The position numbers and the translations under genes are program-made. A DNA stretch of 44,929 nt from the NCBI GenBank assembly GCA_017459805.1, contig JAFUCE010000165.1:1-44929 (forward strand). Reading direction: 5' to 3'. The notes under the pieces are model-generated. The model was not told the DNA's origin. It was given only the letters and a program-made list of their open reading frames with translations, and ran no database searches. Positions 1 through 44,929 of the stretch are shown here, one piece after another (within the stretch, counting starts at the first letter, position 1; the number at the start of each line of letters is the position of its first letter). This DNA comes from Eggerthellaceae bacterium. GTDB taxonomy: Bacteria > Actinomycetota > Coriobacteriia > Coriobacteriales > Eggerthellaceae.

Positions 1-1
1 A

Positions 2-187
2 TATGACTTAAGTTGGGTAGATAAGCTGCGTACTTGTCCTTATTGCGGCAAAGAAATGGAGTTTGATATCAACCAAGCAGACCCCGATATTGCTGACTTT
101 GAATGCGAGTGTGGGTTTCAAGGCATTGTTCACCCGCCTTATGATCTAGATCCGCTTAAAGGCGTTATCAAAGAGATTAGGCTTTAA
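2..187 (+). CDS. C-terminal part of a zinc-ribbon protein (partial)
   Basis: The reading frame is open from the left window edge to a TAA at 185-187, giving about 61 C-terminal residues; the start lies outside the window. The visible part has two cysteine pairs, CPYCGK and CECG, about 27 residues apart, as expected for a small zinc ribbon. The tail after it is acidic and hydrophobic and matches nothing I recognise. The fragment is too short to assign a function; a zinc-binding accessory or hypothetical protein is all that can be said. Confidence 0.55.
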   Translation, partial: YDLSWVDKLRTCPYCGKEMEFDINQADPDIADFECECGFQGIVHPPYDLDPLKGVIKEIRL

Positions 188-463
188 GCAGCAGAAGATT
201 AGGGATGAACAGGAGCAGTCTTTTTTCGCCCCTATTCAACGTTAGGGTCTAGGGTTTATGGATGCGCTGTCTGAAGCAGTGAAAGTGATAGATTTCACGA
301 AATCTAGCAACAGCTTTTAGGTATAGGATTAGCGGGTCGACAGGACTGCCTGGAGAAGTCCCAAAAATGGGTCTTGAAACGTACTGCGTGTGTGTAATGA
401 TGGTGAGCATCAGCAGGAATCTTGAAGGAAATTGCCTTCGCGGTAATGCTTAAGGAGGAGAAG

Positions 464-1864
464 ATGGCAGAGCATGTAGATATTACTTGTCCAAACTGCG
501 GGAAGGTTTTCCCGCTAGATGAATCTGGCTACACAGCGCTCATAGCACAGGTACGCGACCACGCTTTCAAGGAAGAAGTCGAGGCACGTGAAGAGGCCCT
601 CAAGAGAGCGCATGACGCAGAACTCGCTGCTGCACTTCAAGAAGCTAAACAGGCGGCTGGCGAGCAGAGTAATAACCTACAAACACGCATCGCTGAGCTT
701 CAAAGTGAACTAAAAGCTGCTGGTGAAACCGCAAAAGCGCAGATCGAAGAGGCTCGTGCAACAGCGCAGGCCCAGGCCGCAAAAGAACAGGAAGAGCTAA
801 AGACCAAGCTTGTACAAATCGAACAAGAGCTCAAAAGTGAAAAGGACAATGCGGTTACCGCCCAAGAGCTTGCTGTGTCAAAGGCTATTGCCGAGATTGA
901 AAAACAACGAAATGAGCTCTCCGCGCAAGTTGAAATAATCAAGGCAGAGGCCGCGCAAAAGGATTCTGTGCATGCGGCTGAGCTCACTAAAGCAGAGGCA
1001 GATAAGCAAGAGCTCCTGCGCATGAAGGACGCAGAGATTGAGCGCTTACGTGAAATGAAAGCCAGGCTCTCTACTAAAATGCTTGGCGAAACGCTCGAAC
1101 AGCATTGCTTAAACGAATTTAACAAAGTGCGGGCCATGGCCTTCCCGCGTGCTCAATTTGGAAAAGACAATGAAGCTGTCGAAGGTACTAAAGGTGACTT
1201 TATTTTCCGAGAGGCTGATGAAAGCGGGATCGAATTCATTTCAATCATGTTTGAAATGAAGAATGAGTCCGACACCACGGCGACCAAGCACAAGAACGAA
1301 GACTTTTTCGACAAGCTTGATAAAGACAGAAAAAAGAAGAACTGTGAGTACGCGATTCTTGTCAGCATGCTTGAAGCGGACAACGACTTTTACAACCAGG
1401 GCATTGTTGAAATAACCGACTACCCGAAGATGTATGTCATTCGTCCGCAGTTCTTCATTCCCATAATTGGGTTGTTGCGCAACATGGCGCTTGGATCACT
1501 CGCAGACCGCAGAGAACTGCAGCTATTGAAAGATCGCGACTACGACATAACAAACTTCGAAGAAAGTCTGGAAGATTTCAAGCAGAAATTCGGGCGCGAC
1601 TACCGAATTGCGAGCGACAGATTCCAGACAGCGCTTGATGAAATAGACAAGAGCATTTCGCATTTAGAGAAGATCAAGAAGGCGCTAATAACCGTAGAGA
1701 ATCACTTACGTCTAGCAAATGACAAAGCCGACGCACTAACAGTGAATCGTCTCACGCGCAAGAACCCCACCATGAAAGCAAAGTTTGAGGAAGCAAGAAA
1801 AGCAAAGGCATTGCCGGAATCGGACGATGTTGGTATCGAAATCGAAGTGCTCGAAGAAGATTAG
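464..1864 (+). CDS. DUF2130 family coiled-coil protein
   Basis: This 466-residue protein fits the DUF2130 family in order and length. A short N-terminal CPNCG motif is followed by a long charged coiled coil rich in Ala, Glu, Lys and Gln (about residues 25-205). A conserved globular part (about 215-345) contains KGDFIF, MFEMKNE and [11 protein letters not shown], and a further helical tail ends the protein. The ATG at 464 is chosen because AAGGAGGAG ends 3 bases before it and because it places the zinc motif at the N terminus; a TTG at 422 also opens the frame but lacks a good ribosome site. DUF2130 has no established biochemical role. It is often seen in accessory regions, and the conserved part has been suggested to be nuclease-like, which I cannot confirm here. 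It stands alone on the plus strand. Confidence 0.8.
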
Positions 1865-1987
1865 CTTTTAGGTCGTGTGGAGTAAATAAAGGGCGTGGGT
1901 CTGTCTGTGCGAATGGACATGCCCACGCTGTTCGCACATCGCCATCAAAGAGCGCGGCGTGGTAATCAAGCCTAAGTTCAATACGGT

Positions 1988-2028
1988 CCGCATGTGACGA
2001 AAGCCCCATCCTTTCGTCACCGATGCGG
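1988..2028. repeat. Long imperfect inverted repeat (hairpin)
   Basis: The arms at 1988-2003 and 2011-2028 pair over 16 bases with a 2-base bulge and a 7-base loop. The inner ten bases, GTGACGAAAG against CTTTCGTCAC, are perfect. There is no T-tract directly after it, so a simple terminator is not obvious. A weaker hairpin (TGTGCGAA with TTCGCACA, 1907-1939) lies just upstream. It may end transcription of the DUF2130 gene or be a leftover mobile-element end. Confidence 0.5.
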
Positions 2029-2117
2029 GCAGTAACTAGTTAATTTCAAAATCCCTGCAATAATCTGGTATTCTATGTGCTGCAAATAGATTGGCGTTGG
2101 CAACTGCGGGAGGCATT

Positions 2118-2369
2118 ATGCAAGAGCTGAAGATACATCGCGTATACAAGCATTTCAAGGGCGACTACTACCTGGTCGAAGACGTGGCCACGCATTCCGA
2201 AACCGGCGAAGAGTACGTGGTGTATCGCAAGCTCTATGGCGACGGCTCGCTCTGGATTCGCCCCAAGGCCATGTTCTTGGAAGAAGTCGACCACGAAAAG
2301 TATCCAGACGTGGAACAGCGGTATCGTTTCGAACTACAGGAAATCGAAAGCATCGCCCACGAAAGATGA
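2118..2369 (+). CDS. DUF1653 domain protein
   Basis: This 83-residue protein carries the whole DUF1653 pattern: YKHFKGDYYLVEDVATHSE, then VVYRKLYGDGSLWIRP and MFLEEV. DUF1653 proteins are small, standalone, probably beta-rich domains of unknown function that are widespread in bacteria. The ATG at 2118 is preceded by GGGAGG and begins just before the conserved start of the domain. Its 3' 152 bases are repeated almost exactly at 3099-3250, on the far side of an oppositely oriented gene. This copy is the complete one. Confidence 0.85.
   Translation: MQELKIHRVYKHFKGDYYLVEDVATHSETGEEYVVYRKLYGDGSLWIRPKAMFLEEVDHEKYPDVEQRYRFELQEIESIAHER
2211..2362 (+). repeat. Direct repeat, copy 1 (paired with 3099-3250)
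   Basis: These 152 bases recur at 3099-3250 in the same orientation without any indel and with only about eight substitutions by eye, mostly at third codon positions. Copy 1 lies inside the intact DUF1653 gene. The two copies bracket the leftward gene at 2421-2996, so either a partial tandem duplication was later split by an insertion or a second homologous locus recombined here. Confidence 0.85.
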
Positions 2370-2420
2370 GCCAAGATCGATGCTGCAGGACCGCAAACAG
2401 CCCTGCAGCATATCCTTGCA

Positions 2421-2996
2421 CTACAAATTCAGCGAAGAGCCCAAATTAGAAACAGTACGCTCAGTCCTAAAGGAGTACTGGTCAGACTCTTCAATCTCAG
2501 AGTCAACATCCATTATCTTGCTTTCCGCTTCCGCTCCTCTGTATATTAAAATGTCTTCAGAGAACCAAATATCTTTTTCGAAAACAACCTGCCTGTCTGG
2601 TAAAACAAACACAATGGCCTTAGTGTAAGAAAACTTATACAGGGTTTCACTGTCTTTTTCCATGTAATGCGTGTCATCAATGACCTTTATATCCCGCACT
2701 ACTTGATTAACGGGCGTATCGATTTGCTGCCCATCAACAATACGAGAAACAACATTATCTGGACTAACCTGACGCACTCGCATAACACCGACATCTTCAA
2801 TAGCGCCATAGTAATCGAGGGGTTGGGCCTCATTTTCAACCGACAGTATCAACCCATCGAAAAATGCTCCAAGCGCCTGATATACAGCTGGACGAAACAT
2901 AATCTTGTCACAGCGGTACTTAGTGAATTGTTTTCCAACAACACTTGCTAAAAGATTCCGTTCCTCTTGGCTAATGCGAACATCTACTGTTTTCAT
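2421..2996 (-). CDS. Hypothetical protein, 191 residues
   Basis: The gene is a full leftward frame with AAGGAGGG directly upstream of its ATG at 2996, so translation is well supported. The product is soluble and acidic, with no signal peptide, membrane segment or motif that I recognise. The N terminus (MKTVDVRISQEERNLL) resembles a short strand-helix beginning, and the middle part reads as alternating beta strands (VIDDTHYMEK, KAIVFVLPDR, VVFEKDIWF). It sits between two copies of a DUF1653 sequence and in opposite orientation to them, which suggests it arrived as cargo. I cannot assign a function. Confidence 0.6.
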   Translation of the reverse strand: MKTVDVRISQEERNLLASVVGKQFTKYRCDKIMFRPAVYQALGAFFDGLILSVENEAQPLDYYGAIEDVGVMRVRQVSPDNVVSRIVDGQQIDTPVNQVVRDIKVIDDTHYMEKDSETLYKFSYTKAIVFVLPDRQVVFEKDIWFSEDILIYRGAEAESKIMDVDSEIEESDQYSFRTERTVSNLGSSLNL

Positions 2997-3098
2997 TTAC
3001 CCTCCTTCTTCACGAAGTGGATCTTTTGATTTTTTACTCCACCACTATCCTTGCTGTATTGAATATTGATATCAACGGCAGGAGAACCATCGCTACAA

Positions 3099-3257
3099 GA
3101 GTACGTGGTGTATCGCAAGCTCTATGGCGACGGCTCGCTGTGGATTCGTCCCAAGGCCATGTTCTTGGAAGAAGTCGACCACGAAAAGTATCCGGACGTG
3201 GAGCAGCGGTATCGCTTCGAACTACAGGACATCGAAAGCGTCGCCCACGAGGGGTAG
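3099..3257 (+). pseudogene. Truncated second copy of the DUF1653 gene
   Basis: This is the C-terminal 52 or so codons of the DUF1653 gene, from EYVVYRKLYGDGSLW to a shared end, with a TAG at 3255-3257. The first third of the domain (YKHFKGDYYLVEDVATHSE) is missing, and no good start codon or ribosome site precedes the fragment. Similarity to copy 1 begins abruptly at 3099. The high identity implies a recent duplication; it is most likely not expressed. Confidence 0.8.
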
Positions 3258-3320
3258 CGTCCAAACATTCTGGCTATAGACCATGCCGCTTTCGGGTATG
3301 CCTCAAATGGCGACCGCCAC

Positions 3321-4331
3321 CTATAATGCCTTCAGTGTTGAGGCGCCTTTATACGAAATTAAGTCTCCAAATTCAACCTGTTTCCATAATGGCTCTTTAT
3401 GAGAAGCATCAGATAGTGCCGTGGCGGTACTGAATCTATTAACAAATTCGGTAACCTTAGAAAGCTGTTCGCGTTCTTCGGGTGAAAACAACCACCAACC
3501 AAACTCGTTCTTTCGGGTACATAAAATCTGCCCGCCAGTATCCTGCTCTTCAAAATAGAAAGCATCTTCATTAGTAAAAGCTGCAATCAGTTGCTCGTAC
3601 TTATCTGGTACGGGTCCAAAGTCGGCCCTTGCATAACGAAGCCCCGTAATACTGTGTCCCAGATCCCTAAACGCTGAAAAGTCCAAATAGAATAGAGCTT
3701 TGTTCAGTTTGGTTCTATACAACTCACGAATATTTAGAGCGAAATAAACAAGTACTTCGCGGAAACGTTCAGCATTAAAAGCTTTTTCGCCTGTGTATTC
3801 ATCAGGTGTGCGCTGCGCCATCATGAAAACTATGCGGGAGAGAGACGCATCTTCTTCTTCTCGCGTAATCGTTTGCTCAACAGAAGCAACCAAAGCATCG
3901 TGTTCTTTAGCGCTTCCAAAGTTCGTATCCTGCAAGCGCTGTCGTAGGAAAACGGGATCGTTCAGTTGGCGAATCATGGCAGCATGGGCTTCTGTGGGCA
4001 GCGAGCCTCCTTCGTAACGCTGGATGCTAGCCACGCCAATGCCCAGCAAGTCGGCAAGTTTCTTCTGCGAGAGTCCGAGTTTTTCGCGCATGGCACGGAT
4101 TTCGTCCCCACCGGGCAGGTGCGTAGCCTTACGATAGGCTTCATATAGAAGCTTATCGTTTTCGTTCGCATAGGTGCCTAGCCCAATTTTGTTTCCGCAC
4201 TGCGGACAAACAGGCCAAGTTTCCACAATGCTAATTTCTGTTCCACGCAAGAGGTGCGTTGTATAAAACTCTTCTAGCTGCGCATCTACCGACTGCATAC
4301 ATTCATCGCAAACCGTGTGAACCCTTTTCAT
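3321..4331 (-). CDS. PanA-like antitoxin: zinc finger, HTH and Panacea (SocA/DUF4065) domains
   Basis: The 336-residue product has three parts. An MqsA/YgiT-like zinc finger has cysteines 8, 11, 42 and 45. An XRE-type helix-turn-helix follows at about 75-125 (LGLSQKKLADLLGIGVASIQ). A C-terminal Panacea domain at about 205-330 contains KLNKALFYLDFSAF and the GPVPDKYEQL segment. In known panA-type systems the Panacea domain neutralises diverse toxins, and the HTH represses the shared promoter. The partner gene is usually adjacent; here the closest candidate is the divergent gene at 4488, with a perfect palindrome between the two. Which toxin, if any, it controls is inferred from position only. 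The antitoxin family call is firm. Confidence 0.8.
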   Translation of the reverse strand: MKRVHTVCDECMQSVDAQLEEFYTTHLLRGTEISIVETWPVCPQCGNKIGLGTYANENDKLLYEAYRKATHLPGGDEIRAMREKLGLSQKKLADLLGIGVASIQRYEGGSLPTEAHAAMIRQLNDPVFLRQRLQDTNFGSAKEHDALVASVEQTITREEEDASLSRIVFMMAQRTPDEYTGEKAFNAERFREVLVYFALNIRELYRTKLNKALFYLDFSAFRDLGHSITGLRYARADFGPVPDKYEQLIAAFTNEDAFYFEEQDTGGQILCTRKNEFGWWLFSPEEREQLSKVTEFVNRFSTATALSDASHKEPLWKQVEFGDLISYKGASTLKAL

Positions 4332-4430
4332 CTGTGCACCTTTCTGTATGGGAAAGTCATTTCCCGCTCAGCTTCATGAAACGAATTAGCAAGCTCCCCC
4401 ATCAATTCCCTTTCTAAATGATGTTATTTT

Positions 4431-4450
4431 ATCACATCATTTGATGTGAT
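4431..4450. promoter_or_regulatory. Palindromic operator between divergent genes
   Basis: ATCACATCA and TGATGTGAT form a perfect 9-base inverted repeat with a 2-base spacer. It overlaps the start of a -10-like TATACT (4450-4455) for the rightward gene and lies 100 bases upstream of the antitoxin-like gene. A third half-site-like TGATGT precedes it at 4419-4424. The position and symmetry fit autorepression by the HTH domain of the leftward gene. Confidence 0.65.
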
Positions 4451-4487
4451 ATACTTATTAAAAGCTATTTTGAAGGCGGTGTTTATA

Positions 4488-5075
4488 ATGACCATGGAGT
4501 TAACTGGCCTACGTTTTCTTCATAAGTCAATGCAAAAACAAAATGTATCCTCTTGCCACTTCCCCTATCAAAACGGAAGAGGCCATTTTGATGTTCTTTT
4601 CTATGTTAATGACAATCCATTTATTCTTGGATTTGGAGCAGTTGGAGGACATCAATACTTTGAGGTTGAAATACTTCCAGGATATAGAGTAAAAACTTTT
4701 TTGAGTAAAGAAAATCTCCATACCCTCAAAGAGATTCTGGGAATCATATTCGCAACGAGCAGACCACGCTTTTCAACGAATGAGTTCTTCGCCGATCTTA
4801 ACGCACACATCCCAAACAATTACACCCCCGCAAATCGATTGACTCTCGAAAAAATTGCGCATTATCGCAGGGATGTAGAGGAACCAGAAAAAATCTACTT
4901 TATGGGCTGGAGGGATAACACAAAATGCAATACATGCGTATCCAGTGAAAACCTATACAAAACAAAACGTCTGATGGGGCGGGATGCCTATATGAGAGCA
5001 AAACACGGTAACTTTAGCTCGAGATGGACAGATGACCCGAATAGGGCAATCAGGAACTATACTCTTCCTAGCTAA
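4488..5075 (+). CDS. DUF6037-like protein, possible partner of the Panacea protein
   Basis: A 195-residue soluble protein starts at ATG 4488, with AAGGCGG seven bases upstream; a second ATG six bases on (MELTGL) is equally plausible. From memory the N-terminal half (MELTGLRFLHKSM, then a strand-rich part FDVLFYVNDNPFILGFGA) resembles the DUF6037 family. The C-terminal half contains CNTC and is basic. The family has no established activity. Divergent placement against a Panacea antitoxin, with a shared operator, makes a toxin-antitoxin relationship plausible, but no toxin motif is visible. The AT-rich codon use matches the following defence module more than the right end of the window. Confidence 0.55.
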   Translation: MTMELTGLRFLHKSMQKQNVSSCHFPYQNGRGHFDVLFYVNDNPFILGFGAVGGHQYFEVEILPGYRVKTFLSKENLHTLKEILGIIFATSRPRFSTNEFFADLNAHIPNNYTPANRLTLEKIAHYRRDVEEPEKIYFMGWRDNTKCNTCVSSENLYKTKRLMGRDAYMRAKHGNFSSRWTDDPNRAIRNYTLPS

Positions 5076-5138
5076 AAATTAACCTGTTTAGCAGGCTATT
5101 TGTGAAAAGCTACAAAACGCTGTATTCTTTACTACACG

Positions 5139-5173
5139 AAAAGGGGGCCGCCGAACAAAACGAACCCCCTCTT
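5139..5173 (-). terminator. Probable terminator of the two small leftward ORFs
   Basis: GGGGG (5143-5147) and CCCCC (5165-5169) form a short GC stem that, read leftward, is followed by TTTTCG. A second small hairpin (CAGC and GCTG around 5188-5199) lies between it and the stop of the nearest ORF. The rightward gene ending at 5075 is further away, so leftward use is preferred. Confidence 0.45.
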
Positions 5174-5203
5174 CCGAAAACAGGCCTCAGCATACGCTGG
5201 GGT

Positions 5204-5305
5204 CTACTTCTTTGCAGTTACCGTTTTTGCAACTGAACCGGTTTTTACAATTCGTCCAGTCTTAGTTATGCGATATTTCGGTATACGCACTTTGACTCGA
5301 ATCAC
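5204..5305 (-). CDS. Very small basic protein, 33 residues
   Basis: A GTG at 5305 is preceded by AGGAGGTGAATAATC, which gives a strong ribosome site and good spacing. The product, beginning MIRVKVRIPKYRITKTG, is highly basic (ten Lys/Arg) with many Thr and Val, and has no signal peptide. It lies downstream of, and in the same orientation as, another small basic ORF with an equally strong site, so the two probably form a small operon. No family is recognised. The case rests on the ribosome site, the operon-like arrangement and the terminator after it. Confidence 0.5.
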   Translation of the reverse strand: MIRVKVRIPKYRITKTGRIVKTGSVAKTVTAKK

Positions 5306-5347
5306 GATTATTCACCTCCTATCAGTGACTTGAATTATCTTGAGCGA

Positions 5348-5473
5348 CTAATGCGCCCGACGTTTGTGGTTGGCGAGCGTCTTACCAGCACTTTTCTTGG
5401 CTTGCTTGCTTGAGCTCTTACTTGCAAGTGTCGCTGCAGCAGCGCTAAGTTTTCCACCACTATGTTTAACCAT
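5348..5473 (-). CDS. Small Lys/Ser/Ala-rich protein, 41 residues
   Basis: The ATG at 5473 follows AAAGGAGGTGAGGACA, close to an ideal ribosome site. The open frame extends further upstream, but those codons have no such site. The product starts MVKHSGGKLSAAAATLASK and continues with short similar units (ASKSSSKQAKKSAGKTLA), ending in a basic HKRRAH tail. This looks like a small, probably disordered or helical cationic protein; similar short Lys/Ser/Ala proteins occur in many bacteria without a known role. It is divergent from the IetAS-like pair and shares its 168-base upstream region. Confidence 0.6.
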   Translation of the reverse strand: MVKHSGGKLSAAAATLASKSSSKQAKKSAGKTLANHKRRAH

Positions 5474-5641
5474 TGTCCTCACCTCCTTTCGCTCGAGTCT
5501 AAAAAATCGGTTCGACCAACTGAGCCGTACCATATAGTAACGCATCAAAAATAAAAAATCAAATCTCGTTCCCAAAAAAAGGATTTAGTTGTATACTGTG
5601 ATTAGCTTCAAAAGAATCCAAAACCCAGAGGTGACCACAGT

Positions 5642-6676
5642 ATGAAAAAACGCAGTGTTCTCAACCTGATTAAATATCATGTTGAAAACAACAACTATGC
5701 CTTCAAAACCGAGGCAATAGAAATAGCCAAAGAATTCGATGAGGCTGGCGATTTTCAGTTAGCTGAATATATCATGGCTCTCGTGTCTGACACAAATGCT
5801 TTTGTTCCCCAGTCATCAGTTGAAGATAGCTGTTTCCTCCAAAAGGTTTCCTATTCAGAAAAGCCACTACCACTGCCGCTGGTCATTTCAGATGATATAA
5901 AAGGCATCATTAATGCTATTGGGCACAATGTTGGGGTGAATAAATTTCTGCTCCAGGGCCCTCCTGGTACGGGAAAAACTGAAAGTGCAAAACATATCGC
6001 ACGCATTCTCGAAAGGGATTTATATTCTGTTGACTTTAGTGCGGTTATAGATAGTAAGCTTGGGCAAACAGGCAAAAATATTACTGCCTTATTTAGGGAG
6101 ATTAACGGCTTTCCAAATCCCGACAAGATCGTTGTTTTGTTTGACGAACTCGATGCCCTTGCCCTTGACAGAACTAATGGTCACGACGTTAGAGAGATGG
6201 GACGTGCAACGTCAGCATTTTTGCGTGAGCTTGAAAACATGAGCTCTCAATTAATCCTTATCGCAACAACTAATCTCTTCGAAAACTTCGATAAGGCCAT
6301 GATAAGACGCTTTGATTCGGTTATTGATTTCAGCCGCTATTCTCGTGAAGACCTTCTTGAAATAGCTGAGATTATTCTCAATTCCTATCTTGATCAGTTT
6401 AAGTTTGCCGGAAGAGATACCCGCTTGTTCAATAAAATAATGAAGCAAATGGAGGATATTCCCTATCCTGCCGATCTTGCTAACATAATCAAAACGTCAA
6501 TTGCGTTCAGTAACCCTGATCAAGAACACGACTACTTACAACGTTTATATAAAGCTGTCGTAAATAGCGAAATACCTAACGTAGAACAGCTACGTGCCGA
6601 AGGCTATACGCTTCGCGAAATTGGAATATTAACAGGAGTACCAAAGAGTACCCTATCGCGTGAGTTAAGGGGATAG
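5642..6676 (+). CDS. ietA: IetA-like AAA+ ATPase of an IetAS anti-phage system
   Basis: The 344-residue protein is a single AAA+ module. Walker A is GPPGTGKT (106-113), Walker B VVLFDELD (164-171), sensor 1 IATTN (207-211) and the arginine-finger region RRFD (222-225). The N-terminal 80 residues are a helical adaptor. The last 25 residues read as a resolvase-like HTH (YTLREIGILTGVPKSTLSRE). In the IetAS system, shown to block phages, an AAA+ ATPase is encoded just before a subtilisin-like protease; that is the order here, with only three bases between the genes. The ATPase presumably senses the phage or regulates the protease. AGAGGTGA precedes the ATG, and a -10-like TATACT lies at 5592. The C-terminal HTH is a point of interest. 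Confidence 0.75.
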   Translation: MKKRSVLNLIKYHVENNNYAFKTEAIEIAKEFDEAGDFQLAEYIMALVSDTNAFVPQSSVEDSCFLQKVSYSEKPLPLPLVISDDIKGIINAIGHNVGVNKFLLQGPPGTGKTESAKHIARILERDLYSVDFSAVIDSKLGQTGKNITALFREINGFPNPDKIVVLFDELDALALDRTNGHDVREMGRATSAFLRELENMSSQLILIATTNLFENFDKAMIRRFDSVIDFSRYSREDLLEIAEIILNSYLDQFKFAGRDTRLFNKIMKQMEDIPYPADLANIIKTSIAFSNPDQEHDYLQRLYKAVVNSEIPNVEQLRAEGYTLREIGILTGVPKSTLSRELRG

Positions 6677-6679
6677 CAC

Positions 6680-8959
6680 ATGAGTAATGACTCCTTAGAA
6701 TTACGCGGTACATTTCACCGTAAAGGGGCTACAGCACCCGGCCCGCCTACATTACCTGCAGGCGCATCTGTCACCAGCGAAATGCTTGAAATAATACGCG
6801 ACAAAGTATTGCGAGCAATTGAAGATTGGGGGACCCCAAAAGTTAGCGTAGACCCAATTGTTAGTGTGCGATATATCAGAGTGGCCGCAAAAAGCAACCG
6901 AATAAGAAAACTCCTTACAAAAGGCAGCGAGGATGCAAGCGATCATATTGTTGGTGCGAAGTTCGACCCAAAAAGTGACCCGAAGAGCCCAAAGCATATT
7001 ATCACCTATTGTGTTCCGAAGTCCGCGCTGAACAAGACGGTTGAGATACTGGGATTTTGCATTGAGATACTAGATGCACACTTTGAAAACCGAAGAATCG
7101 GCAAAGAACAACTCGACATAATTACGCGCGAAGGTTTCGTAAAATACAAAGCCCCAATTCCAAAAACTACTTTTGCCCAAGTTGTCCGCGATGTTTATTT
7201 CATTGAGGACGTTTTTATAGAAGATACTGCCCCAGAAATTATGGAGGAATCATTTGTCACTCTCTATAAAACCGGTATTGAAACAAAATCACTGCTTAAA
7301 CAGCTCGGTATCGAAGTCGCAGACGATTTAATCATCGGAGAAACGGTTCGTCTGTACCCAAATGATTATTTACATCTTAAGCAGAACGCCCCATTTCTTA
7401 TCTCGATGTCTACGGAGGATTTGTCGCAATATGGACCGCCGATAAAAGGTGATGAAGACCCCGAGGAGAGTGACCCTGAAGTTCAGGGCACAAATGACGT
7501 CGAGTCGTATGTATTTCCGAGTATTCCCCAAGCTAATAGTGAACCATGGGTTGGCGTCATTGACACAGTTTTCGGACGCAATGCTTATTTTTATAACTAT
7601 GGTTGGGTAGAAGACGAGGATTATACGGCGCCAGACACACCAGAGGGTCAAAGCATCTGTCATGGAACCCAAGTCACCTCCATCATTGTTGATGGACCAT
7701 CCCTTAATCCTGGTCTTCAGGACGGCTGCGGACGATTCAGGGTCAAGCACTTTGGGGTTTCAAAAGGCGGGAAAATCAGTACATTTACATTGATGCGCCG
7801 TATCCGCGACATCGTTATGGCAAATTCAAGCATTAAAGTCTGGAACATTTCACTAGGAACTCCGAACGAGTGTCCAGAGCATGCTATTTCTCCAGTTGCA
7901 GCCATGCTAGATGAGCTTCAACGTGAATATGACGTTTTATTTATTGTTGCGGGGACAAATGGCAGCAACGAAAAAGTAATGAAACGTATAGGTGCACCAG
8001 CTGATTCAATTAATTCCATTGTTGTCAGCGCGGTTGATCGCGATGGTGCCCCTACAGAGTATTCGCGGAAAGGACCTGTACTACACTTCTTCCATAAGCC
8101 TGACATTGCGTATTATGGCGGAACCAAAGACGATCCGTTATTTGCTGCAGCTCCGTATGCCATCACGAGAGTAAAAGGAACTTCTTATGCTGCACCTTGG
8201 ATTACACGCAAGGCCGCATATCTTATTTATAAAGCAAATCGCACCAAAGAAGAGACAAAAGCCCTGTTAATCGATGCGGCATTTGGTTGGGGCGAAAAAC
8301 CACCTTCGCTTGTTAAGGGCTATGGCGTACCACCAATTAATATTCGTGACATCATCGAAACGTCTAATGATGAAATTCGGTTCATTATTTCGGGAACGAT
8401 TGACGCCTACGAAACATACAACTACAAAATTCCAGTTCCACTTCATGATGGGAAGTATCCCTTTAAAGCACGTGCAACACTGTGCTATTTTCCAGAGTGT
8501 CAGCGTAGCCAGGGTGTTGATTACACGAGCACGGAAATTGATCTTCATTTTGGTCGCCTAAAGGGAAACGGTCTAAAGTCACTCGATAAAAATATTCAGG
8601 GCGACGAAGGAGCACAGCTTTACGAATCTGACGCAAGAAAACTCTTTCGAAAATGGGACAATGTCAAGCATATTGCCGACAAGTTCAAAGGACGCTTTGC
8701 TCCGCGAAAGGTTTACGATAGTCAGTATTGGGGGTTAATGCTCCGTAAAAAAGAACGCAGCAATAGCAACAACCAAGCAGGAAATGGCATGCCTTTTAGT
8801 GTTGTTGTCACCCTAAAAGAAATGTTTGGGAAAAATAGGCTAGAAGAATTTATCTACAGGTGCTCCCTAGAAGAGGGCTGGCTTGTGAAGCGTATCAACG
8901 TTGAAACGATTAATGAAATCTATGCGGCTGCTAATGTTGATATCGAGTTTGATGAGTAA
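6680..8959 (+). CDS. ietS: IetS-like S8 (subtilisin family) serine protease
   Basis: The 759-residue protein has a roughly 285-residue N-terminal region without a signal peptide, then an S8 catalytic domain with its residues in order: Asp295 in VGVIDTV, His328 in CHGTQV, the oxyanion Asn427 in VAGTNG and the nucleophile Ser502 in KGTSYAAPW. A C-terminal region of about 200 residues follows. The absence of a secretion signal and the coupling to an AAA+ ATPase point to an intracellular effector, as in IetAS systems. All triad residues are intact, so the protease should be active. AGGGGATAG just before the ATG is a good ribosome site that sits in the end of the upstream gene, so the two are translationally coupled. 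Confidence 0.8.
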   Translation: MSNDSLELRGTFHRKGATAPGPPTLPAGASVTSEMLEIIRDKVLRAIEDWGTPKVSVDPIVSVRYIRVAAKSNRIRKLLTKGSEDASDHIVGAKFDPKSDPKSPKHIITYCVPKSALNKTVEILGFCIEILDAHFENRRIGKEQLDIITREGFVKYKAPIPKTTFAQVVRDVYFIEDVFIEDTAPEIMEESFVTLYKTGIETKSLLKQLGIEVADDLIIGETVRLYPNDYLHLKQNAPFLISMSTEDLSQYGPPIKGDEDPEESDPEVQGTNDVESYVFPSIPQANSEPWVGVIDTVFGRNAYFYNYGWVEDEDYTAPDTPEGQSICHGTQVTSIIVDGPSLNPGLQDGCGRFRVKHFGVSKGGKISTFTLMRRIRDIVMANSSIKVWNISLGTPNECPEHAISPVAAMLDELQREYDVLFIVAGTNGSNEKVMKRIGAPADSINSIVVSAVDRDGAPTEYSRKGPVLHFFHKPDIAYYGGTKDDPLFAAAPYAITRVKGTSYAAPWITRKAAYLIYKANRTKEETKALLIDAAFGWGEKPPSLVKGYGVPPINIRDIIETSNDEIRFIISGTIDAYETYNYKIPVPLHDGKYPFKARATLCYFPECQRSQGVDYTSTEIDLHFGRLKGNGLKSLDKNIQGDEGAQLYESDARKLFRKWDNVKHIADKFKGRFAPRKVYDSQYWGLMLRKKERSNSNNQAGNGMPFSVVVTLKEMFGKNRLEEFIYRCSLEEGWLVKRINVETINEIYAAANVDIEFDE

Positions 8960-9036
8960 TCCTTATTTAACCAGCAAGTGAAGGCCCCGCCCGCCTGTGA
9001 GATAATACCTTCAGGGATATCTGAAGGGAGCTCACC

Positions 9037-9810
9037 ATGGTAGAAAAGAAGGCAGCAAATAAGGAGCCAAAGAACACCAAGCAACCAAAAAAGCAGATCC
9101 CAAAAATTGACGAAGAGACAGCTGGCATAATCCTTGACGCTGCTTACAATCAGGCCGTTAAGGGTATTCCTAAAGTTAGTCGCTCCGTCGACAAGCTCGC
9201 CAACGATTATCTTTCGAAACACGCAACTCCCGACGAAGCTGCTAAAGCTCTCGCAAAAATGCAAGTTTCAAAATGCGGCACCTCCGGCTTCCTTACGGGT
9301 CTAGGCGGACTCATTACCCTCCCTGCAACGATTCCAGCAAATATCGGCAGTGTGATGTATGTTCAACTACGAATGGTTGCAGCCATCGCAAAAATTGGCG
9401 GCTACGATATCTACTCAGATCAGGTGCAAACCTTGGTCTATATGTGTCTGACAGGTACAGCAATTACCGATGTTATAAAAGATGCAGGAATACAAGTCGG
9501 TGCAAAGAGCCTTACGGCAGCAATAAAAAAGATTCCTGGTACGGCACTTGTAAAAATAAATCAAAAGGTTGGCTTCCGCTTTATAACAAAGTTTGGCGAA
9601 AAAGGCGTAATTAACCTTGGGAAAATGGTGCCTGTTCTAGGTGGCATTATTGGAGGCAGCGTTGATGTTGCAACTACAATTGTTATTGCCAACAACGCCA
9701 TCAAAATGTTCATCAATGACGTAACGCCTTTCGGTGAAATGCCCACAGAAGACGAGGTTCTCGATATTCAAGCAATTGATGCATCTTCGGATAAAAGCAG
9801 GCTAATCTAG
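9037..9810 (+). CDS. EcsC family protein
   Basis: After a charged, lysine-rich N terminus (about residues 1-35) the 257-residue product follows the EcsC pattern: a helical region, then a glycine-rich hydrophobic stretch (GTSGFLTGLGGLITLPATIP), a second helical part, and another glycine-rich membrane-like stretch (MVPVLGGIIGGSVDVATT). EcsC was named after a Bacillus ABC-transporter operon protein of unclear activity, and the domain is membrane-associated. The gene starts 77 bases after the protease gene, with GAAGGGAG before the ATG, and a frameshifted HEPN gene follows 55 bases later. The shared direction and base composition suggest it travels with the IetAS-like pair, perhaps as a membrane-acting partner; that is inference. 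Confidence 0.75.
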   Translation: MVEKKAANKEPKNTKQPKKQIPKIDEETAGIILDAAYNQAVKGIPKVSRSVDKLANDYLSKHATPDEAAKALAKMQVSKCGTSGFLTGLGGLITLPATIPANIGSVMYVQLRMVAAIAKIGGYDIYSDQVQTLVYMCLTGTAITDVIKDAGIQVGAKSLTAAIKKIPGTALVKINQKVGFRFITKFGEKGVINLGKMVPVLGGIIGGSVDVATTIVIANNAIKMFINDVTPFGEMPTEDEVLDIQAIDASSDKSRLI

Positions 9811-9865
9811 CTACAAGAAAAGTTTGATATCAGAAGCGTTGCCTAGTCTAAACGAGGAGCCTCAC

Positions 9866-10710
9866 ATGAGCAAAATCACTATTAAAGATAGTCAGAAATC
9901 TAGCTATCTCTATCTTCTTGGAATTAGACCGAGCAAAGAAATCATAATCGACCAGGATATAGTCATCCGCGCCGTTGACTCATCCCCAGCACCAAACGAC
10001 ATGATTCGTTCTGTCATGTCTGGGCAGGGAAGCTGTTCAGAGCTTGAACTCGGAATACTTATTTCCACATTACGGACTACTTCTGCCGAGGTGCACATTA
10101 CATCAAATAGCGCACGAACACTTGCAAAAAGAGTATGGAATGTCCAGTCGGATATCATGCTTTTATCGGCATTGGCTAATAGAGAGATTTATTGGTCGAT
10201 ACAAAGTGATACGAGCGCAAATTGTTTTAATGCGGAATCCGTAGTTAATGCTGTAATCAACAACAGACTCTTTATCCCAGAAAAAATAGCCATATTAGAT
10301 GATACTGAATGCGATCTATTATCTGAGCAGATGGCCAAAGCAAAAGCCTCATAGATAATGACAGCTTTTATACAGCAGTTAATTGTCTCTGGTGCTATAA
10401 GTTCAATTTACGCCCTTCAATTCGTTTAGCAACTCTTTGGACAGGAGTCGAATCCTTGTTTTCTATTCAGAGTGAATTGGTTTTCAGGATTAGCTATCTA
10501 TCATCCAGATTCCTTGATCTCGATGAAAATGGCTTTAGGAAAGTGAAGAGGCTATACAACGCAAGATCAAAGGCTATTCACGCTGGGATATCACCCAGTG
10601 TTGAAATAATTGATGAGACAGCAGCGCTATTACATGCGTTAATCCTTAAATGCGTTAGCAGTGGAGAACTTCCTTCTGAAGACAAGTTACTTTTCCAAAC
10701 AAATGCCTAA
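9866..10710 (+). pseudogene. HEPN-domain (Apea-like) protein gene broken by a -1 frameshift
   Basis: Two consecutive frames read as one protein. The first (ATG 9866 with GAGGAG upstream) runs to a TAG at 10352. The second frame, one base back, continues without a stop from 10327 to 10710 and encodes NLRPSIRLATLWTGVESLF, then RSKAIHAG, the R-x4-H motif of HEPN ribonucleases. Joining them needs one extra base near the AAAA of 10342-10345 (GCAAAAGCC), a slip-prone run. The joined product would be about 280 residues. This could be a true pseudogene, an assembly error in a homopolymer or a recoding site. HEPN proteins are common RNase effectors of defence systems, and this gene ends tail-to-tail (4-base overlap) with the AlbA_2 gene. 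Translation from the TTG at 10456 alone is unlikely. Confidence 0.7.
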
Positions 10711-13700
10711 CTACAACTGTCGCTCCGATTAGCCCGTTCCCTGTTTCTCTGCGCCTCATCGCGGTAATCACGAGCAGCTTTTCGTAGCACCGTAGCGAAG
10801 TTTACATATCCTCTTGCCTCAAGCTCTTCAGCCTTATTGTCATAGCCAGCGGCTATTTCTTCCTCCTGTTTTCCAGAGGCGTCAACAAAATGTACACCGC
10901 GAGAATTAACTACCTCTACCGAGTAGCCGTCAAGCGCCCTTGGGTGCGACTCAAGGTACTTTGCGTACACTTCAGCTATGAAGAGTCCACTTTCGTCAGA
11001 TGGCGAATAGAATAGATTCTTTCCGATCAGCTCTGATACTCTACCCAACTCTTTATTGGGGATTTGTTTTTCAATCGTCGAGACCCAAGCGTTAAATTCT
11101 TGGGTATCAATGCCGCCGTCATCTGTACTGCCTGGCTGGAATTGCCAGTCACCAAATAGCATAAAAGACCAATACATATCTTTATAAGCCTTCGTTTTAT
11201 CGTCGTCGGCACTCGAGCTAAAGCTATCAAAGAGTTGTGTTATAAAATCGACGAAGAAATCGGCATCCTGCGCAAGCTTTTTGAATAAAAAGGCATCTTT
11301 ACGATTTCGAATACGACTGTAATAGCACACCTCGAGCTCAATAAGACATCCCTCGTCATAATTATTTGCTTCAAGATACTGAATAAGCTCATCGGTAAAA
11401 TACAATGCGGACTGATTCTTCCCTTCCTGCGGGGTAAAGCCCATCAGAGTCTGGAACACTAAATCTGAATCCAGACATACATCTTTTTTGAGCATCTCAT
11501 GCAAACAAAGAATCGAATCATTATGCCTACCTACCTCATTCATCTCTGTCACGTAATGGTGCGCGGCTTTTTTATCTTGAATATCGAAAGCAGGCTCAGC
11601 CAATTCCCAGTATTGCTGCTTTGAGCCCGCCAGTTCTTTTTCTGCCAGCCCCCACACTTCCTCATTGTTTGGCAGCGACGAGAATAGGAATGCCTTTGAC
11701 TTGTTGTCCCAATACAACAGGTCAAGGTTCTCTAAAAAACCACTTCCCTCTTTGGCATACTTTCCTCGGAAAAAACCTTGTGCAATTCTTTTGTCTATAT
11801 TGCCCGCAAGAAAATGTTCTACCATTACAAACCACACAGTACTTGAGAAGGAGCATTGTGCCGAGATAGCGCCAACAAGATATGGGTGCTCTGAAGTAGA
11901 TGCAAGTTCAACCAAGCCATCAAAACCATCACGTGCATACACTTCTTCAAGAGATTCCCTACGTCTCTTATCAAGCTCAGCCCTATTGTCAGAATAATCT
12001 TTAGAAAAGCAGTAATCGAATTCATCGCGGTAAAACAATCTTCTTGCAACCAAAGAACCATCGGACGGACGAAGTTCGGCCTCGACATCTATTAGTGGTT
12101 GCAATTCCTCTTTTGATAAAGCCCAATTTGCGTCAGCATATTTTTCGTGGTGATCTAAGAAGAGCTTTACTTCATCCCAGATAGGGAAAACGGAATCAGC
12201 ATCCATTCGAGAACATTCTGCAGCAATAAAAGACGCTAGCTTGCCCAGCATTCCGGCACTTGCAAAGGAAAGCGCATCATGCGCAAGTGAATGAATTCGC
12301 TTCGGATTGCCAGATGCCTTTAGTAATGCAGAGTTGAGATAGGACTTACTGACTTCCCAATACTCGCCCATTGGTACTTCTTCTGGCATAGAATCTGCAG
12401 GTAAGTATTTCGGATCTGGGGAATAACTAGTAGATTGTGTGGCATTGGGGAATAGTGCTCGCAAAACTTCCCATGTTGCTTCAGAGGGATTTCGTGCAAG
12501 TGCTATTCCGCATCCTTTCCTTTGTTCTACAGAAGCGGATGTTTGTGGTTTCCAAGGAAGCAGTATTTTTATAAGAATCTCTTTTGCATAAGGAGAATAA
12601 TCCAGTAGTGCAATAAGCGTCTTAACAGCATGTGATAAATGCCTTGAGTTTCGTGCAGCTAGCGCAATCCCAGAGAAAAGCTCGTGGCCTCTTCTCATTT
12701 GAACCAGCCCCGACTCTTCACTTTCGAGATAAGTTTGTAGAGCCTTACCTTCCGCAAGTGAACGGTCAATTGCAGATAAATAGCCATTAGGTGATGCTTC
12801 AGCAAGTAGTGGGAAAGCCACTTCAGAGGAAGCGAGCACACGCCAATCTGAATTACCAATTATTGACCAGATGATTTCACCAACAAAACGAGTGATGTCA
12901 TCCATATTGCACCTAGCAAGTAAATCTTTGTTGTTTGCAATAAAAGCACAGCTCTCAGCCACTCCAAGCCGTATTTCCCTTGAGTACGAAGAGTCGATGC
13001 CGCCGTAATTGGTCAATATAGATCGCTCTCCATCTTGCTCGATTCTTGCTTTTATATTTGCCAGAATCTCGATGAACAAATCTTTATAGCGCAGTAGATC
13101 TCGGGTGGTCATTGTCTGATATAGAGCAATCGGCACTCTCTTTCTATCCACAATTGACCACACTTGATTTTGAATATCAATTACCTGCGGGTTAGTGCTA
13201 GCGATTTCTTTCAAAGATTTGACAACACGAGAATAGTCACTACCGGAGGCCTTTTCAATAGCGGCTACATCGTATAAGTTACTTTCGTCCCAGCGGCCTA
13301 TAATCATTGTTGCCTCGGGGACATCATTCTCGTTCAAGCTAATTATTATCTTTCTATCTTTTTGTGTGATGACAGTACGTAAGCGCTGGCGTTCCGTTTC
13401 TTTAAGCCCTCGTTTACTGCTGCCAATTTTTATAAACGATTGCCCGCAAGTTAGTCGCCCACGCGGCTGGCTGTTGTTTTTAGGTTCCTTATCGGAGAAG
13501 TCTTTGCTAACTTCATAGACTCCTCCATTATTGGTTTCCGGAAAATAGAACACACCGAAACGTTTTTTACCAAAAGGGATATCTATCACGAATGAAGCAT
13601 CGATTGTCCTGAACTCAAACTGTGGTCGAGGGGTTATACACTCCTCTATGATTTGCTGATAGCTTGCGTCATCGAGTAAATCGTGATTGTCGATATCGAT

Positions 13701-13928
13701 ACCTATGGGAATATGCGTCTTATTATCCACTCCATAGATAAGCCAGCGATCTTCATCAGGTCGATCAAGCCCATTTAACAAAGCGAGAACATCCCGAATA
13801 AGCTCTGTTTTTTCCTTTTTTATAATATGAGGGACAGCTTTGTATTCTAGAACGCTCGATTCATTATGCGTTTCGGAATTCCTGAGTAGCTCAATAGCCT
13901 TTCTTTCGACGTCCATGGCAGAAATCAT
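10707..13928 (-). CDS. Large AlbA_2 (Schlafen-like) domain protein, 1073 residues
   Basis: The N-terminal 200 residues are an AlbA_2 domain: ESSVLEYKAVPH at 23-34, the helix ELIRDVLALLNG, WLIYGVDN and a final GQSFIKIGSSKRGL segment. AlbA_2 is the bacterial counterpart of the Schlafen core; it is known as a putative nucleic-acid-binding or nuclease domain and is found in several defence proteins. The remaining roughly 850 residues are helical, repeat-like and unknown to me. The start codon overlaps the hsdS stop by four bases (ATGA), so the gene is translated as the last member of the type I restriction operon. That coupling is stronger evidence for a shared role than distance alone. I cannot say whether it is an effector or an accessory factor. 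Confidence 0.7.
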   Translation of the reverse strand: MISAMDVERKAIELLRNSETHNESSVLEYKAVPHIIKKEKTELIRDVLALLNGLDRPDEDRWLIYGVDNKTHIPIGIDIDNHDLLDDASYQQIIEECITPRPQFEFRTIDASFVIDIPFGKKRFGVFYFPETNNGGVYEVSKDFSDKEPKNNSQPRGRLTCGQSFIKIGSSKRGLKETERQRLRTVITQKDRKIIISLNENDVPEATMIIGRWDESNLYDVAAIEKASGSDYSRVVKSLKEIASTNPQVIDIQNQVWSIVDRKRVPIALYQTMTTRDLLRYKDLFIEILANIKARIEQDGERSILTNYGGIDSSYSREIRLGVAESCAFIANNKDLLARCNMDDITRFVGEIIWSIIGNSDWRVLASSEVAFPLLAEASPNGYLSAIDRSLAEGKALQTYLESEESGLVQMRRGHELFSGIALAARNSRHLSHAVKTLIALLDYSPYAKEILIKILLPWKPQTSASVEQRKGCGIALARNPSEATWEVLRALFPNATQSTSYSPDPKYLPADSMPEEVPMGEYWEVSKSYLNSALLKASGNPKRIHSLAHDALSFASAGMLGKLASFIAAECSRMDADSVFPIWDEVKLFLDHHEKYADANWALSKEELQPLIDVEAELRPSDGSLVARRLFYRDEFDYCFSKDYSDNRAELDKRRRESLEEVYARDGFDGLVELASTSEHPYLVGAISAQCSFSSTVWFVMVEHFLAGNIDKRIAQGFFRGKYAKEGSGFLENLDLLYWDNKSKAFLFSSLPNNEEVWGLAEKELAGSKQQYWELAEPAFDIQDKKAAHHYVTEMNEVGRHNDSILCLHEMLKKDVCLDSDLVFQTLMGFTPQEGKNQSALYFTDELIQYLEANNYDEGCLIELEVCYYSRIRNRKDAFLFKKLAQDADFFVDFITQLFDSFSSSADDDKTKAYKDMYWSFMLFGDWQFQPGSTDDGGIDTQEFNAWVSTIEKQIPNKELGRVSELIGKNLFYSPSDESGLFIAEVYAKYLESHPRALDGYSVEVVNSRGVHFVDASGKQEEEIAAGYDNKAEELEARGYVNFATVLRKAARDYRDEAQRNRERANRSDSCS

Positions 13929-15163
13929 CGCTGTTCACCTGCCACTACTTGTCCGTTCATGAGCATGGGGAGGAGCCAGTCGCGTAGCTTCTCTAGTTCC
14001 CTTTGCTCAGTTTCAGCAATGCGGAACTCCCGATATAGCTGTTCAGCCGTCTCTGCATAACGACCGACTATTTCTTTTGGTGGTAGTGGTAGTTGGAGCT
14101 GGGTCAGGCCCTGCTTATCAATGGCACCAAATGTGGTACCGCTTCCATTCATTCTGCCAAAAACAGAACTAAAACTCGTTACTAAAAAAGAGGCAAAGAA
14201 AGGTGACCCGCACTTATCACGTAAAGCAGCAAGACCACGGCCGATACAGCAATCCTCAAAGGCCCAATTTACATCCCCAACGGGGGCCCTTACGCTTAAT
14301 AATACGTCGTCTGTTTCCGCAAATCGAGATGGCGAAGTGGTATACATGCGTTTGGTAGGATAGTAATCCCCAAAGTCGACTCGTCCTTGATAGAACACCT
14401 CTCCAAAACCTTTTTCGTTATAACTATCACCCGCAGGGGACTGGCCCATGGTTATGTCCAATAAATCCGAAAGAACCCCCGCTCCCCAGTCAATGGGGAT
14501 TTCGCGGTGGAGGGTGTCGTTGTAGACCATTTTGCCTCCGCTAGAGCGGTAGGGCTTGCCGTTCTCGTCGGGGAAATCGAACTGCGTGAACCAGTAGTCG
14601 TAAATCAGGCGCGCCGTGGATTCCAGCTCGGCCATCAGCTTCTTGTTGTTGGCAATCTTGTTGTCGATGGCGGAGAGGATGCTACCAATGCGTATCTGAT
14701 CTTCATACTGAGGTAAGCAGACATCAACATCTTCGATCTTCTCAGGAGAAGTATGTCGAACTTTGGAGCCTGATGCTGTCCGCTCAAGCTGAAATCGCAC
14801 CCATGGTGTTCTCATTAAGTAGTCAACAAAAGTTAAATCAATATCATCACGTATCGCTGTAATCAGACCGATTCGCTGGTTATGAAGGTAAGTATTATCT
14901 GTCGGGACGCGAGCAGTAGCACCTAAAAGACCTTCGGCTTGCTGCGTCATTACGACTATCAAATCGCCTTTTCGACATAAGTACTCTGACGGAAAATCCG
15001 CATTGTAATACTTCTCTTTCCCAGGTGTTTCCTTGAAGCCGCCTTCCTCGAAGAAATTGGCGGGTGTAAGCACGATATGGCTTCCGGCGTCTACAAAGTG
15101 CTCTCCCTTGAAGGCCCACCCATGCTTAACATGGATATAGTCACCAAGCTTCACCCTATCCAT
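13925..15163 (-). CDS. hsdS: Type I restriction-modification specificity subunit HsdS
   Basis: The 412-residue protein has the two half-repeats of HsdS. The first target recognition domain is at about 1-155, ending CLPQYEDQIRIGSILSAIDN, followed by a helical spacer with KKLMAELESTARLIYDYWF. The second target domain (about 230-375) ends LPLPPKEIVGRYAE, with a final helix. The two domains recognise the two halves of a bipartite DNA site; the site itself cannot be read from the protein. The ATG at 15163 lies inside the end of hsdM (8-base overlap) with GCAGGTGCGG upstream. The downstream AlbA_2 gene overlaps its stop. Confidence 0.92.
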   Translation of the reverse strand: MDRVKLGDYIHVKHGWAFKGEHFVDAGSHIVLTPANFFEEGGFKETPGKEKYYNADFPSEYLCRKGDLIVVMTQQAEGLLGATARVPTDNTYLHNQRIGLITAIRDDIDLTFVDYLMRTPWVRFQLERTASGSKVRHTSPEKIEDVDVCLPQYEDQIRIGSILSAIDNKIANNKKLMAELESTARLIYDYWFTQFDFPDENGKPYRSSGGKMVYNDTLHREIPIDWGAGVLSDLLDITMGQSPAGDSYNEKGFGEVFYQGRVDFGDYYPTKRMYTTSPSRFAETDDVLLSVRAPVGDVNWAFEDCCIGRGLAALRDKCGSPFFASFLVTSFSSVFGRMNGSGTTFGAIDKQGLTQLQLPLPPKEIVGRYAETAEQLYREFRIAETEQRELEKLRDWLLPMLMNGQVVAGEQR

Positions 15164-16796
15164 CGAACCGCACCTGCTTTAGTTGACGTTCAATCTCATC
15201 CTGCAGGCGGTCGCCTTCGGCGAAGAGCTCACGCAGGCGGGTCATGCGGGCTTCAAGCTCGGTGTTGAATTCTTCGGGCGTTAGGTCCACGTAGTCGATC
15301 TTCACCTCGAAGTACTGGCCAGCACTGAACGAATAGCCCTTGGCCGCAATGTCGCCGTAGGGCACCTGCACGCTAAAGTCGTCCTGCACCTCGGCCGCAT
15401 TGAACACACCCACAATGCGCTCAATCTCGTCATCGTTCAAAAAGGTACGCTGGTTCTTGCCATCGACCTTGCGCTTTTCACCCAGCTTAGATGCATCCAT
15501 AAGCAGCGCACCCTCGCGCTCTTCGGACGCATCGATAAAGACAATGCTCACGTTGGTGCCCGTATTCGCAAAGATGTTTGAAGGCATGCTTACCACGCCA
15601 CGCAGCATCTTTTCGTCCACTAGCCTTTTGCGAATGGCCAGCGGAATCTTGCCCTTAGCGGTAAGAAAACCTGTGGGAACAACCACCGCGGCACGGCCTC
15701 CATCGGCCAAAGAAGCCACGATGTGCTGCAAGAACATCAGGTAGATTTCCATCTTTTCGGGCTTGCCTGTAATGTTGGGCACCCCTGCCCAGAAGCGTGT
15801 CTTGTAAGCATCGCCCGCCAGTGCGTCGCGCGTGTCGGAAAAGTCGGCCTTGAACGGTGGATTGCTTACAATGTAGTCGAACCGCTTAATTGCCTTATCG
15901 TTGTTTTCAAGGTGACGAGGGCTAGCCAGCGTGTCGTCACTAACCACGTGCGGCAAGGAATGCACCAAGTTATTCAGGATAAGGTTGAGGCGCATAAATT
16001 CGTTGGCCTTTTGGCTGCGGTCCTGCGTATAGATAGTGCAACGCTCTTCGCCAATGCGATGTGCGGCCGCCAACACAAGGGTACCTGTGCCAGCCGCTGG
16101 ATCGTAGACGGTAACGTTTTTGGCGTCTTCGGGCACCAGGATGCGCGCAATAATGGTGGCGATAGAATGCGGCGTGAAGTATTCACCATAGGTACCTGAG
16201 TCTTTGTTGTAGTCGGAAATAAGGTATTCAAACACAGCGCTGAAAAAGTCGTATTTCTGGGCAAAGACTTGTTCGAAGCTAAACTCCGCCAACTTATTCA
16301 CAAGCGAACGACAGAACGCATCGCGGCGGTTCTGCTCCAAGATAAACGCAGACACCCCGTTGAACAGGCGAATAGCTTGGCCCTCGCCCGTCTTCACGCT
16401 AAAGATGTCCATGTTGTCGTCTGCTATACCACGCAGGGCCGCATCGAATGCTTCTGCAAAGCCCTCTTCGTTTTGCTTGTTAAACAGCGTGGAAAGCAAA
16501 TATTCAGGGCGCAGCCTTGCTGTGTCGGCACGAAGCGATATTAATGCCAGCTCGCGTTCGTCCTCTGGCATGGCAGCATACGCTTCCTCTATGTTTTCGA
16601 CGTCCTTAAATTCGTCTAGCTGGCGCAGGTCGTAGATGAACTTATCGTTTAAGAACTTATACAGGAAGGCTTCAGTAATAATCTTGTATTCGGAGCTGTC
16701 GTTAGCAAGACCCGCATTGGCACAGACGGTTTTCAAGCCGTCGATCATGGCCTTGGTGGAAGCCAATACTGCTTCGTTGGTGGCTGCTGCTGTCAT
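15156..16796 (-). CDS. hsdM: Type I restriction-modification methyltransferase HsdM
   Basis: The 546-residue N6-adenine methyltransferase has the S-adenosylmethionine motif DPAAGTGTL (232-240) and the catalytic motif NPPF (312-315) in the order typical of HsdM. An N-terminal helical domain (about 1-180) and a C-terminal helical tail contact HsdS. It protects host DNA and, with HsdS, forms the core methylase of the complex. The start is three bases after the stop of the preceding ATPase gene, with AGAGGTG inside that gene's end, so translation is coupled. Codon use is GC-richer than in the flanking IetAS-like module. Confidence 0.95.
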   Translation of the reverse strand: MTAAATNEAVLASTKAMIDGLKTVCANAGLANDSSEYKIITEAFLYKFLNDKFIYDLRQLDEFKDVENIEEAYAAMPEDERELALISLRADTARLRPEYLLSTLFNKQNEEGFAEAFDAALRGIADDNMDIFSVKTGEGQAIRLFNGVSAFILEQNRRDAFCRSLVNKLAEFSFEQVFAQKYDFFSAVFEYLISDYNKDSGTYGEYFTPHSIATIIARILVPEDAKNVTVYDPAAGTGTLVLAAAHRIGEERCTIYTQDRSQKANEFMRLNLILNNLVHSLPHVVSDDTLASPRHLENNDKAIKRFDYIVSNPPFKADFSDTRDALAGDAYKTRFWAGVPNITGKPEKMEIYLMFLQHIVASLADGGRAAVVVPTGFLTAKGKIPLAIRKRLVDEKMLRGVVSMPSNIFANTGTNVSIVFIDASEEREGALLMDASKLGEKRKVDGKNQRTFLNDDEIERIVGVFNAAEVQDDFSVQVPYGDIAAKGYSFSAGQYFEVKIDYVDLTPEEFNTELEARMTRLRELFAEGDRLQDEIERQLKQVRFDG

Positions 16797-16799
16797 ACA

Positions 16800-18014
16800 C
16801 TACACCTCTTCTAAACTGTGCGGGTTCAGGAAAAAATCGATTGCATAGAGCTTGCGATACCCCCGTTCAAGCAGGGTAAACGGATCGTCATCCATGGTAA
16901 TGACTATTTTCTTGTAGCCATCGTCTATTCCCTTGAAAGACTCGAGTTCTGTCTTTCTTTTTTCTTCGTCGACCATACTGTAGGCCACCTGTATGTAATA
17001 TGTGTCCTTGGGCCCTACCGCCACGAAGTCGATTTCCTTTTCACGGTTCTTGCCGATATCGACCGTAAGCCCCCTGCGCAGCAGTTCAAGGTAAACGTTG
17101 TTTTCGAGTGCACGCGTAACCTCAACTTGCCTGTAATTCATGCGGGCATTGCGCAGCCCCATATCAGAAATGTAGTACTTGTTCAGGGTTTTCAGGTATT
17201 CGCGTCCTTTGACGTCGTAGCGATACGCCTTATAGAAGAGAAACGATTCGCAAAGATACGTAAGGTAGTTTCCAACCGTATCTGGTGTCACGGTTTTGTA
17301 GCCGTTGCTTTTCAGGGTATCGGCTATCTTCTTGGCACTCACTAAAGAGCCGATGCTAGAGCACAGTACGTCATAGACAGCAGTGAAAATGGCGGGGTTG
17401 CGAAGGTGGTATCTGTCTATGATGTCTTTGGTTGCAACGGTCGACTCCAGCATTTGCAAATACTCGGTTTTGCCCTGTTCGTCTATTTCCGTTGCAACAA
17501 AGGGAAATCCTCCGTACTTACTGTAGTCATTCCAAGCCTCACGTTTATCGCCACCAACATATGAGTAGTACTCGGCAAACGAAAGTGGGAACACTTTTAT
17601 CTCGATACTTCTTCCGCGCAGCGCCGTTGATATATCTCCTGACAGCATCTTGGAATTTGACCCTGTTACGTACACATCACATCCGTTGTTTTTCAAGCTG
17701 TTCAAAAGGTCTTCGAATGCATCGATGTACTGTATTTCGTCGATCATGACGTAATGGGTTTTCCAGCGACCCTTCTTGTCGTTGATGTATGAATAAAGCT
17801 CTGAACTACTCCGTAAATGAACGTTTTCCTCGTTTTCCAAATTCACTTGGATAATCTGGCCCTTTGCGACACCCTGCTCTATAAGGTACTGATAGAAAAG
17901 TTCGAACAACAGCACGGATTTTCCGGAGCGCCTAACCCCGGTAATAGCCTTTATAAGATCCTTATCCTTGTAGTGCGCTAGCTTTTCGATATAGGATGGG
18001 CGATTAATATTCAT
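16800..18014 (-). CDS. AAA ATPase with DUF4143 domain, inserted in the hsd operon
   Basis: The 404-residue protein has a Walker A GVRRSGKS (26-33), a Walker B YVMIDEIQ (88-95) and a C-terminal DUF4143 region. In that region the usual nuclease-like end reads EIDFVAVG then YYIQVAYSM, with QVA where ExK is expected, so a PD-(D/E)xK activity is doubtful. Such ATPases are widespread in accessory regions; their cellular role is poorly defined. GGAGGTG precedes the ATG at 18014. The gene lies between hsdR and hsdM and is coupled to hsdM. Inverted repeats upstream suggest its own promoter or operator. It could be a regulatory or accessory factor of this restriction system, or an unrelated passenger. 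Confidence 0.8.
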   Translation of the reverse strand: MNINRPSYIEKLAHYKDKDLIKAITGVRRSGKSVLLFELFYQYLIEQGVAKGQIIQVNLENEENVHLRSSSELYSYINDKKGRWKTHYVMIDEIQYIDAFEDLLNSLKNNGCDVYVTGSNSKMLSGDISTALRGRSIEIKVFPLSFAEYYSYVGGDKREAWNDYSKYGGFPFVATEIDEQGKTEYLQMLESTVATKDIIDRYHLRNPAIFTAVYDVLCSSIGSLVSAKKIADTLKSNGYKTVTPDTVGNYLTYLCESFLFYKAYRYDVKGREYLKTLNKYYISDMGLRNARMNYRQVEVTRALENNVYLELLRRGLTVDIGKNREKEIDFVAVGPKDTYYIQVAYSMVDEEKRKTELESFKGIDDGYKKIVITMDDDPFTLLERGYRKLYAIDFFLNPHSLEEV

Positions 18015-18026
18015 CCTGGCACCTCC

Positions 18027-18070
18027 GAGTACAATTCTACTCGAAAAACTTCCAGAATTATGAAGTTTTC
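18027..18070 (-). promoter_or_regulatory. Two inverted repeats upstream of the ATPase gene
   Basis: GAGTA and TACTC (18027-18042, 6-base spacer) and GAAAAACTTC with GAAGTTTTC (18043-18070) lie in the 122-base gap between hsdR and the ATPase gene. The gap is AT-rich and is the only sizeable one between hsdR and the AlbA_2 gene, so an internal promoter or operator is plausible. No clear -10 and -35 pair was identified. Confidence 0.35.
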
Positions 18071-18136
18071 CTAGTAAAAGCGACGGCTTTGGCAGACTGC
18101 ATCAAGAACCGTCAGTTCACACGAAGTTCTTGCGCC

Positions 18137-21100
18137 TTATGAAGCGTGCTGGTATTCGGCGAAGTATTCGCTTGCTATGGCACCTGCCACCTGGCTAATC
18201 TGCTCTGCCGTGAACGTGATTTCGGCGGATTTACAGGAAGCCATAACCACGCCTTGCATTTCCTTCTTAAAGTATTCGGTATTGCTAAGCAACTGATAGT
18301 TGGACAACACCTTGTTGTCCGCATCTTGCTTTACGCGGTTAAGAATATCGAACAAGGTGGTAGGGCTATTGGTTAGTGGCGGAGGGGTACGCAAGACGCG
18401 CTTGTGAACACGCAGGAATTTGGCATCACCACTATATTTCTTGGCAAGAAGCGCATCTTTGCGATTATGTTCGTCAAAGCGCTTGCGCAGGCTGTCCAGG
18501 TCTTTGATAGCTTGTCGCAGGTCGTCAGAGTCCATTTCTTCAAAGTTGCGGTCTGCGAACTTCTTACGCAACTCGTCAAGTAGGTTTACGTATTCGGGGT
18601 CATCTTGGTCGAGACAAGCACCCGCGGAAGCATAGGTGCTTCGGAGCTTGTCGTTGAATTCATCAGCAATGACCAGTTCTTCGCGACCAAGGTTTTTGAA
18701 AGTAAACTCGATATTGGCCAGGAGTTCATTGATGGCACCCGTTGACTGTTCCTGCAGCTTAATCGCTTCAATGGCATTAAGACGGTTGATGCGATTGCCT
18801 ACTTCCCAGAGAAGCTTCTGGGCAGATGTCATATCGAAATGTTCGTAGAGTTCGGTAAAGCCTTGCATCGCTGCCACATTGCGCAGCTCGCGGTAACGAG
18901 CTAAGGCAGCGCGAAGTTCATAAAGCTGCTTTTTGTCTTCGATAAGGTCAATCTCTTTGATAAATGCAGCCACGTTATCGGTGCTGTACGCGAACAGTAC
19001 GTCTTTGATGTGCGCCAAGTCCATGCGGATAAGTTCGGGGGCTTCGAATAGGCTGCTCCAGCTGTCTAGTTCATCGCCGTACTCTTCGGTGAGCTCCTTT
19101 AAGTAGGCGCGGTTTGCCTTGTCATATTCTTCAGTGATGTCAGCAAAGTCGACTACGCAGCCGTAGGAATGGTTTTTGTAGGGCCTATTCACACGCGTGA
19201 GCGCCTGAAGTAGGTTGTGCGCGCGAATGGTACGGCACATGTACAGCTTCTTAAGGCGATGCGCGTCAAAGCCGGTAAGAAGCATGTTAAAGACAACCAG
19301 AATGTTTATAAGGCTGTCATCTTTCTTGAAGTCTTCGCAGATGGTGCGGCGTGCTTCCTTACTTCCTTCGTCGTGCAGAATTAATTCACTGCTTATGTCC
19401 TGGTCATAGCGTTGCAAATATTCATGAATCTTGCGTGCTTGCTTGGCCGAGGTTGCCACAATCATGGCGCCAATCGATTCATCGGCAAGGGCCTGCTGCG
19501 ACCGCACATAGTCTTCCAGGATGTATTCGCAAAGAGGTTCAACGAAGTTGTCGTGCTCGTATACGTCGGACAAAGAAATCAGCTTGTCGATTTCCTGCAG
19601 GCGGCGCATTTCTTCCTGCATTTTTACTTTGAATTCAGTGCGTATGTCTTCGCGCAAGAGCTTAAGCGTACAACCGTCGGCAATTGAATTGTTGTACCAG
19701 TAACGGTGGATGTAGTCGCCAAAGATTTCGCGCGTGTTATTGTTGCCGAACTTACCAATGAGCGGCGTGCCTGTAAGAGCAATACGCACTGCATCGCGGT
19801 CGGACGTTACCAACTGAGTTAGGAACTTGCCGCCAACCTTGTAGTCACGATGGGCTTCGTCGATATAGAACACGCGCTGGATATTGAGCGCATAGTCAAA
19901 CTCTTCAGTCTGTGCTTCATCGTCAAACTTTTGGATATTCACAACGGTAATGGTTAGATCCGCAGCGTCCGCGCCACGTTCGCTGGGTGCCTTGAGGGCT
20001 TCCCGGAATTCCTCTCGGTTATTGATGGATTGCACATTGCAGCCTCGGTTACGGAATTCGCGTGCAGCCTGGTCTGCCAAATCTATGCGGTCAACGATAA
20101 AGAAGAAGCGTGCAACCTGGCCACGTTGCTGATAGTAGTCACGTAAGTAGCGGGACAGGAAGAACGACAGGGCCGTCTTGCCGCTTCCTTGCGTATGCCA
20201 GATAGTGCCTTTACGCATGCCTTCATCGAGCTTTTTGCGCGTGGCGAAGGTTGCAAACAGCTGCGGATAGCGCATAACGTGTTTTTGCAGGTGCTTAATG
20301 CCTTGTTCGTCGGTTTCTTCGACATAGACAATGCCGTAGCGCAGCAAGAAAAGAAGGCGTTCGGGCGAAAAGAGCGAGGTGATTATGCGGTTAGCAGGTG
20401 TGGTTGGCTCGATAGACAGTTCGTATTCGGGCGAGCCGAAGTAACTAACCAAATTATTGTCGAGCAGGATGAATTTTTCGGAGTCTTGATTGCGGTCCTG
20501 GACTAGCATTTCCATGCCTTGCGTATCTTCTTCGCGGAACGGCTGCAAATAGACCTTGCCGTAGGCGCTCGTTGCATAATACGAGCCCTGGATGGGTGGA
20601 CGACAGCTTTCTTCGTATTCCTGGTTGTTGGAAAACGCCATAAGCTGCGTAATGTTGACGAAGCCTTTGTAGATGGGGTTCTTGAAGCGAGAATACATGC
20701 GCTCGCGCTCTGCTAGGATGCCTTCGTTATTATTGGGGCGCTTTACCTCCATGAATGCAAGTGGCATGCCATTCACGAGGAAAATGATGTCGGGCCGGAA
20801 GCTGTCGTCGCCGCTTTCGTAAGGGAGCTCTGTTACAACCGTAAAGCTGTTGTTGTTTGGGTTGTCGAAGTCGATAAGCTTTGTACCTTCAAATCCTGCC
20901 TGGAGGTTATTAAAGAACGTTCGACCCAAGTCTTCACTCTTAAGAACAAGTTTCAACTGACCTACGATTGCTTTTGCCTGGTCGGGGGTAAAGTCTTTAT
21001 TGTTAATGCGGCTAATGGATTCACGAAACAGCTCGTAAAAGATGTTGGTGTCGCGGTCGTAGTCTACACCAGGCTCTTTGTCGTGAAGCGACATGTAGCT

Positions 21101-21166
21101 ATAGCCAATGCGTGTGGCATGCACAAGCGCAGGTAGCTTTACGTATTTGTCTTCCGGCCGATTCAT
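18137..21166 (-). CDS. hsdR: Type I restriction endonuclease subunit HsdR
   Basis: The 1009-residue protein carries the HsdR layout. The N-terminal nuclease has RPDIIFLV (PD at 125-126) followed by FMEVKRP (Glu140, Lys142), the PD-ExK signature. The motor domain has Walker A TQGSGKT (325-331) and the DEAH box (436-439), then a second RecA-like half (GFDAHRLKKLYMCR region) and a helical C-terminal part. It translocates DNA and cleaves unmethylated substrate together with HsdM and HsdS. The gene is 55 bases downstream of the GmrSD-like gene and precedes the ATPase gene. Both key sites look intact, so restriction should be functional. Confidence 0.95.
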   Translation of the reverse strand: MNRPEDKYVKLPALVHATRIGYSYMSLHDKEPGVDYDRDTNIFYELFRESISRINNKDFTPDQAKAIVGQLKLVLKSEDLGRTFFNNLQAGFEGTKLIDFDNPNNNSFTVVTELPYESGDDSFRPDIIFLVNGMPLAFMEVKRPNNNEGILAERERMYSRFKNPIYKGFVNITQLMAFSNNQEYEESCRPPIQGSYYATSAYGKVYLQPFREEDTQGMEMLVQDRNQDSEKFILLDNNLVSYFGSPEYELSIEPTTPANRIITSLFSPERLLFLLRYGIVYVEETDEQGIKHLQKHVMRYPQLFATFATRKKLDEGMRKGTIWHTQGSGKTALSFFLSRYLRDYYQQRGQVARFFFIVDRIDLADQAAREFRNRGCNVQSINNREEFREALKAPSERGADAADLTITVVNIQKFDDEAQTEEFDYALNIQRVFYIDEAHRDYKVGGKFLTQLVTSDRDAVRIALTGTPLIGKFGNNNTREIFGDYIHRYWYNNSIADGCTLKLLREDIRTEFKVKMQEEMRRLQEIDKLISLSDVYEHDNFVEPLCEYILEDYVRSQQALADESIGAMIVATSAKQARKIHEYLQRYDQDISSELILHDEGSKEARRTICEDFKKDDSLINILVVFNMLLTGFDAHRLKKLYMCRTIRAHNLLQALTRVNRPYKNHSYGCVVDFADITEEYDKANRAYLKELTEEYGDELDSWSSLFEAPELIRMDLAHIKDVLFAYSTDNVAAFIKEIDLIEDKKQLYELRAALARYRELRNVAAMQGFTELYEHFDMTSAQKLLWEVGNRINRLNAIEAIKLQEQSTGAINELLANIEFTFKNLGREELVIADEFNDKLRSTYASAGACLDQDDPEYVNLLDELRKKFADRNFEEMDSDDLRQAIKDLDSLRKRFDEHNRKDALLAKKYSGDAKFLRVHKRVLRTPPPLTNSPTTLFDILNRVKQDADNKVLSNYQLLSNTEYFKKEMQGVVMASCKSAEITFTAEQISQVAGAIASEYFAEYQHAS

Positions 21167-21221
21167 AGTTTCACCAGCACTAATTATATCAAGTGGTCTT
21201 AAGAGCTATGCTCACAGCATC

Positions 21222-23756
21222 TTAAACAGATAGCACTTCAACAGCAATATTGCGTAATGCAAACATGCAGTTAGCTAGCCATTCGTACACTTCTGTAAGA
21301 TCATCGTTTGCAAAATCCACATCTCTCTTAATAGTTAAAGTGCGCGTCTTTTTATCAGCGTCTAAACTATCCCAGCAGATTTCACCGTCTAAGCTTTTTA
21401 GCATTTGTTCAGCTTCAGCTTTTCTATTAAGGAGAACTTGATAGGCTTCTACTGTGTAGCAATGTAAATCTGCGCCAACCTTTTTATCCCATGACCAAAG
21501 AAGTGCATGAAGCTTGCAGTCTCCGCGCTCTATTCCAAAACCTGCCCATGACTCAGGGTTTTCTATACGGTCGGACGGATCGTGGAATGCTTCCGAGAAA
21601 CCAGTTCTGGTAGAACAGTAGTCATAGAAGCCATCCCAGAACGCAATCCTAAAGGCTTTTGTTTCTTCCGTGTCTCCACCAAGATATTCGCTAAGGTATT
21701 GTGCCCGTAATTTATCAATCGCGGGTCCATCTGCGCCAAGTCGCCAAAACTTCCAACCGTTTCTAGCACCCGAGCCACCTGCAAGAGAAACAGTTCTTAT
21801 TGCAGCAAGTGACGGGCTATGGAATTCTTCGCCATTGGGGAGAACGATAGTCCCCTCTTCGGTTACCGTTGCCACCGTTGTAAACTTTTCACTAACTGGA
21901 ACAAGTTTGTCTCCAGGCTTAATAAGCCCGGATGAAAAAACGTAACGGAACTGCGCCTTGGATGGCACCTTCGGTATACCGCCTTTTTCGGTTGCGTATA
22001 GCTGGGCCTGTTCCTTTGTAACATTAAGGAAAGGCCATCGATTAACTGCCCGTTCTATTAGCCAGGCGGCACGGTTTTCAATTTCCGTTTTGTTCCATTC
22101 CGTTGCATTCTTTACAGCTTCAGAAATGGCCATGTACTCTTTATCGAACCCGCCAATACAACGTTTCTTTTTGTCTTCAAAGCTCCCGTCTGATAATTCC
22201 GAGTTATACGCAGTAAGTGTTAAGTTGCCGATGTTGTTCAGGAGTGTTTCAAAGATATCCTCAGATTCCTGGGACAACACCTCTTTCCAGCTAGATGAGT
22301 TCAGGGCATTTTGAGGCATGATATGTTCGATTGTGTATGACCCAGTACCAAAGTCATGCGGATCCTTCGGATGTTGAGCATTCTCGAGAGCTGTAAGCAT
22401 GTAAAACGCCTTACGGAAATGATAGACATCACGAGTTGCCAAAGCTTGCTCAAATTCAGTATCCGACGGGAAGCGCCGCGCCGTCCCCTCTTCAAGCAGT
22501 AACAACGATTCGAATGCCTCCCTGTAGTTGCCTTCATCTTCTTGAACCTTGTTTAGCTTTGCAATGACTGAAGGCAGGAACTTGTTTAGCGAGTTAGTTG
22601 GGGCATCACAAATTGCACGCCTAAAGACGTAGCTTTCAACGAGTTCAAGCATGTCAAGGAAGTCAGCCATTCCAAATGCGTCATCGTCATAGTCTTGGTA
22701 GAACGACATTAGTAATGGATTTAAAACAGTAATGTCGAGCCGCGCAAGGCTATCGAACTTTTCTTTGAGGGCGGCGTCTTTTTCTGTACCTGCAGTAATC
22801 GCGGAATAGTAACGCGCAAATTGCTCTAGTTCGCTAAGAAGCTCGCGCATATTGTCGCCCTTGTTGTATTCGTTTTCTACAACATGACGCTTAAAAATCG
22901 GGTACACATCGCGCTTTGCTAATGGCTCAGGCGCATACAGAACTGTTAGATAATTGCGAATAAACGAATCGAAGACAGTATCGTAGCTATCTGCGCCAAG
23001 AGTTTCTTCAATAACGCGCCAGTGGTTTAAATAAAGTTCGTCTTGCTGCTTTGGCGGCAGCCCCATCAAGACAAAGTTTCGGATAAGGTCAGCCGAAGAC
23101 AGGTCCTTGCCTGTTGAATTCATCGATTCAAAAATGAGTTGGGGATTGTCTGTCCCAGCGTCGAGGGATATCGAAACAACATCAAGGCGCTGGATACCGT
23201 CCCAAACAATATTCGGGTCCTCAAGCGCAGCAAGCCTATTTCGAAAGAAGTTCAAGTTTTCCCAAATACGCGCGGAATCATAAATCAGTTTATGGTCATG
23301 ATTAATTAAGTGTTCAAGAATCGACTTAAGAGTTTCGCGGTCTCCCTGAGAAAGAGTGAGCTTGTAGCTGTCGTCTCCCTCCATTTCTTCATCAATCAAA
23401 TAGCCTTTGTTGATTAGTCGTGTATATGAGAAACCGAGCGCTTTATCGGGGTTTTCTTTTGCATATTCAGCCAAAGCTACAAGCAAAAGAGTCACCGTAG
23501 TTACGCGTTGTTGCCCGTCAATAAGTAGTCGCGGCGTAATGCCTTTTGCAGACATAACGCCGTCCTGCACCCAGACAACAGACCCTGTAAAGTGCCTGTC
23601 ATCTGGACGTTTTCCTACAGAGAGAACGTCATCCCAAAGCTGTTCGCAGTGTTCTTCATCCCAGGAATAGGGACGCTGATAAACAGGCACAACAAAACGT
23701 AAACTAGCATTCGTAATGAGACCTATTAACGATTGGGCAGATGCGTTCATTGCCAT
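21222..23756 (-). CDS. GmrSD-like restriction protein (DUF262, DUF1524, DUF4268)
   Basis: The 844-residue single-chain protein starts with a DUF262 domain (VPVYQRPYSWDEEHCEQLWDD, then IDGQQR at 79-84). A long helical part follows, then a DUF1524 HNH-type nuclease motif (YTIEHIMPQ at about 474-482, with NNIGNLTL after it). It ends in a DUF4268-like segment (FWDGFYDYC). This layout is that of type IV (modification-dependent) GmrS/GmrD restriction enzymes, which act on modified phage DNA, with an extra C-terminal domain. The IDGQQR nucleotide-hydrolysis motif and the HNH residues are present. Placed before hsdR, it would complement a type I system by attacking modified DNA that escapes it. Function is inferred from family. 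Confidence 0.85.
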   Translation of the reverse strand: MAMNASAQSLIGLITNASLRFVVPVYQRPYSWDEEHCEQLWDDVLSVGKRPDDRHFTGSVVWVQDGVMSAKGITPRLLIDGQQRVTTVTLLLVALAEYAKENPDKALGFSYTRLINKGYLIDEEMEGDDSYKLTLSQGDRETLKSILEHLINHDHKLIYDSARIWENLNFFRNRLAALEDPNIVWDGIQRLDVVSISLDAGTDNPQLIFESMNSTGKDLSSADLIRNFVLMGLPPKQQDELYLNHWRVIEETLGADSYDTVFDSFIRNYLTVLYAPEPLAKRDVYPIFKRHVVENEYNKGDNMRELLSELEQFARYYSAITAGTEKDAALKEKFDSLARLDITVLNPLLMSFYQDYDDDAFGMADFLDMLELVESYVFRRAICDAPTNSLNKFLPSVIAKLNKVQEDEGNYREAFESLLLLEEGTARRFPSDTEFEQALATRDVYHFRKAFYMLTALENAQHPKDPHDFGTGSYTIEHIMPQNALNSSSWKEVLSQESEDIFETLLNNIGNLTLTAYNSELSDGSFEDKKKRCIGGFDKEYMAISEAVKNATEWNKTEIENRAAWLIERAVNRWPFLNVTKEQAQLYATEKGGIPKVPSKAQFRYVFSSGLIKPGDKLVPVSEKFTTVATVTEEGTIVLPNGEEFHSPSLAAIRTVSLAGGSGARNGWKFWRLGADGPAIDKLRAQYLSEYLGGDTEETKAFRIAFWDGFYDYCSTRTGFSEAFHDPSDRIENPESWAGFGIERGDCKLHALLWSWDKKVGADLHCYTVEAYQVLLNRKAEAEQMLKSLDGEICWDSLDADKKTRTLTIKRDVDFANDDLTEVYEWLANCMFALRNIAVEVLSV

Positions 23757-23861
23757 AATGTTCTCCGAATCTTAACGAAGCTTATATGCGGCATTTATTT
23801 TACTATTTCAACCTGTGATAACCCTAGCAAGGAGCTAACGTAAGAAGAGAACGAGCTAGGT

Positions 23862-24872
23862 CTAGGAGTGAGATAAAACCCAAGCTAAGAAAGGATTCCT
23901 GTTGTTGCTTTTGTTGACTTTCCCAAGACCGTACCATTCCTTGCTGACGATGTAGCGCTTACCCCAAAGTGTAATGACATCACAATAGTAGCGTTCATAG
24001 CCGCCTATCATTCGCTCTTCCTTTCCAGCTTTATCTATTGATGTAGTTGGCTTCAGAATTGCGTAATCTTGGCCGATTTCTTTTTTGCTAAGCAAGGGGT
24101 CTGTGAGTATTGCAACGTCTGCTTCGGGTGTTTTGCTATTTGTTTCTAGGTAAGCAAGACAGCGCATCACAAAACTCTTATTGGTAGCTGTTTCTATTCC
24201 TTCTAATTCATCTGGCAATAAATCACTGCTGAAGTCTGCATGTTGTTGAACTGGCTGTTCTTGCACGGAAAGAGTTTTTTCTCTCGATGGCGATGCGGCT
24301 TCTACGTCATTTAAGTATCGAACTATTTTCGCCTTTATATCATCTGACAACAGTTGAAACTCATGGAACATATCATGGAGCGTTTCGCAGTTTTGCCAAT
24401 ATTGATTCCACGTCTCACTTCCCACAATAGCCTCGAACTCAAGTCTTAAGGGAGTAAATTTTTGCTCATACCTTTTTAATCGCTCTATTCTGAGATGAAG
24501 GTCCTCAATGTTTCTGGACGCAGGTGATTTGGCAGCGTTTCCTGTCATCCAATCATGCCAGGGCTTGTTTCCTTTAGATTGATTACATTTGCTGCACGAA
24601 GGCACCAGGTTATGTATTTCGGATATGTACCCCGTTGGCTGCTTGTTCTTTACGAGAGGGTTTAAGTGGTCCCACTCAGTAAAGGGGTCGCCACAATACG
24701 CACAGGCAATGCTATTGTTGTCCATCTCTAGTACTGCAAGAGCCTCTGCAACTTCCTTTTCGGTCGGCATGATGCATGGGATTACTCCGTTTACAAATGA
24801 ATTAGTAATGGTTGAAGTACGTTTTGCAATACTAGCCTGCTTGGGCATAATGAAAACATCGAGGTAGCTCAT
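23862..24872 (-). CDS. HNH endonuclease with zinc-binding cysteines
   Basis: In the 336-residue protein an HNH domain at about 55-105 has Cys57/Cys60 (CAYC), the core EWDHLNPL with Asp68 and His69, HNLVPSCSKCNQSKGN and Cys93/Cys96. The four cysteines are those of zinc-bearing HNH nucleases. The C-terminal 200 residues are helical and unrecognised. It is the first gene of the leftward block; ATG 24872 has AAAGGATC upstream. Solitary HNH proteins of this kind occur beside restriction systems. A role in cutting foreign DNA is likely but its specificity is unknown, and the 105-base gap to the next gene leaves operon membership open. Confidence 0.75.
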   Translation of the reverse strand: MSYLDVFIMPKQASIAKRTSTITNSFVNGVIPCIMPTEKEVAEALAVLEMDNNSIACAYCGDPFTEWDHLNPLVKNKQPTGYISEIHNLVPSCSKCNQSKGNKPWHDWMTGNAAKSPASRNIEDLHLRIERLKRYEQKFTPLRLEFEAIVGSETWNQYWQNCETLHDMFHEFQLLSDDIKAKIVRYLNDVEAASPSREKTLSVQEQPVQQHADFSSDLLPDELEGIETATNKSFVMRCLAYLETNSKTPEADVAILTDPLLSKKEIGQDYAILKPTTSIDKAGKEERMIGGYERYYCDVITLWGKRYIVSKEWYGLGKVNKSNNRNPFLAWVLSHS

Positions 24873-25234
24873 GAGGTGATCCTTTCATAATGCGTGCATG
24901 TTACAGCATTGTACTATGAGCAACTTTTGATGATGAATCTGGATGCACGCCAGTATTACCATCTTATCCAGCTACGAAAAGTCCTACTCTGGTTCAGCAA
25001 TATCCCATTCTTCCATTGTCTAACCTCCTGGCATCTTTGGGAAAAACGTACAAGCCTATAGTAACTAGAAACACAGGTGGACGCGTCCCTATCATGGGAC
25101 TTTGCGAGTCCTTCTGCCCTGGCCTCAAAAACTCGGGCCTGGGTCAGTGCCTTTTGCCATCACCATCAACTGACCCAGGCACTCACGTGTGAGACAGTAT
25201 GACAATAAGCCTGCCGGCAAGCAGTACCCGTTTT
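24873..25234. other. Intergenic region with hairpin, no full gene
   Basis: This 362-base gap separates the HNH gene from the Fic gene, both leftward. It contains a minus-strand microframe of ten codons (24984-25016, MEEWDIAEPE) with AGGAGG eight bases before its ATG. This may be a translated leader peptide or the start of a lost gene; it is too short to decide. The other content is a 12-base perfect inverted repeat listed separately. No other coding signal was found. Confidence 0.4.
25137..25180. repeat. Perfect 12-base inverted repeat
   Basis: GCCTGGGTCAGT (25137-25148) and ACTGACCCAGGC (25169-25180) form a stable stem over a 20-base loop between the Fic gene stop and the HNH promoter region. 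No T-tract follows on either strand, so terminator use is possible but weak; it may equally be a dispersed palindromic repeat. Confidence 0.55.
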
Positions 25235-26287
25235 TCACCTAACCTTGTACGAGCGGATGCGCTGCTTGACCAGCACGGGCTCTACCAGATCCTGCTTTGC
25301 AAGCGCTGCACTCCAGTTGATGATGGTGCGGTTGCTTACATCGAAGACGTCTGCCATTTGAATGGGAGTGAATTCGCGAATGTCGTGCTCGATCAGGTAG
25401 TCGAAAAACGCGCGCTCTTTCTTGCTCAAGTGAGACAGCGACGCCTCCAGGCTTTCGCCCTGCGCCGTCTGCACCAGCTGCGTGGATTTTTGCGCATAAA
25501 GCTCCACCATACGTAAGAAGTACTCGAGCCAGACCTCGGGGTGTGGCGGGTTGTTGCGTCCGTTGTAGTAGAGGGCGGGCAGCCCCATCTGGAGCGCTGC
25601 ATAATACTCTTGCGCGTCGTAGGCGAAGTATTCCTCCAGCGACCCCACGCCACCGAAGCCGTAACCGCATAGATCCAGGTAGTAGCCACTCAGGATGCGC
25701 GCTGTCCTGCCGTTGCCGTCCTCAAAGGGATGGATCGTCACGAGCTCGTAATGAATGATGCCAGCCTTCACGAGGGCATGGTCATCAGACGTCGCCACGT
25801 AGTCGCATAAGCTGTCGATAAGCGACTCGACTTCGGACGCCTCGGGTGGTATATAGTCGGGTTTGCCTGAGGTGGAATCGTAAACGGCAAACAGGACCCC
25901 CGGCGGCATGGGACCGCGAAAGCCGATCTTCTCTGGTGGCTCGCCAGCAACGACAATCTTCTGTACATCGAGTATGAGCTTTTTACTGAACGGAGTGCCT
26001 TTGATTAACTCTTTGTCAAGATAGGTAAGCGCCTGGTAGTAGTTGCGCACTTCCTCTTCGGGTTTGAGGAAGTGGCGCTTTCTGCTGTCGACAGCGTCCG
26101 ATGCCTGCTGTTCGCTGAGAGGATTGCCCTCAATGGCGTTGGATGCGTAGGTGCTTTTTTTCTTGGAGTTCTTCCGTAGACGCGACGAGATTGCGGGAGG
26201 AATCCTGTGCTTTGGGAACAGCACGCGGCAATTTTCGATGGAGACGATGCGTGCGAGCATTTCGTTAGTGATGGTCGCTTTAATCAT
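25235..26287 (-). CDS. Fic family protein (putative AMPylator) with C-terminal winged helix
   Basis: The 350-residue protein has the complete Fic active-site motif HPFEDGNGRTAR (186-197). It also has an N-terminal inhibitory motif of the S/T-x3-E-G/N type (Ser49 to Gly54 within SNAIEGN), so it is likely self-inhibited. Residues 285-350 read as a winged-helix DNA-binding domain (FTPIQMADVFDVSNRTIINW). Fic enzymes transfer AMP or related groups to target-protein hydroxyls. The target here is unknown; the fused DNA-binding domain suggests autoregulation or action on a DNA-bound protein. The upstream repeats at 26301-26333 fit that view. The gene sits at the edge of the defence island and is not coupled to its neighbours. 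Confidence 0.85.
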   Translation of the reverse strand: MIKATITNEMLARIVSIENCRVLFPKHRIPPAISSRLRKNSKKKSTYASNAIEGNPLSEQQASDAVDSRKRHFLKPEEEVRNYYQALTYLDKELIKGTPFSKKLILDVQKIVVAGEPPEKIGFRGPMPPGVLFAVYDSTSGKPDYIPPEASEVESLIDSLCDYVATSDDHALVKAGIIHYELVTIHPFEDGNGRTARILSGYYLDLCGYGFGGVGSLEEYFAYDAQEYYAALQMGLPALYYNGRNNPPHPEVWLEYFLRMVELYAQKSTQLVQTAQGESLEASLSHLSKKERAFFDYLIEHDIREFTPIQMADVFDVSNRTIINWSAALAKQDLVEPVLVKQRIRSYKVR

Positions 26288-26300
26288 GTACGAGTCCTAT

Positions 26301-26333
26301 TAGTGAAATAGCTACTTCACTATTATTTCACTA
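26301..26333 (-). promoter_or_regulatory. Operator-like inverted repeats upstream of the Fic gene
   Basis: TAGTGAAATA (26301-26310) is the exact complement of TATTTCACTA (26324-26333), and an additional half-site, CTTCACTA, lies between them. The nearest edge is 13 bases upstream of the start codon. This spacing suits a repressor covering promoter and ribosome site, with the Fic protein's own winged-helix domain the natural candidate. The rest of the gap to 26673 contains nothing else I can support. Confidence 0.6.
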
Positions 26334-26673
26334 TTTCTCACCAAATGCAAAGGTTTAATTACACGGGGTGTTGAATCTTCAAGCCTCTGTTGGTTATCTC
26401 CCGGCATATAAACAATGCTGTCAATGAAGGTCGGCGGAGCCATCGTGAAGGTGGATCATCCATATTCAGATTCGCATGCTGGTTGTTCAGAGCCGTCGTT
26501 GCAGCAGGCGATCATGATGCGCTCATCGTTGGTCCACCCCTTCATGATGGCCCCGCCTTGCAGGGCTGTGTAGATGTAGCGGCTGATGCAGTCCCAGGCC
26601 TCGGCGCACTGCGTCAGGAGCCGCTTCCTGTCACCCGCGCGCACTATGCGGTTCCGCGCATCAAGAATTGGCC

Positions 26674-27969
26674 CTATATCGCACTGCCGTCGGTCAGGAA
26701 ATCGTAAATCCCGATATGCAGCACGCCGCTTCCGTCGGTCCACGGACGTGCGAGCGTTTTGCTCACGACGACCTTGCGGAAGAAGTCGTTGACACCGAGC
26801 AAGGGCCGGAGCTTCTGGTCGGCCTTCGTTTCGTCTTCCATGCTCGGCGCTGACTGGATGTATATGCGCTCGGACCCTTTGTTTGCGACGAAGTCGATCT
26901 CGCAGCTCTTCCTCGTGCGCTTGCCCTCGGCGTTCTTCCCCGATATCTCGATGGCGCCGACGTCGACGGCGAAGCCTCGGTGGACCAGCTCGTTGTACAC
27001 GATGTTCTCCATGATGTGGGTCTCTTCTTGCTGGCGCAGGCTGAGCCTCGCGTTCCTCAGGCCCACGTCGACGCAGTAGTACTTAGACGGGTAGTCGAAA
27101 TAGCGTTTGCCCTTCACGTCGTAGCGCTTCGCCTCGGAGAACAAAAACGACTCGGTAAGGTGGCTAAGATAACTCGACACGGTGTCGACCGACACGGCGG
27201 TCCCGCGTGCTCCCCGAACCGACCCGAGCGACTTGGAGATTTTGTTCGCGTTGGTGAGCGAGCCCACCGAAGAGCACAGGTCGTCGGTGATGGCGGCTAG
27301 CACGTCGGGAAGCCCAATCTCGTAGCGCTCGACGATATCCCGAAAGTAGACGAGCGCGAACAGGCTTTGAAGGTACGAAAGCTTGTCTTCGTCATCCGAT
27401 GTCAGCGCGACGCGGGGCATCCCGCCGAACAGCACGTAATCTTCGTACGCCGCCGCCCGTTCTCCTCCAGCGAAGGCATAGTACTCCGAGAACGACAGTG
27501 GCCTGACCTCCACCTCGTCCCCGCGCCCCCAGAACTCGGTCCGGACATCCGAAGAGAGCATCTTGGAGTTGCTGCCCGTCACGTAAACGTCGACATTGCC
27601 CCTGCGCAAAAGCCCGTTGAGTATCCCGTACAGCCGCGTCGGGACGTCGGGATTGCGCATCTCCTCGCGCGAGATGGCGAGCTGAACCTCGTCGAGCAGC
27701 ACATAGTGCTGCTTTTCGCGGTCGACGATCCGTTCGTTGAGGAATGCTGAAAGCTCTGACGGATCGCGGTAGCGGACGTTCTCGTCCTCGTCCAACGCGA
27801 GCTCTATCACCTGCTCGTCCGGAACGCCCGCTTCACGCAGATGGTCGCGGAATATCTCGAAGAGAAGGTAGCTCTTGCCGCAGCGGCGCACGCCCGTGAC
27901 GACCTTCACGGATCCGTTGTGCTTCTTGCGGACGAGCTTCTCCAGGTAGTGGTTCCGTGGTATCCTCAT
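26674..27969 (-). CDS. AAA ATPase with DUF4143 domain (second copy)
   Basis: The 431-residue paralogue of the ATPase at 16800-18014 has Walker A GVRRCGKS (26-33), a Walker B-like YVLLDEVQLA, and a DUF4143 tail with EIDFVANKG then IQSAPSM. It again lacks the ExK of nuclease-type tails. The ATG at 27969 is chosen because GGGGA precedes it and its first residues (MRIPRNHYLEKL) match the family start. A further in-frame ATG at 28023 would add 18 residues without a ribosome site. GC content is much higher than in the hsd-linked copy, so the two are not recent duplicates. The last 20 or so codons recur as an isolated fragment at 39396. Confidence 0.8.
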   Translation of the reverse strand: MRIPRNHYLEKLVRKKHNGSVKVVTGVRRCGKSYLLFEIFRDHLREAGVPDEQVIELALDEDENVRYRDPSELSAFLNERIVDREKQHYVLLDEVQLAISREEMRNPDVPTRLYGILNGLLRRGNVDVYVTGSNSKMLSSDVRTEFWGRGDEVEVRPLSFSEYYAFAGGERAAAYEDYVLFGGMPRVALTSDDEDKLSYLQSLFALVYFRDIVERYEIGLPDVLAAITDDLCSSVGSLTNANKISKSLGSVRGARGTAVSVDTVSSYLSHLTESFLFSEAKRYDVKGKRYFDYPSKYYCVDVGLRNARLSLRQQEETHIMENIVYNELVHRGFAVDVGAIEISGKNAEGKRTRKSCEIDFVANKGSERIYIQSAPSMEDETKADQKLRPLLGVNDFFRKVVVSKTLARPWTDGSGVLHIGIYDFLTDGSAI

Positions 27970-28121
27970 GATTCCCCATTCATTCGAAAGTTGGTGCCAT
28001 ATGTCACTAAGTTTCGAATACATGATAACACAACTCGATTGGTCAGGTAAACGGAAGATGTGTTGAACAATACGGTTTCAGAAAACAAAAAAGTGGCCCT
28101 GCATTTGCAAAACCGCAGTCC

Positions 28122-28829
28122 GTGCTCGACGCCATGTGGGCATGGGCGAGGGCTACAAGGAGCGCATCCGCATCGGACAGCTCGTCCGCATCTGCATCTG
28201 CATCCACTTCTGCATCCACTTCTGCATCCACTTCTGCATCCACTTCTGCATCCACTTCTTCTTCTTCTTCCTCTTCGAGCGCTGAGGACGCGGCCAAGGC
28301 CGAGTACGACCGCGCCGTTGCCTTGTTTGACGAGGGCAAGTTCTACAGTGCGAAAACCGCCTTCGAGAAGAGCGCCTATGGGGATTGGGAGCAGCGCGCG
28401 GCCGCCTGCGCTCAGCCCATGCCGGAGACTGGCGAGCTTTTCCACGACGAGGGCATGACGAGCGGCAAGATGATACTCGCCTTCAACGTGAATTCGCAGG
28501 ACGAGAACAGGGGCATGTACATCACGGTGTATACGAAGGACGGCAAGCTGGTCGAGAGCGTGTTCGTAAAGGGCTCTGGTACCGTTGAGACAGGAATCCC
28601 CGGCGGCGAGTACTACGTCAAAGACTCTTCGGGAATCGAATGGTACGGCACCGACGAGCAGTTCGGGCCCGACGGCTACTACGAGAACATGGTGTTCAAC
28701 GAGGTCGAGGGCGATTCCCATCTCACCGCGCTTGAAGAGGACTATCGGTATGATATCACGATCAACAGCGAGACGAGCGATGGCCAGAGCGTTGCCTCCG
28801 AGGAGAGCAGCTGGGAGAACCGCGCTTAG
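28122..28829 (+). CDS. Ser/Thr-repeat protein, likely 5'-truncated
   Basis: The predicted 235 residues begin with a short hydrophobic and basic stretch, then a hinge of Ser, Ala and Thr (about residues 15-55) coded by a 12-base tandem repeat and a CTT run. A folded domain of about 170 residues follows (AKAEYDRAVALFDEGKFYSA, then VYTKDGKLVESVFVKG and YYVKDSSGIEWY). No ribosome site precedes the GTG at 28122 or the ATG at 28134. The frame stays open to 28029 with plausible coding residues, so the original 5' end, perhaps a membrane anchor or zinc ribbon, seems lost. A Ser/Thr-rich hinge between an anchor and a folded domain is typical of surface proteins. Function unknown. Confidence 0.5.
   Translation: MLDAMWAWARATRSASASDSSSASASASTSASTSASTSASTSASTSSSSSSSSAEDAAKAEYDRAVALFDEGKFYSAKTAFEKSAYGDWEQRAAACAQPMPETGELFHDEGMTSGKMILAFNVNSQDENRGMYITVYTKDGKLVESVFVKGSGTVETGIPGGEYYVKDSSGIEWYGTDEQFGPDGYYENMVFNEVEGDSHLTALEEDYRYDITINSETSDGQSVASEESSWENRA
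28201..28260 (+). repeat. 12-base tandem repeat, five units
   Basis: CATCCACTTCTG is repeated five times head to tail, the last unit ending in T instead of G, followed by further CTT units. Each unit adds four residues (Ser/Ala/Thr) in frame, so changes in copy number alter hinge length without a frameshift. It should be prone to slippage. Confidence 0.9.
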
Positions 28830-28932
28830 GCGTAGGCACGCGCGGCGTTTAGGGCGCTGGCCGCGTAGGAGCGGCCAAACAGCGCGCAGGTTTCCTCGTC
28901 GGAAGGCGCAGACACCCGGTTGTTCAGGATGT

Positions 28933-30237
28933 TTAAACGAACATAATCATGTAAATGGGGAGATAGGCAACCTTTCCGTCCTCGATTACGTTGCGCTCGC
29001 ACAGCACGATCGCCTGCTCGATTTCGTAGTTCGACGAGCTCAGAATGTTGCTCAAGGCGCTGTGGCGCTTGTAGTCCTTTCCTGATTTCACTTCGATGGG
29101 CAAGACGGCGCCGCCACCCCTCTCGCACACGAAGTCGACCTCCCCGAGCTTCTTGTTCCGGAAGTAATGCAGGTCGTGCCCGTGGGCTTTGAGTTCCTGC
29201 GCGACGGCGTTCTCGTATACGGACCCGTAGTTCACCCCGAGCCTGTCGCTGAGGATCCCCTTGACCACGTCCATGCCGCATGCCCGGCACAAGAGGCCGA
29301 CATCGTCCATGAACAGCTTGAAATAGCTGCGCTTCTCGGAGAGTTTCAGCGGGTGCCTCGGCTCCGTCACGCTGATGGCCGGAAGCGCGACCCCGGCATC
29401 GACGAGCCAGAGCACCTGGTTCTCGTAGCGCTCGTAGGTGCCCCTGGGGGCGATGCTCGCGAACGTGAACCGCTTGCTCTGCGAGTCGAGCTGGGAGGGG
29501 ATCTGGTCGAATATCTCCCGTATCACGAGCTTGTGCTCGTCTGGCGCGTATTGGGAGATATCCTCCCTGTATAAGCGGATGATGTCCCCTTGGACGGAAT
29601 GGACGGCGCCCATGTCCTTGTCGGCGACGAAGCGCTCGACTGCAGCCGGCATCCCGCCGACCATGAGGTAGTGGTGAAACAGCGACAGCAGCCGCTCGTG
29701 CACCGGCCCGAAAACAGGTTTGCGGTCCTCGAAGCAGCGCAAGGTTTCGGCGATGACGTCGTCACCCACCCCGTTCGCCCAGCAGAACTCCTCGAAATCG
29801 AGTGGGTACATGTCGACGATGCGGACGTACCCCACAGGCAGCAATCTCACGCCGCGCAGTTCGACGCCAAGCAGCGACCCCGAGAGCACGTAGTCGTAAC
29901 CTTCCCGCTGCACAAGGTATTTGATTGCCGTGACAGCCTCCTTGCACCTCTGCACCTCGTCGATGAAGATGGCGGTCTTGCCGGGAACCAGCCTCTGCCC
30001 GGCAAAGGCGGAGATGGCCATGAAGAGCTCGTCCACGTTGCGCGCGGCGTCGAACGCTTCGCGGACGTCGCTCTGCTCTACGAGGTCGAACTCGACGACG
30101 TTCTCGTATTCTGCATGGAGGAACTCCCTCACCAGATATGTCTTGCCAACCTGGCGGGCCCCCGTGACGAGGAGGGCGCGGTTGCCGTGCTCGCCTCGCC
30201 ACGCGGCGAACTCCTCGAGCGCTTTTCTCCTCAACAT
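28933..30237 (-). CDS. AAA ATPase with DUF4143 nuclease-type tail (third copy)
   Basis: The 434-residue protein has Walker A GARQVGKT (26-33), a Walker B AIFIDEVQ and, unlike the other two, an intact-looking PD-(D/E)xK-like tail: GEVDFVCERGGG, then LPIEVKSGKDY. The ATG at 30237 has GAGGTG six bases upstream; a GTG nine bases earlier also starts the frame. It belongs to the AAA_14/DUF4143 family often annotated as a predicted ATPase of the AAA+ superfamily, role unknown. It is GC-rich, stands alone and faces the repeat protein tail-to-tail. Confidence 0.8.
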   Translation of the reverse strand: MLRRKALEEFAAWRGEHGNRALLVTGARQVGKTYLVREFLHAEYENVVEFDLVEQSDVREAFDAARNVDELFMAISAFAGQRLVPGKTAIFIDEVQRCKEAVTAIKYLVQREGYDYVLSGSLLGVELRGVRLLPVGYVRIVDMYPLDFEEFCWANGVGDDVIAETLRCFEDRKPVFGPVHERLLSLFHHYLMVGGMPAAVERFVADKDMGAVHSVQGDIIRLYREDISQYAPDEHKLVIREIFDQIPSQLDSQSKRFTFASIAPRGTYERYENQVLWLVDAGVALPAISVTEPRHPLKLSEKRSYFKLFMDDVGLLCRACGMDVVKGILSDRLGVNYGSVYENAVAQELKAHGHDLHYFRNKKLGEVDFVCERGGGAVLPIEVKSGKDYKRHSALSNILSSSNYEIEQAIVLCERNVIEDGKVAYLPIYMIMFV

Positions 30238-30413
30238 GGCTTTCACCTCGTGGTTTGTATATTTCCATCCTTTGTATGGTGATTATAGTGTATTTTTCCA
30301 ACCATGCATAGCCTTGACGCGCGCATTTTTCAACCCAGGCACATTAGGCTATTACACAAGCCTCTATAATCCTGGCATGGTAACCGGCGTCAGCTTCCCC
30401 AATGCCCCGTGAT

Positions 30414-30441
30414 GCCAAAAAGGAGCAGCCACCTTTTTGGC
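30414..30441 (-). terminator. Terminator-like hairpin of the leader/zinc-ribbon gene
   Basis: GCCAAAAAGG (30414-30423) and CCTTTTTGGC (30432-30441) pair perfectly with an 8-base loop. It lies ten bases beyond the stop of the leftward gene at 30451, as expected for its terminator; the T-run is within the stem. No good case can be made for the ATPase gene. Confidence 0.6.
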
Positions 30442-30450
30442 GCTGTGTCA

Positions 30451-30723
30451 CTATCGCTTCTTCCATGACGAGAAGCAGTTGGTGCACCATACCTCGTCAG
30501 GCCTAAATTCAAGGGTGCCGCTTTGACGGCAGAACGGGCAGACGGGAGGGGTATTCGTCGGCTCATCATCCGACCAGTAGCCGCCCCCAGAAATCGATTC
30601 AAGCTGCTCATCGCTAAGCTCGAAGCCCGATGATTGGGCGAGCTCAATGATCTGCTCAGGGCTCATACCTTCGAGGGCATCTCCCGACTGATCGACTTCG
30701 TTCTTCAAGTTATCCATCATCAT
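30451..30723 (-). CDS. Nif11-like double-glycine leader joined to a zinc ribbon
   Basis: The gene starts at one of three consecutive ATGs (30723, 30720 or 30717, the last best spaced from AGG) and encodes about 90 residues. The first part is helical and acidic and ends in FELSDEQLESISGGGYW. This resembles the C-terminal half of a Nif11-type RiPP leader (SPEQIIELAQSSGF, then LSDEQLE and GG), the kind cleaved after the double glycine by peptidase-containing ABC transporters. Instead of a peptide core, the remainder carries CPFC, WCTNC and a basic tail: a small zinc ribbon. No modification enzyme or transporter is adjacent. It may be a repurposed leader, a degenerate precursor or a small regulatory protein. 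The pairing of the parts is odd. Confidence 0.6.
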   Translation of the reverse strand: MMMDNLKNEVDQSGDALEGMSPEQIIELAQSSGFELSDEQLESISGGGYWSDDEPTNTPPVCPFCRQSGTLEFRPDEVWCTNCFSSWKKR

Positions 30724-30802
30724 CCTGTCTCTCGATGACCACATCTGTTTATTTATACGCACTAGCACAGGTACTTGTCCCAAGGAAAAATGAGTACAAG
30801 AG

Positions 30803-30852
30803 GATGTCAGGGGGATGTCAGGGGTCGGGGGGATGTCAGGGGTCGTGTGATT
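30803..30852. repeat. REP-like repeat cluster at the transposase 3' side
   Basis: Three ATGTCAGGGG units start at 30804, 30815 and 30833, directly beyond the transposase stop. The last unit continues into the 20-base arm of the element's inverted repeat. Repeats of this type beside a RAYT gene are normally its substrate. Confidence 0.65.
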
Positions 30853-31720
30853 CGACACGTTAGTCCCCCTGCTCCTTCGCTTTCTGCACTATCCCTCTCC
30901 CGATGCCCGTGATGCGCGCGATTTGGCGGACGGTGGCGCCGCGCGCTTTCAACAGGGCGATTGCGCTGTCGCGCTGCGCCTTGTCTGCCGCGGGAAGGGC
31001 GGTTCGCCAATCTTTCCCGAACGCTCCTTCGAGCATCCCCCGCACCGCACTGTCGCTGATGTGGAGCGCGCGGGCATGGCCATCGTCGGTGCTGTCCTCC
31101 ATGAAAGCCACGTCACGGTCATCCTTTTCGTGCAGTCGCCGGAACGCGGCACGACCCCCAGCGATATCCAACACGAAGCTGGTGTCGCAGATGCGTGGGC
31201 TCGACGTGTACTCCTTGTAACTGCTCCATTCGTAGGCGTCGAACTTGGCGATTCCAGCCTTCTGAGGGTTGAGGTGAATGTATCGGACGGCGGCGAGCAG
31301 CTGCGCGTCGTCCAAGATGGGTTCGCTTCCGAACCGTCCTTGGAAAAGGCATCCCGGCCTGTCATAGCGCGTGTTGTAGTAGACGGCGTAGGCGACCTCG
31401 AGGCGCTTCATGAAGCTTGAGAGCTCAGACAGCTCCATTTTCGCAAGCAAGTGGAAATGGTTTCCCATCAGGCACCATGCGAACAGGGAGCCCTTGGCCT
31501 CGCCGACGTAGGTTTCTAGGAGGTCCAGAAATCGGTAGTTGTCTTCGGCGTCTTCGAAGATTGCCTGACGGCCGACGCCGCGCGCGAACACGTGGTAGAG
31601 GTCGGCCTCGCTGCGCTTTCTCGGAGATCTGGGCATACTTGCGCCTCCTCTCGATAGATTGTGTGGGAAAGGAGTTTATGCTGCGAGAAAGAAGATGTCA
31701 AATCACACGACCCCTGACAT
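30833..31720 (-). mobile_element. RAYT element with perfect 20-base inverted ends
   Basis: ATGTCAGGGGTCGTGTGATT (30833-30852) and its exact complement (31701-31720) flank the transposase gene; a further TGACAT follows just outside at 31728-31733. The right end sits inside a MATE efflux gene, whose downstream part is absent. HUH/Y1 transposases move single strands and do not make target duplications, so none was expected or seen. Whether the repeats are true ends or a bracketing pair of REP sequences needs comparison with other copies. Confidence 0.7.
30860..31636 (-). CDS. REP-associated tyrosine transposase (RAYT, IS200-like)
   Basis: The 258-residue Y1 transposase has the HUH motif in MGNHFHLL (His60, His62), LFQGRFGSEPI, and the likely catalytic tyrosine in VRYIHLNPQKAG (Tyr119). 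A C-terminal helix-turn-helix (ATVRQIARITGIGRG) follows. RAYTs act on palindromic REP sequences and often occur once per genome without spreading. AGGAGG is nine bases upstream of the ATG. The gene lies within an inverted-repeat pair that has cut off the MATE gene, so it has moved here at least once. Confidence 0.9.
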   Translation of the reverse strand: MPRSPRKRSEADLYHVFARGVGRQAIFEDAEDNYRFLDLLETYVGEAKGSLFAWCLMGNHFHLLAKMELSELSSFMKRLEVAYAVYYNTRYDRPGCLFQGRFGSEPILDDAQLLAAVRYIHLNPQKAGIAKFDAYEWSSYKEYTSSPRICDTSFVLDIAGGRAAFRRLHEKDDRDVAFMEDSTDDGHARALHISDSAVRGMLEGAFGKDWRTALPAADKAQRDSAIALLKARGATVRQIARITGIGRGIVQKAKEQGD

Positions 31721-32048
31721 GGTGGCCTGACATGGTGGAAGACACCATGATGAACTTCACGGAAAACGAGAACACACGCGAAGCCTCTTCGCGCTTGCCT
31801 GCGCCTAGCAGCATCGACATGTTCACCGAAGCCCCTGTGGCAATCATGTTGGAGAGCGCCTCGGCGATAAAGACGATGGGCATGATGAGGTTGACCGCCG
31901 CGAGCGCGTCCTGCCCGATGAAGCGGCCCACGATAACACCGTCGGCGATAGAGTAGAGCGCCCCGAACACCGATGTGATGGCTGCAGGCACTGCGCAGCG
32001 GATGAGCAGCTTCGTTGGCGAAAGCTCTGTGAATATGTTTGAACCCAA
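31698..32048 (-). pseudogene. MATE family efflux transporter, truncated by the RAYT element
   Basis: The first 110 or so residues are an N-terminal MATE domain: SPTKLLIRCAVPAAITS, then VIVGRFIGQDALAAVNL and NMSMLLGAGKREEASRVF. At 31720 the sequence passes into the RAYT inverted end, and the frame closes after a few foreign codons. The remaining 330 or so residues of a normal MATE protein are nowhere in the window. The start is taken as TTG at 32048, because AAGGAG lies six bases before it. The product would be a nonfunctional fragment of three or four membrane helices. The intact leader upstream shows that the gene was once tightly regulated. Confidence 0.85.
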
Positions 32049-32067
32049 TGCTTGCTCCTTACAAAAA

Positions 32068-32108
32068 AGCCCGGTTCTCTGCAGCACTTACTGCGAGAAA
32101 ACCGGGCT
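32068..32108 (-). terminator. Intrinsic terminator/attenuator in the MATE leader
   Basis: Read leftward, AGCCCGGTT pairs with AACCGGGCT, with additional pairing below the loop, and is followed by TTTTTT just before the ribosome site of the MATE gene. A terminator between promoter and start codon means conditional readthrough. Its upstream arm overlaps the 3' arm of the outer stem of the leader fold. Confidence 0.85.
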
Positions 32109-32215
32109 CACCCGACACCTAATCCGGCAGGCGGACCGACTGTTCTAGCCTGCCCCACGTGCTACGGCACTCTGCCTCCGGTGACCAATACCAGTATGAA
32201 ACCTAAATCTTATTA
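32105..32215 (-). ncRNA. Structured leader RNA, riboswitch-like, upstream of the MATE gene
   Basis: The leftward transcript between about 32215 and 32105 can fold with an outer stem (GGTCACC at 32180-32186 with GGGTGAGCC at 32105-32113), a seven-pair inner stem (GGCAGGC with GCCTGCC at 32126-32132 and 32148-32154) and a small GTGC-CGTA-GCAC hairpin. The 3' arm of the outer stem shares 32105-32108 with the terminator, so the two folds exclude each other, as in riboswitches that act by attenuation. MATE exporters are common riboswitch targets. I checked guanidine-I, ZTP, TPP, SAM, FMN and T-box signatures from memory and none fits; the class and ligand are unknown. Confidence 0.6.
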
Positions 32216-32249
32216 GCCAGTGCGACCTCCATACGCTTGTGTATACGCT

Positions 32250-32258
32250 AGTATAACA
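32250..32258 (-). promoter_or_regulatory. Extended -10 promoter element of the MATE leader
   Basis: Read leftward, TGTTATACT contains a TG one base before TATACT, an extended -10. It is placed about 35 bases before the first folded part of the leader. No convincing -35 was found, which an extended -10 can tolerate. Confidence 0.5.
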
Positions 32259-32336
32259 CGGCTGCCATATGACTTTAGCGCCTCCCCCTAGTGGTGATTC
32301 CCCGCTTAACTTAACTCGCACTTTCCCGCATGCCCG

Positions 32337-32369
32337 AATGATACAGGGGGTCGGTTCCGCTATATCATT
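32337..32369. repeat. REP-like hairpin, copy 1
   Basis: AATGATA (32337-32343) and TATCATT (32363-32369) flank a loop with GGGGGTCGGTTCCG. Copies at 38454 and 38597 keep the loop sequence and change paired arm bases together. Just downstream GGGGTCGG (32347-32354) is answered by CCGACCCC (32410-32417) around a CGTCAC-AGAA-CGTGACG hairpin, so the repeat may be half of a larger palindromic unit. Confidence 0.75.
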
Positions 32370-32500
32370 TGGACGTAAGTCATGACCGTAAGCGTCACAG
32401 AACGTGACGCCGACCCCGGGAATACCAAGATACGCGAAGTGTACAAGTGACTAGAATGAGACAGTGTGGCCTGGCTATACTCACACAAGGAGGTTTTCAA

Positions 32501-35500
32501 ATGAACTCGAGAAATGCGGCAATCACCAAGCGGTCCTTAATTGTTCTTGGCCTGCTGCTCGCAATGGTCGCGGCAATCTTTGGTGGCATCCATTCTCCTG
32601 TTGCGCTTGCAGACGAAGGCGAAGGACCTGCTCCCAAGCCCGTTCGCACCACCGTTGCGCTTGCAGACGAAGGCAAAGGACCTGCTCCCAAGCCCGTTCG
32701 CACCATCATGATTTACCTAGATGGCGCCTCCTCCGAGGAGAACACCCCCGTGCTCACCGCCATGCTCAAGGAATACATGGCGTCGAAGTTCGATCGCAGC
32801 GATTTCCGCGTCATTGTCATGACGGGCGGCTCACTCAAATGGCATCTGGAAGCTAGCTACCTGCGGGACAAAGACGGCAACCCCGACAAGCTGACCGAGA
32901 TCAGCAGCGAGTACAATCAGGTTTGGGAAGTGTATGGGGCTAATGACGGCGGCTACTTGCGGCTGTTGGACGGCGACGGCGTGAGCGGTGATGGGGCCGA
33001 TGCCAAAAGGTCCGAAGAGGAGCTCATGAGCGACCCGGACACGTTGCAGAAGTTCATCAACTATGCCCATCGCATCGCGCCGGCAGGCAAATACGACCTT
33101 ATCCTGAACGACCATGGCGAGGGCCCTGAAGGCGGCTATGGCTTCGATGACCACGACACCGCAAACCCAGATGAGACTTTGTCCGTGCTTGAATTGCAGC
33201 AGGCAATCTCGGGAAGCGACGTTTGCGCAGGAGGCGGCAAGTTCGATTTCATCGACTTCGATTGCTGCATGATGGGCAATTTCGAAACGGCGCTCGCCTT
33301 GTCGGATTGCACGGACTATTACCTGGGGTCGGCAGACATCGATCCGCACGCTACGGTCGATTACACGGCGCTGTTCGATTTTCTTGCAACTGACCCCGAT
33401 ATGGATGCATGGGAATTGGGACGCAAGCTCGTCGATCTTTTCGGCGATTACTATAACGAGCACACGGACAAGGTATCGGTAGGCCCTTCGGATACCTATT
33501 GCGTGGTCAACACGAAGAAGCTCAAGCAGAGCGGGATCGTGGACAAGCTGCTGGCGATTGCAAGGCAGATGAGGGCGGAGGCGACGGCCGGGAGTTTCTA
33601 CGATGAAATCCGCGTTCCAAAAGACGCGTACCACTTCGCCCTTGTCAACCTACAGGATTTCGCGACCGTGATGGAGCAGCTTGGAATCGGAGTGTACGAA
33701 TCCGATTGGCGCGATCCAGGGTTCCTGAACGCCTACACGCCAACGGCACTCGAGATCCAGAACATCTTGCATGATGAAGACATCGTCTATTCGAGGCATA
33801 CGCAGAGGTCGGATGAAACGCATGTGTTCTTCGGCAGAAACGACGACGGAAGCCTAACGGCGAGGGGCGCGAAATCCCCGACAAGCGGTTTGAGCATCTT
33901 CGCCTTCAACAATCCCTCCGAAAGCGACGTTTCCGGCGAGGTGGCCTTCTACATCCAGGCGATGAGAGAGCTATCCGGGGCATATGAGGAGGGTTCGGTA
34001 GAGAGGGAGTTGCTCGAGACGTACCTGCAGGCAATTCTCGATTACGAGTTGATTTGCCACGCCGGTGTTGCCGTGTCGAGCCTCGCAGAAGACGGTTGCG
34101 CCCCCGACGAGATCGACTACGACAAAGTTCTCGCCTACCTCAAGTCCCAAGAATCCGAACACATCAAGAGGGGATGGGAATACATCTCGAAGGCGTTTGA
34201 GGCCAGCGACAGGAACGTCGAGGCATGGCTGAGCGGGATCATAGACATCCAGCGCAAGGAAGTCTTGAATAATGACAAGGTATCCCTTAAGGCAGAATCC
34301 AAGGACGGAACAGACTACTACCGTATCGATGTGGCCGATACGCCAAAGCGTGTTATCGACGTTCCAGCTCTTACCGTAACGGCAGGAACTGCAGTTGAGC
34401 CCTTCAAAAATCCCACTATGGTCTTCTACGGCAGTGCAGCTTCCGACGCAACGGGCGATTCCTCTGAAGATTACATGACCAAGACTAATTCTTCCTACCT
34501 CATTCCGAAGTTTGACGGGCAGTGGTATGCCGTAGAGGATTCTGATGGGGTCAAGCACATTGCAAGCGCCGCATCAGACCACTCCGTTTTTGCGTCGTTC
34601 TCGCTCAACGGTAAAAACCTGGGAGTGGGAGAGCTCATCTTCGATGACAACGGAAACGCAAAAAGCGTCTACGTGTACGGCAACACAATACCGATTGCCC
34701 TTGACACGCTTGAGGGAATGCTGTTTGTCACATTGGAGAACGACCCGTTCGGGGGGACCTCGGGGGCGATAGATATGCCGTTTATGCTCGAGAAGACAAA
34801 TGCCAAGTTGGTAAAGGATCATTACTCGAATCTGGGCATTGAGTCTGTTGAGGCCAAATTGGCGATTGCTGATATGTACGGAGTCAAGCATGAGGTCAAG
34901 CCGGAGTTGACCTTCGACCCCAATGGTGGCACGTGGACAGGGGGCGGCGATGCCGTCAAGAAGTACGATGTAGGCCTCGAGACTGATTTCGAGATTATCG
35001 CAGCTCCCACGCGGGACGGTTACACCTTCGAATGCTGGGAGGGCTCGACCTACCAGCCAGGGCAGCAATACCATGCGGACAGCGACCATACGTTTACCGC
35101 GAAGTGGAAGAAGAATGAGCCTCCTGCACCTGCGGTCTTCACCGTGACATTCGTGGACGGGCTGGGCAACACCTTGGACACGCAGACCGTCGAGAGCGGC
35201 AAGGCCGCCACGGCGCCCGCCGATCCCACCCGCAAGGGCTACACCTTTGACGGCTGGGACACCGACTTCAGCAATGTCACGTCCGACCTGACTGTGACCG
35301 CGAAGTGGAAGAAGAACGAGCAAAGCAAGCCAAGTAGCTCCAGCAATCAGACGGCCAAAAAGACCCCGACGGCATCGAACCCGAGCACAGTGGCGAAGAC
35401 GGGGGATTCCGTCAATCCGATACATCTGCTTCTGCTTCTACTCCTGCTGGCGTCAAGTGGAACGATTGCGGCTGTTGCCAAGAAGCGAAATCGCGAACTA

Positions 35501-35503
35501 TAA
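32501..35503 (+). CDS. Secreted clostripain-family (C11) cysteine protease with wall-anchor-like tail
   Basis: The 1000-residue protein has a signal peptide (hydrophobic core about 12-30, VALADEG cleavage region). The C11 catalytic domain has the His in LILNDHGEGPEGGYG (His205) and the catalytic Cys in FIDFDCCMMGN (Cys256 by alignment with the usual FDACLM). Two Listeria-Bacteroides repeats follow (GYTFECWEGS and GYTFDGWDTD regions, each ending TAKWKK). A Ser/Pro/Lys-rich linker then leads to a tail of VAKTGDS, a hydrophobic helix and KKRNREL. The tail resembles a sortase signal with a nonstandard motif, so cell-wall attachment is likely but not certain. ATG 32501 has AAGGAGG upstream. Clostripain-type enzymes cleave after Arg and process surface or host proteins. 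Confidence 0.85.
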   Translation: MNSRNAAITKRSLIVLGLLLAMVAAIFGGIHSPVALADEGEGPAPKPVRTTVALADEGKGPAPKPVRTIMIYLDGASSEENTPVLTAMLKEYMASKFDRSDFRVIVMTGGSLKWHLEASYLRDKDGNPDKLTEISSEYNQVWEVYGANDGGYLRLLDGDGVSGDGADAKRSEEELMSDPDTLQKFINYAHRIAPAGKYDLILNDHGEGPEGGYGFDDHDTANPDETLSVLELQQAISGSDVCAGGGKFDFIDFDCCMMGNFETALALSDCTDYYLGSADIDPHATVDYTALFDFLATDPDMDAWELGRKLVDLFGDYYNEHTDKVSVGPSDTYCVVNTKKLKQSGIVDKLLAIARQMRAEATAGSFYDEIRVPKDAYHFALVNLQDFATVMEQLGIGVYESDWRDPGFLNAYTPTALEIQNILHDEDIVYSRHTQRSDETHVFFGRNDDGSLTARGAKSPTSGLSIFAFNNPSESDVSGEVAFYIQAMRELSGAYEEGSVERELLETYLQAILDYELICHAGVAVSSLAEDGCAPDEIDYDKVLAYLKSQESEHIKRGWEYISKAFEASDRNVEAWLSGIIDIQRKEVLNNDKVSLKAESKDGTDYYRIDVADTPKRVIDVPALTVTAGTAVEPFKNPTMVFYGSAASDATGDSSEDYMTKTNSSYLIPKFDGQWYAVEDSDGVKHIASAASDHSVFASFSLNGKNLGVGELIFDDNGNAKSVYVYGNTIPIALDTLEGMLFVTLENDPFGGTSGAIDMPFMLEKTNAKLVKDHYSNLGIESVEAKLAIADMYGVKHEVKPELTFDPNGGTWTGGGDAVKKYDVGLETDFEIIAAPTRDGYTFECWEGSTYQPGQQYHADSDHTFTAKWKKNEPPAPAVFTVTFVDGLGNTLDTQTVESGKAATAPADPTRKGYTFDGWDTDFSNVTSDLTVTAKWKKNEQSKPSSSSNQTAKKTPTASNPSTVAKTGDSVNPIHLLLLLLLLASSGTIAAVAKKRNREL
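32600..32707 (+). repeat. 54-base in-frame tandem duplication across the signal-peptidase site
   Basis: Two near-identical 54-base units (32600-32653 and 32654-32707, differing at only a few positions) each encode VALADEG(E/K)GPAPKPVRT. The repeated part includes the ALA cleavage site, so the mature protein may begin with one or both copies. The high identity means the duplication is young. Confidence 0.9.
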
Positions 35504-35545
35504 GAACGGGCTACGCAAGAAGCGCGCTTGCGTGATAGAGCAGAT

Positions 35546-35578
35546 ACAAGAACGCCTCCGCTTTGGAGGCGTTCTTGT
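35546..35578 (+). terminator. Strong hairpin terminator after the protease gene
   Basis: ACAAGAACGCCTCC and its exact complement form a 14-base stem with a five-base GCTTT loop, 42 bases beyond the protease stop. The T-run is short, but position and stability fit termination. Confidence 0.75.
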
Positions 35579-35629
35579 GCCCAGCCATGGTAACGCTCAT
35601 CCCGAGCGGAGCCCGTAACGGCCCCTTTT

Positions 35630-35681
35630 TGTCATCCTGAGCGGAGCGGGCAGCGGCCCCCTCCGCTCAGGATTGATGACA
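35630..35681. repeat. Large palindromic repeat with GAGCGGAG core
   Basis: TGTCATCCTGAGCGGAG and CTCCGCTCAG with TGATGACA form a long imperfect hairpin between two convergent genes. Related GAGCGGAGC words occur on both sides (35604, 35695). Palindromes of this kind are usually dispersed genomic repeats; it may also serve as a bidirectional terminator. Confidence 0.6.
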
Positions 35682-35709
35682 TGCGGGGGCGCTTCGGCTC
35701 CGCTCAGAG

Positions 35710-36948
35710 TTACATAGGGGCGTGAGCAAGCTCGACGGACTCCTTCCGGGGAACAAAGATCGTCACCCTGGTTCCGCCACTCTGTAGAGCTTCAATCTGC
35801 ATCGTGCCACCGCACTTCGTTTTCAGTCGTTCACGGACATTGTCCAGGGCGAAATGCTGCCCCTCGCCATCGTGTGGCATAAAGCCCGGACCGTTGTCCT
35901 CCACGGTAATCTGGACGCCGCGCCCCAGGTTGCGCGTGGCGATGGAGATCTGTAGAGGCTTCGAATCGGGGTCCATGCCGTGCTTGACGGCGTTTTCCAC
36001 GATGGGTTGCAGCATGAGGGGCACAACGTTAAATGACGTGACGGGTGTGTCGAACTCCACGAACACCCGACCTTCGTAACAGGCCTGCTCCACCGCAAGG
36101 TATGCCCTCGTATGTTCCAGCTCCTTTTCGAAGGGAATCGTGCCCTCTTGAGCAATGGCTTCGAGGTTATTCTGCAAGTAGCGGGAAAAGTCCCGCGTGG
36201 TCTGCTGAGCTTTCTTTGGGTCTTTGGCGATAAGGTAGTAGATGCTTGCGAGCGTGTTGTGAATGAAATGGGGTCGCATTTGTAGGACGGCGACGCGCGC
36301 CCTCTGCTGTGCGGACTCTTCCTTTTGCTGTAGGTAGTGTTGGACGAGGTCGCTCAAGAGAAGCAGTTCGATGGGGATGGTTTGGATGGATGCGGGCGCC
36401 AGGAAGCACGCCAAGAACAATACACGCTGCAAGTTCGTCAGCTTTCCCCACCGCCTGAACAGGGCAATCAGGAAGAACGCACTCATTGCGAGGACAAGAA
36501 TAAAAGCCACAACCGACAGGGGGTTGGCATGCGCTCCCTCGCCGGAAGCAACGCCTGTTCTCCCGGCTAGCTGCGCTGCGATTCCCGCTACAATCAGGGC
36601 CACCGTGAGTGCGGCCAGGATACGCATAGACGTGCTCTTTCGCCAATCCTCGCCGCAGCACCAGAGAAAGAACGCGAATACCAGCACGAATGGGATTGGG
36701 GCCATTATCGTCATGAGCACACGCATAATCGGAAGCAGTTCGGGCAGGCTTCCTGCTTGCAAAGTGGTGGTCAAGACCAGCTCGTAGGCCGTCCTGGCAA
36801 TCGTCGTCAACAGGATGGCGACGCACAAGCCCCTTGGCCATCGGTTGACCTCGCGGGCAAGATAGACCAACACGAGGCCGAACACCCCGAATAGAATTCC
36901 CGACCCGTCAATGAGCGCGGTGATGAAGAAATCCAAATCCGTTATCAC
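35710..36948 (-). CDS. LytS-type sensor histidine kinase
   Basis: In the 412-residue protein, residues 1-205 hold six or seven membrane segments. They are followed by a short coiled linker and the His_kinase domain with RPHFIHNTLASIYYLI (phospho-acceptor probably His227), the N box PIVENAVKHG (315-324), DNGPGF (351-356) and LDNVRERL. The order and motifs are those of the LytS/AgrC-like HPK family, which phosphorylates a paired regulator. The start codon overlaps the stop of the upstream regulator gene by four bases, so the two are co-translated. The signal is unknown; the N-terminal part has no recognisable ligand domain. Confidence 0.9.
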   Translation of the reverse strand: MITDLDFFITALIDGSGILFGVFGLVLVYLAREVNRWPRGLCVAILLTTIARTAYELVLTTTLQAGSLPELLPIMRVLMTIMAPIPFVLVFAFFLWCCGEDWRKSTSMRILAALTVALIVAGIAAQLAGRTGVASGEGAHANPLSVVAFILVLAMSAFFLIALFRRWGKLTNLQRVLFLACFLAPASIQTIPIELLLLSDLVQHYLQQKEESAQQRARVAVLQMRPHFIHNTLASIYYLIAKDPKKAQQTTRDFSRYLQNNLEAIAQEGTIPFEKELEHTRAYLAVEQACYEGRVFVEFDTPVTSFNVVPLMLQPIVENAVKHGMDPDSKPLQISIATRNLGRGVQITVEDNGPGFMPHDGEGQHFALDNVRERLKTKCGGTMQIEALQSGGTRVTIFVPRKESVELAHAPM

Positions 36949-37535
36949 AGAAGCCCTCGTGCGGGGCGCCTCAGCTTGGGTATAAGCCTGCGGACCTCTT
37001 CCACTTCAAGCGGCTTGAGTATAAAGCCAATTGCGTCGGTGTCCCATGCGTCGAGGGAGTATTCCGGGTATCCGGTGAGATAGACCATATTCGAGTTTGG
37101 TCTGATCTGCAGGAGCTTTTGGCACAGGTCGAGCCCGCTGGTTTTGCCCAGATTGATGTCCAGAAACGCCAGCGCAACAGGGTTGTTTTCGAAATAGTCC
37201 ACAGCTTCCGTCGGGCTCGAGACGCCGATGACGTTCGCGTTTGGGAATGCTTCTTGCAATATGGGGATGCTTCCCTCGAGGGCGATGGGACTATCGTCCA
37301 GCAACAAAATGTTTGAGCTCTCTTGGGAATCGTCTGCGGCTGCAAGGAGCATCGCTAGATCTACATTCAACGACTCGGCGATTTTGAAGATCATGGCCAC
37401 GTCGGGCAGACGATGTCCGGCTTCCCAGTTCGCAATGGCAGAACGAGTGACGTGTAGTCGATTCGCCAGCTGCTGCTGGGAAAAGCCCCTTTCGGTTCTC
37501 AGGCGGCAAAGCGTATCTCCAAGGAACTGTGCCAT
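36945..37535 (-). CDS. Response regulator with N-terminal XRE HTH and C-terminal receiver domain
   Basis: The 196-residue protein begins with an XRE-type HTH (residues 7-65, GFSQQQLANRLHVTRSAIANW) followed directly by a receiver domain (75-185) with Asp80/Asp81, the phospho-acceptor Asp126 in LAFLDINLGK, Thr154 and Lys174. The usual LytTR or other C-terminal DNA-binding domain is missing; DNA binding is supplied by the HTH at the other end. This reverses the common layout and suggests that phosphorylation modulates an XRE repressor. It pairs with the kinase by overlap. Confidence 0.9.
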   Translation of the reverse strand: MAQFLGDTLCRLRTERGFSQQQLANRLHVTRSAIANWEAGHRLPDVAMIFKIAESLNVDLAMLLAAADDSQESSNILLLDDSPIALEGSIPILQEAFPNANVIGVSSPTEAVDYFENNPVALAFLDINLGKTSGLDLCQKLLQIRPNSNMVYLTGYPEYSLDAWDTDAIGFILKPLEVEEVRRLIPKLRRPARGLL

Positions 37536-37979
37536 AGCGCTTTCTGCGTCGTTTCCTTTGTGCGAAAAGTCTTATACCTGGAGGCGTCTCAAATAGAGGG
37601 CCAAATAATTATTTTCGATGTACGAACTTGCGCTTGTCAAGAAAGCTTGTAAAAAGAACGTCACAAACTGAAACACTGCAAAGAGGGTGCAGTGGCGTAT
37701 ATTGAAACTACATATAGTTCAAAATTGACGATGCGGTGATACAAGAAGCGAAACGAAGAACGGCGGCATCTGTTTTTAGGAAAGCATGGCGGTGGCAAGC
37801 GGCGCCATTGTTCACCCAGATAAAGAATGGTTAGAAGAGAGTAGGGGGCATGAACGCGCTCGTGTTTGTGTCGAAGGCCGCAAAGGTTGGGGCGCCCAGC
37901 TGCGCGAGGTGCAGCTTGCGAGGAAGGAACCAGAGGGTGATGGCAGAGAGGCCCTTTGGCTTGCGAAAGGAGATTTAAC
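37536..37979. other. Intergenic region upstream of the small membrane protein gene
   Basis: This gap of about 440 bases separates the leftward kinase/regulator pair from the rightward membrane gene. A bulged inverted repeat around TTGAAACTA and TAGTTCAA (37702-37721) could be an operator for either side. A frame of 42 codons starting near 37850 lacks a convincing ribosome site and is not called. Nothing else supportable was found. Confidence 0.4.
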
Positions 37980-38447
37980 ATGCAAGAGAAAATCAAGAAC
38001 GCGAAGAGCACATTGAAAGTCTTGGGAATCCTGAGCATCATCCTTGGTGTTTTTGGAATCATCCTTGGTGCTATGTCGTTTGCAGGCGGCGGTTTGCTCG
38101 CAGGCCAAATGGCTTCAACAGCCGCATCGGGTGGCATGAGCGCGGACGCGGCGGACACCGCTGCCGGCGCGACGGGCCTGATGTTGGTCGGCGGCATTTT
38201 GATTCTCGTATCGGGGATCTTCACTCTGCTTTTGGGCATCTTCTCGGTCCGCGGAGCTAACGACTTCAGCAAGATCGGGGCAGCATACGCTTTGGCTCTC
38301 ATCAACCTTGTTCTGTCGGTCATCTCCGTCTTTGTCACGATTTTCATCAGCGGGATGAACATTTCGGCTATCCTCGACGCTGCTGTTGGCATCGTGTTCA
38401 GCGCCGTCATCTTCTGGGCTGCGAAAACCATTAAGGACAACGCATAA
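37980..38447 (+). CDS. Small membrane protein with four predicted helices
   Basis: The 155-residue protein has AAAGGAG nine bases before the ATG at 37980. Four hydrophobic segments are visible: LGILSIILGVFGIILGAMSF, TGLMLVGGILILVSGIFTLL, an Ala/Val-rich segment (YALALINLVLSVISVFV) and a final FSAVIFWAA stretch. The loop between helices 1 and 2 is rich in small residues and repeats ASGGMSADAADTAAGATG. Small proteins of this kind are common in Coriobacteriia and have no known role. It is followed seven bases later by a REP-like hairpin. Confidence 0.75.
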   Translation: MQEKIKNAKSTLKVLGILSIILGVFGIILGAMSFAGGGLLAGQMASTAASGGMSADAADTAAGATGLMLVGGILILVSGIFTLLLGIFSVRGANDFSKIGAAYALALINLVLSVISVFVTIFISGMNISAILDAAVGIVFSAVIFWAAKTIKDNA

Positions 38448-38453
38448 AAGCAA

Positions 38454-38486
38454 AATGATACAGAGGGTCGGTTCCGGTGTATCATT
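38454..38486. repeat. REP-like hairpin, copy 2
   Basis: AATGATACA (38454-38462) and TGTATCATT (38478-38486) form a perfect nine-base stem over GAGGGTCGGTTCCGG. Read rightward it is the first thing after the membrane protein gene and may act as its terminator. Confidence 0.8.
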
Positions 38487-38598
38487 CGGACACTGGCTCT
38501 TCCTTCAAAATGAAATGGTTCCGGCGGGTCTCGATGAGGCCCGCCTTCTGTATGCGCGAGAGCTCGGCCGAAAGCGCGCTGCGGTCGACTCCCAGGAA
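38482..38598 (-). pseudogene. C-terminal fragment of a Crp/Fnr family regulator
   Basis: The leftward frame encodes FLGVDRSALSAELSRIQK, AGLIETRRNHFILK and a stop at 38482-38484, the recognisable C-terminal winged-helix end of Crp/Fnr regulators (the VDRSALSxEL and GLI-R-H-F motifs). The rest of the gene is absent; both ends of the fragment coincide with REP-like hairpins, and the stop lies inside one. It is clearly a remnant, showing that a regulator and perhaps its target genes were lost here. Confidence 0.75.
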
Positions 38599-38629
38599 TG
38601 ATGCAGGGGGTCGGTTCCGGTGCATCATT
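38597..38629. repeat. REP-like hairpin, copy 3
   Basis: AATGATGCA (38597-38605) and TGCATCATT (38621-38629) carry the same loop, GGGGGTCGGTTCCGG, as copy 2. The seventh arm base differs between the copies (A in copy 2, G here), and the paired base on the other side has changed with it, so the pairing itself is conserved. Confidence 0.8.
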
Positions 38630-39395
38630 CAGATGCGTGCATAATGGCTCCTTCCCTGATGCGAACCTCGGCCATTCGGCGGTTTTCAGGTGGTTACACT
38701 TTAGCTATTCAGTGGGCGCTGATGCAAGCTTCGGGGCACCCAGTGGCATCTATGCACAGGAGGGCTGCACGTTGTGGCACAACGCACAGTGAGCCCATGC
38801 CGGCCCCGTGAGTTGGCTTCTTCGCGTCAGAAGAATACAGGCGACACCCACTCCGCGCCCATGACCAACCCGAACGTGATCGAATTGGGCGGCGCTTCAA
38901 AGTTCACCTTTCGGTTGGCTCGGGCGCCTAGGCCACATCGAGCACAACCGCGCTTGTCCTGCTCATTCTATGCGAGGGCGTGCTTCACTTCGCCTGGTCA
39001 CAAGCTTCCACACTAGCCAGTCGATGCCCAAAAGCGCCAAGACAACGTACGCATACAAGGGAATAATCACGGGAAGAGAATCTGGCAAGAACGAAAGCAT
39101 GCTGTATCGGCTCGGTTATCGCGTGAGTAGCTTTAGCTGGGGTTGGAAACCTCCCTGGAAAAGCGTCCCACACTATTTGGCAAAACGATCTTAGTGTCGA
39201 ACGGAAAACTTCAGTTTGTTCTACCAGTTCAACGCCTTGTTTTTAGTATTAGCGGCAACAAGAAGATCCTCGAAGGCCACGGTCTCGCATCGGCTGGTAT
39301 TCTCTAGCATTCCCCCCGAATTCCCCCATTTTTGCCAAAACCCGCGATTTCGATTCCCTCCTCGCAGTGTTTGTGTAACGCATCAAGAATCGGTT
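38630..39395. other. Degraded region with probable gene remnants
   Basis: No intact gene is supported. Read leftward, frames joined across a one-base shift near 39060 give a plausible membrane segment (LYAYVVLALLGIDWLVWKL), and another leftward segment near 38765-38800 contains CALCH, a CxxCH heme-type motif, without a surrounding domain. The heme motif could be chance. Together with the Crp/Fnr tail these may be traces of a lost respiratory locus, but that is speculation. ATTCCCCCCGAATTCCCCC at 39309-39327 resembles a motif near 44507. Confidence 0.35.
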
Positions 39396-39461
39396 CTATA
39401 TCGCGCTCTCGTCGATCAGGAAATCGTATATGCCGATGCGCAGCACGCCGTTTTCGTAACT
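39396..39461 (-). pseudogene. 3'-terminal fragment of a DUF4143 ATPase gene
   Basis: The leftward frame reads YENGVLRIGIYDFLIDESAI and a stop at 39396-39398. It matches the end of the ATPase at 26674 (GVLHIGIYDFLTDGSAI) residue for residue apart from three changes. DNA similarity also extends a few tens of bases past the stop. This is the tail of a fourth family member, truncated just upstream of the TetR gene end. Confidence 0.75.
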
Positions 39462-39476
39462 CTGCGCTTGGACCGC

Positions 39477-40073
39477 TCAAAGCATTCCGACGATTCCGTT
39501 CGCAGTGACTTCCCCAATTAAGGCCGCAGCATCATCGAGGGCTTTCTGGTCGCGTCCAGAGTGCTCCCACTCGCCGTAAACGGCGAAGAGACCACCGAGA
39601 TAGAAGGCCAGCCAGTCCTCGAGCGCCTCGACTTCCCGCATGCCGCGCTTGCGCAGCTCGATCCTGCAAACGTCGGCAAGCGGTTCGCGGGCGAGGTCGA
39701 GCAGCTGGGCGGTCGACAGGCTCTTCACCACGTTGCCGGCAAGATTGGGGTCGTCGCGCAACATCTCGAGCACGGTACGTGTCAGTTCGCGCACCAAGTC
39801 GCCGACATCGCGAAGCTCGCCTGCGGGCTGCAACGCGTCGGTGGCAAGTTCCACACGCTCGCGCGCACTCTGTCGCAACAGCTCCTCAACTGTGCCGTAG
39901 TGGACGTAGAAAGTCCTGCGGCTGATGCGGGCTTCGCGCGCGATGGCGCTCACGGTGATGTCGTTGTACGGCATGGTCTCGAGCAGGCGCTCGAACGCCG
40001 CACGTATGCCCTCGCGCGTCTTCACCACGCGCTGGTCGATCTCGTTGACTGCCGGCTTCCATGGTTCGCTCAT
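39477..40073 (-). CDS. TetR family transcriptional regulator
   Basis: In the 198-residue protein the N-terminal HTH (about 18-66) reads TREGIRAAFERLLETMPYND, then ITVSAIAREARISRRTFYVHY, a standard TetR DNA-binding domain. The C-terminal helical part should bind an unknown ligand. It is divergent from the radical SAM gene, and the 153-base gap between them holds two direct repeats around short palindromes, so it probably controls itself and that gene. Confidence 0.9.
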   Translation of the reverse strand: MSEPWKPAVNEIDQRVVKTREGIRAAFERLLETMPYNDITVSAIAREARISRRTFYVHYGTVEELLRQSARERVELATDALQPAGELRDVGDLVRELTRTVLEMLRDDPNLAGNVVKSLSTAQLLDLAREPLADVCRIELRKRGMREVEALEDWLAFYLGGLFAVYGEWEHSGRDQKALDDAAALIGEVTANGIVGML

Positions 40074-40170
40074 CTACGCCCTCCCGTAAAAATACAATCC
40101 CGATCGTTCTGTTGCTTAACGACCGTTTCGCCCTTGTTTGGAAATTGACCAACCAATCTCTCTATTTAGA

Positions 40171-40204
40171 ATACATTTGTATTGTAATAGTCATTTGTAT
40201 TGTA
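40171..40204. promoter_or_regulatory. Operator-like repeats between TetR and radical SAM genes
   Basis: CATTTGTATTGTA occurs twice in direct orientation (40174-40186 and 40192-40204), 18 bases apart. The first overlaps the palindrome ATACA-TT-TGTAT (40171-40182). They lie 23-56 bases upstream of the radical SAM start, suited to repression by the divergently encoded TetR protein. Confidence 0.6.
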
Positions 40205-40226
40205 TCACTAAGTCAGGAGGCTACGC

Positions 40227-41576
40227 ATGAAAAAGGAGATCGAGAAGCTCGGCGTAAAGGGTACGCTCAAGCTGATGCGCAATAGCCCCGAGAAAGCATT
40301 GCCTAGACTTATGGACATCATGGATGCCGTCTCGCAAGGTGAAATGCCCGCCCAACGCGCAGCATTGAGGCGGGCCATCGAGGACGAGGAGTGCAACTGG
40401 CACCGAATGCTCATGCGAGTTCTCACCGAGATTGACCCCAGCATCTTGGATGCCCTCATCGTGAACTTTGCGCTCAACGCGAGCATGGAAGGTTGGCAAC
40501 GCCAGATCGAAGCGCGCGAGCGTTACGGCTGCAACGTTCCCTGGGCGATACTGCTCGACCCGACGAGTGCGTGCAACCTGCGCTGCAAAGGCTGCTGGGC
40601 GGCCGATTACGGCAACAAGCTGAACCTCTCCTACGACGACATCGATTCCATCATCGAGCAGGGCAAGGAGCTTGGCGTGTACTTTTACATCTACACGGGC
40701 GGCGAGCCCCTCGTGCGCAAGGCAGACATTGTGAAGCTGTGCGAGAAGCACGACGATTGCGTGTTCCTGGCCTTCACGAACGGCACGCTCATCGACGAGG
40801 CGTTCTGCGACGACATGCTGCGCGTGAAGAACTTCATCCCGGCGGTCAGCGTCGAAGGCGACCGCGAATCAACCGACGCTCGACGCGGCGCAGGCGTCTA
40901 CGACCGCGCGGTGCGCGGAATGGACCTCATGCGCGAGAGGATGATCCCCTTCGGCATCTCGTGCTGCTACACGTCGGCCAACTTCAAGCAGGTGTCCTCT
41001 CCCGAGTACCTGGACTGGCTGATCGACCAAGGCGCCATGTTCATCTGGTACTTCCACTACATGCCAGTCGGCAGCGATGCCGACGTGTCCCTCATGGTGA
41101 GCCCCGAGCAGCGCATGGACATGTACTATCGCGTGCGCGAGTTCCGCGAGACCAAGGACCTGTTCGCCATGGACTTCCAGAACGACGGCGAGTTCGTGCA
41201 GGGCTGCATCGCAGGCGGGAGGCGCTACCTGCACATCAACGCGAACGGCGACGTCGACCCATGCGTGTTTGTGCACTTCAGCGACTCGAACATCCACGAG
41301 AAGACGCTCCTGGAATGCTTGCAGAGCCCGCTGTTCATGGCCTATCACGACGGTCAGCCCTTCAACGACAACATGCTGCGCCCCTGCCCGATGCTCGAGA
41401 ACCCGCAGCTGCTACGCGAGATAATCGCGCGCACGGGGGCGCACTCGACCAACCTGGAGGGCGCGGAGACCGTCGAGGAACTCTGCGGCCGCTGCGACGC
41501 CTACGCCGAGCATTGGAAGCCCGCAGCCGACTACCTCTGGGAGAAGCATCCGCACGTGGTCGACTTCGTGCGGTAG
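40227..41576 (+). CDS. Radical SAM protein
   Basis: In the 449-residue protein an N-terminal helical extension (1-100) precedes the radical SAM core with CNLRCKGC, a CX3CX2C cluster (Cys116, Cys120, Cys123), and the GGEPL motif at about 157-161. The C-terminal third has further cysteines (QGCIAGG, DPCVFVH, RPCPM, LCGRC) spaced like a SPASM or twitch domain that binds extra iron-sulfur clusters. Such enzymes modify peptides, proteins or cofactors; no substrate gene is adjacent, so the target is unknown. AGGAGG lies eight bases before the ATG. Control by the divergent TetR protein is likely from the repeats between them. GC-rich codon use fits the host backbone. Confidence 0.85.
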   Translation: MKKEIEKLGVKGTLKLMRNSPEKALPRLMDIMDAVSQGEMPAQRAALRRAIEDEECNWHRMLMRVLTEIDPSILDALIVNFALNASMEGWQRQIEARERYGCNVPWAILLDPTSACNLRCKGCWAADYGNKLNLSYDDIDSIIEQGKELGVYFYIYTGGEPLVRKADIVKLCEKHDDCVFLAFTNGTLIDEAFCDDMLRVKNFIPAVSVEGDRESTDARRGAGVYDRAVRGMDLMRERMIPFGISCCYTSANFKQVSSPEYLDWLIDQGAMFIWYFHYMPVGSDADVSLMVSPEQRMDMYYRVREFRETKDLFAMDFQNDGEFVQGCIAGGRRYLHINANGDVDPCVFVHFSDSNIHEKTLLECLQSPLFMAYHDGQPFNDNMLRPCPMLENPQLLREIIARTGAHSTNLEGAETVEELCGRCDAYAEHWKPAADYLWEKHPHVVDFVR

Positions 41577-41695
41577 GCAAGGGCGACGACCACGATGAGT
41601 ACAATTGCGCGTTTCATGCAACCCTTCTGCAGCCCCCGCCACATAAGCGCTAAATCCATAGCTAGTCCGCATAAACGCACCTCGCCACGCAACGC

Positions 41696-41721
41696 AGCGG
41701 CCCCACAGGAATGGCCGCTTT
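41696..41721 (+). terminator. Terminator after the radical SAM gene
   Basis: AGCGGCC (41696-41702) and GGCCGCT (41713-41719) pair over a ten-base loop and are followed by TTTTC. It lies about 120 bases beyond the radical SAM stop. The rest of the gap to 41873 contains a likely promoter (TTTACG and TATGAT around 41752-41774). Confidence 0.7.
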
Positions 41722-41873
41722 TCTCCTAGGGAAACGCGACCATTTCATTTTGGTTTACGGATAGGCTATGATAACCCAGGCGCTTTCGCTGATTTGCTAC
41801 CATCGCGAAAGCTTCGTTCAGCCAGAAGGCAAAGCGCTCTTCTTTTTGCCACGGACCGGAAAGGAAGGCTCGC

Positions 41874-42656
41874 ATGGACTACGGCGCAACCCTCATACCC
41901 GAGCTCGATGGAAACCTCAGAGCGCATAACGTAAGACTGCCGGCATCGGCCCAGCTCGCAAGCGGTATCCGCGTACTTGGGCGCTTGATACGCTCGATTG
42001 TGTACACCACCGACATCGCCATCATCCGCAACTGTGACGCCGATGCGGTCTTCGCCGTCTACCCCTTCACGCCCCAGCAGGTCATATCGGACATGCTGGT
42101 GAAAGCCTCGTCCATCCCCGTGTTCGTGGGCATTGGCGGCGGCACCACAAGCGGCCCCCGCTCGGCAGCGCTGGCGCGCGACGCCGAGGCTGCGGGCGCT
42201 TACGGCGTGGTGCTGAACGCGCCCGCCAGCAACACCACGCTCGAGATGGTCAGCCGCGTCGTCGACATCCCCGTCATCGTGACCGTGGTCGACGACAACC
42301 CGGAGACCATCGCCAACCGCCTTGCGGCAGGCGCCTCGATCGTGAACGTCTCGGGCGGGAAGCGCACGTGCGAATACGTTGCCAATTTGCGTAGGCAGTT
42401 CCCCGAATTGCCGATCCTCGCGACGGGCGGCAAGACGGATGCGACCATCGAGGCCACGGCCATGGCGGGCGCCAACGCGGTCATCTGCACGCCGCCGTCG
42501 AACGGCGAGCTGTTCTCGCCCATGATGGAGCGCTACCGCCAGAACACCGAGCACAACAAGCCGAAGACCGGCTTCCGACCGCTATCGCAGGCCGCGCTCG
42601 CCGAGATGGCCGAGTACATCGAACGGCTGAAGGACGACGGCCTGCTACCAGGCTAA
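41874..42656 (+). CDS. TIM-barrel protein, function unknown
   Basis: The 260-residue protein reads as a (beta/alpha)8 barrel with repeated short strands: IAIIRNCDADAVFAVYPF, IPVFVGIGGG, AYGVVLNAPAS, IPVIVTVVDD and ILATGGKTDATI. A final ATGGKTDA...AGANAVICTPPS looks like the phosphate-binding end of many sugar-phosphate barrels. It resembles small barrel proteins often annotated simply as hydrolase. AAGGAAGG precedes the ATG. The M20 gene follows after a hairpin, so the two may be co-transcribed and act in one pathway; that is inference. Confidence 0.7.
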   Translation: MDYGATLIPELDGNLRAHNVRLPASAQLASGIRVLGRLIRSIVYTTDIAIIRNCDADAVFAVYPFTPQQVISDMLVKASSIPVFVGIGGGTTSGPRSAALARDAEAAGAYGVVLNAPASNTTLEMVSRVVDIPVIVTVVDDNPETIANRLAAGASIVNVSGGKRTCEYVANLRRQFPELPILATGGKTDATIEATAMAGANAVICTPPSNGELFSPMMERYRQNTEHNKPKTGFRPLSQAALAEMAEYIERLKDDGLLPG

Positions 42657-42691
42657 AATAGCCAAGTAAGGGACAGTCCTTTTTGGCTATT
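42657..42691 (+). promoter_or_regulatory. Hairpin between the TIM-barrel and M20 genes
   Basis: AATAGCCAA (42657-42665) and TTGGCTATT (42683-42691) form a nine-base stem enclosing a second short pairing (AGGGA with TCCTT). It begins right after the upstream stop and ends some ten bases before the next ribosome site. It could be a partial terminator or an mRNA-stabilising element within an operon. Confidence 0.6.
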
Positions 42692-42709
42692 TCCAAGAGG
42701 AGGGCGAAC

Positions 42710-44092
42710 ATGCCATCAGAAATCGAACCGGCAGCCACAACCGAGCAGGCAGCGGCAGGAGCGAATGCGGCTCCGGAGCAGGCTGAGGCAGAAGCGGCGG
42801 CCCCTGGGCGCGCGTCGACCCCCGAGCAGGCAGTGGCCCCCGAGCAGCCGTCCACAACCGAGCGCATCTGTGAGCTCGCGGCGCGCATCGAAAGCGACAT
42901 CATCGCGTGGCGCAGGCATTTCCACAGGCATCCCGAACTGGGGGCGCACGAGGTCGAAACCTCGGCCTTCATACGGCAAAAGCTTGACGAATGGGGCATC
43001 GACTACCGCATCGTCGAGGGCACGCGCCCAGCCGAATTAGCAGATGAGCGCCCCGATTTCATCGGAACGGGCATCATCGCCACCATTCGCGGCGAAGCGC
43101 CCGGCGCCTACGACGCCGCCGGCAAGCCCGCGAAGCGCATCGCGCTGCGCACCGATATGGACGCACTCCCAATAGCCGAGCACACCGGGTTCGACTACGC
43201 CTCCGAAACCGGGGGCGTCATGCACGCCTGCGGCCACGATTGCCACATGGCCATGATGCTCGGAACGGTTCGCATGCTCAACGACCTGCGGGAACGCTTG
43301 CACGGCGAGGTGCGTATAATCTTCCAACCCGCCGAGGAGATATCGATCGGCGCGCGCGACATGATTGCTGCCGGTGCGCTGGAAGGCGTGGACGCAATTT
43401 ACGCCGCCCACATCTGGAGCGAGGTGGATGCAGGCATCATTTCGTGCGAAGCCGGGCCGCGCATGGCCTTCACCGACTGGTTCCGCATCGATATCGAGGG
43501 CGTGAGCGCACACGGCTCGATGCCGCACAAGGGCATCGACGCCATCGTTATCGCCGCCGAGATAGTGGATGCGCTGCAGGTCATCGTCTCGCGACGCATC
43601 TCGCCGTTCGAGCCGATGGTCATCACCGTAGGCGAAATCCACGGCGGTACCGCGCGCAACATCATGGCGGGCTCGGCCTACCTCACAGGCACGCTGCGCA
43701 CTTGGCATCCCAACGTGCGCGAACGCGCAATCGACCGCATCGAGCGCGTGGCGGGAAAGACTTCCCATGCCTTTGGCGCCCAGATCAAGTTCTTGTTCGA
43801 GAAGGGCAATCCCGCCGTCGTGAACGACGAGGCCTGCGCCGCCGTCGCGCGCCAAGCCGTGCAGAAAACGCTCGGAGAGCAGGCCGTCGGCGCCTACGAG
43901 GGTACGCTGGCCGGCGAAGATTTCGCCGAGTACCTGCAGCATGTGCCAGGCGTGCTCGTGTTCGTGGGCACCAACAACCCCGAAATTGGCGCCATCCACC
44001 CCCAACACAGCTGCTACTACACCATCGACGAGACCATGCTCGCGAAAGGCACCCTGGTCGCCACCCAATGGGCCTGCGACATGCTAGCCTAA
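42710..44092 (+). CDS. M20 family amidohydrolase
   Basis: The 460-residue protein starts with a 50-residue Ala/Glu/Pro-rich extension (EQAAAGANAAPEQAEAEAA) not typical of the family. The M20 catalytic domain follows with RTDMDALPI (147-155), MHACGHDCHM (171-180, metal ligands Cys/His), FQPAEE (205-210) and a lid domain (about 235-350). Enzymes of this type remove acyl groups from N-acyl amino acids or related substrates, often as aminobenzoyl-glutamate or hippurate-type amidohydrolases. ATG 42710 is chosen because GGAGGG lies five bases upstream; the frame opens earlier (42683) without a ribosome site. Specificity cannot be read. Confidence 0.88.
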   Translation: MPSEIEPAATTEQAAAGANAAPEQAEAEAAAPGRASTPEQAVAPEQPSTTERICELAARIESDIIAWRRHFHRHPELGAHEVETSAFIRQKLDEWGIDYRIVEGTRPAELADERPDFIGTGIIATIRGEAPGAYDAAGKPAKRIALRTDMDALPIAEHTGFDYASETGGVMHACGHDCHMAMMLGTVRMLNDLRERLHGEVRIIFQPAEEISIGARDMIAAGALEGVDAIYAAHIWSEVDAGIISCEAGPRMAFTDWFRIDIEGVSAHGSMPHKGIDAIVIAAEIVDALQVIVSRRISPFEPMVITVGEIHGGTARNIMAGSAYLTGTLRTWHPNVRERAIDRIERVAGKTSHAFGAQIKFLFEKGNPAVVNDEACAAVARQAVQKTLGEQAVGAYEGTLAGEDFAEYLQHVPGVLVFVGTNNPEIGAIHPQHSCYYTIDETMLAKGTLVATQWACDMLA

Positions 44093-44552
44093 CCTCGCTT
44101 GCCAACCCATCGTGACGAGCTAACGCATCAGGTACGTTGAATCATTAAAAATGGTCATACCTGTCGTGGCGTTCCGTTTGCTACGTTTAATCGAATGCGG
44201 ATGCATCGCTTCAATGACAAGGGGTTTTACATGCTGCGGCGAATGGCGGCAAGACGCGAAAAACGCGGATAGTCCGCTAAGGGTCTCTCTGTTCATTAAC
44301 CATGGAATCCACATTCCCAGTGGCGTTTTGGGGCGGATGGGCGGTTCGCCCCCGAGCGCCTCGGAGTTGTCTCCATCTAGAATCAGGCAGGGGGGAATGA
44401 CCCGGTTATCCGTCCCGGATTAACCCCGCTGCAGCGACGCGGGTTGGGTTTCCGATTCCCCCCGCTGGTACCGCGTTGCGCCGCAAACCGCGCGACATCC
44501 CGAGAGAATTCCCCCCCTGAATTCCCCCGCGAGATTATCTATCTGATAGATA
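44093..44552. other. Intergenic region, no supported gene
   Basis: Short frames on both strands lack ribosome sites and domain content. GAATTCCCCCC and GAATTCCCCC occur at 44506-44516 and 44519-44528, with a related ATTCCCCC at 44645 and a similar doublet at 39309. The repetition suggests element ends or a dispersed repeat, but no transposase is nearby. Confidence 0.4.
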
Positions 44553-44597
44553 AAGGGGGTCTCGGAGCCGTGATTTCGACGGCTCCCAGACCCCCTT
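44553..44597. repeat. 18-pair hairpin
   Basis: AAGGGGGTCT-C-GGAGCCGT and ACGGCTCC-C-AGACCCCCTT pair with one C-C mismatch over a seven-base loop. It is too long for a usual terminator and has no flanking gene that it clearly serves. It lies between the GAATTCCCCC motifs. Confidence 0.7.
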
Positions 44598-44656
44598 CCG
44601 AGAGCCTGAAAACAGACCGCGGGGTAAACTTTTTGCGCAGAAAAATTCCCCCGCAA

Positions 44657-44689
44657 TAAAAAATCCCTGACCGTTTACCAGGTCAGGGA
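44657..44689 (-). terminator. Terminator of the displaced tRNA 3' end
   Basis: Read leftward, TCCCTGACC pairs with GGTCAGGGA (44664-44672 and 44681-44689), followed by TTTTTT. It stands immediately after the second copy of the tRNA-Met end, just as the terminator at 44856-44878 stands after the first, so it is probably the original terminator of this tRNA gene. Confidence 0.8.
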
Positions 44690-44696
44690 CGTGATT

Positions 44697-44717
44697 TTGG
44701 TCGCGGGGGCTGGATTT
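44697..44717 (-). repeat. Second copy of the tRNA-Met 3' end (attachment-site scar)
   Basis: TTGGTCGCGGGGGCTGGATTT, with one base added either side of its core, is identical to 44886-44906, the CCA end and acceptor/T-arm part of the tRNA. The flanks differ at once beyond it. Direct repeats of a tRNA 3' end are the normal outcome of site-specific integration. Confidence 0.75.
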
Positions 44718-44790
44718 AGCTCGCGTCAATTGCGCTTTTCGGCATAAACCGCTTCGCTATTTATACGAAAAGCTTCATTGACCCTCGCTG

Positions 44791-44820
44791 TTAGCGGTGT
44801 GCAGGATGCTACACCGCTAA
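44791..44820. repeat. Perfect ten-base inverted repeat
   Basis: TTAGCGGTGT and ACACCGCTAA flank GCAGGATGCT, which itself pairs partly. It is inside the 168 bases between the two tRNA ends. A recombinase or repressor site is possible; nothing decides it. Confidence 0.55.
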
Positions 44821-44855
44821 TGAACCAATTGCTCAATCCGAGACCCCAATCAATT

Positions 44856-44878
44856 AAAAAAGCCAGCTGAAGCTGGCT
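44856..44878 (-). terminator. Terminator of the tRNA-Met gene
   Basis: Read leftward, AGCCAGCT pairs with AGCTGGCT (44861-44868 and 44871-44878), followed by TTTTTT. It begins eight bases after the tRNA CCA end, the expected position. Confidence 0.85.
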
Positions 44879-44886
44879 GTTTTAAT

Positions 44887-44929
44887 TGGTCGCGGGGGCT
44901 GGATTTGAACCAACGACCTCCGGGTTATG
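44887..44929 (-). tRNA. tRNA-Met (CAT), 3' part only
   Basis: Read leftward from the window edge, the anticodon CAT is followed by AA and the 3' anticodon strand CCCGG. Then come a short variable loop, the T arm with GGTTCAAATCC, and an acceptor strand ending CGCGACCA with encoded CCA. The 5' half is outside the window. Whether it is the initiator or an elongator cannot be settled without that half; three C in the anticodon stem hint at the initiator. Confidence 0.85.

Follow-up and report, generated by a model that had tools for sequence, protein, structure and literature searches.

On the minus strand of a contig from an Eggerthellaceae bacterium (JAFUCE010000165.1, assembly GCA_017459805.1; "the window" is the whole stretch analysed, 44,929 nucleotides), upstream of a broken MATE exporter gene, lies a leader RNA that we regard, with good though not complete confidence, as an intact member of an as yet unassigned transcription-attenuating, riboswitch-like class governing the export or modification of a toxic compound, a class that appears distinct from the guanidine-IV variant Gd4v as published descriptions give it. 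The class probably turns exporter and acetyltransferase genes on when a toxic compound is present. A more specific formulation, in which a riboswitch class of gut Actinomycetota and Bacillota senses one amine-like toxin and switches on four unrelated families of defence proteins (MATE, MFS, ABC and GNAT) through two interchangeable terminator designs, seems to us evenly poised between right and wrong. An earlier note on this DNA had proposed an attenuation riboswitch; the covarying core, the mutually exclusive terminator and the gene set bear out the attenuator, while for the strict ligand-binding sense of the term, i.e., direct binding of a small molecule by the core, we rely on inference. 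That note named no strand. All of the parts are found on the minus strand, as follows:

32250-32258, minus strand: extended -10-like element TGTTATACT (TG-T-TATACT), promoter uncertain
32102-32186, minus strand: conserved RNA core (aptamer-like domain), 85 nt, aligned with 5 and then 19 relatives
32180-32183, minus strand: P1 5' strand CACC, pairing with GGUG at 32116-32119
32172-32176, minus strand: P2 5' strand GGCAG, pairing with CUGCC at 32126-32130
32159-32170, minus strand: P3 hairpin GUGC-CGUA-GCAC, with two-sided changes in 4 of 5 P3 pairs
32133-32155, minus strand: P4 hairpin, variable, absent from short-form relatives
32126-32130, minus strand: P2 3' strand CUGCC, the pairs being of GGC/GCC, GAC/GUC and GGU/ACC types in relatives
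32120-32125, minus strand: conserved internal-loop strand GGAUUA, usually GGAKAA, opposite GGA/GGAG
32116-32119, minus strand: P1 3' strand GGUG, CACC/GGUG becoming CAUC/GAUG in relatives
32103-32114, minus strand: P5 hairpin CGGG-UGAG-CCCG with a YNMG-type loop, mutually exclusive with the terminator
32063-32109, minus strand: intrinsic terminator, stem GAGCCCGGUUUUCUCGCAG...CUGCAGAGAACCGGGC followed by U6, replacing P5 in the full-length minimum free energy (MFE) structure

The minus-strand leader has an MFE of -78.5 kcal/mol (z -3.3), which none of 200 shuffles equalled, and the folded region claimed in the earlier note is thereby upheld. The plus strand folds equally well (z -3.7), which a palindromic terminator would lead one to expect, so that folding energy alone could not settle the matter. 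The terminator hairpin (~32109-32069, with U6 at 32068-32063), a strong one, forms pairs with the last part of the fold, and a Shine-Dalgarno-like AAGGAGC lies between it and the MATE frame. At the 5' end, the extended -10 that had been noted is present at 32258-32250; a good -35 is absent, 64 nt separate the -10 from the conserved RNA, some 57 nt of unconserved leader lie between the likely start and that RNA, and the site gave no promoter in a simple sigma-70 scan. Many relatives, on the other hand, carry a near-consensus promoter 3-40 nt upstream of the RNA, the promoter score reaching at least 10 of 12.5 in 22 of 51 relatives as opposed to 2.3% of shuffles, and we therefore take the promoter of the window to be weak or uncertain.

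The core runs in the order P1, internal loop, P2, P3, optional P4 and hairpin P5, the window copy having a three-way junction with P3 and P4. Across the family P1 reads CAYC/GRUG, P2 has 3-5 pairs and the P3 loop is CGYA in nearly all members; ahead of the terminator come U-C and then P5, as C-R-R-G, loop UGMG and C-Y-Y-G. The short form, to which many of the genome matches belong, is 61 nt long and lacks P4, and most long forms have a non-canonical 3x3 stretch inside P4. Outer and inner stems had been predicted from the single sequence, and stems there are, with comparative pairs that differ from the single-sequence fold: the MFE pairing of the window, which joins CACC to a partner farther downstream, is ruled out by the covarying P1 CACC/GGUG. 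Likewise, the terminator arm had been said to overlap the outer stem, and it is P5 rather than P1 that it overlaps in the window.

These helices are supported by covariation in both forms. In the short forms (n=17), 99.6% of cells are paired and 9 of 15 pairs show two-sided changes, for a covariation score of 0.49 against 0.21 after shuffling; versions with slid partners score 0.14 or less. The long forms have 44 two-sided cells against 15.7 shuffled. In neither form does any of 500 shuffles reach the observed value, which answers the check for covarying pairs that the earlier note had put forward, with the proviso that the relatives share ancestry and that the shuffle counts therefore overstate significance. 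Changes in P2 are supported in the short form, P2 of the long form being almost invariant or wobbling. P5 is paired in every one of the 17 short and the 20 long forms (100%), A-U and G-C pairs replacing each other, and in many members with A-U pairs in P5 the 3' arm of the terminator is still CCGGGC, leaving a G-U wobble in the terminator; P5 thus appears to be conserved for its own sake, apart from the terminator. The third bases of the P3 and P5 loops also vary together, CGCA occurring with UGCG and CGUA with UGAG (Fisher p 1.8e-7, phylogeny not controlled). Simple Watson-Crick kissing of the two loops does not account for this: CGCA/UGCG is fully complementary, but the commonest other pair, CGUA/UGAG, is not Watson-Crick.

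The same RNA is found well beyond the window. BLASTN of the leader across 138 genomes of the bacterial family gave two further loci, and a scan with the MATE N-terminus gave homologous exporters in Coriobacteriales, Eggerthellales, Oscillibacter and Lachnospiraceae metagenome-assembled genomes, upstream of which the RNA recurs at 72-81% identity (BLAST matches) or as short conserved blocks; it stands upstream of MATE in Eggerthellaceae relatives as well. A covariance model built from six sequences (R1) matches in 16 of 396 Coriobacteriia genomes and in 19 of 245 genomes from the order of the Oscillibacter locus, with E-values from ~4e-4 down to 3e-18. A second model (R2), built from the 17 short forms only with the window copy left out, recovers that copy as the sole match in its own genome (E 3.9e-7); it matches in 9 of 196 genomes from the order of the Lachnospiraceae locus and in 4 of 348 from a sample of the Bacillota phylum of that locus. 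The one match among 198 Actinomycetota genomes is the window's own, and this sample thus serves as a negative control indicating a low false-positive rate. The kinship of the sampled genomes is taken only from the loci that led to them. Homologues also sit on plasmids, namely Selenomonas ruminantium pSRC2 (Negativicutes) and one from Subdoligranulum, such that the family spans Coriobacteriia, Clostridia of at least two orders and one Negativicutes plasmid. An exact-pattern scan of viral contigs did not find the RNA, and among phages, apart from chance matches, there was one partial match, to a faecal phage whose record is unannotated. A covariance search over Coriobacteriia had been the proposed check; the family reaches well past that class.

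The conserved, covarying core precedes genes that are diverse and functionally related. We scanned 44 proteins encoded first downstream of the RNA. Exporters of the MATE (18), MFS (7) and ABC (4) kinds together with GNAT acetyltransferases (12) make up 41 of them, and another is cytidylate kinase-like, its gene being followed by a MATE gene. The MATE genes represent several subfamilies, and the one MFS protein tested is closest to Bcr/CflA. The GNAT proteins of loci L087 (185 aa) and L040 come from different phyla and are 40% identical; they have no close solved relative in the PDB, and neither NCBIfam nor the PDB identified a substrate. The presence of a GNAT alongside exporters hints that the ligand is cationic or has a primary amine, and our guess, from gene content, is a cationic or amine-bearing toxic compound. 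At locus L098 (1326-1583), the RNA occurs twice in a row ahead of a broken ABC exporter gene, and each copy has a terminator of its own; this may be a tandem riboswitch.

Core and terminator are mutually exclusive, and this is achieved in two ways. In the class-A design, to which the window belongs, the 3' strand of P5 is part of the 5' arm of the terminator. In class B (L102, L113, L114, L117, L118), P5 is kept and the 3' strands of P1 and P2 enter the terminator (GGAUAAGAUG in most); in L102, L114, L117 and L118 the terminator consists of GGAUAAG plus the P1 3' strand with P5 on top, and the fold of L113 behaves as theirs do. Among the 44 class-A leaders folded at full length, the terminator replaces P5 in the MFE structure in all except L088 and L109, which, together with L046, have poor terminators in the stretch examined. 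Over the 49 leaders folded, the median penalty for forcing P1 and P5 is 15 kcal/mol, the energies being those of secondary structure alone, without tertiary contacts, ligand or kinetics. When the core is folded alone, P1 and P5 form in most class-A members, and the window core by itself prefers another pairing in its single-sequence MFE. The energetic cost and the terminator-bearing MFE fit a switch that is OFF by default. Because both terminator designs compete with the core, a stabilised core is predicted to prevent termination, and with exporters downstream this is how an ON switch answering a toxic compound would work. In the absence of ligand, the nascent RNA would complete the terminator, the 5' arm of which takes the P5 3' strand, and transcription would stop before the exporter. 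A ligand that stabilised the core of P1, internal loop, P2 and P3 together with P5 would keep the terminator from nucleating, and the exporter would be made. We infer from these folding models that the leader is such an ON switch, one in which folding of the core blocks termination.

In the window itself, the switch would survive as an orphan leader, its exporter having been cut. The features that bear on this are:

31698-32048, minus strand: 5' remnant of a MATE exporter gene, TTG start at 32048, Pfam MatE E 4e-11
31696-31720, strand not given: inverted-repeat arm of an IS200-like element, partner at 30833-30857, 25 nt, 96% complementary
30860-31636, minus strand: IS200-like Y1 transposase gene, Pfam PF01797 E 6.6e-8, adjoining the break

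The remnant matches intact homologues for 108 residues and then enters the end of the IS200-like element (30833-31720, ~890 nt), which abuts the cut gene; the rest of the MATE gene was not found in the genome, where there is only a 24% identical paralogue. The claim that the controlled gene is broken is thus confirmed. The gene was apparently cut by insertion of the IS200-like element or a related rearrangement, and since its remainder is absent, a simple insertion is insufficient, and a later deletion or a gap in the assembly would have to be added. Breaks in this MATE gene occur elsewhere too, at ~residue 140 in L006, at ~222 in L109 and, as a frameshift, near residue 262 in L007, and at L119 (3000-3200, pSRC2) the leader, unannotated in the record, precedes a MATE gene broken at ~residue 12. 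Judging from these loci, breakage of the gene with survival of the leader has happened more than once. In relatives the leader is strongly conserved ahead of intact homologous MATE genes (L005, L008, L100, L092), as had been anticipated, and the lack of such conservation, which the earlier note had named as a refutation, is thus not what we observe; MATE is intact in L005, L008 and others. Three further features of the neighbourhood may be recorded. Short REP-like GGATGTCAGGG repeats lie near the IS200-like element. A 135-aa open reading frame (30451-30858), which starts inside the transposon repeat, has a leader-like ...DEQLESISGGG followed by a cysteine-containing tail, and is a possible Nif11/double-glycine-type peptide precursor. 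The divergent neighbour (32447-35503) encodes a 1018-aa peptidase of the clostripain family (C11) that carries List_Bact repeats and has an anchor-like C-terminus.

The most serious competitor to a ligand-binding RNA is an attenuator worked by a trans-acting factor, be it an RNA-binding antiterminator protein or a tRNA. Alternative antiterminator and terminator hairpins are a device that proteins also exploit. The conserved nucleotides, however, lie in the internal, P3 and P5 loops of a compact core of several helices, which is unlike a short RAT-like hairpin. Members are found in different phyla and ahead of unrelated families of genes, a shared regulator gene was not seen next to them, and Rfam gives no T-box match. 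We therefore consider a trans-acting factor unlikely, if worth keeping in mind.

Less likely still, in our estimation, is that the RNA is simply guanidine-IV or its published variant Gd4v, which are nearest in gene context, with MATE and GNAT genes (PMC7736828, PMC9788692, PMC11611296), and are likewise gut-enriched (PMC9788692). In the literature surveyed, including the text of the ncRNA papers on 26 and 50 genomes, they are the only RNAs found with such genes. At the gathering score, Rfam 15 has no match in the whole window and only tRNAs on 20 homologous loci; at E up to 10 there is a RybB terminator match (22.9 of 40 bits) plus chance matches and otherwise none. The contention that no familiar class fits has thus withstood the Rfam comparison, chance terminator matches aside, a negative that is weak evidence alone because the library also misses the guanidine-IV-like elements upstream of SugE in this bacterial family. 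These elements (L053 and L056, 1796-1881; L123-L131) have CUGCCGCCGGGUAG ... GGUAGGCCU.AGAAG inside the terminator and stand before SugE and before another conserved protein (MKQFVTEESFWELFP...); we call those of L053 and L056 guanidine-IV-like from architecture and context rather than published sequence. A model of them (R3, from L053 and L056) detects elements like these in 9 of 164 Coriobacteriia genomes and, over 61 loci among which are the members of the window class, leaves every such member unmatched at E up to 10; conversely, R1 has no match over 30 SugE loci. Yet R2 run without filters has its best match in L056 (10.3 bits, E 0.42), a weak one on the second loop of the guanidine-IV-like element, where CAUC-GGUAGG-CC-UGAGAA-GAUG lines up with CAUC-GGAGG-(hairpin)-CC-GGAGAA-GAUG. 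Given this slight loop likeness (CAUC-GG..AGG..CC..GAGAA-GAUG), the class may be distantly related in structure to guanidine-IV, the kissing loop being replaced by an internal hairpin. Upstream of SugE at L074-L080 there is also CCUGACGAGGGC.GCCGUACCAGG...AAGACGGCGC, which resembles guanidine-III. Finally, a chance fold with a terminator, or a constitutive terminator of the neighbouring region, which could appeal to the frequency with which GC-rich windows fold and to the empty sigma-70 scan, is refuted by the comparison across classes, in which sequence is conserved, helices covary and the gene context is consistent, and deserves next to no credence.

Unrecognised metabolites have come to light through exporter-linked orphan riboswitches before, guanidine being the case in point. 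In the class as we read it, the core is compact at 61 nt, the natural sequences run to dozens, the polarity is expected to be ON and the gene set is clear, all of which makes the ligand directly screenable. That ligand would reveal a compound toxic to these gut bacteria, and it would help to assign substrates to MATE, MFS, ABC and GNAT families that are not assignable from sequence.

Among known systems, guanidine-IV (the GGAM-1/mepA motif) comes close in behaviour: it is a terminating ON switch before MATE and GNAT genes, as the window class would also be. The architectures differ: in guanidine-IV and Gd4v a pseudoknot links two kissing hairpins, and the terminator hairpin holds the second, conserved loop, whereas in the window class the core lies upstream of the terminator, the terminator loops vary freely and no conserved upstream hairpin is present. 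Guanidine-IV commonly precedes sugE, whereas the downstream open reading frames of the window class include no SugE, and neither SugE nor a transaminase was found downstream among ~50 members. Gd4v, compared here by description, shares the gut enrichment, the MATE and GNAT genes and an extra hairpin, described as sitting on the terminator hairpin. It is, however, described as extremely similar to guanidine-IV, with differences D1-D4, a similarity that the window class, unmatched by R3, appears to lack, and more than half of its examples precede a transaminase (PRK07324), whereas no aminotransferase is found among the 44 proteins scanned here. The older classes guanidine-I/ykkC, guanidine-II and guanidine-III, which are expected in Rfam, are also exporter-associated, and the window and its relatives match no Rfam family. 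The azaaromatic-sensing yjdF RNA likewise belongs to toxin response and is thought to sense xenobiotic-like ligands; its gene context differs, and it too gives no Rfam match here. A transcription-terminating riboswitch is, in itself, a device of known kind, and the putative class described here is one that is widespread in gut and rumen bacteria.
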